Below are positions 1 to 64,000 of a DNA stretch of 64,000 bases, piece by piece. The stretch comes from Xenorhabdus griffiniae (lineage in GTDB: Bacteria; Pseudomonadota; Gammaproteobacteria; Enterobacterales; Enterobacteriaceae). The notes beneath the pieces were generated by a model. The model searched no databases and had not been told where the DNA came from. It saw only the letters and a list, made by a program, of their open reading frames with translations. Position numbers and translations under genes: made by a program. Location: positions 1-64,000 of the forward strand of contig NZ_LDNM01000030.1 of NCBI RefSeq assembly GCF_001028135.1, written 5' to 3'. Within the stretch, counting starts at the first letter, position 1. Each line of letters opens with the position of its first letter.

Positions 1-36
1 GTCTTGTGAGTGCCCACACAGATTGTCTGATTAATT

Positions 37-48
37 TGTTAAAGAGCG
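37..48 (-). promoter_or_regulatory. rrn boxA antitermination element
   Basis: The minus strand reads CGCTCTTTAACA, essentially the boxA consensus bound by NusB/NusE for rRNA antitermination. It is followed by the conserved leader segment that continues to the left edge. Confidence 0.85.
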
Positions 49-87
49 TTGGCAACCGGGCGTTTCTTCCGGGTTGCGAGGCTGCGT

Positions 88-115
88 ATCTTACGCTTTT
101 CGCCTCGAGAGTCAA
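88..115 (-). promoter_or_regulatory. rrn P2 promoter
   Basis: On the minus strand, -35 TTGACT (110-115), a 16-bp spacer and -10 TAAGAT (88-93), about 100 bp downstream of P1. This is the usual rrn tandem layout. Confidence 0.85.
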
Positions 116-186
116 GCGATTATTTTCGCTTTTCTCTCACCGTCCTTCGCGGTCTGTTTCAGCTCGGCGTCGGTCAGTGGTGGCGC

Positions 187-214
187 ATTATAGGGAGTTT
201 TTCAGCGCTGACAA
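187..214 (-). promoter_or_regulatory. rrn P1 promoter
   Basis: On the minus strand, -35 TTGTCA (209-214), a 16-bp spacer and -10 TATAAT (187-192), followed by a GC-rich discriminator (GCGCCACC) typical of stringently controlled rRNA promoters. The DNA upstream of the -35 (215-245) has A and T tracts suited to an UP element. Confidence 0.9.
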
Positions 215-265
215 TAGTTTTTTTGAAAAAAATGACCAAGCGGTGATTATTACACCAAATTGCAC

Positions 266-1129
266 TTAAGTTGGTAGTTTTTCCAGCGTTAAGAAGCCTA
301 ATTCGCGTAAAACGGGATGTAATGTTTCACTCTCTGGCTCGATCTTTGTGCAGTAGGCTAAGTTATTCGCTGTTGTTAAAAACAAATCTTCCCGATTTTT
401 GATAAGCCATGCAGTTCTGCGAGCGATTGCCGCTCCCGAATCAATCAATCTTGTTCCATCCGGTAAAACTTGAGCAATTTCTTCTGCTATCAGAGGAAAG
501 TGTGTACATCCTAAAATAACTGTATCTGGTGGCTCTTTCATTCTTAGCCACGGTTTCAGTATTTTCTCTAACTCTTTTAGAGGAACGTCCTTACCATGTA
601 ATTTTCGTTCAGCTAACTCAACCAATTCAGCAGAGCCAATTGCATACATCTGGCAATCCGTAGCAAACCTTGCGATTAATTCTTTGGTATAGTCGCGCTT
701 CACTGTGGCACTTGTCGCCAATAGTCCCACAACACGGTTACAGGTTAGCTTCGCCGCAGGTTTGATCGCGGGCACAACACCAACCACAGGAAAAGAAAAA
801 CGTTCACGCAAGGCGGGCAAACTGACTGTACTGGCAGTATTGCAAGCAATCACGACAACTGCCAAAGGGTGTTTTTTCTGGATCGTATCAACAATCTGAA
901 CAACCCTTTCTACAATGACTTCCGCCGTTTTCTCGCCGTAAGGGAATGCTTCATTATCGAAAGCATATATATAGTGGAGATCTGGCAAGAGTTGCCGAAT
1001 CTCTTGATAGACAGATAAACCACCCACTCCAGAATCAAAAACCAGGATCGTTGGACGGGCGGTCTTGTTTAAATCAGAAGTTGTAGCTTCCAGTGAGGTA
1101 GTATTCTCTTCCTGGGGTGCGATAGCCAT
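266..1129 (-). CDS. murI: glutamate racemase
   Basis: Interconverts L- and D-glutamate and supplies D-Glu for peptidoglycan in the cytoplasm. The product is 287 aa, the usual enterobacterial size. It has the N-terminal [11 protein letters not shown] motif (from residue 31), the first catalytic cysteine in ACNTAS (about residue 96) and the second in GCTHFP (about 208). The frame is open further upstream to 1153, but the ATG at 1129 gives the N-terminal extension expected from E. coli MurI. The start lies inside the 3' end of btuB (56-bp overlap), as in E. coli, so the two genes are probably translationally coupled. The rrn promoters follow downstream on the same strand. Confidence 0.95.
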
Positions 1130-2912
1130 AGGCTGTCTCATAATGCTTATCAAACAGATTGGCTATTCTAGCATGGATTGTCAGGTGGTCAGTGATCGAA
1201 TATGCGGCGCTGATATCCCATAGACTTACGCCCGCTAATTTTACTGTTTTCGCAGGATATACATTATAGTCTTGGTCATAACGCCGACCAATATATTGGT
1301 AGGTTATTCCCCAATCGACATTAAAAGCGTCCCAATCCAATTGATATTTAACTTGCTGTTTAGCTCTGCGAGTTAATTGCTGCCCACGGCCATCACGCGG
1401 GTCAGTGAACTGTAATGTGAGTTGATGCTGGAATAAGCCAGTCTCCATTGTTCCCGTCCACTCAACACCTTTTATCTTTGCCTTATCACCGTTCTCATAG
1501 CGATTATTGGCAAAATCTATCAACTGTTCAATATCGTTACGATAAGCAGATAGACGCCAATTAAGTGGCCCGGTCAATCCTTCAATTCCGATTTCCCATT
1601 GCTTGCTTTTTTCTGCTTTAAGGTTTTCATTTCCCCATTTGCTATAAAGCTGATTCAAAGTTGGTGCTTTGAATGCCGTTCCATACGAAGTGATAAAACG
1701 ATAACCATCAACAAATTCCCAGCCGATGCCGATTTGCCCTGTCGTATTCCAGTTATAATCAGAATGGTGATCTGAACGTACAGCACCTTCTAAAATGACA
1801 TTCTGCACCTTTTGCTGTGCAGTTAAATAGAGTCCCGTATTATCAACATGTTTTTGTACAGGAATGTTATTAGAGCCTGCGGCAACCCCTTCTCTTTTCC
1901 AATCAATTCCACTACTGATTGCCCCATGACCAACCTGCCACGTATTTCCCCATTGCACATTGTACTGTTTGGAATCACTCAGACTGGCGTTATTGCCATA
2001 ACGCCCATGCTTAGGAACATAATCGTAATCTTTGACATGACCGTAACTGACAATGAATTGAGAAGAATAACGGCCTTGATTAAATTGAATACCCGCATCA
2101 TAGGAACGATTGAACAGTTCGCGAGTGTCTGCTTCGCCGATGTTCCATGCGTCATAAGCCGTCCGATTATTCAATCCATAGGCTCGGACAAATCCGCTTA
2201 TTTGCTCACTTATTTTATGATCTATTTCCAACCACAGCATTTTACTCATAAAGCCATCACGATCTGGCTGACGATATCCCCCCGTTTTACCATCAACTAT
2301 CACATCAAACCCTTTGGTGTAGGTATAGCCTGCGGCTGTAGTGAATAAAGTATTCTCACCGAGTTTTTGCTGTGTTGAACCATTATAGTTCTGGTATCCG
2401 TTTGAGCCGATACCCGCATTCAGTGTTACCCCGCGTTGTTCCCGTTTTGTGATGATATTGATCACGCCACCAATGGCATCAGAACCATATACAGCAGAAC
2501 GTGCGCCACGGATATATTCTATTCTTTGCACCATGGAGATTGGGATCTGGCTAAAATCGGCGGCTCCGGTAATGCCTGCCTGATTCAAACGGACACCATC
2601 CACCAGCACCAGTGTATGATTTGAGTTCGTACCACGAACAAATAAAGAAGAGTGCTGCCCAATCCCCCCATTCTGCGCAATATCAATACCCGGCAACCGG
2701 CGAAAAACATCCATCAGGCTGCTGGATTGCCAACGATCTAACTCTTCACGAGTCACTACCGTCGTTGGCGCCAACACTGAAGAAATCGGCTGCTTAAAGC
2801 GATTAGCTGTAACCACCAACGTATCTGGATTATCAGCCACTGCAAAATGGTTCCAACCAGAAAATATCGCCACGGACGCAGCAGATAGAAAAATCTGTTT
2901 TTTATTTGCCAT
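1074..2912 (-). CDS. btuB: TonB-dependent vitamin B12 outer-membrane receptor
   Basis: Imports cobalamin across the outer membrane using TonB energy. The product is 612 aa, matching the family. The signal peptide covers about residues 1-26 (ending AVA), a TonB box DTLVVTA follows immediately at about 30-36, the plug domain occupies roughly 40-150, and the rest is a 22-strand beta-barrel ending in a C-terminal Phe needed for BAM recognition. It overlaps murI downstream. The 202-bp leader shared with divergent trmA shows no recognisable B12 box, although E. coli btuB has a cobalamin riboswitch there. Other TonB-dependent receptors share the fold, but the sequence and the murI linkage make BtuB secure. 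Confidence 0.93.
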
Positions 2913-3041
2913 AAGATTTGTGATGAGAATGAGTGTGGTATCTGGCTATCTATATTAACTATAAAGCGTCATGCTACGATGAAGGCTTTAGCGTGTCCAG
3001 AATGCCCCTCTATCAAAAAAAGCGCGGATAAACTAGAAAAC

Positions 3042-3069
3042 TGGACATCCTTTGCACTTGCCCTACAAT
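3042..3069 (+). promoter_or_regulatory. predicted trmA promoter
   Basis: TGGACA (3042-3047), a 16-bp spacer and TACAAT (3064-3069), followed by a GC-rich discriminator (GCCGCAC). That discriminator fits the stringent, rRNA-like control known for E. coli trmA. The assignment is by motif only. Confidence 0.6.
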
Positions 3070-3114
3070 GCCGCACGGAAATTTTTCTTAACGTGACCAT
3101 ACGAGAACCCGATA

Positions 3115-4215
3115 ATGCAGAATGCCTTGCCAACGGAAAATTATGAAAATCAATTGACGGAGAAAGTTTATCGTCTAAAAGGAATGATGCTCCCCTTTAG
3201 CGCACCCGAACCTGAAGTTTTCCGTTCCCCGGCATCACATTACAGAATGCGCGCAGAATTCCGTATCTGGCATGAGGAAGATGACCTCTACCACATTATG
3301 TTTGATCAACAGACCAAACAGCGTATCCGCATTGATCAATTTCCAGTGGCCAATCAGCTCATCAATAAAATGATGCAAGCCATCATGGCTGGCGTAAAAG
3401 ACAATCCCGTATTACGCCATAAACTGTTTCAGGTGGATTACCTTTCTACCCGCAGTAACAAAATTATTGTCTCCCTGCTTTACCACAAAAAACTGGGGGA
3501 TGAATGGCGTGAACATGCAACCGCTCTGCGTACTCAACTCATCGCCGCAGGGTTTGATGTGCAACTTATTGGACGCGCTGCAAAAACCAAGATCATGCTT
3601 GACCATGACTATATAGATGAAGCGTTGTCTGTTGCCGGTAAGACGATGATTTACCGTCAGGTCGAAAATAGCTTCACACAACCGAATGCCAGTATCAATG
3701 TTCATATGTTGGAATGGGCTATTGATATTACTAAAGGCTCGAAAGGTGACTTGCTTGAGCTGTATTGTGGCAATGGTAATTTCTCCCTGGCGCTGGCGCA
3801 GAATTTTGAACGGGTATTAGCGACAGAAATTGCCAAGCCTTCCGTAGCTGCTGCCCAATTTAATATCGCAGCGAACAAAATTGATAACGTACAGATTATC
3901 CGCATGTCAGCGGAAGAATTTACCCAGGCGATGAACGGAGTGCGTGAGTTTAACCGATTGCAAGGCATTGATTTAAGCCGTTATCAATGTGAAACCATTT
4001 TTGTTGATCCACCGCGTAGCGGACTGGATGAAGAAACGCTAAAAATGGTCCAAGCGTATCCACGTATTCTTTATATTTCCTGCAATCCAGAAACACTCTG
4101 CCAAAATCTGGAGACGCTGACACAAACCCACAAAATCAGCCAACTGGCACTCTTTGACCAATTCCCTTATACCCACCATATGGAGTGTGGTGTCCTACTG
4201 GAAAAAAGAACATAG
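3115..4215 (+). CDS. trmA: tRNA (uracil-5-)-methyltransferase
   Basis: Makes m5U54 (ribothymidine) in the T-loop of tRNAs using S-adenosylmethionine. The product is 366 aa, as in E. coli. An N-terminal RNA-contacting region is followed by a Rossmann methyltransferase domain with [16 protein letters not shown] (SAM site, about 214-229), the DPPRSGLD motif (about 299-306) and the nucleophilic cysteine in YISCNPETL (about 324). The start at ATG 3115 aligns with the E. coli N-terminus. It is divergent from btuB and ends at a strong terminator shared with convergent yijD. Confidence 0.97.
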
Positions 4216-4230
4216 TCGTCATTAAAAATC

Positions 4231-4265
4231 AAAACGCCACCCAATTGACTTTGTGGCGTTTTTTA
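4231..4265. terminator. trmA/yijD bidirectional intrinsic terminator
   Basis: Inverted repeat AACGCCAC / GTGGCGTT with a run of T after it on the plus strand and A/T-rich flanks on both sides. It lies between the convergent genes trmA and yijD. Confidence 0.85.
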
Positions 4266-4289
4266 TTGAATCGTTCTCGATAAAAGCGA

Positions 4290-4667
4290 TTAGCTTTGGC
4301 TTTCTGAAGTAAGCGCTACTTGCTGCTTGCGTTTTTTCATCTTTAGGTAGATCCAAAACACCAAGACAGTACCAATAACGACAGGCAAGAAATTAGAGCC
4401 AATTGCTGGATATTCCATCCGAATAAAGGCGTTATACACAAACATACCTAAAAAGAAGCATCCCACAGCCAGCTTGGGTAATCCGTCTGCCATCGGATAA
4501 TTCAAATAACGTTGGTGGAGACAATACAAAGAAAGTACCAAGGCAATAAGAGGGAAAATAGAAAAAGGGACAAATGAATTAAAAAATATTGAGAAAGTTC
4601 CGTGTGTTGCCATTCCAACGATAAGAGCCAGCAACATGGTGCTTTTATCTTGGCGGTATTGTTCCAT
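4290..4667 (-). CDS. yijD: YijD family inner-membrane protein
   Basis: Small integral membrane protein of 125 aa with no defined function. It has four hydrophobic segments (about residues 11-30, 34-49, 65-83 and 90-107) and a lysine-rich cytoplasmic tail. The sequence, including CLHQRYLN and EYPAIGSNF, matches E. coli YijD. It lies 21 bp downstream of fabR on the same strand and is almost certainly in one operon with it, as in E. coli. Confidence 0.9.
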   Translation of the reverse strand: MEQYRQDKSTMLLALIVGMATHGTFSIFFNSFVPFSIFPLIALVLSLYCLHQRYLNYPMADGLPKLAVGCFFLGMFVYNAFIRMEYPAIGSNFLPVVIGTVLVFWIYLKMKKRKQQVALTSESQS

Positions 4668-4688
4668 CGTATTATTCTCCTTTCATTA

Positions 4689-5351
4689 TTATTCAGAGGG
4701 TTTAGGGATCGCTTTAGAGACAGTGTTTTTTTCTTGCTCACGACGATACCAATAATAAGCGCCTTTGGAAATCATGCGGAGTTGCAAAACCAAACGCTCT
4801 TCGAGACGACGCCTTTTTTCTTCATCAATATCCAGCGCTTCTGCACCTGCACTGAACACGATTGTCACCATCGCCTCGGCTTGTATTTCAGTGAAATGGC
4901 GGGGCATATGGCTGGCTTGCTCAAGGTAGTCTGCCAATTCAGCAATAAAATGTTGGATTTCCCGTGCTACAGCCGCACGAAATTCAGCCGATGTACCGGA
5001 GCGTTCACGCAGCAACAGCCGGAACGCATTAGGATTGTTGCCAATAAACTCCATGAAGGTTGAAACCGAAGTACGGATGACACTGCCGCCTTTGGCGATG
5101 CGCTGACGTGCCTGACGCATTAACTGACGCAACATCAAACCACTTTCATCGACCATCGTCAGCCCCAGTTCATCCACATCACGAAAATGTCGATAAAAAG
5201 AAGTTGGTGCAATACCCGCCTCCCGAGCCACTTCCCGTAGGCTAAGGCTGGTAAAACTGCGTTCAGCACTGAGTTGGCGAAATGCCGTCTCAATCAGGGA
5301 GCGGCGGGTTTTTTCTTTCTGTTTTGCTCTAACGCCGGTTACGTTACTCAC
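4689..5351 (-). CDS. fabR: TetR-family repressor of unsaturated fatty acid synthesis FabR
   Basis: Represses fabA and fabB in response to the ratio of unsaturated to saturated acyl-thioesters, so sets membrane fluidity. The product is 220 aa. An N-terminal TetR helix-turn-helix (about residues 12-58; recognition region [20 protein letters not shown]) is followed by a helical ligand and dimer domain that is nearly identical to E. coli FabR across [16 protein letters not shown]. The start is a GTG at 5351. The gene is the first of a fabR-yijD pair and is divergent from sthA. Confidence 0.95.
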
Positions 5352-5556
5352 AACAATCCTGATCTATCTCGACTTTAATCGGGCAAATATAACAGATTCT
5401 GCTAAGTTTGCTGTGATTGTTCTCTTAAAGATATTATTCGATGTTTTCCCGATCTATTTCTAAACAGTGAGATAAAAACCTCATGCTCATTGGGTTATTG
5501 CATCGAGTAATGTTAAGATAGCGTTGTTATTTTGTGTAAAAACAGGTCTTTCCTCT

Positions 5557-6954
5557 ATGCAACATACTCATTTTGATGCCATTGTGATTGGCTCTGGTCC
5601 CGGTGGGGAAGGAGCAGCAATGGGGTTAGTAAAACAAGGCAAAAACGTTGCTGTTATAGAACGTTATAATAATGTCGGCGGTGGATGTACTCACTGGGGT
5701 ACAATCCCCTCGAAAGCGCTCCGCCATGCTGTTAGTCGTATTATCGAATTTAATCAAAATCCCCTCTACAGTGATAACTCCCGCATTCTTCGTTCCTCGT
5801 TTTCAGAAATTCTGCGCCATGCTGACGTCGTGATTAACCAGCAAACTAAAATGCGCCAGGGGTTTTATGAACGTAACCGCTGTCGAATGTTTGCAGGAGA
5901 AGCCACTTTCATTGATGAACATCGGGTAAGTGTGCGTTATGCCGATGATAGTGTTGATGTCTTGAGCGCAGACAACATTATCATTGCCACCGGTTCCCGT
6001 CCTTACTGTCCCCCTGACGTCGATTTCACCCACTCCCGTATTTATAACAGCGATACCATATTGCAACTGGATCACGAACCTCGCCATGTCATTATTTATG
6101 GTGCCGGCGTGATTGGTTGTGAATATGCCTCCATTTTCCGTGGATTGGGTGTTAAGGTGGATTTGATCAATACCCGTGATTATCTTCTGTCCTTTCTTGA
6201 TCAAGAAATGTCTGATGCCCTTTCCTACCATTTTTGGAATAGTGGTACGGTCATCCGTCATAACGAAGAATATGAAAAAATTGAAGGCCTTGATGATGGT
6301 GTTATTGTTCACCTGAAATCTGGCAAGAAAGTCAAAGCGGATTGCCTGTTGTATGCCAATGGCAGAACAGGTAATACAGACACGCTAGGTTTAGAAAATG
6401 TCGGACTGGAAACAGACAACCGCGGGTTACTGAAAGTCAATCGCGTCTACCAGACCAACAATGAAAACATCTATGCAGTGGGTGATGTTATTGGCTATCC
6501 AAGTTTGGCTTCTGCGGCCTATGATCAGGGACGCATCGCTGCAAGAGCGATGACCACAGGCAATGCTAATCTGCATCTGGTGGAAGATATCCCGACCGGG
6601 ATTTATACCATTCCTGAAATTAGTTCGGTGGGCAAAACCGAGCAGCAATTAACCGCCATGAAAATCCCTTATGAGGTGGGTCGCGCCCAATTCAAGCATC
6701 TGGCAAGAGCGCAAATTGCCGGTATGAATGTTGGCAGCATCAAAATCCTGTTCCACCGTGAGACAAAACAGATTTTAGGCATCCACTGTTTTGGCGAACG
6801 TGCCGCAGAGATCATTCATATTGGTCAGGCCATTATGGAACAAAAAGGTGAAGGCAATAATATCGAATATTTCGTTAATACTACCTTCAATTATCCAACA
6901 ATGGCGGAAGCCTACCGTGTTGCGGCACTCAATGGGCTAAACCGATTATTTTGA
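5557..6954 (+). CDS. sthA: soluble pyridine nucleotide transhydrogenase
   Basis: FAD enzyme that transfers hydride from NADPH to NAD+, removing excess NADPH in the cytoplasm. The product is 465 aa from ATG 5557; an in-frame TTG at 5524 would add 11 residues with no homology. N-terminal FAD motif GSGPGGEG (about 12-19). The region equivalent to the redox disulfide of lipoamide dehydrogenases reads [13 protein letters not shown] and has only one Cys, as expected for SthA. A second GxGxxG ([11 protein letters not shown], about 182) binds NAD(P), and the dimerisation domain is C-terminal. It overlaps the 3' end of convergent oxyR by 9 bp. Confidence 0.96.
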
Positions 6955-7863
6955 TGTTTTTCCGGGTATTTCAAAATAATTGCCCATTTTAGTCCGGATC
7001 GCCTCTGCCAATTGCTCATAGCGACCACGCAGAGGTGAGCCGGGACGATAAACCAATATGACGGTCCGCTTAGGTTCCGGTTCATGACACGCCAGATAGC
7101 AAACCCCATCCCGCCTTCTCTCATTCGGCACTGACAAATCAGGTAATAATGTAATGCCGCTGCCCGCTGCGACCATATTACGCAGGGTTTCCAGACTGGT
7201 CGCCCTAAAATGGGTATCTTCTTTGGCTCCCGCCTGAAAACAAAATCCCATCGCCTGATCACGTAAACAGTGCCCATCTTCCAGCATCAATAACTTCTCG
7301 CCGGATAGCTCACCCATCTTAATGTTGTCCCGCCCGGCCCATTTATGCTCCTCATATACCGCCAGCTTCATGGGTTCTTCAAACAACGGCACTTCGATAA
7401 ATGCTTCGGTTTCTTTCACCAACGCCAAAATAGCGCAGTCAAGCTTTCCACTATCAAGTTGAGCCAACAAGTTTAGGGTTTGTGCCTCATGCAGGTACAT
7501 TTCCAATTTGGGGAACAATGTATGCAGTTCAGGAATAATCAGCGGCAGGAGATAGGGAGCGATTGTTGGAATAAGACCGATATGCAACGGCCCAGACATA
7601 CTTTCACCTTGAAGGGAGGCCATTTCCTGCAAAACCTTCACTTCCCTCAAAACGGTTTTGGCCTGTTCCACTAGCAACATTCCCTGTTGGGTAAACAATA
7701 CCTTGCGGCTAGTGCGTTCCAGCAGCATCACGCCAAGCTCATCTTCCAGTTTGCGGATTTGCCCGCTCAGTGTCGGTTGGCTGACATGACTTGCATCAGC
7801 GGCTCGGCGAAAATGCCGGTATTCAGCAAGTGCTACAAGGTATTCCAGATCGCGGATATTCAT
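6946..7863 (-). CDS. oxyR: LysR-family hydrogen peroxide sensor/regulator OxyR
   Basis: Activates peroxide-defence genes when H2O2 forms an intramolecular disulfide. The product is 305 aa from ATG 7863 (five codons inside the longest frame), exactly the E. coli length. N-terminal winged HTH (about 1-60), with the recognition region [19 protein letters not shown]. The redox cysteines C199 and C208 are both present in [14 protein letters not shown]. An oxyS small-RNA gene divergent from oxyR, as in E. coli, is not evident: only 99 bp separate oxyR from argH. Confidence 0.97.
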
Positions 7864-7910
7864 TCCCAACCTCAGCATTTGATATCAATGATAGTATTGA
7901 CCAATAAATC

Positions 7911-7940
7911 ATTATATCCACGAGGGGAAAAAACTATCAA
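7911..7940 (-). promoter_or_regulatory. predicted oxyR promoter
   Basis: On the minus strand, TTGATA (7935-7940), an 18-bp spacer and TATAAT (7911-7916). ATAG/CTAT-like half-sites nearby could be OxyR autoregulatory contacts, but they fit the spaced consensus poorly. Confidence 0.55.
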
Positions 7941-7962
7941 CTGCGTGTGATTATTAATGTTT

Positions 7963-9336
7963 TTAGCGAAATCGCTGCCTGGCCTGAGCAATCGCTAGCT
8001 TCACTTGTTCTTGCGCTACCCCCCCTTTTGCCCGTCGCTTGTCCAAACACGATTGCAACGATAAAACATCATAGACATCCACCGCAATGACGTTGCTGAA
8101 TTTTTGCAATTCAAATAGAGAAAGCTCTTCCAGCGCCTTACCTCTGTCAATTGCCGCAATAACAACTTCACCAACAATGTGATGTGCCTCGCGGAACGGA
8201 ACACCTTTTGCGACCAGATAATCAGCCAGCTCAGTCGCATTAGCATATCCTTGCTTTGCGGCTTCCTCGCAACGGGGGCGTTTTATCTGAATGCCATTTA
8301 ACACCAGTATCGCCATATGCAAACAATCCAACCAGGTATCCAGTGCATCAAACAAGCCTTCCTTATCTTCCTGCATATCTTTATTGTAGGCGAGAGGAAG
8401 CCCTTTTAACGTCATCATCATCCCCGTCAATGCCCCTTGCACCCGTCCACACTTGCCACGGATAAGTTCCAACGCATCCGGGTTTTTCTTTTGTGGCATC
8501 AAGGAAGAGCCGGAAGTTACCCGATCCGACAATTCAACAAAGCCGGCCTCTCCGCTATTAAAGAAAATTAAATCCTCAGCAAAACGCGAAAGATGGATCA
8601 TACTAATGCCCGCATCTGACAGTAGCTCCAAAACATGATCACGATCCGAAACACTATCCAGACTATTGCGTGTCGCTGAGGCGAAGCCAAGCCATGACGC
8701 CAGTTGCTCACGATCAATATCATAAGCTGTTCCTGCCAGCGCCCCGCATCCCAACGGACTGATATCCAACCGCTTTAATGCATCCTGCAATCGGCTTTCA
8801 TCACGACTCAGCATTTCCACATAGGCCAGACACCAATGGGCAAAAGTGACAGGTTGCGCCCGCTGTAAATGGGTATAACCTGGCATGACTGCATCCTGAT
8901 TATTTTCAGCAGTGAGTACCAACGCTTGTTGCAACTCATCTAATGCTTTCAGAATGTGGACGATCTGATCTTTACACCATAACTTCAGGTCAGTTGCGAC
9001 CTGATCATTACGGCTGCGTCCCGTATGGAGTTTCTTCCCCAAATCGCCCACTTTCGTGATAAGTTGCCCTTCTACCCAACTATGAATATCTTCCGCATCG
9101 CTTTGCAAAATGGCCTTGGGGTTGGTTCGCACTTCATCCAGTAACGCATTTAAAGCCAGCTCCAGCTTTTGCTGCTCTTCGGCAGTTAACACCCCCACCG
9201 TCACCAACGCTTTTGACCATGCAACCGAGCCAATAATATCCTGCTCCGCCAAACGATAATCAAAACACAGTGAATCATTGAATTGCTTGAACCGCTGATC
9301 GGCTTCCTGACTGAAACGTCCACCCCAAAGTGCCAT
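7963..9336 (-). CDS. argH: argininosuccinate lyase
   Basis: Last step of arginine synthesis: splits argininosuccinate to arginine and fumarate. The product is 457 aa, the usual size. The fumarase/aspartase signature [11 protein letters not shown] (about 276-286) carries the catalytic-loop serine, and a TGRSRNDQ motif lies near 107. It is last in the argCBGH operon, 55 bp after argG, and is transcribed toward oxyR. Confidence 0.97.
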
Positions 9337-9391
9337 AATATCGTTCCTGTTTTTTCTACTTGCTGATTACCAAGAATTAATAATCCCAAAA

Positions 9392-10603
9392 TTACTTTTT
9401 GCTGCTCAGTGCACGAATACGTGAAGAAAGCGAATAGAGGCGGATAAACCCTTCTGCATGGCGATGATCGTAAACTTCATCCTCGCCAAAAGTGGCGAAC
9501 TCTTCAGAATAGAGGCTATTGGCTGACTTTTTCTGCACCGCTGTTACCTGCCCCTTATAAAGTTTCAGGACAACTTCACCGCTGACACTGGCCGCTAACA
9601 TTTCAGCTGCCGCTTGAATTGATTGACGCAATGGCGCAAACCAACGGCCGTCATAAACCACATAAGACATCTCCAGCCCCAGTTGTTGACGCCATTTGAA
9701 ACTATCGCGATCTAAAACCAGTTGTTCGATGCCGCGCAGTGCTGCCATCATGATGGTTCCCCCCGGTGTTTCATAACAACCGCGGGATTTCATGCCGACT
9801 AAACGGTTTTCTACGATATCGATCCGGCCAATGCCGTGCCTGGCTCCCAACTTATTTAACTCAGCAAGGCATTGATAGGGGGAAAGCGCCTGACCATTCA
9901 CGCCAACCACCTCACCCCTTTCAATCGTCACCGTGATATATTCCGGTTCATTAGGTGCCTCTTCTGGTTCGGCTGTCCACACCCAACAATCTTTATCAGC
10001 AGCATTCCACGTACTTTCCAGAACCCCACCTTCGGTTGAAATGTGCCAGGCGTTTTCATCACGGCTATAAATTTTCTCCCGCGTTGCGGTTGTCGGGATA
10101 TCACGAACCTTCAAATAATCCAGCAGCGCTTCACGGGAACGCAGATCCCATTCCCGCCACGGAGCGACAACTTTCAGATGTGGTGCCAACGCGGTATAAG
10201 TACTTTCAAACCGAACCTGATCATTGCCTTTACCTGTTGCACCGTGGGCGACGGCATCCGCGCCTACTTTCAGTGCCAGCTCCACCTGCGCCTTGGCAAT
10301 AATTGGACGAGCCATTGACGTACCAAGCAGATAGCTTCCCTCATACAGAGCGCCGGTTTTTAACACAGGATAAACATACTCTTTGATAAACACTTCGCGC
10401 AGATCAACGACATGGCATTCGGAAGCACCGGAACGTAATGCTTTCTGCTCCACACCGTCCAGATCTTCACGACTTTGGCCAACATCAGCGACAAACGCAA
10501 TCACTTCACAATTGCCATAATTTTCTTTCAACCACGGAATAATGGCGGATGTATCCAAACCACCTGAATATGCCAAAACGATTTTCTTAATGCTTTTAGT
10601 CAT
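9392..10603 (-). CDS. argG: argininosuccinate synthase
   Basis: Condenses citrulline and aspartate with ATP hydrolysis. The product is 403 aa, the shorter type, unlike the roughly 447-aa protein of E. coli. The N-terminal ATP pyrophosphatase P-loop [10 protein letters not shown] is at about residues 10-19, and [14 protein letters not shown] (about 116-129) is the conserved second motif. Its place between argB and argH, rather than at a separate locus as in E. coli, is typical of Yersinia, Serratia, Photorhabdus and Xenorhabdus. It is 24 bp downstream of argB. Confidence 0.96.
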
Positions 10604-10627
10604 AGGGGTAACCTTTTTAATTTTTGT

Positions 10628-11401
10628 TTATGCCAAAATTCGTGTGCCAATCGGTATGCCATTAAATAACGCAATCAATTGATCTGCATGACGCCAACTC
10701 GCTATATCCACGGGTTGTCCGAGTGTTTTTGCCGCTTCCAGCGCCGCATTCACTTTCACTATCATGCCATCAGTGATAATGCCTTGATCGATAAGCTGCC
10801 CGATCTGCTCTGCCGTGGCTTCTGGGATCTTTTTCCCTTTCCCATCCAGAATACCGCTGACATCGGACAACAAGATCAAATCTGCATTCAGCACTTGTGC
10901 GATGGCTGTCGCCGCTTGATCGGCATTCACATTCATCAATTCACCCTGCCCAGTGATACCAATTGAGCTGATAACCGGCATATAGCCCACATCCAACAAA
11001 ATTTTCAGGAGATCAGGCGTTCCTGGTTGAGCTTTTCCAGTGTGACCAAGCTCTTCATCAAGTTGAGAAACTTTAACCATTCCCCCATCACCCAGACATA
11101 ATCCGATCGCAGGCAAACGATATTTTGTTGCCGACGCCAGCAATTTCTTGTTGGCAGTGCCGGCTAACGTCCCTGTAATGATGTCGATTTGATCCTCTGG
11201 CGTCACCCGCAGACCTTGTTTCTTCAAAATCGGCATCTGTAATCGCTGCATCAACTCATCAACCAAGCAACCACCGCCGTGTACAATGACCAGTGGACGT
11301 TTATGGTTTTTTCGGTATAACTGTAATGTAGTAAATAACCGTTCCAGCGCCTCTTCACTGTCTAATAACACACCACCCAACTTGATAACTAACGGCTCCA
11401 T
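10628..11401 (-). CDS. argB: acetylglutamate kinase
   Basis: Phosphorylates N-acetylglutamate in the second step of arginine synthesis. The product is 257 aa, matching the short, arginine-insensitive enterobacterial form. It has the amino-acid-kinase fold with an N-terminal [10 protein letters not shown] (Lys8), the glycine loop IVHGGG (about 39-44) and the C-terminal TDGMIVKV motif (about 211-218). It is second in argCBGH, 42 bp after argC. Confidence 0.96.
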
Positions 11402-11443
11402 CGGATTTATCCTCTGTCGGTATTCATCTCTGTAGGTTAGAAA

Positions 11444-12448
11444 TTAAAGTAGTGCCTGAGTTTCTTCATACCCAAAACGAATATTCATGCACTGTACTGC
11501 TTGTGCCGCTGCCCCTTTCAACAAATTATCCTCAGCCCCTACGATGATCAGGTGTTGCCCCTGAACAGCAAAACCAATATCGCAGAATGGCAAACCAACA
11601 ACAGCTTTCAACGCGGGAACGCCTTTGCTATATAACCGCACCAACGGCTTATCATGATAGGCCTGTTGATAAGCTTCCCTGATTTGTGCTTCTGTCACAC
11701 CAGATTTCAATTTACAGGTAATTGTGGCAAGAATACCGCGTGAGAAATTGCCCAAATGGGGGGTGAAAATCACCTCTGCACCTAAATGGGCGGTGATTTC
11801 AGGTTGATGACGATGGTTAAAAATCCCATACGGTTGCAAACTCACTTCACAGAAACTATTGGTGATCGATGCTTTCCGGCCAGCACCACTGACACCACTG
11901 ATCGCATTGATAACAGGCCAATGTTCTGTATCTAATAAATTTTGTTCAAGCAACGGTTTCAAGGAAAGTTGGGAAACAGTAGGGTAACAACCAGGAACAG
12001 CAATCAATTGCGCTTGCCTGATTTTTTCTGCTTGCCATTCGGCTAATCCATATACCGCTTGCTCCAACCACAGCGTATTTTTATGTTCAAACCCGTAGTA
12101 TTTTTTATAGAACTGTGTATTTTGTACACGATAGGCTCCCGATAAATCAAACACGATACAACCTGCTGCCAGAAATATCGGGGCAATATCATGGCTGACT
12201 TCATGGGCTGTGGCGAGAAAGACCACATCAATCCCTTTTGCCGCTTCACTCACATCAGTCAGCGGCTGTAAGGACAAATCCACAATACCCTGATATTGTG
12301 GATGAAGTTCTGAAAAACATTTCCCTGCATCTAAACTTTGAGAAGAAACCATCAAGCCGGAGAGATGGACATAGGGATGACGTTGCAGATATGCTGCTAA
12401 CTCAGCTCCGGTATAACCACTGGCACCAACTATCAGCGTATTCAACAT
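11444..12448 (-). CDS. argC: N-acetyl-gamma-glutamyl-phosphate reductase
   Basis: NADPH-dependent reduction of acetylglutamyl phosphate to the semialdehyde. The product is 334 aa. N-terminal Rossmann motif [14 protein letters not shown] (about 8-21), catalytic cysteine in VPGCYPT (about 154) and the SGVSGAGRK motif (about 188-196). It is first in argCBGH and divergent from argE across the ARG-box operator. Confidence 0.96.
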
Positions 12449-12500
12449 GGGATTTATTCACCTTATAGTATTAACCCAATAATATTAATTCAATGACTTT

Positions 12501-12539
12501 ACTGAATTTATATGCAATAAATCTGCATTAATATTGATA
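12501..12539. promoter_or_regulatory. tandem ARG boxes (ArgR operator of argE/argCBGH)
   Basis: Two 18-bp ARG boxes, 12501-12518 and 12522-12539, are separated by exactly 3 bp, the spacing used by hexameric ArgR. Compared with the consensus WNTGAATWWWWATTCANW, the first box has one mismatch and the second has two. They sit in the divergent argE/argC gap, so one operator should control both directions, as in E. coli. Confidence 0.9.
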
Positions 12540-12564
12540 CTATTATGAGTAAGGGCTGTCAACA

Positions 12565-13722
12565 GTGAATCTTAAATTACCGTCTTTTATTAAATTATAT
12601 CATCAGCTCATTGCGGCACCTTCTATCAGTGCAACTGATGCTGAACTCGATCAAAGCAATGAAGTTGTTATCAATCTGCTGGCGGAATGGCTAAAAGAGA
12701 TCGGGTTTGCCATTGAAATTCAAGGCGTTCCTGAAACGCGAGGTAAATTCAATCTGCTGGCAACATTGGGCAGGGGTTCGGGAGGGTTGCTGCTATGTGG
12801 CCATACAGATACCGTTCCTTTTGATGCGGGCCGCTGGACACAAGATCCCTTCACACTGACCGAACGCGATGGCAAATTATATGGACTTGGGACGGCTGAC
12901 ATGAAAGGCTTTTTTGCCTTTATCGTTGATGCTCTGCGGGATATCGATGTCAGTAAACTCTCTCATCCCCTTTATATTCTGGCCACCGCTGACGAAGAAA
13001 CATCGATGGCAGGTGCACGTTACTTTGCTGCCAATGCCCATATTCGGCCTGATTTTGCCATCATTGGCGAACCCACATCATTACAGCCAATCCGCGCCCA
13101 TAAAGGGCATATAGCCCAGGCTATCCGCATTGAAGGAAAATCAGGACATTCCAGTGATCCAGCACGAGGTGTCAATGCCATTGATCTGATGCACGAATCC
13201 ATTACCCAGCTCATAAAACTACGCCACACCTTACAAGAACGCTATCACAATCCGGCATTCGTCATCCCTTACCCAACCATGAATTTCGGCCATGTTCATG
13301 GCGGTGATGCTGCAAATCGTATTTGTGCCTGCTGCGAGCTGCATATGGATATCCGCCCGCTTCCCGGATTGACTTTGCAGGATTTAAACGGATTGCTGAA
13401 TGAGGCACTGGAACCCGTAAAACAACGCTGGCCCGGTCGCCTGAACGTAACGGAACTCCATCCCCCGATTCCGGGTTATGAATGCCCAACAGACCATAAA
13501 TTGGTGGGTGTAATTGAAAAACTGCTGGGAACCAAAGCAGATACCGTCAATTACTGTACGGAAGCGCCTTTTATTCAGGCATTATGCCCAACATTGGTTT
13601 TAGGACCGGGATCAATTGAACAAGCGCACCAGCCTGATGAATTTTTAGATATGGCATTTATTGAGCCAACAAGAACGCTACTTTCACAACTTGTGACGCA
13701 TTTTTGCTTGAATGCGGGTTGA
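12565..13722 (+). CDS. argE: acetylornithine deacetylase
   Basis: Hydrolyses N-acetylornithine to ornithine, completing the linear (non-recycling) ornithine pathway. The product is 385 aa. M20 metallopeptidase fold: zinc ligands in [11 protein letters not shown] (about 76-86) and GLGTADMKG (about 107-115), the catalytic DEE near 143-145, and a dimerisation insert with [20 protein letters not shown] (about 178-197). The start is a GTG at 12565 with AAGGG about 10 nt upstream. It is divergent from argCBGH. Confidence 0.95.
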
Positions 13723-13737
13723 TTTTCACTGCCTATC

Positions 13738-13762
13738 ACCCCGATGAGTACATCGGGGTTTC
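13738..13762 (+). terminator. hairpin after argE
   Basis: ACCCCGATG / CATCGGGGT with a 4-nt loop, followed by TTC. The stem is strong but the T tract is short, so termination may be partial. Confidence 0.65.
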
Positions 13763-13869
13763 ATACCACCTCCCCAACATGAATTTCTTTCCTGATCGCT
13801 TTGAATATTCCTCACTGGAAATAAGCTATTTCCCGATTGACTAAAAATCCCGCTTCGCCCATCCTATTT

Positions 13870-14824
<955 letters not shown>

Positions 14825-14830
14825 AACCCA

Positions 14831-14860
14831 AAAAGCCGAACAGTTTCCTTATTCGGCTTC
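14831..14860 (-). terminator. ppc terminator (also downstream of metF)
   Basis: On the minus strand, AAGCCGAA / TTCGGCTT is followed by TTTT and then a T-rich tail, which fits termination of ppc. On the plus strand the same stem lacks a good T run. Confidence 0.75.
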
Positions 14861-14881
14861 TATGATTAAAAAATATGTAAA

Positions 14882-17518
14882 CTATCCTGTATTACGCATG
14901 CCTGCCGCAACGCCGGCAATCGTCACCATCAGCGCCTGTTCAAGATGCGGATCAGGATTTTCCTGCTGACGGGAGCGCTGTAATAATTCGGCCTGGAGTA
15001 CGTTCAACGGATCGGTATACACGTTACGCAAAGCAATAGATTCGGCGATCCACGGCAAATCCGCCATCAATTGCTCATCCTGTGCAATGGTCAATACCGT
15101 TTCGATATCCTCTGCAAGTTGGTTACGCAATTTGACCCCTAATGACCACAGTTTCGGTTCGACCAAACGCTGATCGTAATATTCCGCTAACCACAAATCT
15201 GCTTTGGCAAATACCATCTCCAACATGGCAATACGCGTATTGAAAAATGGCCAGGCGCGACACATCTCCGTTAAAACGGACAAATTACCAGCATCGATCA
15301 CCCGTTGCAGCGCTGCACCCGCGCCTAACCATGCCGGCAACATCAAGCGGTTTTGCGTCCAGGCAAATATCCACGGGATTGCTCGCAAACTTTCAACGCC
15401 TCCTGTCGGGCGTCGTTTAGCCGGCCGCGAACCCAAAGGCAGTTTTGCCAACTCTTGTTCCGGTGTTGCTGCCCGGAAATAAGGCACAAATTCCGGTTGC
15501 TCACGGACATAATCACGATACATGTCACAGGAAACATCGGAGAGCGTATCCATAATCTGCTGCCATTCCGGTTTCGGCTCTGGTGGCGGCAATAAGTTGG
15601 CTTCTAGAATTGCACTGGCATATAAGGCCAGACTGCTGATCGTTACCTGCGGCAAACCAAACTTAAAGCGGATCATTTCTCCCTGCTCGGTGACACGCAA
15701 TCCCCCTTTCAGACTGCCCGGTGGCTGAGAGAGCAAAGCTGAATGTGCTGGCGCACCACCACGACCAATCGTGCCGCCGCGTCCGTGGAACAAGGTTAAT
15801 GTTACACCTTCTTGTTCACACAATTTGATCAACGCATCCTGTGCCCGGTATTGTGCCCAAGATGCCGCCATCACCCCTGCATCTTTGGCTGAATCGGAGT
15901 AACCGATCATCACCATCTGCTTATCCTGAATCAGATCGCGATACCACTTAACGCCCAATAGTTGCCGGATAACACCTTCTGCATTGTTCAGGTCATCAAG
16001 GGTTTCGAACAAGGGCGCGACAGGCAGTGACAATGGGCATCCCGCTTCTTTCAACAACAATTTTACCGCCAAGACATCAGAAGGGACTTTCGCCATAGAA
16101 ATAACATAAGCCGCAATCGAATCTTGGGGTGATTCAGCAATCACCTTGCAGGTAGCGAAAACTTCTTGCGTTTCTGCGCTTGGCTGCCAATCACGCGGGG
16201 TCAGAGGGCGTTTTGATTGCAACTCGCGTAACAGGAACGCCTGTTTTTCGGTTTCAGGCCAGCTCGCATAATCACCCATTGCCAGATATTGCGTCAGTTC
16301 AGCAATCGCATCGGTATGGCGGGTACTTTCCTGGCGGATATCAATACGCACCAAAGACAGACCAAAGCAACGGATGCGACGCAAGGTATCCAGCAATTGC
16401 CCGTTGGCGATAATTTCCATATCGCAATCCTTCAGGGATTGATAGCAGGCATATAGCGGTTGCCATAACTGTTCGTTATGCAGGAGTAGATCCGCAGGTG
16501 GCAGAACTTGCTCGCCTTTCAGGCGTTTTTCCAGATAAGCCAGTGTGTTATTTAATTGCGTGCGCAATTGTTTGGCAATTTCACGGTAAGGCTCTAAAAC
16601 CTGCTCACCTCCCGCCATTTGACGCAGTTCAGGTGTACATTCCGACATGGAGAGTTCAGAGACTAAAACCTGAATATCTTTCAGGAACAGATCGGCGGCT
16701 TTCCAACGGCTCAACAGTAAAACATGACGGGTAATTTCAGCGGTAACGTTAGGATTACCATCGCGATCCCCCCCCATCCAGGAAGTGAAACGTATTGGCA
16801 CGGCTTCCACTGGCAAGCTATGACCAATGGATCCTTCCAGTTGTTCATTGAATTCACGCAGGAAGGCCGGCACACCTTCCCATAAGCTGTTTTCAACCAC
16901 AGCAAAGCCCCATTTTGCTTCATCAATTGGGGTGGGACGGTTCTTACGGATCTCATCAGTATGCCATGATTGGGCAATCAGCTGCCGCAATCGGCGCATG
17001 ATGTTATTGCGTTCATAATCGGCCAAATCGTCATGATCAAGCTGTGCCAGACAGCCATTAACTTCAACCAACTTATGAATCAGAGTACGGCGGGCAATTT
17101 CTGTCGGATGAGCGGTCAGAACTAATTCAATTGCCAGTTCATTGACTGCCTTAATCAAATCGTCATTGCTGAATTGTTTGTCTTTGAGCCGGTTGAACAG
17201 CGCGGCCAGCGCGACCGGATTACTTGCCGCTTCGCCGTGTGGAGAAATACTGTGATATTGTTCGGCAACGTTAGTCAGATTTAAAAACTGGTTAAACGCA
17301 CGGGCAACAGGCAATAATTCATCATTGGATAAATTTTCCAGCGTTGATAAAAGCTGCTGACGGTGAGCCTCATTACCTGCACGGGATGATTTAGATAACT
17401 TCCTGATCGTTTCAACTTTATCAAGAATATCTTCTCCTAAAGCTTCCTTAATTGTATCGCCCAGCAACTTACCGAGCATACTGACATTACTTCGCATTGC
17501 GGAATATTGTTGATTCAT
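14882..17518 (-). CDS. ppc: phosphoenolpyruvate carboxylase
   Basis: Anaplerotic carboxylation of PEP to oxaloacetate. The product is 878 aa, close to the E. coli length. The conserved VLTAHPTE (about 133-140, catalytic His) and the second signature [14 protein letters not shown] (about 535-548) are present, as is the glycine-rich [12 protein letters not shown] loop (about 574-585). It ends in NTG, the C-terminal residues of the family. It is monocistronic as far as can be seen, with a 214-bp gap to upstream metL. Confidence 0.97.
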
Positions 17519-17732
17519 GTGGTTCCTGGCCTTGTGTTGCTGTATGTCACCTATTTCACCAATAAACTGGCTTAATCGGCATTTACCCTATTTTCTGTCC
17601 AAATATTTCATGTTTTTGCTATAGAGAGTGTTGTTCTGTTTATCTCTAGCATTCTATTCATATCAGAAAACAAACCACTTGGGCGAATTTTAAAGCCTGA
17701 TTGCTCAATATCTCTCCGACAGAGAAATTAGG

Positions 17733-20168
17733 TTACAGAAGTTGTGACAGACGATTTAAATCCGATTGGATTGCCCCCGCAGTAACATCTCGCCCCGCTC
17801 CTGGCCCACGGATCACTAACGGATTATCACGATACCAGCGGCTTTCTATCGCAAAGACATTATCTGCCGGCAGCAATGAAGCCAATGGATGATCGCTACG
17901 CACCGCTTCCACACCCACTTTCGCCTTACCACTGGCATCAAAACGTGCGACATACCGTAGTACCATGCCCATTTCCTGTGCCGCTTGCAACCGTTGCCGC
18001 ATTTGCTCATTAATGGCAGCACTGTTTTCAAAGAACTCTTCGATAGAACCGTTCCGAGCCTCTTTCGGTACTAAAGACTCAACACGCACATGATTAGGCT
18101 CTATCTCATAACCCGCTTCGCGTGCCAGAATAACCAGCTTACGCATCACATCCTGACCAGAAAGGTCAATACGCGGATCAGGTTCCGTCAACCCTTGTTG
18201 CCAGGCTTGTTCTACTAAATCACTGAAAGGCACAGAACCATCAAACTGCAAGAACAGCCAGGATAATGTGCCAGAAAAAACGCCACTGATGGACAAAATG
18301 GTATCACCGCTCTCCCGCAGATCCCTGACAGAGTGGTTAATCGGCAGCCCTGCCCCCACTGTGGCGTTGTATAACCAATGACGCCCCGTTTTTGTAAAGG
18401 CATCTCGGATCATACGATATGTATTGCTGTCGGAAGAACCGGCAACTTTGTTGGCACTGATAACGTGAAATCCATAGCTGGCAAAGTAGATATACTCTTT
18501 AGCCAGTTCTTCACTTGCCGTGACATCCAGTACAACCAAATCATCATAAGGATGTGCCCGTATCCATAAAAACAGGGCATCTTCTTCATGTTCAGTTGCT
18601 TCATCATCAAAAAAGGCCAACGCACGACTGGCATCAATGCCCTGATAATTCAGCAAACTCCGGCGACTATCGACGATCCCCGCCAGGATAAATTCAAATC
18701 CACTGCGAGCAGAAATGTTCTTCTGTTCACGGGCAAACAACTCCAGCCAACGAGAACCAATATTCCCTTTGCCAAACAGCACTAAACCGATACGTTTTTC
18801 TGCTCTGAACAGGCTTTGGTGCAATCCCTGAATCAAATGTGATGTCTGATTCGAACGCAGTACAGCAACCAGACTAATGTCATCTTCTGCATGCCAGATA
18901 AATTCAACGGGCTGATCTTTTAATTGTTGATAAAAACGATGGCTATGCAGTGGATTCTTGCATACCCCCGCCCCGACTAATGCCACCAGCGCTAAACCTT
19001 CACGCAAAGAAAGTTTGCCGGGCAAGGGGGCATCCTGCAAAACATCCAGGGCGCTATTCACAATCTCAGAGGTATAACAGAGTTGGATCAGGTTGCAATC
19101 TGCGTGCAGCCCTGTTGCCAATGGCCGGATTTGGGCGCGTTTCAACAAAGAATCAATGTCTTTATAGACTTGCTTGAAATCGTGGGCTGGAGAAACATGC
19201 AATTCAATCAGGCAAACATCATCATGGCTGGTGACAATTTTTGCCCCTGTCCCGGTTGCCAGCACCCGTTCAATCTGTGTGGAACCCTGTTCAGGTTGGT
19301 AACTGCAACGCAATTGCAGATCAATATCGCTGAGAGAAACTGGCTGCAATGTACGGGTATGGAGAACGGGTGCGGCTAAACGTGCCAGTTCACTGGCTTC
19401 ATCCAAACGCAGCAACGGCAACAGGCAGGCATCGTTGACTTTACGCGGATCGGCACTGTAAACCCCCGCCACATCACTCCAAATTGTGACTTTTTTGGCT
19501 CCCGCCAAAGCTCCAACTTGGGTAGCAGAATAGTCGCTGCCATTGCGTCCCAACAATACCGTCTCCCCCTTCTGATTACTGGAAATAAAACCGGTAACCA
19601 CTAAACGCTTATTGGCGTTTTGGATCAGTAATTGGCTCAGTAGCGGTTGAGATAAACTGACGTCAACTTGCGGTTGAGCAATGCGCTCTGCCCGCAGGAA
19701 CTGACGCGCATCCAGCCATGCACTGGGGATACCCTGATTTTCCAGCACCGCCGCCATTAAACGGGCAGACCAGATTTCCCCATGACCGACAACTTCGGCA
19801 TATGTGATATCGGTGACGGGTTTATCCAACAATACGCTCAATCTTTCCAGATCAGCGATAAAGGCTGCGTTCAGTTCTTCTGCAACGGTTTCGGGCAACA
19901 AGCCACGGATCAATTCTTGCTGGTAACGCCGCAAAGACTGCTGTATTTGATGGGCTGATATCCGGTCATTCTGACTCAATTTAAGCCAATCAATCAACTG
20001 GTTGGTCGTACTCCCCGCAGCCGATACCACCATCAAATCACCCGGCTGGCTGTAGTTCGCCATAATTTCAGCCACCCGCTGATAGCATTTCACATCAGCC
20101 AGGCTGCTGCCACCAAATTTATGTAACTGACGGCCAGATTCCGCCCCCGCTGTTGCCAGTATACTCAT
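17733..20168 (-). CDS. metL: bifunctional aspartate kinase II / homoserine dehydrogenase II
   Basis: Catalyses the first and third steps of the aspartate family pathway toward methionine. The product is 811 aa. The N-terminal kinase has HKFGGSSLAD (about 16-25) and LLGRNGSDYSATQVG (about 204-218); a linker regulatory region follows; the C-terminal dehydrogenase starts near 460 with LVLFGKGNIGSRWLELF and contains the SANKVAGS and LSGQDVMRKLVILAREAG motifs. It lies 9 bp after metB on the same strand, forming metBL under MetJ control. Confidence 0.96.
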   Translation of the reverse strand: MSILATAGAESGRQLHKFGGSSLADVKCYQRVAEIMANYSQPGDLMVVSAAGSTTNQLIDWLKLSQNDRISAHQIQQSLRRYQQELIRGLLPETVAEELNAAFIADLERLSVLLDKPVTDITYAEVVGHGEIWSARLMAAVLENQGIPSAWLDARQFLRAERIAQPQVDVSLSQPLLSQLLIQNANKRLVVTGFISSNQKGETVLLGRNGSDYSATQVGALAGAKKVTIWSDVAGVYSADPRKVNDACLLPLLRLDEASELARLAAPVLHTRTLQPVSLSDIDLQLRCSYQPEQGSTQIERVLATGTGAKIVTSHDDVCLIELHVSPAHDFKQVYKDIDSLLKRAQIRPLATGLHADCNLIQLCYTSEIVNSALDVLQDAPLPGKLSLREGLALVALVGAGVCKNPLHSHRFYQQLKDQPVEFIWHAEDDISLVAVLRSNQTSHLIQGLHQSLFRAEKRIGLVLFGKGNIGSRWLELFAREQKNISARSGFEFILAGIVDSRRSLLNYQGIDASRALAFFDDEATEHEEDALFLWIRAHPYDDLVVLDVTASEELAKEYIYFASYGFHVISANKVAGSSDSNTYRMIRDAFTKTGRHWLYNATVGAGLPINHSVRDLRESGDTILSISGVFSGTLSWLFLQFDGSVPFSDLVEQAWQQGLTEPDPRIDLSGQDVMRKLVILAREAGYEIEPNHVRVESLVPKEARNGSIEEFFENSAAINEQMRQRLQAAQEMGMVLRYVARFDASGKAKVGVEAVRSDHPLASLLPADNVFAIESRWYRDNPLVIRGPGAGRDVTAGAIQSDLNRLSQLL

Positions 20169-20177
20169 GATTAATGA

Positions 20178-21338
20178 TTACCTCGTTACCGCTGCCTGAA
20201 AGGCATTGTCCAGATCAGCAATTAAATCCTGACTATCTTCAATTCCTACAGAGACACGAAGAAGCAAATCCGTAATCCCTGCCTGATTCCTTGCTTCTGC
20301 CGACATTCCCGCGTGTGTCATGGTTGCAGTATGAGAAATCAACGATTCCACACCACCGAGAGATTCAGCCAAGGTAAATAATTTTAACGCAGATAAGAAA
20401 CGACGCATGGCCTGTTCATCACCCTCCAGTTCGAAACTGAGCATCGCCCCAAAACCTTGCTGTTGCTTAACAGCAATTTCATGCCCCGGATGGTTCTTCA
20501 ACGCAGGATAGAAGAGCCTTTTCACTTGGGGCTGCTGTTGCAAATAATCCACAATGGCAACAGCATTGTTTTGTTGGAGCAACACACGGGCAGATAATGT
20601 ACGAATGCCACGCAGTAGCAGATAGCTATCAAACGCCGCAGCCGTCACACCAATATTGTTCGCCCACCATGCCAACTCTTCCGCGATGGATGGCTCCTTA
20701 GCGATAATGGCGCCTGCGATCAGATCAGAGTGCCCATTCAAATATTTCGTGCAGGAATGCACCACTAAATCTGCCCCCAAATCCAACGGCTTTTGCAGTA
20801 CAGGACTTAAGAACGTGTTATCGACGACAGCCAATGCCCCAATTTCATGGGCCAATCCACAAATGTATTGAATATCTACGATCCGCAACAAAGGATTACT
20901 CGGTGTTTCAATGAGCACCAGTTTGGGCTTTTGGGCCAACGCCTGTTTCAATGCCTGTTCATCTGACTGATCAACAAAAATCACATTGTATGCACCACGT
21001 TTGCTCAGACTGTCAAACAACCGGTAACTCCCGCCATAACAATCATGGGGTGCCACCAATAAATCTCCCGGTTTCAGGAATACGGTACAGAGCAGATGAA
21101 TCGCTGACATGCCACTGCTGGTCATGACTGCGCCCGCTCCGCCTTCCAGCTCGGCCAAAACCTGTTGGACAACATCACGGCCAGGGTTGCCACGGCGTGA
21201 GTAATCATGCTCTCTGGGTTCATTGAAACCGGTAAAGTTGTATGTACTGGAAAGATAGATAGGCGGAACAACACAACCATATTGTTCATCAACATTTAAA
21301 CCACTGTGAACCGCAATTGTCGCTTGCTTACATCCCAT
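20178..21338 (-). CDS. metB: cystathionine gamma-synthase
   Basis: PLP enzyme joining O-succinylhomoserine and cysteine to cystathionine. The product is 386 aa. Cys/Met-metabolism fold: SRRGNPGRDVVQQVLAELEG (about 47-66), SSGMSAIH (about 74-81), and the PLP lysine in HSCTKYLNGHSD (about 198). First gene of metBL and divergent from metJ across a MET-box array. Confidence 0.95.
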   Translation of the reverse strand: MGCKQATIAVHSGLNVDEQYGCVVPPIYLSSTYNFTGFNEPREHDYSRRGNPGRDVVQQVLAELEGGAGAVMTSSGMSAIHLLCTVFLKPGDLLVAPHDCYGGSYRLFDSLSKRGAYNVIFVDQSDEQALKQALAQKPKLVLIETPSNPLLRIVDIQYICGLAHEIGALAVVDNTFLSPVLQKPLDLGADLVVHSCTKYLNGHSDLIAGAIIAKEPSIAEELAWWANNIGVTAAAFDSYLLLRGIRTLSARVLLQQNNAVAIVDYLQQQPQVKRLFYPALKNHPGHEIAVKQQQGFGAMLSFELEGDEQAMRRFLSALKLFTLAESLGGVESLISHTATMTHAGMSAEARNQAGITDLLLRVSVGIEDSQDLIADLDNAFQAAVTR

Positions 21339-21395
21339 AACCTTTCCCCATCGTCGTTATTATTAGCGTCCCGCAAGAATAACGACTGAAAAGAT

Positions 21396-21419
21396 GGACG
21401 TCAATACATCTAGACATCC
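21396..21419. promoter_or_regulatory. MET boxes in the metB/metJ divergent region
   Basis: Three contiguous 8-bp units, GGACGTCA, ATACATCT and AGACATCC, in the 292-bp gap between metB and metJ. They resemble the AGACGTCT repeats bound by MetJ and probably serve both metBL repression and metJ autoregulation. Confidence 0.8.
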
Positions 21420-21630
21420 AAATTATTTTGCGGTTTAATACCACAATTCTATGGCTGTCATTACACTTTATATGTCTTCTGGTTATATTTTATAAATTAG
21501 TGCAGGTGGGGCGATATAGTCGACAGGCTAATTATGTTAGACTACTGAATTATCGACATGAAAACAGATCAGGAATTCCTTCCAATTTCTGATCTCAATT
21601 ACTTGATTCAAAAATTATTTAAGGTATCTC

Positions 21631-21948
21631 ATGGCTGAGTGGAATGGTGAGTATGTCAGCCCTTATGCTGAACATGGCAAAAAAAGTGAACAGGTCAAAA
21701 AAATTACAGTTTCAATCCCGCTAAAGGTATTGAAAATCCTGACTGATGAGCGCACCCGCCGTCAGGTAAACAATTTGCGTCATGCAACAAACAGTGAATT
21801 GCTGTGTGAAGCTTTTCTCCATGCGTTCACCGGACAGCCTCTGCCTGACGATAACGATTTACGCAAAGAACGCCATGATGAAATCCCAGAAGCAGCGAAG
21901 GTCATGATGCGTGAGAAAGGCATTGATCCTGATACATGGGAATATTGA
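21631..21948 (+). CDS. metJ: methionine repressor MetJ
   Basis: Ribbon-helix-helix repressor of the methionine regulon that uses S-adenosylmethionine as corepressor. The product is 105 aa, the E. coli length. The DNA-binding strand [20 protein letters not shown] (about 23-42) and [20 protein letters not shown] are conserved. Divergent from metB, with MET boxes in the gap. It is followed by a strong terminator shared with rpmE. Confidence 0.97.
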
Positions 21949-21962
21949 TAACAAAAAAAAAC

Positions 21963-21991
21963 GCCCGATGCAAAACATCGGGCATTTTTTT
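21963..21991. terminator. metJ/rpmE bidirectional terminator
   Basis: GCCCGATG / CATCGGGC with a 5-nt loop. A run of T follows on the plus strand and a long A run precedes it, so it works for both convergent genes. Confidence 0.9.
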
Positions 21992-22032
21992 GTTCTGACC
22001 CGCCTGTATTGATGACAGGCAGGAGAAAATCA

Positions 22033-22248
22033 TTACTTCTTAGCACCTGGAACGCTGAAACGTTTGTTAAAGCGATCAACACGACCACCAGTTGCAACAT
22101 CACGCTGCTTACCAGTGTAGAACGGGTGACATGCACCACAGACGTCCAGGTTCAGATCGTGAGCTACAGTAGAGTTGATTTTGATGACATTACCGCAAGA
22201 ACAATTTGCAGTAATTGCTTCGTATTTAGGATGGATACCTTGTTTCAT
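22033..22248 (-). CDS. rpmE: 50S ribosomal protein L31
   Basis: Zinc-type L31 of the large ribosomal subunit. The product is 71 aa from ATG 22248, preceded by AGAGG; the longer frame to 22308 has no family support. Zinc-binding cysteines in NCSCG (about 16-18) and VCGACH (about 37-40) mark the C+ form, which is expressed when zinc is sufficient. The rest ([20 protein letters not shown]) is nearly identical to E. coli. Convergent with metJ. Confidence 0.97.
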
Positions 22249-22461
22249 GGGAAACCTCTGTTCAGGCCGTGTCGCTATCCAGCCTTGTTTTGCTGCCAGA
22301 CACCACACGTCGTGTTGATAAAAAATATGTATCGGTAATTTCTATACCAAAGGCGGCGGATCATACAGAATATCTGTTTATTGCGCAATGAAATCTGCCG
22401 ATTTGCTATGATACCCTGATCGCCATATGTTCTTTTATACGTTCTTTCATCTGGTCATTAA

Positions 22462-24678
<2,217 letters not shown>

Positions 24679-24710
24679 TAATTATTTCTTTAATTTGCGA
24701 AGCACCTCTA

Positions 24711-24796
24711 AGAAATGATTCATATCACACTTTTTATGCAAACAAAGTAACAGATTGATCGGTTAATCAGCTTAAAATGAAATTATTAATATAATT
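24711..24796 (+). promoter_or_regulatory. candidate CRP site and -10 for cytR
   Basis: 24711-24732 matches 16 of 22 positions of the CRP consensus, with one perfect TCACA half-site and a weak partner. A TATAAT at 24791-24796 has no good -35, as in activator-dependent promoters. E. coli cytR is CRP-dependent. Placement is inferred. Confidence 0.45.
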
Positions 24797-24810
24797 GTAG
24801 AAAACAATGC

Positions 24811-24848
24811 GCCAGCACGCCCTTCTCAGGCAAGACTGGCGTTTTTTA
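24811..24848 (+). terminator. intrinsic terminator between priA and cytR
   Basis: CGCCAG / CTGGCG followed by six T. It terminates priA transcription, but lies downstream of the only visible cytR -10, so it could also sit inside the cytR leader. Confidence 0.75.
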
Positions 24849-24898
24849 ACAGCCGGATAGCAATCGTTTCGCCGCCTGTGGAGAGCGAGGAGTGGACT

Positions 24899-25924
24899 AT
24901 GGAAAAAAGGAAGTGCGCACTGGTAACCATGAAAGATGTTGCCAAAGTGGCTGGTGTTTCTACTGCAACGGTATCAAGAACATTAATGAATCCTGACAAG
25001 GTTTCTGTCCGTACACGCCAGAAAGTCGAGAATGCGGTGTTGGAAGTGGGTTATTATCCCCACAAACTGGTCAAAAATTTACGGCGTAATGTATCCAGAA
25101 CCATCCTGGTTATTGTGCCTAATATCAGTGATCCTTTCTTTACTGAGGTTATTCGGGGCATTGAAGAAACCGCCACTGAACAGGGTTATCTGGTTCTGAT
25201 TGGTGATTGCAAGCATCAACAGCAACAAGAACATGCGTTTATCAATCTTCTGATCACCAAACGCATTGATGGTATGGTGCTACTGGGTTCCAACATTCCT
25301 TTCGATGTTTCCAAAGAAGAACAGAAAAACCTGCCTCCCATGGTTATGGCCAATGAATTCACGCCAGAACTGGAACTACCCACTGTCCATATTGACAACC
25401 TGACAGCCGCCTTCAATGCCACTCATCATTTGCAAAAACTGGGGCACAAACGCATTGCCTGCATTACCGGGCCGGAAACCATGCCATTGTGCCACTACCG
25501 TTTACAAGGTTACATCCAGGCATTGCGGCGCACAGGAGAAGAAATTCGCGAAGAATATATTATCCGTGGTGATTTCACTCATGAAAACGGAGCAACATTG
25601 GCAGAAACCTTGCTTAACCTGCCAGAGCCTCCAAGCGCTATTTTTTGCCATAGTGATGTCATGGCACTGGGCGCAATGTGGCAAGCTAAAAAAATGGGAT
25701 TAAAATTACCAGAAGATCTCTCTGTTGTCGGTTTCGATAATTTAAATCTGGCTCAATACTGCGAACCCGCCCTAACCACGGTGGAACATCCCCGTTATGA
25801 GATTGGATATCATTCCACTCTGTTATTGCTGGAACAGCTTCAAGGCCGTTTGGTTTTTAAAGGTTCAAAATTATTGGAGGCAGAATTGATCATTCGTGCG
25901 AGTACTTGTTCGCCTAAAAGCTAG
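24899..25924 (+). CDS. cytR: LacI-family repressor of nucleoside catabolism CytR
   Basis: Represses nucleoside uptake and catabolism genes together with CRP; cytidine is the inducer. The product is 341 aa from ATG 24899 (GAGGAG six bases upstream), equal to E. coli CytR; a GTG at 24878 would add seven residues. N-terminal LacI HTH: MKDVAKVAGVSTATVSRTLM (about 11-30). The periplasmic-binding-protein-like effector domain follows, with VMANEFTPELELPTVHIDN and CHSDVMALGAM conserved. ftsN follows, as in E. coli. Confidence 0.94.
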   Translation: MEKRKCALVTMKDVAKVAGVSTATVSRTLMNPDKVSVRTRQKVENAVLEVGYYPHKLVKNLRRNVSRTILVIVPNISDPFFTEVIRGIEETATEQGYLVLIGDCKHQQQQEHAFINLLITKRIDGMVLLGSNIPFDVSKEEQKNLPPMVMANEFTPELELPTVHIDNLTAAFNATHHLQKLGHKRIACITGPETMPLCHYRLQGYIQALRRTGEEIREEYIIRGDFTHENGATLAETLLNLPEPPSAIFCHSDVMALGAMWQAKKMGLKLPEDLSVVGFDNLNLAQYCEPALTTVEHPRYEIGYHSTLLLLEQLQGRLVFKGSKLLEAELIIRASTCSPKS

Positions 25925-25996
25925 GCAAATAACGACAGCTTAAGTAACATTAGTTACCTATCCTTTAATTTTTTAAATAACTCAGTGAATTAAACA

Positions 25997-26824
25997 GTGG
26001 CACAACGAGATTATGTGAGTCGCGGGCGCAGCAATCCCCGTCAGAAAAGTACTGGTAAGAAAAAAAATCAGGCTCAAGGATTACCCAAAACTACATTAGC
26101 CGTTGCCGTGGCCTTAGTGGTCATGTTTATTGGTGGGCTTTATTTCATCGTACACAATAAACAGGAAGAAAATAAGCAGGAAGGAAGTGCACAAAATGCC
26201 TCACAGGCTCATCATCAAACCAAAGGGCACGGCCTGCCACCAAAACCAGAAGAGCGCTGGAGTTACATCAAAGAATTGGAAAATCGCCCTGTTAATGAAT
26301 CGTCCATCCAGGAAAGCGATGCAACAGTAAATAAACCGCTAAACCAACCGCCTCAATTAACGTCTGAACAAAAACAGCTCCTCGAACAAATACAAGCAGA
26401 TATGCGCCAACCGCCTATTTCATTGAAAGAGGTGCCTTATAACAGTGAACCTGTTCCACGTTCACGTGTGTTGATCACCCCTCCGGCGCAGCAGCATACT
26501 GAACAATATTCGCCAGAACAAAAGTCGGCCGCCGTGCCGGAAAAAAAGCCTTCAACGTCTTCGTCTTCCCAAACCAGTACACAGTCTGAGGTAAAAGAGG
26601 CGAAATTGATGCTACAATGCGGTTCTTTCCGCACAATGGAACAGGCAGAATCCGTCCGTGCCAGCCTTGCATTCGCCGGCATTGAGAGTCAGATTACCAC
26701 GAAAGACAACTGGAACCGTGTTGTACTTGGCCCTTATAAAAATAAAGCCAGCGCTGAGAAAATGCGCGAACGGGTCGCAGGTGCTGGCGTACCTGGCTGT
26801 ATTCTCCGCCCTACCGGGGGTTGA
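25997..26824 (+). CDS. ftsN: cell division protein FtsN
   Basis: Late divisome protein that activates septal peptidoglycan synthesis. The product is 275 aa, starting with GTG as in E. coli. Short basic cytoplasmic tail (MAQRDYVSRG), one membrane helix at about 32-52 (LAVAVALVVMFIGGLYFIV), a low-complexity Q/P/S-rich periplasmic linker, and a C-terminal SPOR domain (about 198-273; LMLQCGSFRTMEQAESVRA) that binds denuded glycan. The stop codon is part of the sigma-32 promoter of hslVU. Confidence 0.95.
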   Translation: MAQRDYVSRGRSNPRQKSTGKKKNQAQGLPKTTLAVAVALVVMFIGGLYFIVHNKQEENKQEGSAQNASQAHHQTKGHGLPPKPEERWSYIKELENRPVNESSIQESDATVNKPLNQPPQLTSEQKQLLEQIQADMRQPPISLKEVPYNSEPVPRSRVLITPPAQQHTEQYSPEQKSAAVPEKKPSTSSSSQTSTQSEVKEAKLMLQCGSFRTMEQAESVRASLAFAGIESQITTKDNWNRVVLGPYKNKASAEKMRERVAGAGVPGCILRPTGG

Positions 26825-26847
26825 AAAAGTAGAAAGCCCCCCCATCT
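26820..26847 (+). promoter_or_regulatory. sigma-32 heat-shock promoter of hslVU
   Basis: GTTGAAA (26820-26826), a 13-bp spacer and CCCCATCT (26840-26847) match the RpoH consensus CTTGAAA / CCCCATnT closely. The ftsN stop codon TGA (26822-26824) lies inside the -35 element. hslV starts 114 bp downstream. Confidence 0.85.
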
Positions 26848-26961
26848 TAATCTCTAATAATATACACATGGTGATTTTATCAGCAGTGCGCAAGCAATTG
26901 TGGGATAACAAATTAATGCTCCGTGTGTACCCTTTTCTATTTTGTAACCAGGGGCTAACTC

Positions 26962-27492
26962 GTGACTACAATCGTAAGTGTCCGCCGGAATGGCAAAGTT
27001 GTCATCGGTGGTGATGGACAAGCAACAATGGGTCATACCGTTATGAAAGGCAATGTCCGCAAAGTACGCCGCCTTTACCATGACAAAGTCATCGCGGGTT
27101 TTGCCGGCGGTACTGCCGATGCTTTCACGCTGTTCGAGCTGTTTGAACGGAAACTCGAAATGCATCAAGGGCACCTGACCAAAGCAGCCGTTGAACTCGC
27201 CAAAGACTGGCGAACCGATCGCATGCTACGTAAGCTGGAAGCCCTGCTTGCTGTCGCAGATGAAAATGCTTCTCTGATCATTACAGGCAATGGTGATGTG
27301 ATTCAGCCAGAGAATGACCTTATCGCCATTGGTTCCGGTGGATCATACGCACAGGCGGCTGCCCGCGCGATGCTGGAAACAACCGAACTCGGCGCCAGAG
27401 AAATCGCAGAACGCGCTTTAACTATCGCTGGCGATATCTGCATCTACACCAACCATAATCACAACTTCGAAGAACTGCCTTCGAAAGCGTAA
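26962..27492 (+). CDS. hslV: ATP-dependent protease proteolytic subunit HslV
   Basis: Threonine peptidase core of the HslUV (ClpYQ) protease. The product is 176 aa, starting at GTG 26962. Removal of Met exposes the catalytic Thr in MTTIVSV. Conserved [15 protein letters not shown] (about 17-31), the [10 protein letters not shown] loop (about 44-53) and [13 protein letters not shown] (about 124-136) follow. It lies 11 bp upstream of hslU in a heat-shock operon. Confidence 0.97.
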
Positions 27493-27503
27493 GGATAGAT
27501 AGT

Positions 27504-28835
27504 ATGTCTGAAATGACTCCTCGCGAAATTGTCAGCGAATTAAATAATCATATTATCGGTCAGGATAAAGCAAAACGTGCCGTTGCTATTGCCCTGCGTA
27601 ACCGCTGGCGTCGCATGCAGTTAGATGAATCACTGCGTTATGAAGTCACACCAAAAAATATTTTGATGATAGGCCCGACCGGTGTCGGTAAGACCGAGAT
27701 TGCCCGTCGTCTGGCAAAACTGGCCAACGCCCCCTTTATCAAAGTTGAAGCAACTAAGTTCACTGAAGTGGGTTATGTCGGTAAAGAAGTCGACTCAATC
27801 ATTCGAGATCTGACTGACGCGGCTGTCAAAATGGTGCGCCTGCAATCCATTGAGAAAAACCGCTATCGTGCAGAAGAATTGGCCGAAGAGCGCATTCTGG
27901 ATGTCCTGCTGCCTCCGGCCAAAAATAACTGGGGACAGACTGAAACTCAGGCTGAACCGTCTTCAACCCGTCAGACCTTCCGCAAAAAATTACGTGAAGG
28001 CCAGTTAGACGATAAAGAAGTTGAAATCGAAGTTTCAGCCGCTCCGGTTGGTGTTGAAATCATGGCCCCGCCGGGTATGGAAGAGATGACGAATCAGTTA
28101 CAATCCATGTTCCAAAATCTGGCAGGCCAGCGTCAAAAAAATCGTAAGATGAAAATCAAAGACGCATTCAAACTGCTGATCGAAGAAGAAGCCGCGAAAC
28201 TGGTCAACCCTGAAGAATTGAAACAACAGGCCATTGATGCAGTTGAACAACATGGCATCGTTTTTATTGATGAGATCGATAAAATTTGTAAACGTGGTCA
28301 AACTTCTGGCCCGGATGTTTCCCGTGAAGGTGTTCAGCGCGATCTGCTGCCACTTGTCGAAGGTTGCACCGTTTCCACTAAACACGGCATGGTCAAAACG
28401 GATCACATCCTGTTTATCGCTTCCGGCGCATTTCAGGTTGCCAGCCCTTCTGATCTGATCCCAGAGCTTCAGGGCCGCTTACCAATCCGTGTTGAGTTGC
28501 AAGCTCTGACCACCGAAGACTTTGAGCGTATTCTGACTGAGCCTAATGCTTCGCTCACTGAACAGTACAAGGCCCTGATGGCAACGGAAGGCATGGGCAT
28601 TGAATTCACGGCTGACGGTATCCGTAAAATTGCGGAAGCAGCATGGCAAGTCAATGAAACCACTGAAAACATCGGTGCCCGTCGTTTGCACACCGTGCTT
28701 GAACGTATGATGGAAGACATCTCTTTCAACGCCAGCGAACGTCAAGGACAATCCGTCGAAATCAATGCCGGTTACGTCAAAGAGCATCTGGATGAACTGG
28801 TTGCAGATGAAGATTTGAGTCGGTTTATTTTATAA
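27504..28835 (+). CDS. hslU: HslUV protease ATPase subunit HslU
   Basis: AAA+ unfoldase that feeds substrates to HslV. The product is 443 aa, the standard length. Walker [13 protein letters not shown] (about 57-68), the pore-loop GYVG (about 90-93), an inserted I-domain (about 110-240), Walker [10 protein letters not shown] (about 252-260), and a C-terminal EDLSRFIL tail that docks into HslV pockets. It ends 48 bp before a strong terminator. Confidence 0.97.
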
Positions 28836-28883
28836 TCAGTCATATTATTGGTTTGATTAGCGCCAATAATTCGCCGGACTTAT

Positions 28884-28916
28884 GCAAAATGGGAGGCTTT
28901 TAGCCTCCCATTTTGC
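28884..28916. terminator. hslVU terminator
   Basis: A 14-bp perfect stem (GCAAAATGGGAGGC and its complement) with a 5-nt loop; the T-rich side of the stem lies on the plus strand. Confidence 0.85.
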
Positions 28917-28971
28917 GATTTTCGATGGTATAAAATTTATTACATCAATCATAATGACAAACAGTGACAAT

Positions 28972-29889
28972 ATGAGCTTAACAACGTCTATCAGTCAGAT
29001 GCAGGCATGGCTGGAAAGTTTACGCCCTAAAACGCTCCCACTGGCCGTTGCTGCCGTCATAACGGGTTCAGCCCTTGCATCATGGACAGGACATTTCAAA
29101 TGGCCTGTCGCATTACTGGCTTTATTCACTGCGGCCCTGCTGCAAATTCTTTCTAACCTCGCCAACGATTATGGTGACGTCACCAAAGGCAGTGACACAG
29201 AAAATCGCATTGGTCCAAGTCGCGGTATGCAAAAAGGCCTGATTACCGCAAAGCAGATGAAAAGTGCATTGAAGCTCACTGTACTACTCTCTTGTTTATC
29301 AGGAAGTTCCTTGATTGCTGTAGCTTGCAATAACCCAAACGACATTATCGGATTCTTGATCCTGGGATTACTGGCGATTGTCGCTGCTATCACTTATACA
29401 GTGGGTACGCGTCCTTATGGTTATCTGGGGCTGGGAGACATTTCTGTCCTGATTTTTTTTGGCTACTTGAGCGTTCTTGGCACTTACTATCTGCAATCCG
29501 GTACTTTTTCCATAAGCACCGTTTTGCCCGCAACGGCCAGTGGCTTACTTTCCGTGGCCGTCTTGAACATTAATAACCTACGCGATATCGAAAATGACCG
29601 CCAAAACGGCAAAAATACGCTGGCTGTCCGGTTAGGCGGAAAAAAGGCTCGCTATTACCATGCAGCCGTTCTGCTAACTGCCATGCTCTGCCTTATCACC
29701 TTCACGCTTCTATACCTGAATAATTGGTTTAATTGGTTATTCCTGCTCGCTTTTCCTATGCTGTTAAAACATATGATACAAGTGCTGCGTGATCCAACCG
29801 CTGAAGGTATGCGTCCCAGATTGGTACAAATGGTCAAAGCAGCATTATTGACCAATATTCTGTTTTCCATTGGATTGGTACTGAATTAA
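28972..29889 (+). CDS. menA: 1,4-dihydroxy-2-naphthoate octaprenyltransferase
   Basis: UbiA-family inner-membrane prenyltransferase of menaquinone synthesis. The product is 305 aa from ATG 28972, which best matches the E. coli N-terminus; in-frame starts at 28954 and 28882 are less likely, and the latter would overlap the hslU terminator. About eight to nine TM helices. The two Asp-rich motifs are NDYGDVTKGSDTENR (about 64-78) and NNLRDIENDRQNGKNT (about 200-215). The start choice is moderately sure. Confidence 0.93.
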   Translation: MSLTTSISQMQAWLESLRPKTLPLAVAAVITGSALASWTGHFKWPVALLALFTAALLQILSNLANDYGDVTKGSDTENRIGPSRGMQKGLITAKQMKSALKLTVLLSCLSGSSLIAVACNNPNDIIGFLILGLLAIVAAITYTVGTRPYGYLGLGDISVLIFFGYLSVLGTYYLQSGTFSISTVLPATASGLLSVAVLNINNLRDIENDRQNGKNTLAVRLGGKKARYYHAAVLLTAMLCLITFTLLYLNNWFNWLFLLAFPMLLKHMIQVLRDPTAEGMRPRLVQMVKAALLTNILFSIGLVLN

Positions 29890-29997
29890 GCGGGTAAGCA
29901 TCGATTTTACCCATAGGTTTCAAGATTGATGGTTTTGCCAACACTGGCGTTAAAAGGATATACTGTTCGTTCCTTGCATAAACCAGACGTAAATCCC

Positions 29998-30495
29998 ATG
30001 AAATATGATACTTCCGAACTTTGTGATATCTATCAAGAAGATATAAATGTGGTAGAGCCAATCTTCACCAACTTTGGTGGGCGGACTTCATTTGGTGGTC
30101 AGATCATCACAGTGAAATGTTTTGAGGACAATGGCCTCCTTTATGATTTACTTGAAGAAAACGGCCATGGCCGCATTTTGCTCGTTGATGGTGGTGGATC
30201 AGTACGCAAGGCACTCGTTGATGCAGAACTGGCTCAACTCGCCGTCAATAATGAGTGGGAAGGCATTGTCGTCTATGGCGCAGTGCGTCAAGTCGATTAC
30301 CTCGCAGAACTTGATATTGGAATTCAGGCAATGGCTGCTATTCCTGCTGGCTCCAATAGCGAAGGGGGGGGAGAAAGTGATATCAGGGTGAATTTTGGTG
30401 GCGTCACATTCTTCTCTGGTGACTATCTCTACGCCGATAATACCGGCATTGTCTTATCAGATTTCCCTCTGGAGATTGATGAAGAGCTAAGTTAA
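29998..30495 (+). CDS. rraA: ribonuclease E activity regulator RraA
   Basis: Binds RNase E and modulates mRNA decay. The product is 165 aa from ATG 29998, near the E. coli length; upstream in-frame Met codons have no family support. The swivelling-domain fold with [24 protein letters not shown] and [15 protein letters not shown] is conserved. An acidic C-terminus (EIDEELS) follows. The menA-rraA order is as in E. coli. Confidence 0.95.
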
Positions 30496-30504
30496 AGGGT
30501 ATAT

Positions 30505-30531
30505 AAAAAGGGCGCAATTATCGCCCTTTTT
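30505..30531. terminator. rraA/zapB bidirectional terminator
   Basis: AAAAAGGGCG / CGCCCTTTTT with a 7-nt loop between convergent rraA and zapB; usable in both directions. Confidence 0.9.
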
Positions 30532-30551
30532 CAGCTAATCCATTGGATACC

Positions 30552-30794
30552 TTATTGTACATCTTCCATCTTACCCAACAGAGTGCGTAAGCGTTCTTGC
30601 CATGCCGATTGTTCTTGTTTGAGCTGCTCATTTTCACGTACCAGAGCATCACGGCTATCTGCCATATTCTGGACATCCTGAGATAAGACTGCATTCTTTT
30701 CTTTTAATTCTTCAATTTCCATTTGCAGCAAAGTGATGGTATCAATCGCCTGCTGAACTTTAGATTCTAGCTTCTCAAAAACTTCAAATGACAT
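30552..30794 (-). CDS. zapB: cell division protein ZapB
   Basis: Coiled-coil protein that links the Z-ring (via ZapA) to the Ter macrodomain (via MatP). The product is 80 aa and almost wholly a parallel coiled coil with heptads throughout ([20 protein letters not shown]). It ends [14 protein letters not shown]. The start [10 protein letters not shown] aligns with E. coli. Divergent from glpF. Confidence 0.96.
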
Positions 30795-31120
30795 TCTGGG
30801 GCCCCTCTTGTAAGCAATGTTATTGATTGTATTTAGCCTATTGACGTCTGTCTAGTTTCATCCTTGCAATGTGCGGCATAACGCGAAATATAACGACCAA
30901 ACCCAAATGTCTGTAAGATCACATTTCCAGGCTCAATAAAACTGCAAATAAATGCGAATTCGCTCATTTTGTTGACGCAACACGCAGATTTCAATTTCGC
31001 TATTTCTCGTTTACGCGCATTAACGATAAATTCACAGGCACCTTTCTCTTAATACATAAAAAAGGACTCATAATTAATCACTCTCCCCCTGTACTTTGTT
31101 ATTGGATATAGGATATAGAA
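30795..31120 (+). promoter_or_regulatory. zapB/glpF divergent control region with CRP site
   Basis: 326 bp without a gene. 30905-30926 matches 17 of 22 positions of the CRP consensus, with a perfect TCACA half-site, and is oriented for glpFK activation. A dyad GCGAATTCGC (30954-30963) flanked by AAATG and CATTT could be a GlpR operator, but the match is weak. E. coli glpFK is controlled by both CRP and GlpR. Confidence 0.65.
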
Positions 31121-33467
<2,347 letters not shown>

Positions 33468-33486
33468 CCGCGAAATATAGCCAATT

Positions 33487-33534
33487 AAAGGCTCCGGCAT
33501 TCTGACATTTTATGTACTTTGCCAGGGCCTTTTT
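33487..33534 (+). terminator. glpK terminator
   Basis: AAAGGC...GGCA pairs imperfectly with TGCC...GCCTTT, followed by T residues. The loop is long. Located between convergent glpK and emrD. Confidence 0.6.
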
Positions 33535-33556
33535 AAAACACCGTGGTTTATCCATT

Positions 33557-34744
33557 TTACAAAATCGTATGTTTCTGACTCTGGAACTGCTGGGAAACGG
33601 GCAGCCAACAAAATAGGATCAGCAATGACATGGAAAACATCAACATCCCAACACTAAATTGGCTATTTTGCGGTAGCATCGCCGACAGCCACGTTGCCAT
33701 ACCTGAACCTACATTTTGCAATCCCCCGACCAAAGCACCTGCGGCTCCTGCCAGATAAGGGAAGGGTTCCATCGCTCCCGTCGTCGCCAGTGGGAACAAC
33801 ATACCTGCACCAAAAAAGAATAATGCGGCCGGTATCAACAAAGTCCAGATATTCATGATGCCAAACCAACCGGGCAACCACATCAAGATCCCCGCCAGCA
33901 AGCAACAGCTCACAGAGCGCCACATCAGCCGATAAAATGTTTTCCCTTCACGCCCCGCATACCATGCCCCAAAAAACGCTGCCGGAATTGGCAGAATAAA
34001 CAAAATACTGACTGTTAGGCTATCCAATCCCAAAACAGCGCCCATCAACACACCGCTACTGGCTTCAAAAACGGCAATCCCAGCCAACCCTCCCACCAAC
34101 ATGATCAGGTAAGAGACAAAAGAACCCTGCGAGAGTAATTGGTGGAAAGAGATCAGCATCGTGCTATGTGCAGTCCCTGTGGGACGCGTCTCCGGTAAAT
34201 GCCGGACCAGTAAGAAGGCAACAACAGCCCCTAGCATCAATAGAAACAAGTAACAGGAGCGCCAACCAAAATAGTAGGCAACCATCCCACCAATCATGGG
34301 AGCGACCAGAGGGCTAACCAATATAGCCATATTCAGCAAGCTATTGGCATAACGCAACGTCAGTCCAGTATATAAATCTCGCGGCATGGTACGCACCATC
34401 ACACCTGCGACCCCGGTGCCCAATCCCTGTAATGCACTCGCAATCACCAGTACCAACAAGTTTGGAGCAAAAAAAGCACATATTGTCGCCACCAAATAAA
34501 TCGACATGCCCACCAAAATCACAGGACGGCGTCCCACCTTGTCAGATAGTGGCCCATAAAAAAGTTGTGAAAACCCGTAAGAAAACAGGTATGCCGCCAT
34601 TACCTGCTGAACTTCTCCCGCAGGCTTATTAAGATCACTTGCCATATCAGCAATAACTGGCACGTAGATTGTTTGCGTCATCTGCCCTACAGCGGCCAGG
34701 GCAATTAACATCAACAATAAATTAAAGTGTTCTATTTTTCTCAT
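33557..34744 (-). CDS. emrD: MFS multidrug efflux transporter EmrD
   Basis: Proton-coupled drug/H+ antiporter of the DHA1 group in the inner membrane. The product is 395 aa (E. coli EmrD 394) with 12 TM helices. MFS motif A between TM2 and TM3 reads GPLSDKVGRRPVILVG (about 64-79). GALVGGLQNVGSG and FFFGAGMLFPLATTGAMEPFP are near-identical to EmrD. It occupies the place where E. coli carries glpX. The substrate cannot be read from sequence. Confidence 0.9.
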   Translation of the reverse strand: MRKIEHFNLLLMLIALAAVGQMTQTIYVPVIADMASDLNKPAGEVQQVMAAYLFSYGFSQLFYGPLSDKVGRRPVILVGMSIYLVATICAFFAPNLLVLVIASALQGLGTGVAGVMVRTMPRDLYTGLTLRYANSLLNMAILVSPLVAPMIGGMVAYYFGWRSCYLFLLMLGAVVAFLLVRHLPETRPTGTAHSTMLISFHQLLSQGSFVSYLIMLVGGLAGIAVFEASSGVLMGAVLGLDSLTVSILFILPIPAAFFGAWYAGREGKTFYRLMWRSVSCCLLAGILMWLPGWFGIMNIWTLLIPAALFFFGAGMLFPLATTGAMEPFPYLAGAAGALVGGLQNVGSGMATWLSAMLPQNSQFSVGMLMFSMSLLILFCWLPVSQQFQSQKHTIL

Positions 34745-35092
34745 CGCGCTTTATTCAATCACCCATTGAAAACAATAACCCATAAAGCAATCACTCATTG
34801 CAAACAGCCGTAGTGAACCCCCAAGCTCTTAATAAAGAACCTGATGAATTGACTTCATTAGATATGATCCTCTTGGTAAATCTATATTTTTTCTTTGCAG
34901 TATACAATTTTACACGAAGAAAAAATTACAGATATATTATCTGGATATGTCAATAAAAATGTACATATCAAACCATAAAATTGGCAAAAATCCAGTTAAT
35001 CGAACTGTAACACGTAATCGATAATGCTATCTCAAGTAATCACGTAGAATCGTTACAAAAAATCATCAATTCGTGTAGAGAGGTTAATCGTA
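34745..35092. other. emrD/fpr divergent intergenic region
   Basis: 348 bp of AT-rich DNA. A TAGAAT at 35045-35050 could be the fpr -10. There is no good -35, which would suit an activator-dependent (SoxS-type) promoter, but I see no clear SoxS box. No small gene, repeat or RNA is visible. Confidence 0.4.
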
Positions 35093-35839
35093 ATGGCAAA
35101 TTGGGTTACAGGAAAAGTTACTGACATAACCAACTGGACAGATTCGCTTTTCAGCATCAACGTTCATGCACCAATAGAAAAATTCACCGCCGGGCAATTT
35201 GCAAAACTTGCACTGGAAGTTGAAGGAGAGCGCATCCAACGGGCTTACTCTTACGTCAACGCTCCCGATGACAATAATCTGGAATTTTATTTGGTGTCCG
35301 TGCCTGAAGGAAAACTCAGCTCCCGATTAGCTGCACTAAAAACCGGTGATGAATTGCTGGTAACAGAGCAAGCGGCGGGTTTTTTTGTTCTTGATGAAAT
35401 CCCCGACTGCCAAACTCTCTGGATGCTTTCCACCGGAACCGCCATTGGGCCTTATCTTTCCATTCTCCAGCAAGGAACGGATCTGGAACGATTCGAAAAT
35501 ATCGTTTTGGTTCATGCCGCCAGATGGGGAACGGGTTTAAGTTATTTACCTATGATGCAGGAATTAGAGAAAAAATTTCAGGGTAAGCTGCGAATACAGA
35601 CCATCGTCAGCCGGGAAAAATGGCCTGATTCATGCGTGGGCAGAATTCCGGCATTAATTGAAAATGGCGAATTGGAATCGGCTGTCGGCTTACCCATTCA
35701 GGCAGAAAACAGCCATGTCATGCTGTGCGGGAATCCCCAGATGGTCAGGGATACCCAACAACTATTAAAAGAGCAGCGTAATATGGCAAAACATCTGCGC
35801 CGTAAACCCGGCCATATCACCAGCGAGCAATACTGGTAA
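35093..35839 (+). CDS. fpr: ferredoxin/flavodoxin-NADP+ reductase
   Basis: FAD enzyme moving electrons between NADPH and flavodoxin or ferredoxin. The product is 248 aa. The FAD-binding beta-barrel carries RAYSYVNAP (about 50-58). The NADP domain follows, with STGTAIGPYLSIL (about 116-128) and the C-terminal aromatic tryptophan of this class. Start ATG 35093 is preceded by GAGAGG. It is directly abutted by convergent yiiR, with no base between the stop codons. Confidence 0.95.
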   Translation: MANWVTGKVTDITNWTDSLFSINVHAPIEKFTAGQFAKLALEVEGERIQRAYSYVNAPDDNNLEFYLVSVPEGKLSSRLAALKTGDELLVTEQAAGFFVLDEIPDCQTLWMLSTGTAIGPYLSILQQGTDLERFENIVLVHAARWGTGLSYLPMMQELEKKFQGKLRIQTIVSREKWPDSCVGRIPALIENGELESAVGLPIQAENSHVMLCGNPQMVRDTQQLLKEQRNMAKHLRRKPGHITSEQYW

Positions 35840-36274
35840 TCAGTTTTCCTTGGCAGAAATATAATCAACCGTTTCTGCCATCTCACCAAAACGATTGGTG
35901 CCTTCCGTACCACGGAATACACCACAATCTAATATCATCATGACAAAAATCAGTGTCGGGACAAAACGACCAATTCCCCACTGCCATATTGGTGCCATTG
36001 CACTCCAGTCCAGCGACAGCAATACCCAGGCCAGTGCAATTAACAACACCCAGCCACCACGTTTATTCCGGTCATGCAGGCGTTTCGAAAAAATCGCCGT
36101 GGTCGGATACCATAGCAAAGCAACCCCAACCGCTGCATAATTCATGGGGAGAACATTCATTCCATGCAGTGTCAGGAGTATAAAGATCAAGGCGAAACAA
36201 ATTCCGATACCGATCCAAAACTCTCGTCGTCCAATTCGGCCTTTGAATGAAAATCCCCATTGTTGTAATGTCAT
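35840..36274 (-). CDS. yiiR: DUF805 family inner-membrane protein YiiR
   Basis: Uncharacterised membrane protein of 144 aa from ATG 36274; the frame is open to 36427, but the start TLQQWGFSFKGRIGRREFW is the classic DUF805 beginning. Four hydrophobic segments. KRLHDRNKRGGW (about 64-75) and GRFVPTLIFVMMILD match E. coli YiiR. Its start region is divergent from yiiQ, with the ATG codons 58 bp apart. Confidence 0.88.
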   Translation of the reverse strand: MTLQQWGFSFKGRIGRREFWIGIGICFALIFILLTLHGMNVLPMNYAAVGVALLWYPTTAIFSKRLHDRNKRGGWVLLIALAWVLLSLDWSAMAPIWQWGIGRFVPTLIFVMMILDCGVFRGTEGTNRFGEMAETVDYISAKEN

Positions 36275-36332
36275 GTACTCTTTTCCAATTGTGGATGCTG
36301 TTTTTCCAGGATTTAACTCAGTGAGTAATAAG

Positions 36333-36953
36333 ATGAAAACAGGCATGAATAAATTTCTGATGGCCATATTAATCGTTTTTGGCATCGGTTTGCCATTATC
36401 AGCCTCTGCCGATAAGCTTTCTGTCACACCAGAAATAAACTCACCGTTAGTCTACCTGCTGCCGGATTCCCCGACTTTCGAAGAAACCATCCCTGCCTTT
36501 CGGGAAAAATATAACAAAAGACACCCCGACATTCCCTTGTACGAATATCGGGTGATTGCAAGCAAAGATATTTCTCAGCCTTTTATCCGCGCCGCCAGTA
36601 AAATCAATGACAATATTTACTCTTCAGCGGTACTGGAACGAGGCAGCGAAAAGATTAAAAGCCTGCAACTTACCTTGCTGCCATCACAAAGTGAACAACA
36701 AAATGAACGAAACCGTATACTGGCAAAACAATATATCACGGCCCTGATCAGCCAATTCGAACCGACGCTTTCCGCTGAACAATCTCGGTTTCAATTGGAA
36801 AGGCTATTGCGGGCAGCAGAAAACCGCCCGGCTTTCAGTCAAAAAATGGGAGCAATGCGCTATATCATCGTAAACAGCCACGAAAATATAATGACCTTCG
36901 CAATTGAACCGATTAAGCTATCGTTATCTGACACAGCAGCAAATGAAAATTAG
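36333..36953 (+). CDS. yiiQ: DUF1454 family periplasmic protein YiiQ
   Basis: Uncharacterised exported protein of 206 aa from ATG 36333 (ATG 36345 is an alternative). Cleavable signal peptide at about residues 5-26 (MNKFLMAILIVFGIGLPLSA). The body has RAASKINDNIYSSAVLERG and the C-terminal TFAIEPIKLSLS of E. coli YiiQ. Long in-frame extension upstream of the chosen start overlaps yiiR and has no support. Between yiiR and tpiA, as in E. coli. Confidence 0.85.
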   Translation: MKTGMNKFLMAILIVFGIGLPLSASADKLSVTPEINSPLVYLLPDSPTFEETIPAFREKYNKRHPDIPLYEYRVIASKDISQPFIRAASKINDNIYSSAVLERGSEKIKSLQLTLLPSQSEQQNERNRILAKQYITALISQFEPTLSAEQSRFQLERLLRAAENRPAFSQKMGAMRYIIVNSHENIMTFAIEPIKLSLSDTAANEN

Positions 36954-37098
36954 TGACACAGCGCAGAGCTATTCGCGTTGATGATCTTTATACTGTCGGG
37001 ATTCCGCTTACAGGGGAATGACATCACCATAATGTCATCCAAAGAACGAGTATTCATTCATTTCGCAATTTGATTATTTTCTGGTTGGAGGGAAAAAT

Positions 37099-37866
37099 AT
37101 GCGACATCCATTAGTTATGGGTAACTGGAAATTAAATGGCAGTACCCACATGGTTAACGACCTGATTGCAGGCCTGCGTAAAGAACTGAGCAACGTTGAC
37201 GGCTGTGGCGTCGCTATTGCACCACCAACAGTTTATGTTTCTCTGGCAAAAAATGCCCTGGCGGGTAGCCGTATCGCCCTGGGTGCGCAAAATGTTGGTG
37301 TCAATCTTTCGGGTGCCTTCACTGGCGAAACATCCGCAGAAATGCTGAAAGACGTCGGGGCCAAATATATCATTATCGGTCATTCTGAGCGCCGTACTTA
37401 CCACAAAGAGAGCGACGAATTCATCGCGGAGAAATTCGCTATTCTGAAAGAGCAAGGCCTGATACCTGTTCTGTGCATTGGCGAAACTGAGCAAGAGAAT
37501 GAAGCCGGTCAGACTGAATCCGTCTGCGCACGCCAAATCGATGCCGTTCTGAACACGCTGGGTGCCGAAGCATTCAAAGAGACGGTTATTGCTTATGAGC
37601 CAGTTTGGGCAATCGGCACCGGCAAATCTGCAACGCCGGCTCAGGCTCAGGCCGTGCATAAATTTATCCGCGACCATATTGCAAAACAAGATGCCGCTAT
37701 CGCTGAACAGGTCATTATTCAATATGGTGGCTCGGTTAACGCCAGCAATGCAGCAGAGCTGTTCACCCAGCCGGATATCGACGGCGCTTTGGTCGGTGGT
37801 GCATCACTGAAAGCCGATGCGTTTGCGGTTATCGTGAAAGCCGCCGCAGAAGCGAAAAAATCTTAA
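37099..37866 (+). CDS. tpiA: triosephosphate isomerase
   Basis: Interconverts dihydroxyacetone phosphate and glyceraldehyde 3-phosphate. The product is 255 aa TIM barrel: catalytic Lys in GNWKLNG (Lys11), His in IIGHSERR (about 95), Glu in [12 protein letters not shown] (about 167), and the phosphate loop GGSVN (about 211). Start ATG 37099 with GAGGGA upstream. Followed by a strong hairpin. Confidence 0.98.
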
Positions 37867-37880
37867 TTTTTTAATAAGTT

Positions 37881-37915
37881 AACCGCCACAAAGCTCTATT
37901 TGTGGCGGTTGTTTC
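37881..37915 (+). terminator. tpiA terminator
   Basis: AACCGCCACAAA / TTTGTGGCGGTT with a 6-nt loop, followed by GTTTCTC. Strong stem, short T tract; between convergent tpiA and sbp. Confidence 0.75.
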
Positions 37916-37960
37916 TCACTTAATTCTGACTATTCAATTCATCCCCAATCGGCTCAATAA

Positions 37961-38971
37961 TTAACGTCGGATAATGTCGTCAAAAGTTCCGCCTGTGGCA
38001 AAATGCGCTTTCTGGGCGTTATCCCAGCCACCAAAGACCTCATCAATCGTAAAAAGCGTCAAATCAGGAAAAACCGCGCGGTATTTTTCTGCGATTGCTT
38101 TATCACGAGGACGATAATAGTTCCTGGCGGCAATCTCCTGCCCAACCGGAGAATAAAGATATTTCAGATATTCGGTTGCCAGTTCGCGTGTTCCTCGTTT
38201 ATCAACCACCTTATCGACAACAGAAACCGTTGGCTCTGCCAGAATAGAAATGCCGGGCGTCACAATTTCAAACTTACCTTTGTCCAACACATTAATTGCC
38301 AATAAGGCTTCATTTTCCCAGGCAATCAATACATCGCCAATGCCGCGCTCCACAAACGTATTCGTTGCACCGCGGGCGCCGGAATCCAGCACTTCAACAT
38401 TTTTATAAAGTGCTTTCACGAATTCTTTGGCTTTAGTCTGATCCTGATTGTTATGCGCCAGGCCATATCCCCAGGCAGCCAGATAATTCCAACGTGCTCC
38501 ACCGGAGGTTTTTGGATTCGGCGTAACCACTGCAACATCCGGGCGAATCAAATCCGACCAATCCTTAATCTGTTTAGGATTTCCTTTTCTCACTAAAAAG
38601 ACAATGGTTGATGTATAAGGTGCTGAATTATCCGGTAGACGCTGAATCCAATTCTTATCAATGCGTCCATGCTCTGCAATGGCATTGACATCATAAGCCA
38701 AGGCCAGCGTCACAACATCCGCCTGAAGACCATTAATAACGGAAGTTGCCTGCTTACCGGAACCGCCATGTGATTGACGGATTTTTACATCATCCCCCGT
38801 TTTGTTATGCCAGTATTCGCGGAATGCCTCATCATATTGCTGGTAAAATTCACGCGTTGGATCATACGAGACGTTCAATAATTGCCGCTCTTTTGCCCAT
38901 GCACTGTTAGTCATCAGTGTCATCGCCAACGCCACCAAGACTAACGTCGATACCACATACTCTTTTGTCAT
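37961..38971 (-). CDS. sbp: periplasmic sulfate-binding protein
   Basis: Sulfate (and thiosulfate) receptor for the CysAWT transporter. The product is 336 aa from ATG 38971; the frame extends to 39010 without a better start. Signal peptide at about 1-25 (ending SAWA). The mature protein begins [53 protein letters not shown] and [14 protein letters not shown] are the conserved sulfate-binding motifs. CysP is a close paralogue, but the sbp-pfkA linkage favours Sbp. Confidence 0.94.
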
Positions 38972-39177
38972 TGCCCATTTTGGGCCTCTATTTATACCCC
39001 TTGCATCCACGATAATATTTCCTCTAAGTTATTATGATTTCTCCATAAAAACTGACAGAAAGCGTTATAACGCAGAAATAATTTTAAATTTCTGCTTATG
39101 CATAAGAAGAATATGAGGAACGGGACAGCCAAATCATATGGCTGTCTCCAAAAGAGGATCTTACCGGTAGGAAAGGA

Positions 39178-40155
39178 TTAGTAGAGCTTCTTCGCGGTTT
39201 CCAGCCACTCTTTCTTAAAGACACGCTGCATATTTTGCACCGCATCAATAATATCGTGATGAACAAGTTTCTCGTTCTGGATACCAACACAACGACCGCC
39301 GTGTCCTTCCAGCAGGAGTTGAACAGAATACGCCCCCATACGGGAAGCCAGAATGCGGTCATAAGCAACAGGCGCACCGCCACGCTGGATATGCCCTAAT
39401 ACCGTCGCACGGGTTTCATGGTGGGTTTCTGTCTCAATATATTTCGCCAGTTCAGCGACATCACAGACATGCTCAGTGATAGCAACAATCGCGTGACGCT
39501 TGCCTTTTTCAATCCCAACCTGAATTTCAGCCAGCAATTCCTCACGATCAAATGGAACTTCATTTTCAGGCAGAACAATAAATTCACATCCCCCCGCGAT
39601 TGCCGCTGATAAGGTCAAATCACCACAATAACGCCCCATCACTTCAACAATCGAAATTCGTTTATGGGAAGTTGACGTATCGCGCAAGCGGTCAATCGCT
39701 TCAACCACCGTTTCCAGCGCGGTGAAATAACCAATGGTGTAATCTGTACCCGCAACATCGTTGTCAATGGTTCCAGGCAAACCGATGCAAGGGAAACCCG
39801 CTTCGGTCAGCTTTTTCGCGCCTAAATAAGAGCCGTCTCCTCCAATCACCACCAACGCATCAATCCCATTTTTGTGCATGTTTTCAATAGCAATTTCCCG
39901 AACCTTATCATCCCTAAACTCTGGGAAGCGGGCTGAACCCAAGAACGTACCACCACGGTTAATCATGTCGGAAACACTAAAGCGATCAAGCTTTTTCATG
40001 CGGTTTTCATACAACCCCAGATAGCCATCATAAATGCCATAAACTTCCAACCCTTCGGTTAAAGCGGCACGAACAACACCACGAATAGCGGCGTTCATGC
40101 CAGGCGCATCACCGCCACTCGTTAAGACTCCGATTCTTTTAATCTTGTTGATCAT
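39178..40155 (-). CDS. pfkA: 6-phosphofructokinase I
   Basis: ATP-dependent phosphorylation of fructose 6-phosphate, the committed step of glycolysis. The product is 325 aa from ATG 40155 (AGAGG upstream); the frame is open to 40203. ATP site [18 protein letters not shown] (about 9-26), GGDGSYLGA (about 106-114), catalytic [15 protein letters not shown] (about 129-143), and the effector region with [12 protein letters not shown] (about 247-258). A stem (GACAGCCA/TGGCTGTC, 39124-39146) follows the stop but lacks a T tract. Confidence 0.97.
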
Positions 40156-40312
40156 GATGACCTCTGACTTGTAGATATAATATTTGAAAAACCTGATTGT
40201 CACTGCATTAGCTGAATTGATTCAACTCTAACTATAATACGGAAAAACACCCAGTCTGCATCAAGATTATGCCTGTTTTTTGATGTTCTTTTGATTATGA
40301 ATAAATTCCCCT

Positions 40313-41212
40313 TCAATCCCAGCGGTTTTTATGCTCTTCAGACACGACAGAGCAAGGATCTTGGTGAATAATAATATCGGCACCGGGAAATCTACTCCGC
40401 AATTTATTTTCAATCCCTTCGGCCAAAGCATGCGCTTGCACTAGTGGCAAATTATCAGCTATCTCCAGATGGAACTGAATGAAACGCGTCGGGCCAGATT
40501 GACGGGTTCGCAGATCATGCCCACCCGCTATACCTGGATAATTTTGGATGATATCAATAATCTCCTGTCGCTCTTCATCTGGCAAGGCGCGATCAAGTAA
40601 AGACTGTACAGCATCATAGCCCATCCGTAACGCACTATAGAGGATAGTGACTCCAATACCCAAGGCAAAGATTGCATCCGCACGTTTAAAACCATACAGG
40701 CTCAAAAGCAACGCCAGCAAAATTGCCCCATTCATCAATAGATCGGACTTATAATGCAACATATCCGCACGGATCGCCTGACTTTGCGTTTTACTGATCA
40801 CCCATTTCTGGAACGTGACTAAACATAACGTGGAAATCAGAGCAATGACAATGACCCATATGCCTATCGCCGCATGTTCCAGTGGCTGGGGGGAATAAAG
40901 ATGCTGGAAGCCCGTCAAAAACAAAAAAATTGCCGAACCGGAAATAAACATACTTTGCGCCAAAGCCGCCAGTGATTCAGCCTTACCATGCCCAAAAGTG
41001 TGTTCGTCATCAGCAGGTTGAAGTGAATAGCGCACAACAAAAAAATTCGTCAAAGACGCAGCCAGATCAACCAATGAATCCACCAGCGCCGCCAATAAAC
41101 TCACCGATCCCGTCAACCACCAGGCAAAAATTTTCACGATCAACAATACACTCGCCAGTACCGTTGCCGCCAACGCAGCGGAACTGACCCATCGCCCATA
41201 ATTTATACTCAT
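40313..41212 (-). CDS. fieF: cation-efflux pump FieF (YiiP)
   Basis: Cation diffusion facilitator exporting Zn2+/Fe2+ by proton antiport. The product is 299 aa from ATG 41212 (GGTGG upstream). Six TM helices. The metal site A residues lie in [11 protein letters not shown] (TM2, Asp45 and Asp49 equivalents) and in HYKSD (TM5, His and Asp). A cytoplasmic C-terminal domain contains [21 protein letters not shown] and IIHQDPC. Its start is only 26 bp after the stop of the cds-like remnant on the same strand. Confidence 0.95.
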
Positions 41213-41238
41213 GACTACCACCTTTCGGTTATTCTGTC

Positions 41239-41560
41239 TTAGGTATAAAAATAGCGCGTCAGATAGAAAAATATAGGGGCGGCAAAGCAAAGTGAGTCGA
41301 TTCTATCCAACACTCCACCGTGACCTGCAATTATTCCACCAAAATCCTTCACTCCACTGTCTCGTTTAATCGCCGACATACATAATCCCCCCATAAATCC
41401 CAGCAGGGTGATTGCCAACGACATCAGTCCCGCCTCCCAAGGGGAAAAAGGCGTTACCCAGAACGACAACAGGTAACATCGTATTTTTATTCGTGCCTGT
41501 CTGGTGAAAATGGTACAAAATACCAGCCAGAAATCCATTTTCCATTCTGGTAAGGCCATG
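41239..41560 (-). pseudogene. C-terminal remnant of a CDP-diglyceride synthase-like protein (YnbB/CdsA family)
   Basis: The last about 75 codons read as an intact CdsA-superfamily C-terminus: MSAIKRDSGVKDFGGIIAGH then [18 protein letters not shown], which resembles E. coli YnbB. The upstream sequence runs into the next frame (a GFLAGI-like piece near 41530) and then into the oppositely oriented ligase gene. So the N-terminal two thirds are missing and at least one frame change is likely. The fragment overlaps the first codons of the waaL-like gene on the other strand. Confidence 0.72.
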
Positions 41561-42772
41561 TTTAAAGAAACTATCAAAAATCACTTGTCTTGGGGTACTT
41601 TTTTCGTCGGTGGTTACATCGCATTTGTTTATGTAACAGGCATCACGCGTTATAAAAACCTCTTCTTTGCATTGATAGCATTAATCGCACTCTATTTTCT
41701 TATTAAAAACCCCAAAGGCTGCCTCTCTGCGTTGAAGAACAATATCGTACTGGCTTTGGGAATATTAACTTTGGCTTATCTCTATTCGATTGTTATTTCA
41801 CCTGATCCCATACTTAGTTTCAGTGAAATAAAAACACCTTTTTTCAGAGATGTCGTTCTCTCCAGTATCATCATTACATTAGCATTAAGTCATACGGATA
41901 CACTTAAAATCCAGAAAATGATTATGGGTTCCTTTCTGCTTGGGTTGTCATTCATTACGCTGAAAGAAATGTACCTGTTTTATCTGGATTATCAGAACAA
42001 TATCATGCCATTCACCAACTATAATCACCGCAGTGTGTCAGATGGCATTGTCTTCTTCTTTCCCGCACTAGTGGCTCTTTGGCATTTTCAAAAACCCCAA
42101 AATTATGTTCGCTTGGTACTGACAACGTTACTTATCTTATCCGTACTCTTTGTGTTACTGGGAACGCTTTCCAGAGGGGCATGGCTCGCCGTTTTTGTGA
42201 TGTTTTTCATGATGATAATCATGAATAAAAATTGGAAAACGTTCATTGCCAGCATTGTTTTTATCTGCGCCGCCATATTTGCTATCAAATCTGATTACCT
42301 TGGTAAGGGTTCTGCTTTGACTTACAAGCTGGAGCAAACTGATAGCAGTCACCGATATAGCAATGGAACACAAGGTTCAGCACTTACCTTAATTCTGGAA
42401 AATCCTATCAAAGGCTATGGTGCTGGCAACAAGATCTATGACCAGATTTATAATGAGAGCGCTAAAAATTACCCTGATTGGACATATCAAACTTCCTTGG
42501 GGCCTCATAATATTTTCCTGACAATTTGGTTTTCTGCCGGCCTATTGGGGATAGGCGCCTTTTTATTTTTAATCTACTTTTATCTGAAACAATCGGTTCA
42601 AGAGTGGAACACAAGCACCGGCTGCAATAAGCAAGCTGGGCTAATCTTACTTATCTCTTTCTTTGGATATTTTATTGTCAGAGGGAACTTTGAAAGTGTT
42701 CATTTGAACATTTTGGGGATTTACCTTGGCTTACTGGCCGCATTGTGCTCAAAAAGATGGAATAAAGCTTAA
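41558..42772 (+). CDS. waaL: O-antigen ligase family protein (WaaL-like)
   Basis: Polytopic inner-membrane protein of 404 aa from ATG 41558 (an ATG at 41504 would add 18 residues inside the antisense remnant). About 10-12 TM helices. The Wzy_C region has LLGTLSRGAWLAVF (about 205-218) and a periplasmic loop ending TSLGPHNIFLTIWFSAGLLG (about 312-331); the conserved GPHN/H motif supports a ligase that joins undecaprenyl-PP-linked O-antigen to lipid A-core. Sequence alone does not fully separate ligases from Wzy polymerases. Its location outside the O-antigen operon, beside a core-type glycosyltransferase, favours WaaL. Lower GC than the flanking core genes. Confidence 0.68.
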   Translation: MFKETIKNHLSWGTFFVGGYIAFVYVTGITRYKNLFFALIALIALYFLIKNPKGCLSALKNNIVLALGILTLAYLYSIVISPDPILSFSEIKTPFFRDVVLSSIIITLALSHTDTLKIQKMIMGSFLLGLSFITLKEMYLFYLDYQNNIMPFTNYNHRSVSDGIVFFFPALVALWHFQKPQNYVRLVLTTLLILSVLFVLLGTLSRGAWLAVFVMFFMMIIMNKNWKTFIASIVFICAAIFAIKSDYLGKGSALTYKLEQTDSSHRYSNGTQGSALTLILENPIKGYGAGNKIYDQIYNESAKNYPDWTYQTSLGPHNIFLTIWFSAGLLGIGAFLFLIYFYLKQSVQEWNTSTGCNKQAGLILLISFFGYFIVRGNFESVHLNILGIYLGLLAALCSKRWNKA

Positions 42773-42781
42773 CTGCCCTGA

Positions 42782-42807
42782 GGGCTATTCAATTTTTTGG
42801 ATAGCCC
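42782..42807. terminator. hairpin between waaL-like gene and glycosyltransferase
   Basis: GGGCTATTC / GGATAGCCC around an AT-rich loop, with A/T-rich flanks, between two convergent genes. Plausible but not a canonical T tract. Confidence 0.5.
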
Positions 42808-42825
42808 AAAATGACGCTAAAATAG

Positions 42826-43965
42826 TTAAAACCACTCAGCTAACGCTTTTGATAAAGACACACTGACATTACGCCAATCGTATTGGCTTATTACTGTTTC
42901 TTTGGCATGTTCAGCAACCATGTTTAAATTATCTTGCAACAACGTATCCGAAATATCTTTGGCAATGCTTTCTGGAGACAAGGGTTCTTGCAGTAAAAAT
43001 CCCATACTTTCGGGGATCACAAACTCTTTTATTCCTCCTCTGGGGCTGACCAAAACGGATACACCACATGCCATTGACTCCAGGGCGACCATACAAAAGG
43101 CTTCTTCTCCCAATGAGGGAACCACCGTTAAATCAGCCAGTGGATATACTTGGTGCATCTCTGCCGGCGGTATACTCCCTGCAAGAATACAGCTATCAGC
43201 CATTTTTGCGGCTTTATCCAACACTTTTTTCCGGTAATCTTCGCGTTCGCCTTTTTTAACCGTTGTATGATCACCAATCAAAAGCAGCTTGATATTTTGA
43301 TCTTTTTTGTGCAGCAAATTGACTGCATCCATGAGTTCAATAACACCTTTACCCTTATCTAATCGGCCAGCATACAAGATGACGGTTTCGTCACTTCTTA
43401 GTCCAAAACGGTCTCTTTTCCAGCTAACTCCCTGTTTATATAATTCCTTATCAATACCATTCGGAACTACTTTGATATTCTCAATCTTCGCTTCTGAACG
43501 AAAAAAATCAGCTAAAAAATGACTTGGCGTAATGAGCTTTGTTTCAGACCCTAAATCAACCACTTTATGTTTGTTATGCAGATGAAGTACCATCAGTTTT
43601 TCTGGGTAAAATTGCTTCAAAGAATTATAAAGTGCAATAGAATTTTGAATGATCAGAATCGGCCTCTCATCATCTGGACTGTGATAACGCATAACAATAT
43701 CTATCACCCTTTTGGCATAAGGGTAAGGATCTAAGCGAGACCACTTTCTAAAAAAACGTTTATAGATTGCACTCGTGTGTATTCTGTGAATGGTGGCATA
43801 TTCACTGATTTTCTCTACTGTTTCCTCTGTTCTTTCCCCTTTACAAATAATTAAATTATCAGCCTGACTGATTTTGGCTACGTTATAAATCCACCACTCT
43901 ACTGCGGCGGCATAGTTTGGGGGAATAGAATGAAATTCAGGTGCAACAAAAACAAATTTTTTCAT
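42826..43965 (-). CDS. GT4-family glycosyltransferase, probably LPS core or O-antigen
   Basis: The product is 379 aa from ATG 43965 (the frame is open to 43989). GT-B fold: N-terminal KKFVFVAPEFHSIPPNYAAA, a hinge at TPSHFLADFF, then the C-terminal nucleotide-sugar domain with VVPNGIDKELY (about 184), LYAGRLDKGKGVIELMDAV (about 211-229) and the E-x7-E motif region GEEAFCMVALESMACGVSVL (about 303-322). Retaining transferase by family; the donor and acceptor are unknown. It lies between a WaaL-like gene and cpxP. Confidence 0.8.
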   Translation of the reverse strand: MKKFVFVAPEFHSIPPNYAAAVEWWIYNVAKISQADNLIICKGERTEETVEKISEYATIHRIHTSAIYKRFFRKWSRLDPYPYAKRVIDIVMRYHSPDDERPILIIQNSIALYNSLKQFYPEKLMVLHLHNKHKVVDLGSETKLITPSHFLADFFRSEAKIENIKVVPNGIDKELYKQGVSWKRDRFGLRSDETVILYAGRLDKGKGVIELMDAVNLLHKKDQNIKLLLIGDHTTVKKGEREDYRKKVLDKAAKMADSCILAGSIPPAEMHQVYPLADLTVVPSLGEEAFCMVALESMACGVSVLVSPRGGIKEFVIPESMGFLLQEPLSPESIAKDISDTLLQDNLNMVAEHAKETVISQYDWRNVSVSLSKALAEWF

Positions 43966-44044
43966 GAGAAAACAGTCAGTAGAAATCATTCATCGGATTA
44001 GATAAAAAAAGGCCAGTTTATGCAAGTAAACTGTAATTTATGAC

Positions 44045-44101
44045 AAAAAAAAGCCCCTCAAGGGGGCTGAAAGACAGGGATGGTGTCTATGGCAAGGAAA
44101 A
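44045..44101 (-). ncRNA. cpxQ: CpxQ small RNA from the cpxP 3' UTR
   Basis: On the minus strand, immediately after cpxP, a 57-nt segment starts TTTTCCTTGCCATAGACACC, continues ATCCCTGTCTT, and ends in a GC hairpin with eight T. From memory, the first about 31 nt are the same as E. coli CpxQ, the RNase E-released 3' fragment of cpxP mRNA that works with Hfq to repress envelope-protein mRNAs. The hairpin stem differs in sequence from E. coli but keeps the form of an intrinsic terminator. The 5' end is placed by analogy to RNase E cleavage. Confidence 0.88.
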
Positions 44102-44150
44102 TCGTTATTGCTGCTACGGCGTAACAAAAAGTCAGTTCACTTTTCGAGCG

Positions 44151-44642
44151 TCACATTCGTATTCGTTTTTTTAGACGATCTTTTAGCAGCTCTTTCTGCT
44201 CGGGTGTTAACAGTTGATAAACCTGATTACTAACACGCGCAATTTCTACATTCAGAGCAACATTCTTTTCGGCTATTTTTTCAAGCTGCGAACGAACCTC
44301 AGCTTCATCAAAATCCTCTGCTGTCAAAAGCGCATTCAACTTACGATGCTCAGTTCGCATATCAATCAGCGGCTGCTCATACTGATGCTGCTGTTTGACT
44401 AAATTCCACATCTGTTCACGTTGCTGTTCAGTTAACGCTATTCCACCGAAGATATAACTATAGTTATATTGACCATCCCGATGATGATTAAAATTCCTCT
44501 TATAACCATATGACATACAATATGGGTGCGGAGTGTAGGAACTAACCTCAGGAATATGATCCGTATCAGCAGTTTTAGCTAAAGCTTCCGTTGTTCCGAC
44601 GACAATCATTGACGCTAAAGCCAATATTGCTATGTTACGCAT
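44151..44642 (-). CDS. cpxP: periplasmic chaperone/Cpx inhibitor CpxP
   Basis: Periplasmic adaptor that restrains CpxA and escorts misfolded proteins to DegP. The product is 163 aa: signal peptide about 1-22 (ending ALA), then an all-helical Spy/CpxP domain with the two LTxxQ motifs, LTEQQREQMWNL (about 70) and LTPEQKELL (about 146). A basic C-terminus (RLKKRIRM) follows. It is divergent from cpxRA with a CpxR box in the gap; its 3' UTR holds CpxQ. Confidence 0.92.
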   Translation of the reverse strand: MRNIAILALASMIVVGTTEALAKTADTDHIPEVSSYTPHPYCMSYGYKRNFNHHRDGQYNYSYIFGGIALTEQQREQMWNLVKQQHQYEQPLIDMRTEHRKLNALLTAEDFDEAEVRSQLEKIAEKNVALNVEIARVSNQVYQLLTPEQKELLKDRLKKRIRM

Positions 44643-44727
44643 TAAATTTCCTCGCTTTCTCGAACAGCAGCATTCGATTCAGTGCGGATAACTATAACCC
44701 TACGGCTGCAAACTAGCGTCAGAGCGT

Positions 44728-44742
44728 GTAAAAGAACGTAAA
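44728..44742. promoter_or_regulatory. CpxR box in the cpxP/cpxR gap
   Basis: GTAAA, five bases, GTAAA: a perfect tandem CpxR recognition sequence. It lies 86 bp before the cpxP start codon and 53 bp before the cpxR start, so phosphorylated CpxR could activate both directions. Confidence 0.88.
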
Positions 44743-44794
44743 GTCATGGAATAGCGAAGTTTGTTATCGTATTTTGCTCTTGGAGGAAGAATTA

Positions 44795-45487
44795 ATGCAT
44801 AAAATCTTATTAGTTGATGATGACCGCGAGCTGACATCGCTATTAAAAGAATTGCTCGAAATGGAAGGATTCAATGTTGTCATCGCCTACGATGGCGAAC
44901 AGGCTTTACAATACATAGATTCTTCAATTGACCTATTGTTGCTGGACATCATGATGCCGCGCAAGAACGGCATTGAGACGCTGAAAGAGCTACGGCAATA
45001 CCATCAGACCCCCGTTATCATGTTAACGGCTCGTGGCAGCGATTTAGACCGCGTTTTGGGATTAGAACTGGGAGCGGATGACTATCTCCCCAAACCGTTT
45101 AACGATCGTGAACTGGTCGCCCGTATACGTGCCATTTTGCGCCGTTCCAACTGGAGTGAACAACAAGCTGACGTTGGAACACCGATACTGGAGATCGATA
45201 AACTGCAACTTAACCCCGGACGCCAGGAAGCCAGTTTTGGTGGTACGATTTTAGATCTCACTGGCACGGAATTCACCCTGCTTTATTTACTCGCACAACA
45301 TTTGGGACAAGTTGTTTCCCGTGAACATTTAAGCCAGGAAGTATTGGGAAAACGCTTAACACCTTTTGATCGGGCTATTGATATGCATATTTCGAATCTA
45401 CGCCGTAAATTACCAAACAGAACAGATGGACTACCATGGTTTAAGACATTACGCGGCCGTGGATACTTAATGGTTTCCTCAAAATGA
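44795..45487 (+). CDS. cpxR: envelope-stress response regulator CpxR
   Basis: OmpR-family transcription factor activated by CpxA. The product is 230 aa from ATG 44795 (TGGAGGAAG upstream). Receiver domain with the acidic pocket DDD (8-10), phospho-acceptor Asp51 in LLLLDIMMP, and PKPFNDREL. A C-terminal winged HTH follows with SREHLSQEVLGKRLTPFDRA and DMHISNLRRKLP. It overlaps cpxA by 4 bp (ATGA). Confidence 0.97.
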   Translation: MHKILLVDDDRELTSLLKELLEMEGFNVVIAYDGEQALQYIDSSIDLLLLDIMMPRKNGIETLKELRQYHQTPVIMLTARGSDLDRVLGLELGADDYLPKPFNDRELVARIRAILRRSNWSEQQADVGTPILEIDKLQLNPGRQEASFGGTILDLTGTEFTLLYLLAQHLGQVVSREHLSQEVLGKRLTPFDRAIDMHISNLRRKLPNRTDGLPWFKTLRGRGYLMVSSK

Positions 45488-46860
45488 TCAATAGCTTGAC
45501 GGCCCGTATATTCGCAATTTTTTGGTTCACGCTCGCACTTGTCCTGATGATCGCCTTAATGGCGCCCAAACTGGACTCACGGCAGTTAACGCCTCTTTTG
45601 GACAGTGAATATCAATTGGGAACAAAACTGGCAAAACAAGTAGAAGAAGAATTAATACACGACTCTGGGAATGACCTATTCTGGTGGCTACGTCTGGATC
45701 GCGCTATTGCCTTGTGGACTCCACCAGGCCAGCGCCTGATCCTCGTCTCCAGTGAAGGGCTTATCAGTGACATCAATACCCCGACCCACCAACAACAAGT
45801 GATCCGCAACTTTATCGGCCAATCCGATAATGCAGATCACCCTAAAAAGAAAAAATATGGCCGTTCGGAAATACTCGGCCCTTTTTCTGTCCGTGATGGA
45901 GAAGACCATTACCACCTTTACATCATTAGACCAGCAGGCAGCCCACAATCAGATTTTATTAATTTGATGTTTGACCGACCATTTTTACTACCTGCGGCCA
46001 CCATGTTAATCAGTGCGCCATTACTCTTGTGGCTGTCATGGAGCCTGGCAAAACCCGCTCGTAAACTCAAAAACGCCGCCGATGACGTTGCGAAAGGCAA
46101 CTTACGGCAACACCCTGAGCTGGAATCCGGCCCACAAGAGTTTTTAGCGACCGGCAGTAGTTTCAACCAGATGATCAGTGCACTGGAAAGGATGGTCACC
46201 GCCCAACAGCGGCTGATTTCCGATATCTCCCATGAACTACGTACACCACTTACCCGCTTACAATTAGCGACGGCTTTACTACGCCGCCGTCACGGTGAAA
46301 GCAAAGAGCTGGGGCGTATCGAAACAGAGACCCAACGTTTAGATGGCATGATTAATGACCTGCTAGTACTTTCCCGCAATCAACATAAGAACGAGTTACT
46401 GCGCGAGAATATCAAAGCCCACGATATATGGTCTGACATCCTGGAAAATGCGAAATTTGAAGCCGAGCAGATGAGCAAGACGCTGGATATCGTATCACCT
46501 CCCGGAAACTGGATAATTTACTGTAACCCGGCCGCACTCGGCAGCGCACTGGAAAACATCGTCCGCAATGCACTGCGTTACTCCAGCAACCATATCGCCG
46601 TTGCATTTACGGCAGATAACCAAGGCGTGACGATTAGCGTTGATGATGATGGACCAGGAGTCAGCCCAGAAGACCGCGAACATATCTTCCGCCCGTTTTA
46701 TCGAACGGATGAAGCTCGGGATAGAGAGTCCGGTGGAACCGGATTAGGGTTGGCGATAGTTGAAACAGCAGTCAGCCATCATCGCGGCTGGGTGAAAGCA
46801 GAAGATAGCCCATTGGGGGGACTACGGTTGATGATTTGGCTGCCATTGCATGGAAGATAA
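45484..46860 (+). CDS. cpxA: envelope-stress sensor histidine kinase CpxA
   Basis: Inner-membrane sensor of misfolded envelope proteins. The product is 458 aa. TM1 at about 8-28, a periplasmic sensor domain to about 163, TM2 at about 164-185, HAMP, DHp with the phospho-His in SDISHELRTPLTR (about 248), and an ATPase domain with the N box (ENIVRNALRYS), G1 DDDGPGV and G2 GGTGLGLAI. Last gene before the O-antigen locus; the cpxA-O-antigen junction is the known location in Proteus and Providencia. Confidence 0.96.
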   Translation: MINSLTARIFAIFWFTLALVLMIALMAPKLDSRQLTPLLDSEYQLGTKLAKQVEEELIHDSGNDLFWWLRLDRAIALWTPPGQRLILVSSEGLISDINTPTHQQQVIRNFIGQSDNADHPKKKKYGRSEILGPFSVRDGEDHYHLYIIRPAGSPQSDFINLMFDRPFLLPAATMLISAPLLLWLSWSLAKPARKLKNAADDVAKGNLRQHPELESGPQEFLATGSSFNQMISALERMVTAQQRLISDISHELRTPLTRLQLATALLRRRHGESKELGRIETETQRLDGMINDLLVLSRNQHKNELLRENIKAHDIWSDILENAKFEAEQMSKTLDIVSPPGNWIIYCNPAALGSALENIVRNALRYSSNHIAVAFTADNQGVTISVDDDGPGVSPEDREHIFRPFYRTDEARDRESGGTGLGLAIVETAVSHHRGWVKAEDSPLGGLRLMIWLPLHGR

Positions 46861-47053
46861 GATAGGCGGCTTTCGCCTTGAAATTTAGTTAGTTACAAGA
46901 TGTAACAATTAAAGAAAAAATCTATTATACTTGACCTCAATGCGGCGAGGGACTAATCTCGTCGCTGCTTAACACAAATTGTTGATATGTTAATTTTTGT
47001 TAAGCAGAAAATTACTTTTATATTAATTGGATAAGTCAAATTGTTACACACAA

Positions 47054-47090
47054 CAGGCACTCTGGGAGCCGTAACCTAGTGCGGTAGCTT
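47054..47090 (+). promoter_or_regulatory. upstream JUMPstart/ops-like element
   Basis: Contains CTGGGAGC and, 17 bases on, GTGCGGTAGCTTT, in the same order and spacing as the JUMPstart consensus. The ops-like core GCGGTAGC is intact, but the final GTG is TTT. Flanking GTAACC and GGTTAC can pair across the core. Likely a decayed or variant RfaH-recruitment site. Confidence 0.6.
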
Positions 47091-47186
47091 TGGTTACGTA
47101 TGACAATTTATATTTCATAAAACTTTCTTTCCCATTTAGTATCAATCCTAAAATCAAACTCAAACTAAAACACTCAAAAATGATAG

Positions 47187-47245
47187 CGGCAGTGAACATT
47201 CTGAGCAGCGATACTTGACGCTAATAGGATGTTACTGCCGTTTTT
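47187..47245 (+). terminator. intrinsic terminator in the O-antigen leader
   Basis: CGGCAGT...AACAT pairs with ATGTT...ACTGCCG across a long loop, followed by TTTTT. It lies between the two JUMPstart-like elements, so it would stop transcription that is not antiterminated. Confidence 0.65.
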
Positions 47246-47397
47246 AATTATATAAATAATGGAATAACAGTAAGTTAGCTACCAAATTTTGACCCCGTTT
47301 TGTGGTAGTTTTCCTTGTTTCTGGATTCATTTGGTAAGACAATTGCCTTTAAGCCTCGTTTGGGTTAACGAGGCCTCCTGTACATTTGGGAACAACT

Positions 47398-47436
47398 CAG
47401 AGCGCTGGTAGCTGCTAAGCCAAGAGCGGTAGCGTG
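47398..47436 (+). promoter_or_regulatory. JUMPstart sequence with ops element
   Basis: CAGAGCGCTGGTAGCTGC followed by AAGAGCGGTAGCGTG. The ops core GCGGTAGCGTG (47426-47436) is exact; RfaH binds this element on the paused polymerase and increases elongation through long polysaccharide operons. It is 182 bp before the first gene. Confidence 0.85.
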
Positions 47437-47618
47437 TTTTTTTATAAAACTGCATTCGTGGTCGAATGCTTATTGTGTTTCAGGCTTAGTGACTGCATGA
47501 AATCTAAAATGATTTAATCCAATAAATCTCGTTTACAGATAGCGATAAGTGGATTGATATAAAGATAAAATTTCGTTTTATTAATAACTACAGTGCAAAG
47601 TTCGAGAGGAAATTCAAA

Positions 47619-48755
47619 ATGGTGAAAGATTTACTTAAAATAGTAATTAATTATTTGCTAAAGATCATATTGCTACCTTTTTATTTATTCCCTATAAATA
47701 ATAAAAGAATTGTATTTATGAGTTATTCAGGTTTGCAATATTCTTGTAATCCTAAATATATATCTGATTTCCTTAAGGACAATCATAATGATTATGAGTT
47801 AGTTTGGGTATTTAAAGAACCGGATAAATACTTTTTGGATTCCTCAATAAAAAAAGTTAAATATCTTTCAATTAGATATTTATATACTGTGATAACAAGT
47901 AAATTTTACTTTAGCAATAATGGTTTTAATCATTTCTTTTTTATCAGAAAGGGACAAAGATTTGTTCAGACCTGGCATGGCGGAGGGGCTTATAAAAAAA
48001 GAAGATCGTTAAATCAGGATAAAAACGCATTGCAGAGATTACTTGATAATGAACATGATCGTACGATAACTGATTTTATTTCTAATTCTCAATATTTTAC
48101 TGACTATTTTATCAGGGACTCAGTATACAAAAATAATATTTTAAACACAGGGATGCCGAGAAATGAATTTTTGCTTAGAAATAAAACAAATGAAAAATTT
48201 ATAAATAATATAAAAAATAATTTTGAAAATTCACTCGAAAAATATTATATCATTTTATACGCACCAACTTGGCGTGATGATGGTAGCATTTATGAATTTC
48301 CTGACTTTAACAAAATATTGGAAACAGTGAGAGCTAAATTTAATAAAGAACCTATTTTATTATTAAGGAGTCATCACTGTCAGGAATTAAAAAATGATTT
48401 AAGTTGCAATTTCAGTGACGTCAGAACATATCCTGATATGCAAGAGTTACTTTTAATTTCGGATATGTTAATTTCAGATTACAGTTCATCTATTTGGGAT
48501 TTTTCTTTATTAGCTAAGCCATGCTTCTTGTATGCACCAGATCTTAAACACTATGAAGATATAAGGGGATTTTATACTCCTATTCGTAGTTGGGGATTTG
48601 ATGTTTGCCAAACATCTGAAGAATTATATGACGCTATAAGAGGTTTTGTACCTGGGATATATAGAGAGAATATCGAAAAAATGCACCGAAGTTTCAATTC
48701 TTTTGAAAATATAAATTCAACATCTCAACTCTTAAGTAAGTTAGGAATTAATTAG
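47619..48755 (+). CDS. CDP-glycerol/alditol phosphotransferase family protein (TagB/TagF-like)
   Basis: The product is 378 aa. Pfam Glyphos_transf-type GT-B fold: FVQTWHGGGAYKK (about 112-124), LYAPTWRDDG (about 209-218), and the signature MLISDYSSSIWDFSLLAKPC (about 286-305) then LKHYEDIRGFYTP. In Gram-positives this family transfers glycerol- or ribitol-phosphate from CDP-alditol to build teichoic acids. Here it is first in an O-antigen locus with a cytidylyltransferase and an SDR downstream, so it probably adds an alditol phosphate to the repeat or polymerises it. A very short hydrophobic N-terminus (about 8-24) suggests membrane association. AT-rich compared with cpxA. Confidence 0.82.
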   Translation: MVKDLLKIVINYLLKIILLPFYLFPINNKRIVFMSYSGLQYSCNPKYISDFLKDNHNDYELVWVFKEPDKYFLDSSIKKVKYLSIRYLYTVITSKFYFSNNGFNHFFFIRKGQRFVQTWHGGGAYKKRRSLNQDKNALQRLLDNEHDRTITDFISNSQYFTDYFIRDSVYKNNILNTGMPRNEFLLRNKTNEKFINNIKNNFENSLEKYYIILYAPTWRDDGSIYEFPDFNKILETVRAKFNKEPILLLRSHHCQELKNDLSCNFSDVRTYPDMQELLLISDMLISDYSSSIWDFSLLAKPCFLYAPDLKHYEDIRGFYTPIRSWGFDVCQTSEELYDAIRGFVPGIYRENIEKMHRSFNSFENINSTSQLLSKLGIN

Positions 48756-48779
48756 ATGTCTACTATTAAGTTAATGCTT

Positions 48780-48954
48780 GTATTTATACAACGTATTGAG
48801 CGTGAAAATCTGACCCTGCGTAATCGCACTAAGCGATTAAACCGGAAAACGTTGGGTTATTTAAAATCCCCTGAAATGCATGACAAAATTATTGGCACTT
48901 TCATTGAAAGAAAATATTACGTTTAAGGCCAATCAACACTTTGAATACACTACC
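48780..48954 (+). pseudogene. IS1-family InsB C-terminal remnant and right end
   Basis: The plus strand encodes QRIERENLTLRNRTKRLNRK and then TLGYLKSPEMHDKIIG, ending at TAA 48924-48926. This matches the InsB C-terminus but differs from the copy just downstream, so it is a different IS1 lineage. The sequence to 48954 (ending ACACTACC) looks like its terminal repeat. The rest of this element is gone. Confidence 0.75.
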
Positions 48955-48977
48955 CTTCCGTTGGTCATGCTCCCAAT

Positions 48978-49481
48978 TTATTGATAGTGGTGAATGTTCA
49001 GATAATGCCCAATAATTCGATCATGCATTTCAATGGATTTTAAAAAAGATAATGTTTTGCGGGTTAATCTTGCCAAATGCTGGCGAAGGTTCAGGTTATG
49101 TCTCTCTATACGTTGAGTATAACGTTTGCTGACCACATGGAGTTTCCCGATTAACGCTTTCTCATAGCTTTTCCAGCCATCGGTCATGTAGATCACAATC
49201 TTGAAAGGAGCAAGTAACGCCAGCAGGCGCATCAATGTTTTCTTTGTTCTTGGGCCAAAAACATGAGCGATCACCTTGCGTTTTATCCTGTCGTAGGCAT
49301 AAAAGAGCCAACTAGGTTGACTCTTTGATTTCACATATGACCACTGTTCATCCATTTCGCAACAGACAATGACTTCGGAGCCGGGAATAATGACTTCCGT
49401 GACGGATTTCGGTCTTAGCTTTTTAAGTGGCGAAGTACAGTATTCAGGCCAATCCCCATGACACGTGCTGTAGCCCGACAT
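48978..49481 (-). CDS. insB: IS1 transposase InsB region
   Basis: 167-codon frame with the IS1 DDE-type catalytic domain: [35 protein letters not shown], and a C-terminal [20 protein letters not shown]. In IS1 it is expressed only as an InsAB' fusion after a -1 frameshift at the end of insA; insA is broken here, so this copy is probably inactive although its own frame is open. Confidence 0.8.
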
Positions 49482-49680
49482 CCCATGCCATTCATCGCCA
49501 TATCGACAATTTGCTTATGTGTACCAGGGCGACAGGCGGTATAAGTAAATTCCAGTTGCCAAGACAAGAATGGCGGCAGGATAGGCAAAGATAACGTTGA
49601 TGACCTGAGCGGGAACGCCCATTTCGATGAATTCCTTTCACTGCACAACAAGATGGGCAGGCCACATCAATCTTTGCCAT
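49415..49680 (-). pseudogene. insA: insA of the IS1-family element, frameshifted
   Basis: The N-terminal part reads [20 protein letters not shown] with the zinc-finger cysteines. The C-terminal HTH part ([20 protein letters not shown]) is in another frame. The break coincides with a tandem TCTTGTCTTG, that is, a 5-bp duplication relative to the expected reading. InsA, and therefore InsAB', should not be made. Confidence 0.8.
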
Positions 49681-49740
49681 CGGAATGTTCTCCAAATAGG
49701 CATACTATACACGACTCAATAAATTAATGTCATGACCGGG

Positions 49741-50086
49741 GGTTTGAATTATATGGAATTAAACCATTTGGTAATTTAATTGAATTTGTCTCAATATTGG
49801 ATGCAAATAAAACAAATAAAACAAATAAATTATTTTATATTAACTCAGCTTACGTGCAATTGCTTTTAGTTTATGGGAAATTATTTATTTCCTGGTAATG
49901 CTTGCCTATACTAAAATTGGTAAAGATATTATTAAACGAAATGACAACTACTTTGGTGTTGTTTTGATATTTATTTTTATTCACTCAATGACTGATCCAC
50001 AGTTAATGTCGCCAGAGTTCAATCCTTTCCTATTATGCCTGGGTTATTATGGATTAGGTCAGTATAAAGATAATTTATTTAAATAA
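49741..50086 (+). pseudogene. C-terminal remnant of an O-antigen polymerase (Wzy)
   Basis: Truncated at its 5' side by the IS1 element. Frame 1 gives YGIKPFGNLIEFVSILDANK then INSAYVQLLLVYGKLF. A one-base shift near 49880-49890 leads to YFLVMLAYTKIGKDIIKRND and FIHSMTDPQLMSPEFNPFLL. The SAYVQLLLVYG and IHSMTDPQL...NPFLL motifs are typical of Wzy C-termini. It ends 5 bp before wzx. This looks like the original polymerase, destroyed by truncation and frameshift. Confidence 0.7.
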
Positions 50087-50091
50087 AAATC

Positions 50092-51531
50092 ATGAGAATA
50101 AGAACGTTAAAATTTAATTTTGCAATGAACATGCTTCTAACGGTTTCGAACTTTTTGTTTCCGTTGATTACTTTTCCTTATGTATCGCGTGTTCTGAGCC
50201 CGGTTGGTACAGGCAAGGTAGCTTTCGCCTATTCTATTGTATCTTACTTCACAATTTTGGCTGCATTTGGAGTGACAAATTATGGCATTCGGGCTTGTGC
50301 CCAAGTGAGAGATGACAAGGAAAAACTCTCCAAAACAGTTCAAGAAATTCTAGCTATTAATATTTTTTTGATGGTGATAGTCTATGCTCTCTATTTAACA
50401 GGAGTTTATTTTGTTCCAGAGTTGAATGTTGAGAAAGAGTTGTTTCTTATTTCTGGTGTAAATATTTTATTTACAATTGTTGGTGTCGAATGGCTATATA
50501 AAGGTGTTGAACAATACTTTTATATTACAATTCGCTCTATTATTTTTAAATTAATTGCATTTTTTCTTATTTTTACTTTTATTAAATCACCCGAAGATTA
50601 TAGCATATATGCATTTATTATCATTTTTGCCACTGTAGGTTCAGGTGTTGTTAATTTATATAATTTAAAAAATATAATTCATATTAAACGTTATGCAAAA
50701 TATGACCTTAAAAAGCATATTAAGCCAATGGCCATATTTTTTATAATCACTATAGCTGTAGCTTTTTACGTGCATGTCAGCGTTGCTTTGTTAGGTTTTA
50801 TGCAAGGTAATGAGGAAGTGGGGTATTATAGTGCTGCTTATCGTATAAAAGACGTAATGGTGAGTATTATTACCTCGCTTGGAGCTGTGCTTTTATCTCG
50901 TTTAAGCTATTACGTCGAAAATAATATGCAAGATAAATTCAATGACGTAATAGAAAAATCTATGCAGTTTATATTTATAATGTCACTGCCTCTTGTGGTA
51001 TTTTGTATACTTTTTGCAAAGTCAGCAGTGCTAATTCTGGTCGGTTCAGCCTATGAAGGTTCTGTTGTACCACTCCAAGTCCTTTCTGTTATTATATTTA
51101 TTGTCGGCATATCTAATTTAACGGGAATCCAAATGTTGATCCCGTTAAAACAAGAAAAATACCTCTGCTATTCTGTTGTTTGGGCCGCCATTATTAATAT
51201 GGCATTGAATATAGTACTCATTCCCCGCTTAGGTGCTGTGGGGACTGCAATTTCAGTTGCAATTGCTGAGCTTAGCATTCTTTTAATTCAGATTTATGTT
51301 TTAAGAAAGTTTAGCTACATACTTTTTGGCAAAATTAATTATATTAAGCTGATAATAAGTCTGGGTTTGGCTAGCATATTTTCTATATGTTTAAATAATT
51401 ATCTCCAGTATAGCGAGGTGATTGTTTTCTTGATAAGCGCTAGTATGTTTTTCATCTGTTATTTCTTAATGCTGCTGATTATGAAGGAAATGTTTATCTT
51501 ATCGGTACTAAATCAAATAAAAAAAAGTTAA
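50092..51531 (+). CDS. wzx: O-antigen flippase Wzx
   Basis: The product is 479 aa with 12-14 TM helices, polysaccharide_synt/MOP superfamily. The N-terminal FPLITFPYVSRVLSPVGTGK (about 20-39) and AFGVTNYGIR (about 58-67) are the typical start of this flippase family. It moves undecaprenyl-PP-linked repeat units across the inner membrane. It is 5 bp after the wzy remnant and 19 bp before the cytidylyltransferase. Which repeat unit it handles cannot be read. Confidence 0.88.
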   Translation: MRIRTLKFNFAMNMLLTVSNFLFPLITFPYVSRVLSPVGTGKVAFAYSIVSYFTILAAFGVTNYGIRACAQVRDDKEKLSKTVQEILAINIFLMVIVYALYLTGVYFVPELNVEKELFLISGVNILFTIVGVEWLYKGVEQYFYITIRSIIFKLIAFFLIFTFIKSPEDYSIYAFIIIFATVGSGVVNLYNLKNIIHIKRYAKYDLKKHIKPMAIFFIITIAVAFYVHVSVALLGFMQGNEEVGYYSAAYRIKDVMVSIITSLGAVLLSRLSYYVENNMQDKFNDVIEKSMQFIFIMSLPLVVFCILFAKSAVLILVGSAYEGSVVPLQVLSVIIFIVGISNLTGIQMLIPLKQEKYLCYSVVWAAIINMALNIVLIPRLGAVGTAISVAIAELSILLIQIYVLRKFSYILFGKINYIKLIISLGLASIFSICLNNYLQYSEVIVFLISASMFFICYFLMLLIMKEMFILSVLNQIKKS

Positions 51532-51550
51532 TAAAAAATTAGGAGATTAT

Positions 51551-52276
51551 ATGAATCACGCAGTTATTTTTGCCGGTGGAACTGGATCTCGCATGAATTC
51601 GAGGAACCTGCCAAAACAATTTTTAAAAATCTATGGAAAACCAGTTATTATTCATACCTTAGAAGTTTTTGAAAATTGCGATGCTATTGATAACATTGTC
51701 GTTGTAATTATTAAAGGTTGGGAAGATTATCTAAAGAAACTGCTTGAACAATATCGCATTACTAAGGTCAAAAAGGTCGTTTCTGGGGGCGAAACTGGGC
51801 AACAGTCTATTTACAATGGGCTGGGAGAATTAGATGACGGGGTAGTGTTGGTACATGACGGTGTTCGTCCGTTTATTACAAGTAAGCTAATTAAAGAAAA
51901 TATTGCTGTTGCTCAAACTAAAAAAATTGCAATTACTTGTGTAAAGGCAAAAGAAACATTAGTGTCCGTTGAAGATAATAAAATCAATGGAGTGTTAAAA
52001 CGCGAAGTATCTTACATAGCCAGAGCGCCTCAGGCTTTCGATCTTAAATTATTAAAATCTGCTCATCACAAGGCAATTGTAGACAATGATTTTTCGTTTG
52101 TAGATTCTTGTGCCATTGTGAAGCATTATTTCCCTGAATCTGATTTCCACATCGTAGAATGTGGTTCTGAAAATATTAAAATTACAACTCAGGAAGATTT
52201 TTATCTGGCAAAAGCGATGTTTTCCTTAGAAGAAGATGAACAACTTTATGGTTTCAAGCGTGAGAATGAAAAATGA
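51551..52276 (+). CDS. TarI/IspD-family cytidylyltransferase (probable CDP-alditol pyrophosphorylase)
   Basis: The product is 241 aa. Signature IFAGGTGSRMNSRNLPKQFL (about 6-25), HDGVRPFI (about 104-111) and RAPQAFD (about 155-161) place it in the IspD/TarI family. The AGG-x-GSRM...LPKQF pattern is closer to TarI/Bcs1-type CDP-ribitol enzymes than to IspD. It likely activates an alditol or pentulose phosphate with CTP for the phosphotransferase at the start of the locus. It overlaps the following SDR gene by 4 bp, so the two act together. Strong AGGAG upstream of ATG 51551. Confidence 0.78.
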   Translation: MNHAVIFAGGTGSRMNSRNLPKQFLKIYGKPVIIHTLEVFENCDAIDNIVVVIIKGWEDYLKKLLEQYRITKVKKVVSGGETGQQSIYNGLGELDDGVVLVHDGVRPFITSKLIKENIAVAQTKKIAITCVKAKETLVSVEDNKINGVLKREVSYIARAPQAFDLKLLKSAHHKAIVDNDFSFVDSCAIVKHYFPESDFHIVECGSENIKITTQEDFYLAKAMFSLEEDEQLYGFKRENEK

Positions 52277-53331
52277 TTAGAGACACCATTTTATTAGAAG
52301 ACCTTGAATTTATTGCAGCTAAAATTTTTAAAAGTGGCCATTTCTCGAATTCTTCCGTACTGGTGACAGGGGCTACAGGCTTAGTAGGGTCATTTCTTGT
52401 TAAAAGCATGCTATATGCTAATAAAGCTTTAGGCACAAATATCAACGTGCTGGCAAGTGTTCGTAATACAGAGAAAGCCAGGAACACCTTCACAGACTTC
52501 ATATCCGATACCAATCTGGAATTTGTGACTGCGAACTTACTGGAGCCGATTAATCTTGAGCAGAAAGTTGATTTCATTGTCCATACGGCAAGTATTACTG
52601 CATCCAAAGAGATGGTTGAGAATCCTACGGGCGTGCTGTTCACAGCATTTGAAAGCACTAAAAACCTTCTTGACTATGTTAAAGCTCATCCTCACTGTAA
52701 AATGGTCTACATATCATCAATGGAATACTATGGACAGGTTACTGATGAGTTTAGCAATGTAACGGAAGATAAACTAGGTTACATCGATTTGAACAAACCG
52801 AGAAGCTGCTACCCTGAGAGTAAGCGAGTGTGTGAATCTTTATGTAATGCTTATGCCGCGCAGTATGATCTTAGCGTGTGCAGCGCAAGATTAGCTCAAA
52901 CATTTGGGGCTGGAGTTCCCTTTTCTGATAATCGCGTATTTGCTCAGTTTGCGAAGAGCGCGCTCAATGACACCAATATTGTCCTGCATACAACAGGAGA
53001 GTCTGAAGGGAATTATTGTTATACCGCAGATGCTGTCTATGCAATCTTCTTACTGTTATTTAAAGGCGAGAAAGGACAAAGCTATAATGTTGCGCATAAT
53101 CATAGCACCATCATTAATATGGCGAGATTGGTTAATGAAAAATTAGCAGACAATAAAATTAAAGTTGAAGTGAGAATTCCTGAAGATTTGAGTAATTATG
53201 GCTACGCTCCCACAGTTAAATTAAAGCTAAATTCAGATAAATTGCGAGACCTGGGTTGGGAACCATCAATGGATCTCGAAAATATGTTTAGAAGAATGTG
53301 TGAAAGTTGGAAATTAGAAAGCACAGAGTAA
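52273..53331 (+). CDS. NAD(P)-dependent epimerase/dehydratase-family protein, partner of the cytidylyltransferase
   Basis: Extended SDR of 352 aa: VLVTGATGLVGSFLVKS (about 29-45), a Ser-Tyr-Lys triad in SSMEYYGQ and SCYPESKRVCE (Tyr/Lys about 179/183), and EGNYCYTADAVYAI near 240. Overlaps the TarI-like gene by 4 bp. In pneumococcal capsule loci a nucleotidyltransferase/SDR pair of this kind makes CDP-arabinitol or NDP-mannitol; a reduction of a CDP-ketose to CDP-alditol here is an inference. A sugar epimerase role cannot be excluded. Confidence 0.7.
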   Translation: MIRDTILLEDLEFIAAKIFKSGHFSNSSVLVTGATGLVGSFLVKSMLYANKALGTNINVLASVRNTEKARNTFTDFISDTNLEFVTANLLEPINLEQKVDFIVHTASITASKEMVENPTGVLFTAFESTKNLLDYVKAHPHCKMVYISSMEYYGQVTDEFSNVTEDKLGYIDLNKPRSCYPESKRVCESLCNAYAAQYDLSVCSARLAQTFGAGVPFSDNRVFAQFAKSALNDTNIVLHTTGESEGNYCYTADAVYAIFLLLFKGEKGQSYNVAHNHSTIINMARLVNEKLADNKIKVEVRIPEDLSNYGYAPTVKLKLNSDKLRDLGWEPSMDLENMFRRMCESWKLESTE

Positions 53332-53488
53332 AATGGCGATTGAATTTAAATATAATTACATTCTTGCATGTTTATATTTAAACTAATATCACTTAATTTA
53401 TTTTCAATAAAAGTTATGTTCGTGAATGTTTATTTCATTGATATTATGATGATTCGCATTAATTTTAAGTCTGAAGGCTATTGATTGT

Positions 53489-53611
53489 ATGAAGGTTTAT
53501 ATCGTGAGTCACAGGGAATATACATTCCCTAACGATGATGGATTTTTACCTATAAAGGTAGGTAAGCGTGTTGAAAAGATAGGCAATCATTATGTTGAAG
53601 ATTGCAGTAAT
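53489..53611 (+). pseudogene. DUF4422 glycosyltransferase-like gene, 5' fragment
   Basis: The ATG at 53489 opens MKVYIVSHREYTFPNDDGFL then PIKVGKRVEKIG, the typical N-terminus of DUF4422 proteins found in capsule and O-antigen loci. After about 41 codons the frame enters the inverted-repeat element and stops at 53627-53629. The remaining about 200 codons are not in the window. The preceding 157 bp after the SDR gene (53332-53488) hold nothing I recognise. Confidence 0.65.
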
Positions 53612-53673
53612 AACCTGAACTTCGTTTAAGAAAGGAAGGGAAAAATGAACTAAGTGCCGGAGGCACGATCAAA
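53612..53673 (+). repeat. 62-bp inverted repeat, left arm
   Basis: Begins AACCTGAACTTCGTTTAAG and ends GGCACGATCAAA; contains its own small dyad GTGCC-GGA-GGCAC. It matches the right arm in all but two or so positions. Confidence 0.9.
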
Positions 53674-53727
53674 GTTTTTGCTTAGAAAATAAAATCGTGG
53701 AGATCCCCAGGCTATGGTTACTTTACC

Positions 53728-53949
53728 TCAGTTTTGTTTAAGCACCGCAATTTCATGGGTACGTAAACCTAAGCTCGGCTTTTTCGGCTGGAAGGTATAA
53801 GCAATGAGTCCTGATACAACCTCCAGTAAAAAGCCGACTACGCTCCCGTGCCTTGAATGTTCTATCTGAGAAATATTTTTCAATTGGTCATTGACGGTCT
53901 CTAGCAAAAAACGTTTTCTTAACATAGCCTTGTCCCAAAGCGATAAAAA
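53728..53949 (-). pseudogene. IS982-family transposase, C-terminal fragment
   Basis: About 73 codons on the minus strand, including [35 protein letters not shown] and [15 protein letters not shown], match the conserved C-terminus of IS982 transposases. The catalytic N-terminal portion is missing; the frame begins exactly at the inner edge of the right repeat arm. Confidence 0.78.
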
Positions 53950-54011
53950 TTTGATCGTGCCTCCGGCACTTAGTTCATTTTTCCTTTCCTTTCTTAAACG
54001 AAATTCAGGTT
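53950..54011 (-). repeat. 62-bp inverted repeat, right arm
   Basis: Reverse complement of the left arm with about two differences (for example GAATTTCG versus GAACTTCG). It ends 9 bp before the wzy start codon. Confidence 0.9.
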
Positions 54012-54020
54012 AAATAACAC

Positions 54021-54974
54021 ATGACATTCAGAAACAAAAAAATTTATTTTATTAGTGTTGCATTAAGTTGCATAATCGTTTTTACACTATCTTCAATTCT
54101 TCTTCCTTACTATATTAATGGAGACCAATATCATTATATTTTATGGTATAAAGAAATAAAAAGACTTGACTTCCCATCTAGCTATGCTTATTACTCTGAA
54201 GTATTAAATAAATATGAAGTAGTCTACTTTTTTTATATTAAACTAACAAGCTACTTGCTATCAAAAGAATTATCCATTTCTTTAGCAAACACTGTGTTGG
54301 CATTTTCATTTTTAAGATATTCTAAATCAATAAATTTACACCCTATATTAGCAATTTTTCTTGTCACTACAACTTATTACTTTTTAATATTATATTTATC
54401 TGCAGAAAGGCTCAAATTCGGTTTTATATTCTTTTTTTTATATTTTTCATTTCTGTTTGAATCAAATAAAAAAAACATATTACTAATGGCATTATCTATT
54501 GTTGGTCATTTACAAATGTTAATTATTTATATTACAATGTACTTGACTTCATTCATTAAAAAAATCACATCATTGAAAGTCTCAAAATTAGAACTCATCG
54601 CAATCACATTAATTGTTGTTTTTTTTATATTTTCATGGGATTTTTTAATAATCAAACTAAATGCATACTATAATCAAGGAGAAAATGATTATGGTAATAT
54701 TTGGAAGTTTTTTATTTTATGGTTATTATCTATATATTGCACAAGAAAAATTAATTTAAATTATCTGCTTATAACAATAATATTGATAATATTCGATTTG
54801 ATTGCGGGAGCAAATAGAATATTTATATTCCATTTCTTTATATATCTTTATTATTCATCTCAACGGAATAAAGGTTTAAATATACCAACATTATTAATTG
54901 TTTTTTATTTTACCATTCAGTCTATGGAATTTATAGATAAAACTTTACAATATGGTAATGGTTTTTATAAATAA
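54021..54974 (+). CDS. EpsG-like O-antigen polymerase (Wzy)
   Basis: The product is 317 aa, very hydrophobic, with about 8-10 TM helices. An early loop YYINGDQYHYILWYKEIKRL (about 30-49), just after TM1, resembles the EpsG/Wzy family 'DY..Y...Y' motif. Very AT-rich. It is the only apparently complete polymerase candidate, since the other wzy is a fragment. A little short for Wzy, but start and end look natural. Function rests on topology and context. Confidence 0.62.
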   Translation: MTFRNKKIYFISVALSCIIVFTLSSILLPYYINGDQYHYILWYKEIKRLDFPSSYAYYSEVLNKYEVVYFFYIKLTSYLLSKELSISLANTVLAFSFLRYSKSINLHPILAIFLVTTTYYFLILYLSAERLKFGFIFFFLYFSFLFESNKKNILLMALSIVGHLQMLIIYITMYLTSFIKKITSLKVSKLELIAITLIVVFFIFSWDFLIIKLNAYYNQGENDYGNIWKFFILWLLSIYCTRKINLNYLLITIILIIFDLIAGANRIFIFHFFIYLYYSSQRNKGLNIPTLLIVFYFTIQSMEFIDKTLQYGNGFYK

Positions 54975-55069
54975 GCTATATGGACACCAACTAAATTCAA
55001 GTTGATGAATAAATTTTCTGACAAAGGTAATCACAAACATATATTCGGCGGTCATATCTCCAATAATTA

Positions 55070-56164
55070 TACCTGTCGTCATTGAAGATAATTGATTTTT
55101 TATCCCAATCAGATCATGCTAGCGACCATGAAAATTCATCTGACAGAAGACCAAAAAAAGCCCTCAAATTGATGCATGATACGACTCGTGATAGCCGAAT
55201 ATATGACCGCATCAAGGCCGTGCTTTTGGCATCAGAAGGCTGGACTGCTCAGGTGATTGCTCAGATCTTGCGGATTAATGAAAGTACGGTGAGCCATCAT
55301 CTGAAAAAGCACTTCTCTCAGGAAAAGCTCTCCTCTGAAAACGGGGGTTCTGAAAGCCGTTTGCCGAACAACCCACAGAATTGGTTGAGTATCTGACGGC
55401 AAATTTGATGCACACCACGGCGCAAATTGTGGCCTATGTCTGGGCACGGGGGCAGGTTACTTTCACCGTCGCAGGGATGATGAAATGGCTTCACCGTCAT
55501 GGATTCAGTTATAAAAAGCCGATGTGCGTTCCTTATAAATTCGATGCAGGTAAACAGCAACAATTTATTGGTGACGACAACGCACTGAAAAACAAAATAG
55601 GTGAAAATGAGCCGACTCTGTTTATTGATACCGTACATCCTTCACGATCCACCAAATTAAGCTACGGCTGGATGAAATCCGGGAAGAAACCTGTCCAAAT
55701 GGTCGAAACCACGGGCGGGCAAACCCGCCTAAACGTGATTGGAGCTCTCAATTTAACGCGGATTGAAAATACCATGATTCGTGAATATTCGAGTATTAAC
55801 GCTAAAAGTGTCGTCTTTTTTAGCTCAATACGGGAAACCTACAGCTTTCGCAAAAAAATTCACATTATTCTGGATGGAGCCGGTTACCATCGCTCTGAAA
55901 TAGTGCAATTTTTCGCAGAAGTCCTGAATATTGAGTTGCATTATTTGCCGCCTTATAGCCCGAATCTCAATCCCATTGAGCGATTATGGAAATACGTGAA
56001 CGAACAAGTGCGAAATAACGTCTATTTCCCGGATGCGAAAACCTTCCGTGAAACACTTCATCATTTTTTTCATGTTACATTACCAGAAAAAGCACAGGAA
56101 TTGACTATCCGACTGACAGATAGTTTCCAGACTTTAATTCCTGCATCTTCAAGTTAATTGCGTA
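55070..56164 (+). mobile_element. IS630-family insertion sequence (about 1.1 kb)
   Basis: Contains an IS630-type transposase and is flanked by TA on both sides (55068-55069 and 56165-56166), the family's target duplication. The ends share TATAC and TTGAAGAT at matching distances, an imperfect terminal inverted repeat. It separates wzy from the next glycosyltransferase gene. Confidence 0.75.
55128..56157 (+). pseudogene. IS630-family transposase in three reading frames
   Basis: The natural start appears to be ATG 55128 (MKIHLTEDQKK). The frame then moves -1 at an A7G run (A_AAA_AAG) into ALKLMHDTTRDSRIYDRIKA, the HTH region. A second -1 change near 55350-55365 leads to the catalytic part: LFIDTVHPSR, HIILDGAGYHRSE and YLPPYSPNLNPIERLWK supply the D, D and E. 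With two breaks it is probably inactive, although the first site is a classic slippery heptamer. Confidence 0.75.
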
Positions 56165-56178
56165 TAATAGCGAAATTT

Positions 56179-57261
56179 ATGAATAAAAAGATTTTAGTTA
56201 ACGCTACAGCTCTTTCAACTGGCGGAGCTTTGACTATACTGAAACAATTCTTAGAAGGTACTAAATTTTCTAGCCGAGAGTTTATATGCTATGTTCCTGA
56301 CGATATTGATTTTGATGATTATAAAAATGTACAATTAATCAAAGTAAAAAAAATGGGATGGTTGAAAAGAATCCTATGGGATTCATATATCTTACCTAAA
56401 ACCATTAAGCATCAATCTATACTTTTTAGTGATATCATCTCATTACAGAACACAAGTATAAATGTAAAAGAAAGGCAAATCATTTATCTTCATCAATCTA
56501 TACCATTTAGCAATATAAATTTTTTAAATCGTCATAGTTTCTCATTTAAGTTCTTTCTGTACAAGATTTTTTATAGTTATTTTATATTTAGATATGTAAA
56601 GAAAGAAACTATATTTGTTGTTCAAACAAATTGGATGGCACTAGCGTTACAAAAAAATAATAAGGTCAAATTAAATAACATTCATGTAATGAGACCAGAT
56701 TTTATTCTTCCTAAAAAAAGAAGACTCTTATGTAAAGAAGATGATCAAAGCGATTGTTTTCGATTGTTATATCCCGCAACACCTATGACATACAAAAACC
56801 ATTTAGTAATACTTAAAGCATTAGCTATTTTACCTATTGAAAACTTTAAGTTTCAAGTCACTTTTAATAAAGGAAAGTACCTAAAGTTTGACAAATTAGT
56901 TAGCCAACTAGGACTTTCAGGAAAAGTTGAGTATTTAGGCTATGTTGATTATGAATCTCTGATAAACTACTATGCTCTATCAGATGTTGTCTTATTCCCT
57001 AGCTATCTCGAAACATTTGGTATGCCTCTTTTAGAGGCTGCATCATTAGGAAAAAAGATAATTTGTAGTGATTTACCCTATGCTAGAGAAGTTCTAGTTA
57101 ATTATAATGGCGTATCATTTGCTATATTTGATAATGAAAATGATTGGTGTAGAAAAATATTAAATGAATATAGCTTAAAGATTAATGATGTTTGCTCTCC
57201 TATTTTAAATATACCCAAAGAAAAAACTAGTAGTTGGAAAAACTTTTTTGATTTGTTGTAA
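56179..57261 (+). CDS. GT4-family glycosyltransferase
   Basis: The product is 360 aa from ATG 56179 (the frame is open to 56158, inside IS630). GT-B fold: N-terminal ILVNATALSTGGALTILKQF (about 5-24), then LLYPATPMTYKNHLVILKAL (about 204-223), LSGKVEYLGYVDYESL and the E-x7-E region SYLETFGMPLLEAASLGKKI (about 281-300). The TGGA-type N-terminus is common in O-antigen mannosyl- or rhamnosyl-type transferases, but donor and acceptor are unknown. It lies 11 bp before fnlA. Confidence 0.8.
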   Translation: MNKKILVNATALSTGGALTILKQFLEGTKFSSREFICYVPDDIDFDDYKNVQLIKVKKMGWLKRILWDSYILPKTIKHQSILFSDIISLQNTSINVKERQIIYLHQSIPFSNINFLNRHSFSFKFFLYKIFYSYFIFRYVKKETIFVVQTNWMALALQKNNKVKLNNIHVMRPDFILPKKRRLLCKEDDQSDCFRLLYPATPMTYKNHLVILKALAILPIENFKFQVTFNKGKYLKFDKLVSQLGLSGKVEYLGYVDYESLINYYALSDVVLFPSYLETFGMPLLEAASLGKKIICSDLPYAREVLVNYNGVSFAIFDNENDWCRKILNEYSLKINDVCSPILNIPKEKTSSWKNFFDLL

Positions 57262-57272
57262 GAGATTATTAT

Positions 57273-58307
57273 ATGTTCAAAAATAAAATATTGTTAATAA
57301 CTGGTGGTACAGGTTCCTTTGGAAATGCAGTATTAAGAAGGTTTCTAAATACGAATATTAAAGAGATTCGTATTTTTTCTCGTGATGAGAAAAAACAAGA
57401 TGATATGCGTAAGAAATATCATAACTCTAAGTTAAAGTTTTATATTGGTGATGTCCGCGACTACTCCAGTATACTTAACGCTACACGTGGAGTTGACTAT
57501 ATTTACCATGCAGCAGCTCTTAAACAAGTTCCTTCTTGTGAATTCCATCCAATGGAAGCAGTAAAGACGAATGTTCTTGGTACTGAAAATGTTCTTGAAG
57601 CGGCAATAGTAAATGAAGTTAAACGCGTTGTTTGCCTCAGTACTGATAAAGCTGTTTATCCTATTAATGCCATGGGAATTTCTAAGGCCATGATGGAAAA
57701 AGTGATGGTTGCCAAATCACGTAACTTAAACAGCAGCAAAACTATCATTTGTGGCACTCGCTATGGAAATGTGATGGCATCACGTGGTTCTGTGATTCCT
57801 TTATTTGTCGACTTGATTCGTTCTGGAACGCCTCTGACAATAACAGATCCTAATATGACGCGTTTTATGATGACACTTGAAGATGCAGTGGATCTAGTAC
57901 TATACGCCTTCGAACATGGAAGCAATGGTGATATTTTTGTTCAAAAAGCACCAGCAGCTACAATTGAAACATTGGCAATCGCATTAAAAGACTTATTGAA
58001 CGTTAACGAACATCCAATCAATATTATTGGTACACGTCACGGTGAAAAATTATATGAAGCACTTCTCAGTAGAGAAGAAATGATTGCCGCAGAGGATATG
58101 GGTGACTACTATCGAGTTCCACCAGATCTGCGTGATCTTAACTATGGTAAATATGTTGAACATGGTGACAAGCGTATTTCAGAGGTCAAAGATTATAATT
58201 CGCATAATACACAGCGCTTGGATACTGAATGTATGAAAAAATTGCTTCTTAAATTATCATTCATCCGTGCTTTGTGTGCTGGTGAAGAATACGAACTGGA
58301 CGCATGA
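57273..58307 (+). CDS. fnlA: UDP-GlcNAc 4,6-dehydratase/5-epimerase (FnlA/WbjB/CapE)
   Basis: First enzyme of UDP-N-acetyl-L-fucosamine synthesis. The product is 344 aa. SDR of the PseB/FlaA1 type: LLITGGTGSFGNAVLRRFL (about 7-25), IYHAAALKQVP (about 76-86), STDKAVYPINAMGISKAMME (about 122-141; the Tyr of a usual YxxxK is replaced by Met, as in this class) and GTRYGNVMASRGSV. It is followed by fnlB and fnlC in the order known from E. coli O26 and Pseudomonas O11. Confidence 0.9.
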   Translation: MFKNKILLITGGTGSFGNAVLRRFLNTNIKEIRIFSRDEKKQDDMRKKYHNSKLKFYIGDVRDYSSILNATRGVDYIYHAAALKQVPSCEFHPMEAVKTNVLGTENVLEAAIVNEVKRVVCLSTDKAVYPINAMGISKAMMEKVMVAKSRNLNSSKTIICGTRYGNVMASRGSVIPLFVDLIRSGTPLTITDPNMTRFMMTLEDAVDLVLYAFEHGSNGDIFVQKAPAATIETLAIALKDLLNVNEHPINIIGTRHGEKLYEALLSREEMIAAEDMGDYYRVPPDLRDLNYGKYVEHGDKRISEVKDYNSHNTQRLDTECMKKLLLKLSFIRALCAGEEYELDA

Positions 58308-58308
58308 T

Positions 58309-59412
58309 ATGAAAATACTTATCACTGGCACTCAAGGATTTATAGGTAGCAACCTCTGCTTGCGTCTTGAAGAAGCTGGTTTTACAGACCTAATAAAAAT
58401 TGATCGTAATACCTCTGAACAAGACCTTATCTCAGGTTTACAAAAAGCCGAATTTATCTTCCATTTGGCCGGGAGTAATCGACCGAAAAATGAAACAGAA
58501 TTCACTGAAGTCAACAGCAAGTTAACAAAAAAGATTGTTAATTACCTCGCCAAGAAAAATATAAAAACGCCCATTATGCTGAGTTCTTCAACACAAGCTG
58601 AATGGGATAATGCCTATGGCATAAGTAAAGCAGAAGCAGAGAAATGGGTAGAAGAGTATGGCGAAACTAATAATATAGATTATTATATTTATCGCTTCCC
58701 TAATGTATTTGGTAAATGGTGTCGGCCAAATTACAATTCATTCGTGGCTACTTTCTGCTATAATATTGCAAACAATTTGGACATTACGATTAATGATCCC
58801 TTAACAACAGTAACATTAATTTACATTGATGATCTTTGTTCCGAATTAATTAATTTATTACAGAAAAAATATCACAGAGGTTATCTGAAGATTACGCCAG
58901 AATATAATACAACAATCGGAGAAGTTTCAGATCTTATTTATCGTTTTAAAAATAGCCGTAATACGTTGATTACTGAAAATGTAGGGACGGGATTTACCAG
59001 AGCCTTATATTCAACTTGGTTAAGTTATTTACGACCAGAACAATTTAGCTATCAGATTCCAATATATGGTGATACAAGAGGTTTTTTCTGTGAAATGCTT
59101 AAAACTCCTTCAACAGGCCAATTTTCATTTTTTACCGCATATCCGGGTATTACCAGAGGCGGACATTATCATCACACTAAAAATGAGAAATTTTTAGTCA
59201 TCAAAGGCCAGGCCAAGTTTAAATTTAAACATGTCATTACTGGTGAAAAATATGAACTTAATGTTTCTCATGAAAATTATGAAATAGTTGAAACTGTTCC
59301 TGGTTGGTCACACGATATTACTAATATCGGTGATGATGAAATGATAGTTATTCTTTGGGCAAATGAAATATTCGATCGAAAATCTCCAGATACAATAGCG
59401 AAGTCATTATAA
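58309..59412 (+). CDS. fnlB: bifunctional SDR/cupin enzyme (FnlB/WbjC/CapF)
   Basis: Second enzyme of UDP-L-FucNAc synthesis: C-3 epimerisation by the cupin domain and C-4 reduction by the SDR domain. The product is 367 aa from ATG 58309; an upstream in-frame start at 58267 overlaps fnlA. N-terminal MKILITGTQGFIGSNLCLRL, then SSSTQAEWDNAYGISKAEAE (about 101-120). C-terminal cupin from about 245 with RGGHYHHTKNEKFLVIKGQA. One base after the fnlA stop; overlaps fnlC by one base. Confidence 0.9.
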   Translation: MKILITGTQGFIGSNLCLRLEEAGFTDLIKIDRNTSEQDLISGLQKAEFIFHLAGSNRPKNETEFTEVNSKLTKKIVNYLAKKNIKTPIMLSSSTQAEWDNAYGISKAEAEKWVEEYGETNNIDYYIYRFPNVFGKWCRPNYNSFVATFCYNIANNLDITINDPLTTVTLIYIDDLCSELINLLQKKYHRGYLKITPEYNTTIGEVSDLIYRFKNSRNTLITENVGTGFTRALYSTWLSYLRPEQFSYQIPIYGDTRGFFCEMLKTPSTGQFSFFTAYPGITRGGHYHHTKNEKFLVIKGQAKFKFKHVITGEKYELNVSHENYEIVETVPGWSHDITNIGDDEMIVILWANEIFDRKSPDTIAKSL

Positions 59413-60542
59413 TGAAAAAATTTAAAGTAATGTCTGTGGTTGGAACTCGTCCTGAAATTATTCGTCTCTCACGTGTACTAGCAAAACTAGATCAATATTG
59501 TGAGCATATTCTTGTACATACGGGACAAAATTACGATTTTGAACTAAATGAAGTATTCTTCAATGATCTTGGTGTACGTAAACCGGATTATTTCCTTAAT
59601 GCAGCAGGAAAGAATGCGGCTGAAACAATTGGTCAAGTAATTATTAAAATTGATGAAGTTTTGCAAACTGAAAAACCTGAAGCAATGCTTATCCTTGGCG
59701 ATACTAATTCCTGTATATCTGCTCTACCAGCTAAAAGAAGAAAAATACCTATTTTTCATATGGAAGCAGGTAATCGCTGCTTTGATCAGCGAGTTCCCGA
59801 AGAGATTAATCGCCGCATAGTTGATCATACAGCAGATATTAACCTCACTTATAGCGATATTGCTCGCGATTATTTATTAGCAGAAGGCATTCCTGCCGAC
59901 CGAGTAATTAAAACCGGAAGCCCTATGTTTGAAGTGCTTTCACATTATATGCCACAAATTGACAACTCAGATATATTAAATAGACTAAATCTTCGCAATG
60001 GGAATTTTTTTGTTGTTAGCATCCACCGTGAAGAAAATGTTGATTCTCCACGACAGCTCACTAAATTTTCCCAGCTTATTAATATAATTGCTGAAAAATA
60101 TAATTTACCTGTAATTGTTTCCACACATCCACGTACACGTAATCGTATCAACGATTACGGTATAGAATTTCATCCAAATATTCAGTTATTAAAACCACTT
60201 GGATTTCACGACTATAATCATTTACAAAAACATGCTCGTGCAGTGTTATCTGATAGTGGTACGATAACTGAAGAGTCTTCGATTATGAACTTCCCAGCAC
60301 TAAATATTCGCGAAGCTCATGAACGCCCTGAAGGTTTTGAGGAAGCATCAGTGATGATGGTTGGTTTAGAATGCGATCGTGTTTTACAAGCATTGGCTAT
60401 TCTTGAATCACAGTCTCGCGGAGAGGAACGCCTGCTGCGCCAAGTTTATGATTATAGTATGCCTAATGTTTCTGATAAGGTTGTCAGAATAGTTCATTCC
60501 TACACAGATTATGTTAAGCGAGTTGTCTGGAAAGAATATTAA
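59412..60542 (+). CDS. fnlC: UDP-L-PneNAc/talose 2-epimerase (FnlC/WbjD/CapG)
   Basis: Last step to UDP-L-FucNAc. The product is 376 aa of the WecB-like UDP-GlcNAc 2-epimerase family: SVVGTRPEIIRLSRVLAKLD (about 8-27), ILGDTNSC (about 93-100), HMEAGNRCFDQRVPEEINRR (about 115-134), VSIHREENVD (about 203-212) and SDSGTITEESS (about 279-289). The start codon shares one base with the fnlB stop, and the stop shares one base with the wbuB start, indicating tight coupling. Confidence 0.92.
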   Translation: MKKFKVMSVVGTRPEIIRLSRVLAKLDQYCEHILVHTGQNYDFELNEVFFNDLGVRKPDYFLNAAGKNAAETIGQVIIKIDEVLQTEKPEAMLILGDTNSCISALPAKRRKIPIFHMEAGNRCFDQRVPEEINRRIVDHTADINLTYSDIARDYLLAEGIPADRVIKTGSPMFEVLSHYMPQIDNSDILNRLNLRNGNFFVVSIHREENVDSPRQLTKFSQLINIIAEKYNLPVIVSTHPRTRNRINDYGIEFHPNIQLLKPLGFHDYNHLQKHARAVLSDSGTITEESSIMNFPALNIREAHERPEGFEEASVMMVGLECDRVLQALAILESQSRGEERLLRQVYDYSMPNVSDKVVRIVHSYTDYVKRVVWKEY

Positions 60543-61756
60543 TGAATCTTGTTTTAATCATTGATGATTATTTACCTTATAGTACTCGCATCGGAGCTAA
60601 AATGTTTCATGAACTAGCAGTTGAACTACGCTCCAGAGGACATAATATTACTGTTATCACGCCAGATTTTCGGCAGAAACAAGAAATAAGCATCGTCACG
60701 TTAGATGGAATTACTATCTGGCGTTTTAGAAATGGCCCTATCAAGGATATTAGTAGATTTTTCCGGGCTATAAATGAAACACTACTTTCTTATCGAGCTT
60801 GGAAAGCTATTCGTCACTTAGTTAATGAAAACACTTTTGATGGTATTATTTACTACTCTCCCTCTATTTTTTGGGGAAGTTTAGTTCGCAAGTTGAAAAA
60901 ACGTTGTCATTGTCCCGCATACTTAATTCTCCGTGATTTATTCCCTCAATGGATTATTGATGCAGGAATGTTGAAACAAGGATCGATGATAGCAAAATAC
61001 TTCCGTATCTTTGAACATTTTTCTTACAATCAAGCTAATCGCATTGGCTTAATGTCTGAAAAAAATCTTGAAGTGTTCCTTTCAGTAAATCAAGGTCATA
61101 CTTGTGAAATATTGAGAAATTGGGCTAGTCCTACTCCTCTATTTCAGAACGGAAAAGATTATATCTCTATTCGTGATCGCCTTAAACTTCAAGGTAAAAT
61201 TGTATTCTTTTATGGTGGAAATATTGGCCATGCTCAAGATATGGCTAATTTGATGCGTCTGACTCGTAATATGCAGTGTCATGAGCAAGCTCATTTTCTT
61301 TTTATTGGCCAAGGAGAAGAAGTTGAATTGATTAAATCTCTCGCAGAAGAATGGAAGTTAAGAAACTTCAGCTACTTACCATCAGTAAATCAGCAGGAGT
61401 TTAAATATATCCTCAAAGAAGTTGATATAGGCCTGTTTTCTCTTTCAGCATATCATTCCTCCCATAATTTTCCTGGAAAATTACTAGGATACATGACAGA
61501 GGCTTTACCTATTCTTGGCAGCGTGAATGCAGGTAATGATCTCTTAGAAGTAATAAACAGTAACGAAGCGGGGTTCATTCATATTAATGGTGAGGATGAC
61601 GAGCTTTTCGCTTCTGCACAAAACCTATTTCTGGATAAGGAATTACGGAAAAAACTAGGGAGTAGGGCTCACCAACTTCTAAAAGAACAATTCTCTGTCA
61701 CATCTGCTGCACAACTCATTGAAATTATATTAAAGGCTGAAAATGCTGTTAATTGA
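60542..61756 (+). CDS. wbuB: L-fucosamine transferase WbuB (GT4)
   Basis: Adds L-FucNAc to the lipid-linked repeat. The product is 404 aa, GT-B fold. N-terminal VLIIDDYLPYSTRIGAKMFH and RSRGHNITVITPDFR; C-terminal FFYGGNIGHAQDMANLMRL (about 221-239), FLFIGQGEEV and the SSHNFPGKLLGYMTEALPIL region (about 307-326). It directly follows fnlC and overlaps wbuC by 14 bp, the gene order of E. coli O26 and related L-FucNAc loci. Confidence 0.85.
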   Translation: MNLVLIIDDYLPYSTRIGAKMFHELAVELRSRGHNITVITPDFRQKQEISIVTLDGITIWRFRNGPIKDISRFFRAINETLLSYRAWKAIRHLVNENTFDGIIYYSPSIFWGSLVRKLKKRCHCPAYLILRDLFPQWIIDAGMLKQGSMIAKYFRIFEHFSYNQANRIGLMSEKNLEVFLSVNQGHTCEILRNWASPTPLFQNGKDYISIRDRLKLQGKIVFFYGGNIGHAQDMANLMRLTRNMQCHEQAHFLFIGQGEEVELIKSLAEEWKLRNFSYLPSVNQQEFKYILKEVDIGLFSLSAYHSSHNFPGKLLGYMTEALPILGSVNAGNDLLEVINSNEAGFIHINGEDDELFASAQNLFLDKELRKKLGSRAHQLLKEQFSVTSAAQLIEIILKAENAVN

Positions 61757-62147
61757 CAATGTCCTGTTGCAAAAAATATATGATGAAGCACATCTTTCTG
61801 ACCGCAAGCGTTCTCATTATTTATTACATACTTCTCATCAAGAAAAGGTTCAACGATTACTTATTGCAATGGTTGAAGGAAGTTATGTTGAACCTCACTA
61901 TCATGAGCTAGCCAACCAGTGGGAAATGTTTGTCGTTATGGAAGGCAAGGTTAAAGTGTGTTTATACGGAACTGATGGAAAAATCAACCAAACTTTCATT
62001 GTTGGCCCTGATACACCGGTATCCGTGGTTGAGTTTGCTCCTAAGGATATACATAGCGTTGAATGCATTTCATCCAAAGCATTAATGATGGAGATTAAAG
62101 AAGGCCCTTTTGATCCAAACTATGCAAAAGTTTTTCCACTCTGGTGA
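61743..62147 (+). CDS. wbuC: cupin-fold WbuC family protein
   Basis: The product is 134 aa: an N-terminal helical piece (DRKRSHYLLHTSHQEKVQRL) and a cupin domain with EPHYHELANQWEMFVVMEG (about 51-69). It regularly accompanies fnlABC-wbuB in O-antigen loci; its biochemical role is undefined. It starts inside wbuB and is the last gene of the module. No clear terminator follows. Confidence 0.85.
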   Translation: MLLIDNVLLQKIYDEAHLSDRKRSHYLLHTSHQEKVQRLLIAMVEGSYVEPHYHELANQWEMFVVMEGKVKVCLYGTDGKINQTFIVGPDTPVSVVEFAPKDIHSVECISSKALMMEIKEGPFDPNYAKVFPLW

Positions 62148-62990
62148 TAAAACAGCAAAGCAATGGGTTTACGAAATGTAGGCTTTTTGTTTTTCGGGAA
62201 TGTCAAAATGTATATTTGTTAAGGTAGTCTGCGGCATGATGATAAGACATAATTGGTTTTTGGCGAAAATAATTACACCAAATCATCATGCTGCCTAATA
62301 ATTACTGGTTGCTCTCACTTCTGTGCGGCGATTCCTATCTAATGCCGAACACGTTTATTTCATTCTTCGTAGCTCCAGAGAACCGGATATAACGCATAAA
62401 AAAGAAATATAAGACCTCTATGGACATTTGTTTTGAAGTCTGCGACTCCGATTTGAGCGGCACCTGAATTATTGTAATATCGTTCAGGCTCTCAATATTG
62501 GCTGTTTCACTATCTATGGCATCATCAGCAGCTTTATTCCTGAGCTTTCTCGTAAAACCGAAAGATAAAACAAAGCTAAGCCCAAGTGCTACTGATTGAA
62601 GGCTGGGGTTCTAGCATGCCTGACGCGCGCAAAACATTTTGTACTCGGGCCGAATGTTGCACCAGAGAAATCGAACCAAGAAAGTATCTTAGTAGACAAA
62701 ATCTTACCCAACGCATAACGCATAACGCATAACGCAGCAAAATCTCAATTTGCTCATCTATTTCAAGCGATTGGCAAGAAGAACAATTCGTTCTCACATT
62801 CAATAGAAATTCATAAAAAATTCACTGGCTCATATATTGAAAAACATCATTACAATCCTTTGAAAGCTATGACCCATTGTTTATTTACATATCACCTTAT
62901 TCTACATTTCACATACTCAATAGATGATAGATTGGTATTGAAATAATAAACCAATCAAAAACATAATCGTTAATAATAAAGGAACCAAGA
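62148..62990. other. 843-bp gene-free stretch with relic-like features
   Basis: No recognisable gene. It holds an imperfect inverted repeat (GGCATGATGAT at about 62233-62243 and ATCATCATGCTGCC at about 62282-62295), which could be an old element end. A stop-free minus-strand frame of 91 codons without a usable start (62335-62610) and another short minus-strand frame (62576-62803) match nothing I know. Three tandem 7-bp units occur at 62711-62731. The last about 180 bp are AT-rich and should contain the promoter for the next gene. Probably decayed genes or element remnants. Confidence 0.5.
62711..62735. repeat. 7-bp tandem repeat ACGCATA x3 plus partial
   Basis: ACGCATA occurs three times in tandem, followed by ACGCA. 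It is short and in non-coding sequence. Confidence 0.85.
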
Positions 62991-63941
62991 ATGAAGGTTG
63001 CAGTCGTGATTCCATCATACAAGGTGAAGAAACACATATTAGATGTTATCACCAACATAGGATCTAGGGTTGAAAAAATATATGTTGTTGATGATTATTG
63101 CCCTGATTTATCAGGCAAGTTTGTTGAAAGGAATTGTAAAGATCCACGAGTTATCGTTCTCTATAATAAGGAAAACTTAGGTGTTGGTGGCGCAGTGATG
63201 CATGGATATTCTCGTGCCTTGATCGATGGTATGGATATAGTTGTAAAAATAGACGGCGACGGTCAAATGGATCCGTCATTAATACCTAATTTCATAGCCC
63301 CAATAATTGCAGGAGAGGCTGATTATACTAAAGGTAACCGTTTCTTTAATCTAGAAAAAATAACAACAATGCCAAAAATAAGACTATTTGGCAATGCAAT
63401 CCTTTCATTTATGACAAAAATATCTTCCGGCTATTGGAACTTATTCGATCCAACAAACGGTTACACAGCAATCCATTGTGATGTGGTCGCTCATCTTCCT
63501 TTAAAGAAAATAAGCAACCGTTATTTCTTCGAATCAGATATTCTTTTTAGATTAAACACTCTTAAAGCTGTTGTTGTAGATATTCCCATGAATGCGAAAT
63601 ACGAAGACGAAGAAAGCAACTTAAAAATATCAAAGATTATTGGGGATTTTTTATTTAAACATACTCGAAATTTTTTTAAGCGTATTTTTTATAATTACTA
63701 TCTTAGAGATATGTCATTAGCATCTCTTGAACTACCTATCGGTTTAAGCTTTTTTATATTTGGTGTAGTCACTGGTGTAATAACCTGGGTTCATACAATG
63801 GACTCTGGGATTCCCGCGACATCTGGAACTGTGATGCTATCCGGATTACCAATCATATTAGGGCTACAGCTTATACTGGCTTTCATTGGCCATGATGTAG
63901 ATAATGTTCCTAAGAGGCCATTCCATAATAGGTATAAATAA
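62991..63941 (+). CDS. GT2-family membrane glycosyltransferase (polyprenyl-phosphate type)
   Basis: The product is 316 aa. GT-A domain: VAVVIPSYKVKKHILDVI (about 3-20), the Asp-x-Asp-like motif VVKIDGDGQMDP (about 84-95), and DPTNGYTAIH (about 153-162). Two C-terminal hydrophobic segments (about 250-270 and 281-302) anchor it in the inner membrane. The architecture resembles DPM1/GtrB/ArnC enzymes that make undecaprenyl-phosphate sugars. SD AAGGAACC precedes ATG 62991. Its stop overlaps the next start by one base. Confidence 0.82.
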   Translation: MKVAVVIPSYKVKKHILDVITNIGSRVEKIYVVDDYCPDLSGKFVERNCKDPRVIVLYNKENLGVGGAVMHGYSRALIDGMDIVVKIDGDGQMDPSLIPNFIAPIIAGEADYTKGNRFFNLEKITTMPKIRLFGNAILSFMTKISSGYWNLFDPTNGYTAIHCDVVAHLPLKKISNRYFFESDILFRLNTLKAVVVDIPMNAKYEDEESNLKISKIIGDFLFKHTRNFFKRIFYNYYLRDMSLASLELPIGLSFFIFGVVTGVITWVHTMDSGIPATSGTVMLSGLPIILGLQLILAFIGHDVDNVPKRPFHNRYK

Positions 63942-64000
63942 TGTTTTATTTTGTTGCTATAATTTGTGTAGTTGGAATTGCCGTTGGACAAGTTTTATTC
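63941..64000 (+). CDS. partial small membrane protein (SMR/EamA- or GtrA-like), cut by the window edge
   Basis: The ATG at 63941 shares its A with the preceding TAA stop. The 20 visible codons (MFYFVAIICVVGIAVGQVLF) form a first TM helix ending in a GQxL motif, common in small multidrug-resistance-like transporters such as ArnE/ArnF. Coupling to a polyprenyl-phosphate glycosyltransferase suggests a flippase for the lipid-linked sugar. Only the N-terminus is seen. Confidence 0.5.
   Translation, partial: MFYFVAIICVVGIAVGQVLF

Follow-up and report, generated by a model that had tools for sequence, protein, structure and literature searches.

Gene content and setting of the locus

The analysed window, a stretch of 64,000 nucleotides from the insect-killing bacterium Xenorhabdus griffiniae, contains an operon with four open module genes on the forward strand. 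These encode a Glyphos_transf protein (gpt), a Wzx flippase with 12 hydrophobic segments, a cytidylyltransferase (tarI), and an extended SDR (sdr). The last two genes overlap by exactly four bases, with the sdr ATG beginning at 52273 and the tarI TGA occupying 52274-52276. The open reading frames, Pfam matches, and overlap bear out the gene set described in an earlier note on this DNA. Also present inside 47619-53331, and absent from that note, are an IS1 element and the C-terminal remnant of a wzy-like gene (Table 1).

The earlier description of the region as an O-antigen locus is well founded because of its surroundings: cpxA precedes the locus (NCBIfam CpxA above cut-off), the window encodes the ligase RfaL, and genes for FnlA, a WbcJ-type reductase, and a WecB-type epimerase lie downstream, followed by a WbuC cupin gene. 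The operon is headed by what we take to be a JUMPstart/ops leader, on the basis of a 29-base consensus pattern that was matched in none of 100 shuffles.

Table 1. Features of the O-antigen region of the X. griffiniae window
Feature	Position	Strand	Evidence
O-antigen ligase RfaL	41504-42772		NCBIfam above cut-off
Presumed JUMPstart/ops-like element heading operon	47407..47435	+	1 mismatch to 29-base pattern
gpt, first gene of operon	47619..48755	+	378 aa; PF04464 1e-67
IS1-family element, where front part of wzy-like gene is missing	48963..49737	-	transposase PF03400 1.8e-64
Pseudogene, C-terminal remnant of wzy-like gene in two frames	49737..50083	+	identity to L026 protein
wzx flippase	50092..51531	+	479 aa; PF01943 Polysacc_synt 5.6e-32; 75% identity to L025 Wzx
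Cytidylyltransferase (tarI; IspD/TarI family, SDR-linked branch)	51551..52276	+	241 aa; PF01128 IspD 8.3e-45
Extended SDR, predicted NADPH-dependent CDP-ketose reductase	52273..53331	+	352 aa; PF01370 Epimerase 1.4e-37
Truncated 5' end of DUF4422-type glycosyltransferase gene	53489..53629	+	~40 codons before insertion; open stretch 46 codons
Insertion-sequence remnant, 68-base inverted ends	53611..54012	.	arms 96% complementary
Membrane protein, candidate replacement polymerase (Wzy)	54021..54974	+	317 aa, 5 hydrophobic segments
UDP-L-FucNAc genes, same operon: FnlA, WbcJ-type reductase, WecB-type epimerase	57273..60542	+	TIGR04130, NF047837, TIGR00236 above cut-off

The order wzx-tarI-sdr recurs in four Pasteurellaceae loci (L025, L026, L027, L113) and is therefore not a chance arrangement. 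As in the window, the order in these Haemophilus parainfluenzae and other Pasteurellaceae O-antigen loci begins with a wzy-like gene. Identity between the window and L025-L027 is 64-75% for wzx, 82-85% for tarI, and 72-74% for sdr. Comparison with Pasteurellaceae indicates purifying selection (pN 0.10-0.18, pS 0.68-0.84). The remaining content differs: the Pasteurellaceae loci carry LicD (L025 also Glyphos_transf), UDP-galactopyranose mutase, and other genes, as checked with Pfam in L025, whereas FucNAc genes and a different transferase are found in the window. The wzy-like gene of those loci is open, in contrast to the remnant here. At a threshold of 1e-25, the SDR is absent from 29 congeners.

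A probable ketose-first route to a CDP-alditol

By sequence and by predicted fold, the SDR is closer to HS5.17 of Campylobacter jejuni HS:5 than to other NDP-sugar SDRs. Together with the cytidylyltransferase HS5.18, this enzyme converts CTP and fructose 6-phosphate through CDP-6-fructose to CDP-6-glucitol (PMC10918830). HS5.17 is the best PDB match of the SDR (8v4g/8v4h, 2.4e-43), followed by a UDP-glucuronate decarboxylase (1.2e-26). The AlphaFold model (pLDDT 89.8) has an extra N-terminal helix (5-19) ahead of the Rossmann fold, as likewise reported for HS5.17 (PMC10918830), and aligns with HS5.17 at Z 38.3 over 325 residues and 2.4 A (next protein Z 32.4). The systems also differ, given that identity between the two SDRs is only 27-28% and that HS5.18/HS5.17 serve a Campylobacter capsule rather than an Enterobacterales O-antigen operon; the likeness was measured on HS5.17.

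The SDR retains 13 of the 19 named contact positions of HS5.17. In HS5.17 numbering, these are the Arg/Lys/Arg set binding the NADPH 2'-phosphate (R56/K60/R208), T98, S100, the Met-Glu that replaces the dehydratase pair (M139/E140), R164, the YxxxK residues (Y167/K171), the Gln at the polyol (Q196), T227, and Y295. R56, T98, E140, R164, Y167, and K171 are invariant in all 85 rows. The other six positions are changed, so the substrate and nucleotide seat may differ from those of HS5.17: N34 to T35, D212 to Q225, and R233 to G246 at side-chain contacts, and T195 to A208, F226 to H239, and L296 to A312 at backbone contacts (as defined in PMC10918830).

An ordinary NDP-sugar 4-epimerase, 4,6-dehydratase, or decarboxylase with no role in alditol synthesis is an extremely improbable identity for the SDR. 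Its Pfam Epimerase and GDP_Man_Dehyd domains are above cut-offs and its top NCBIfam models (dTDP-glucose dehydratase, heptose epimerase, GalE) would suit such an enzyme, but all 25 NCBIfam matches fall far under their cut-offs. The closest solved match and the residues are those of a CDP-ketose reductase; M150/E151 of the SDR is unlike both the Ser-Glu of the UXS1 row and the Asp-Lys or Asp-Glu of dehydratases (PMC10918830). The grouping with NDP-sugar 4-epimerases that the earlier note had set against its own reading appeared in neither the sequence nor the fold ranking.

Tight linkage to a cytidylyltransferase gene also argues against an ordinary NDP-sugar SDR. A cytidylyltransferase is encoded within the fetched stretch in 75 of 80 related SDR loci (absent in 5), on the same strand and within 250 bases in 50 of the 80, and a Glyphos_transf- or LicD-type gene is found in 62 (absent in 18). 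Distances among the cytidylyltransferases and SDRs of 69 gene pairs are correlated (Mantel r 0.63, 0/999 permutations), to which shared species history may contribute. Eight control loci of weaker SDR relatives, only ~4 kb each and hence unmatched in reach to the 80, gave weak cytidylyltransferase-like matches in two cases (2.3e-7 and 4.9e-5).

The previous designation of the cytidylyltransferase as TarI-like proved loose: the protein belongs to the IspD/TarI family, but groups with SDR-linked cytidylyltransferases apart from the three solved TarI-type proteins. In a tree using 24 of the 69 available SDR-linked rows and a long-branched IspD outgroup, a branch (100/99) separates these 24 from the three solved TarI/TarI-like proteins. 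CDP-ribitol synthesis in the teichoic-acid order, whereby a TarJ-type enzyme reduces a pentulose 5-phosphate before TarI acts, appears quite improbable. It would accord with the D-ribitol-5-phosphate cytidylyltransferase model NF001183, which scores 167.3 bits against a cut-off of 166, and with the CDP-ribitol pair predicted in H. parainfluenzae strain 17 (PMC3989065). However, three IspD-named models score higher (NF001186 189.9, TIGR00453 177.4, NF009924 176.9), though each under its own cut-off, and Pfam detected no TarJ-type dehydrogenase among 10 locus proteins scanned. Further evidence against this order comes from the SDR, which is of the CDP-ketose reductase type, and from the placement of the cytidylyltransferase outside the TarI group. 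CDP-ribitol could still be the product of a ketose-first pair.

The gpt protein is a predicted CDP-alditol phosphotransferase of the TagF/TarF-like kind. It scores 229.2 bits against the Pfam Glyphos_transf family (gathering score 22.1), can be aligned with the solved proteins TagF (3l7i, 2.4e-37), Cps3D (8qoy, 1.8e-28), and TarL (8va1, 1.9e-19), and contains the family's His and SDYSS motifs (QTWHG at 117, LLRSHH at 248, SDYSS at 286). As a TarF, TarL, or TarB equivalog it scores below all three NCBIfam cut-offs (170.7/550, 90/1000, and 60.4/500 bits, respectively). Unlike those enzymes, this protein of 378 residues is predicted to perform one transfer onto an O-unit, not chain polymerisation. 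The donor of this transferase is assumed, because gpt is not close to the Glyphos_transf protein of L025 and the other three Pasteurellaceae loci carry LicD with no Glyphos_transf match; the L025 protein is found at 1e-61, outside the best eight relatives (33.9-37.7% identity), which are encoded elsewhere.

On the basis of the SDR's nearness to HS5.17 and its linkage with a cytidylyltransferase in a branch apart from TarI, the route probably runs from ketose phosphate to CDP-ketose to CDP-alditol, unlike the teichoic-acid order. We are largely confident that the locus holds such a ketose-first module within a Wzx/Wzy-type O-antigen operon. The earlier proposal, in which a nucleotidyltransferase and an SDR act as an Abp/Mnp-like pair to turn a ketose phosphate into a CDP-alditol for a TagF/TarF-like transferase, is supported alike by sequence, fold, active-site residues, and the linkage of the genes. 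The same two-gene logic, likened here by description and not by sequence, is known from pneumococcal Mnp1/Mnp2, a CDP-mannitol pair (PMC10918830), and Abp1/Abp2, a CDP-arabinitol pair (in part from PMC10118250).

By homology, the cytidylyltransferase would use CTP and a ketose phosphate, either D-fructose 6-phosphate or a pentulose 5-phosphate, to make a CDP-ketose. The open-chain form of this product would be reduced at C2 by the SDR with NADPH, as homology, fold, and conserved residues suggest. The Glyphos_transf protein would then move the alditol phosphate from the CDP-alditol to a lipid-linked O-unit also containing L-FucNAc. Finally, the unit would be flipped by Wzx and joined to others by some polymerase, perhaps the 54021-54974 protein.

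Candidate alditols

Within the window, as stated earlier, no partner gene specifies the alditol; a single hint of a pentulose comes from a distant relative. In a Parabacteroides plasmid locus (L022), a related pair, whose SDR is 44% identical to that of the window, has a gene for a ribulose-phosphate 3-epimerase directly behind it, along with two for Glyphos_transf proteins. This would fit the conversion of D-ribulose or D-xylulose 5-phosphate to CDP-arabinitol or another CDP-pentitol, as by Abp1/Abp2, a version to which we give slightly less than an even chance. Speculatively, a shorter substrate could also fit where R233 of HS5.17 is replaced by G246 (G in 57/85 rows) and other nucleotide/pyrophosphate contacts are changed. 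However, scans of 80 genome loci, 3 further plasmid loci, and 6 stretches revealed no other such epimerase, and L022 branches outside the window's subgroup, with L/T/K at three marker places.

A hexitol, with D-fructose 6-phosphate converted to CDP-mannitol or CDP-glucitol as by Mnp1/Mnp2 and HS5.18/HS5.17, is a tentative possibility. The only solved relative of the CDP-ketose reductase kind found is a fructose enzyme, and the SDR keeps E140 and Q196, which in HS5.17 touch the C5 and C3/C4 hydroxyls of glucitol (PMC10918830). A pentitol could nevertheless be held by the same contacts, while R233, D212, and F226 are changed and identity is below 30%.

Decay of the locus and its significance

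All that is left of the wzy-like gene before wzx is a C-terminal, frameshifted remnant adjoining IS1. Its two segments match the L026 protein with 63% (residues 316-385) and 53% identity (residues 273-346), the second interrupted by one TAA, and the L026 protein has no second match elsewhere in the genome at 0.01. The gene probably encoded the polymerase; the Wzy label of the L025, L026, and L113 proteins derives from their position before wzx and their 7-8 hydrophobic segments, and none has a Pfam or NCBIfam match. The IS1 (transposase 48978-49481; inverted arms 48963-48984/49716-49737) is 83.8% identical to an IS1 on a Xenorhabdus nematophila plasmid.

The glycosyltransferase gene after sdr is likewise truncated, interrupted by an element starting at 53611. 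Its remaining stretch weakly matches 266-residue proteins of L026 (2120-2920, E 9.1e-5) and L025 (341-1141, 1.1e-4), the latter a DUF4422 protein (PF14393, 1.8e-86). The 13 genomic matches listed for the interrupting element are itself and partial copies. In total, three insertion elements lie within 8 kb.

The 54021-54974 membrane protein has no match in Pfam, NCBIfam, or PHROGs, and no homologue at 1e-6 in any of 59 relatives. From its place and appearance, it is possibly a replacement Wzy.

Gene capacity still predicts the alditol-phosphate surface polymer proposed in the earlier note, but with the wzy-like gene dead and the glycosyltransferase truncated, the prediction concerns that capacity and not a living cell, where the product may fail to be displayed. 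It is somewhat unlikely that the pathway genes are a relic, still open after polymer assembly ended with the loss of these two genes. The wzy-like remnant beside IS1, the truncated glycosyltransferase, and the three insertion elements are consistent with a relic, but gpt, wzx, tarI, and sdr are all intact, the presumed JUMPstart-like element is retained, and a new Wzy could be encoded by the second membrane-protein gene.

The CDP-alditol route itself was already worked out in Campylobacter. The module extends this route to a Xenorhabdus O-antigen operon and links it with Pasteurellaceae O-loci. New here are the loss of the wzy-like gene beside IS1 and the glycosyltransferase gene cut to ~40 codons. 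Approximately 400 cytidylyltransferase/oxidoreductase pairs have been predicted to make CDP-glucitol and/or CDP-mannitol (PMC10918830). The SDR falls into a large subfamily marked by Met150, Ala208, Gly246, and Ala312 and by the absence of the HS5.17 pyrophosphate arginine; its members come mainly from Bacillota, with others in a small number of Gram-negative O-loci. The locus provides a compact test case for which ketose this common subfamily uses. One doubtful but wider conjecture is that the Gly246 subfamily comprises pentulose-specific CDP-ketose reductases forming CDP-arabinitol, or makes an undescribed CDP-alditol, and that the Xenorhabdus module outlived its own polymerase through a Wzy unrelated to the original, the result being a chimeric O-antigen with alditol phosphate and FucNAc.

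A CDP-arabinitol pair in Gram-negative bacteria would be immediately useful, since arabinitol occurs in the O-antigen of Hafnia alvei PCM1191 and the genes for it were not found in the cluster (PMC4869667). For Xenorhabdus, a negatively charged alditol-phosphate O-antigen could affect insect immunity, nematode symbiosis, and phage receptors.

Enzyme type of the SDR and its cytidylyltransferase partner

An earlier note on this DNA described genes for a Glyphos_transf protein (gpt), a Wzx flippase (wzx), a cytidylyltransferase and an extended SDR, the last two overlapping by 4 bp, and read them as a module making a CDP-alditol from a ketose phosphate. Open reading frames and family matches confirm all four genes, and the overlap is exactly 4 bases. 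The CDP-alditol reading is also supported, with the corrections described here.

In a PDB sequence search, the closest solved relative of the SDR is HS5.17, the Campylobacter jejuni CDP-6-fructose reductase that forms CDP-6-glucitol (2.4e-43), followed by human UDP-glucuronate decarboxylase (1.2e-26). An AlphaFold model was built from 40 sequences: that of the window and 39 from 80 related loci, which are stretches fetched around relatives of the window SDR. The model (mean pLDDT 89.8) places a helix at residues 5-19, ahead of the first strand; according to PMC10918830, HS5.17 begins with the same unusual N-terminal helix. Four HS5.17 chains top the Foldseek ranking, and VIA-align matches the model to HS5.17 with a Z of 38.3 (325 residues, 2.4 A, 27% identity), the next protein reaching 32.4. 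No entry named Abp2 or Mnp2 is among the 50 structure matches listed, which has no bearing on membership.

Nineteen HS5.17 contact residues were taken from the same paper (PMC10918830). The window SDR keeps 13 (R56, K60, T98, S100, M139, E140, R164, Y167, K171, Q196, R208, T227, Y295) and changes six (N34, T195, D212, F226, R233, L296), of which T195, F226 and L296 are described there as backbone contacts. The UXS1 row departs from HS5.17 at R56, K60, T98, S100, M139, Q196, T227 and Y295. Together with the fold and sequence match, the contacts kept make the assignment of the SDR to the CDP-ketose-reductase enzyme type, though not to an exact substrate, well supported. A 4-epimerase, dehydratase or decarboxylase is rejected on family models, contact residues and the PDB and structure rankings; neither by sequence nor by fold ranking does the SDR group with NDP-sugar 4-epimerases.

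The partner enzyme had been called TarI-like. It does match IspD/TarI models and PDB IspD/TarI proteins, but it groups apart from TarI itself. In a tree of 24 of the 69 SDR-linked rows and four PDB stretches (three TarI/TarI-like, one IspD outgroup), a branch with support of 100/99 parts the SDR-linked enzymes from the three TarI/TarI-like rows, the IspD row and L043 having long branches. Classical TarI/TarJ synthesis of CDP-ribitol is rejected on this tree. On a Lactiplantibacillus plasmid, the SDR-linked enzyme (L021:5271-5999) carries the annotation ispD, an isoprenoid-pathway gene, which is probably wrong.

Linkage was scored at 80 of 403 SDR relatives, near-copies counted and several stretches ending at contig ends: a cytidylyltransferase lies in the fetched stretch at 75/80 loci and, at 50/80, is on the strand of the SDR and no more than 250 bases away; 62/80 have a Glyphos_transf- or LicD-type gene. 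Around weaker SDR relatives, two of eight control loci, with stretches of only about 4 kb, gave weak cytidylyltransferase-like matches. Across 69 gene pairs, pairwise cytidylyltransferase and SDR distances are correlated (r 0.63, 0/999 permutations); part of this correlation may come from shared species history. Linkage, correlated distances and the biochemistry of HS5.17 and its cytidylyltransferase partner HS5.18 argue for cytidylylation first and reduction second.

Organization and decay of the locus

The contig ends at 65,916 in a genome of 4.18 Mb. GC content, in 2-kb windows, is 0.40-0.49 up to 48 kb and 0.32-0.37 beyond. The operon is preceded by cpxA and then a JUMPstart-like element. 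Family-model searches back the labels WbuC, CpxA and RfaL, and also DUF4422, LicD and GLF for L025, the Haemophilus parainfluenzae O-antigen locus.

Features of the O-antigen locus and its insertion elements
Feature	Position	Details
JUMPstart/ops-like leader	47407-47435	ahead of operon; 1 mismatch
gpt	47619-48755	378 aa, PF04464
IS1	about 48963-49737	
wzy-like gene remnant	49737-50083	C-terminal, two frames, beside IS1
wzx	50092-51531	
tarI-type cytidylyltransferase	51551-52276	
SDR	52273-53331	
glycosyltransferase start	53489-53629	truncated, DUF4422-type
insertion remnant	53611-54012	68-base inverted ends
membrane protein	54021-54974	317 aa
IS630-type element	55082-56157	
glycosyltransferase	from 56158	PF00534
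FnlA		3' of PF00534 glycosyltransferase
WbcJ-type reductase		after FnlA
WecB-type epimerase		after WbcJ-type reductase
second glycosyltransferase	 	PF00534; after WecB-type epimerase
WbuC cupin		after second glycosyltransferase

In the Pasteurellaceae loci, an open gene of 384-388 aa stands directly before wzx. Its product matches nothing in Pfam, NCBIfam or PHROGs. The three proteins examined for hydrophobic segments have 7-8 of them; from its position and character the product would be expected to be the Wzy polymerase, hence "wzy-like". In the window only the last ~110 residues of this gene are left, split across two frames with IS1 adjoining, and no second copy was found in the genome. The insertion remnant interrupts the DUF4422-type glycosyltransferase gene about 40 codons in, and pieces related to this remnant are present elsewhere in the genome. 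A search of the genome with the L025 DUF4422 protein gave no match, missing even the window's truncated piece, and is therefore weak evidence of absence. The 317-aa membrane protein may be the present, replacement Wzy polymerase; it has no Pfam, NCBIfam or PHROGs match, and a search of 59 relatives at 1e-6 gave no homologue. Wzx, too, has no PHROGs match.

Between gpt and IS1, bases 48835-48895 are an inverted duplicate (61 bases) of 49009-49069 within IS1, and are a fragment of another IS1 copy that has degraded. In the plasmid collection, IS1 matches one record (83.8%) and the IS630-type element two (80.2%, and 87.6% over 15% of the query), all from Xenorhabdus.

Age and distribution of the cassette

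Among the best 80 of 403 matches, the closest relatives of the SDR are those of L025 (74%), a Pasteurellaceae MAG (L026, 72%) and Pasteurella langaaensis (L027, 72%). The window SDR clusters with these three (SH-aLRT 100) in a quick-method tree of 73 of 87 rows, in which UXS1 and HS5.17 have long branches; the 14 rows omitted were seven near-copies and seven others, mostly shorter matches. Identity to L025, L026 and L027 is 75, 73 and 64% for wzx and 85, 84 and 82% for the cytidylyltransferase. Between the window and the Pasteurellaceae cassette, pS is 0.68-0.84 and pN 0.10-0.18. Judged by these substitution levels, the wzx-tarI-sdr cassette is old and under selection; with synonymous sites near saturation, a recent transfer from Pasteurellaceae is rejected.

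At 1e-25 the SDR was found in 1/30 genomes of the genus, the window's own. Across the order, matches at 1e-40 occur in 7/394 genomes: that of the window, a pair at 74-75%, one of which is probably the genome of L025, and four at 34-41%. A class-wide draw gave matches at 1e-30 in 9/369 genomes, the best match outside the window having just 33% identity. Beyond the window's genome, the best cytidylyltransferase match among 60 relatives has 36% identity (4.8e-34), and the cassette DNA has no match in E. coli. In the phage collection, a 4.7-kb unannotated record titled Listeria phage contains a partial SDR relative (OR848602.1, 3989-4708); the record may be host DNA.

The alditol, its transferase and the place of the module

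For the alditol, we lean slightly towards a pentitol. E140 and Q196, which contact glucitol in HS5.17, are unchanged. In place of R233, the arginine at the pyrophosphate, the window has glycine, as do 57/85 rows in all (window counted); 23/85 have arginine. On a Parabacteroides plasmid (L022:5301-10252), genes for a cytidylyltransferase, an SDR, a ribulose-phosphate 3-epimerase and two Glyphos_transf proteins are consecutive, a hint that the epimerase would feed a pentulose to that pair; this was the one case of such linkage in 90 stretches scanned. The related SDRs in the tree fall mainly into two contact-residue sets, M-A-Q-R-Q-H-G-A, as in the window, and L-S-Q-R-E-H-R-N, of several Lachnospiraceae, with similar residues in Streptococcus. 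These sets may mark different CDP-ketoses.

The gpt product, assumed to be the transferase that uses the CDP-alditol, is a clear PF04464 member. Its nearest solved relative is TagF (2.4e-37), and it falls short of all three NCBIfam Tar equivalog cut-offs. At 1e-25 it is the sole match in its own genome, with none in the 148 further family genomes sampled. Elsewhere in the order, one genome (L006:206-2919) encodes a Bcs1-like 475-aa cytidylyltransferase/short-chain reductase fusion, preceded by a protein of 420 aa whose match to Glyphos_transf is weak (PF04464, 25.2 bits; cut-off 22.1).

About 400 such gene pairs in more than 200 organisms are predicted to serve CDP-glucitol and/or CDP-mannitol synthesis (PMC10918830), and H. 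parainfluenzae strain 17 is predicted to carry ribitol phosphate in its O-antigen (PMC3989065). One Hafnia alvei O-antigen is reported to contain arabinitol, without genes for it in the cluster (PMC4869667), and abp genes are mentioned in PMC4047060 and PMC10118250. Such a module is absent from titles and abstracts on Xenorhabdus O-antigens or alditols among the matches listed. The module belongs to an already known kind of system, of which it is another member; its interest lies in a decayed, perhaps re-partnered O-locus and in the subfamily of its SDR.
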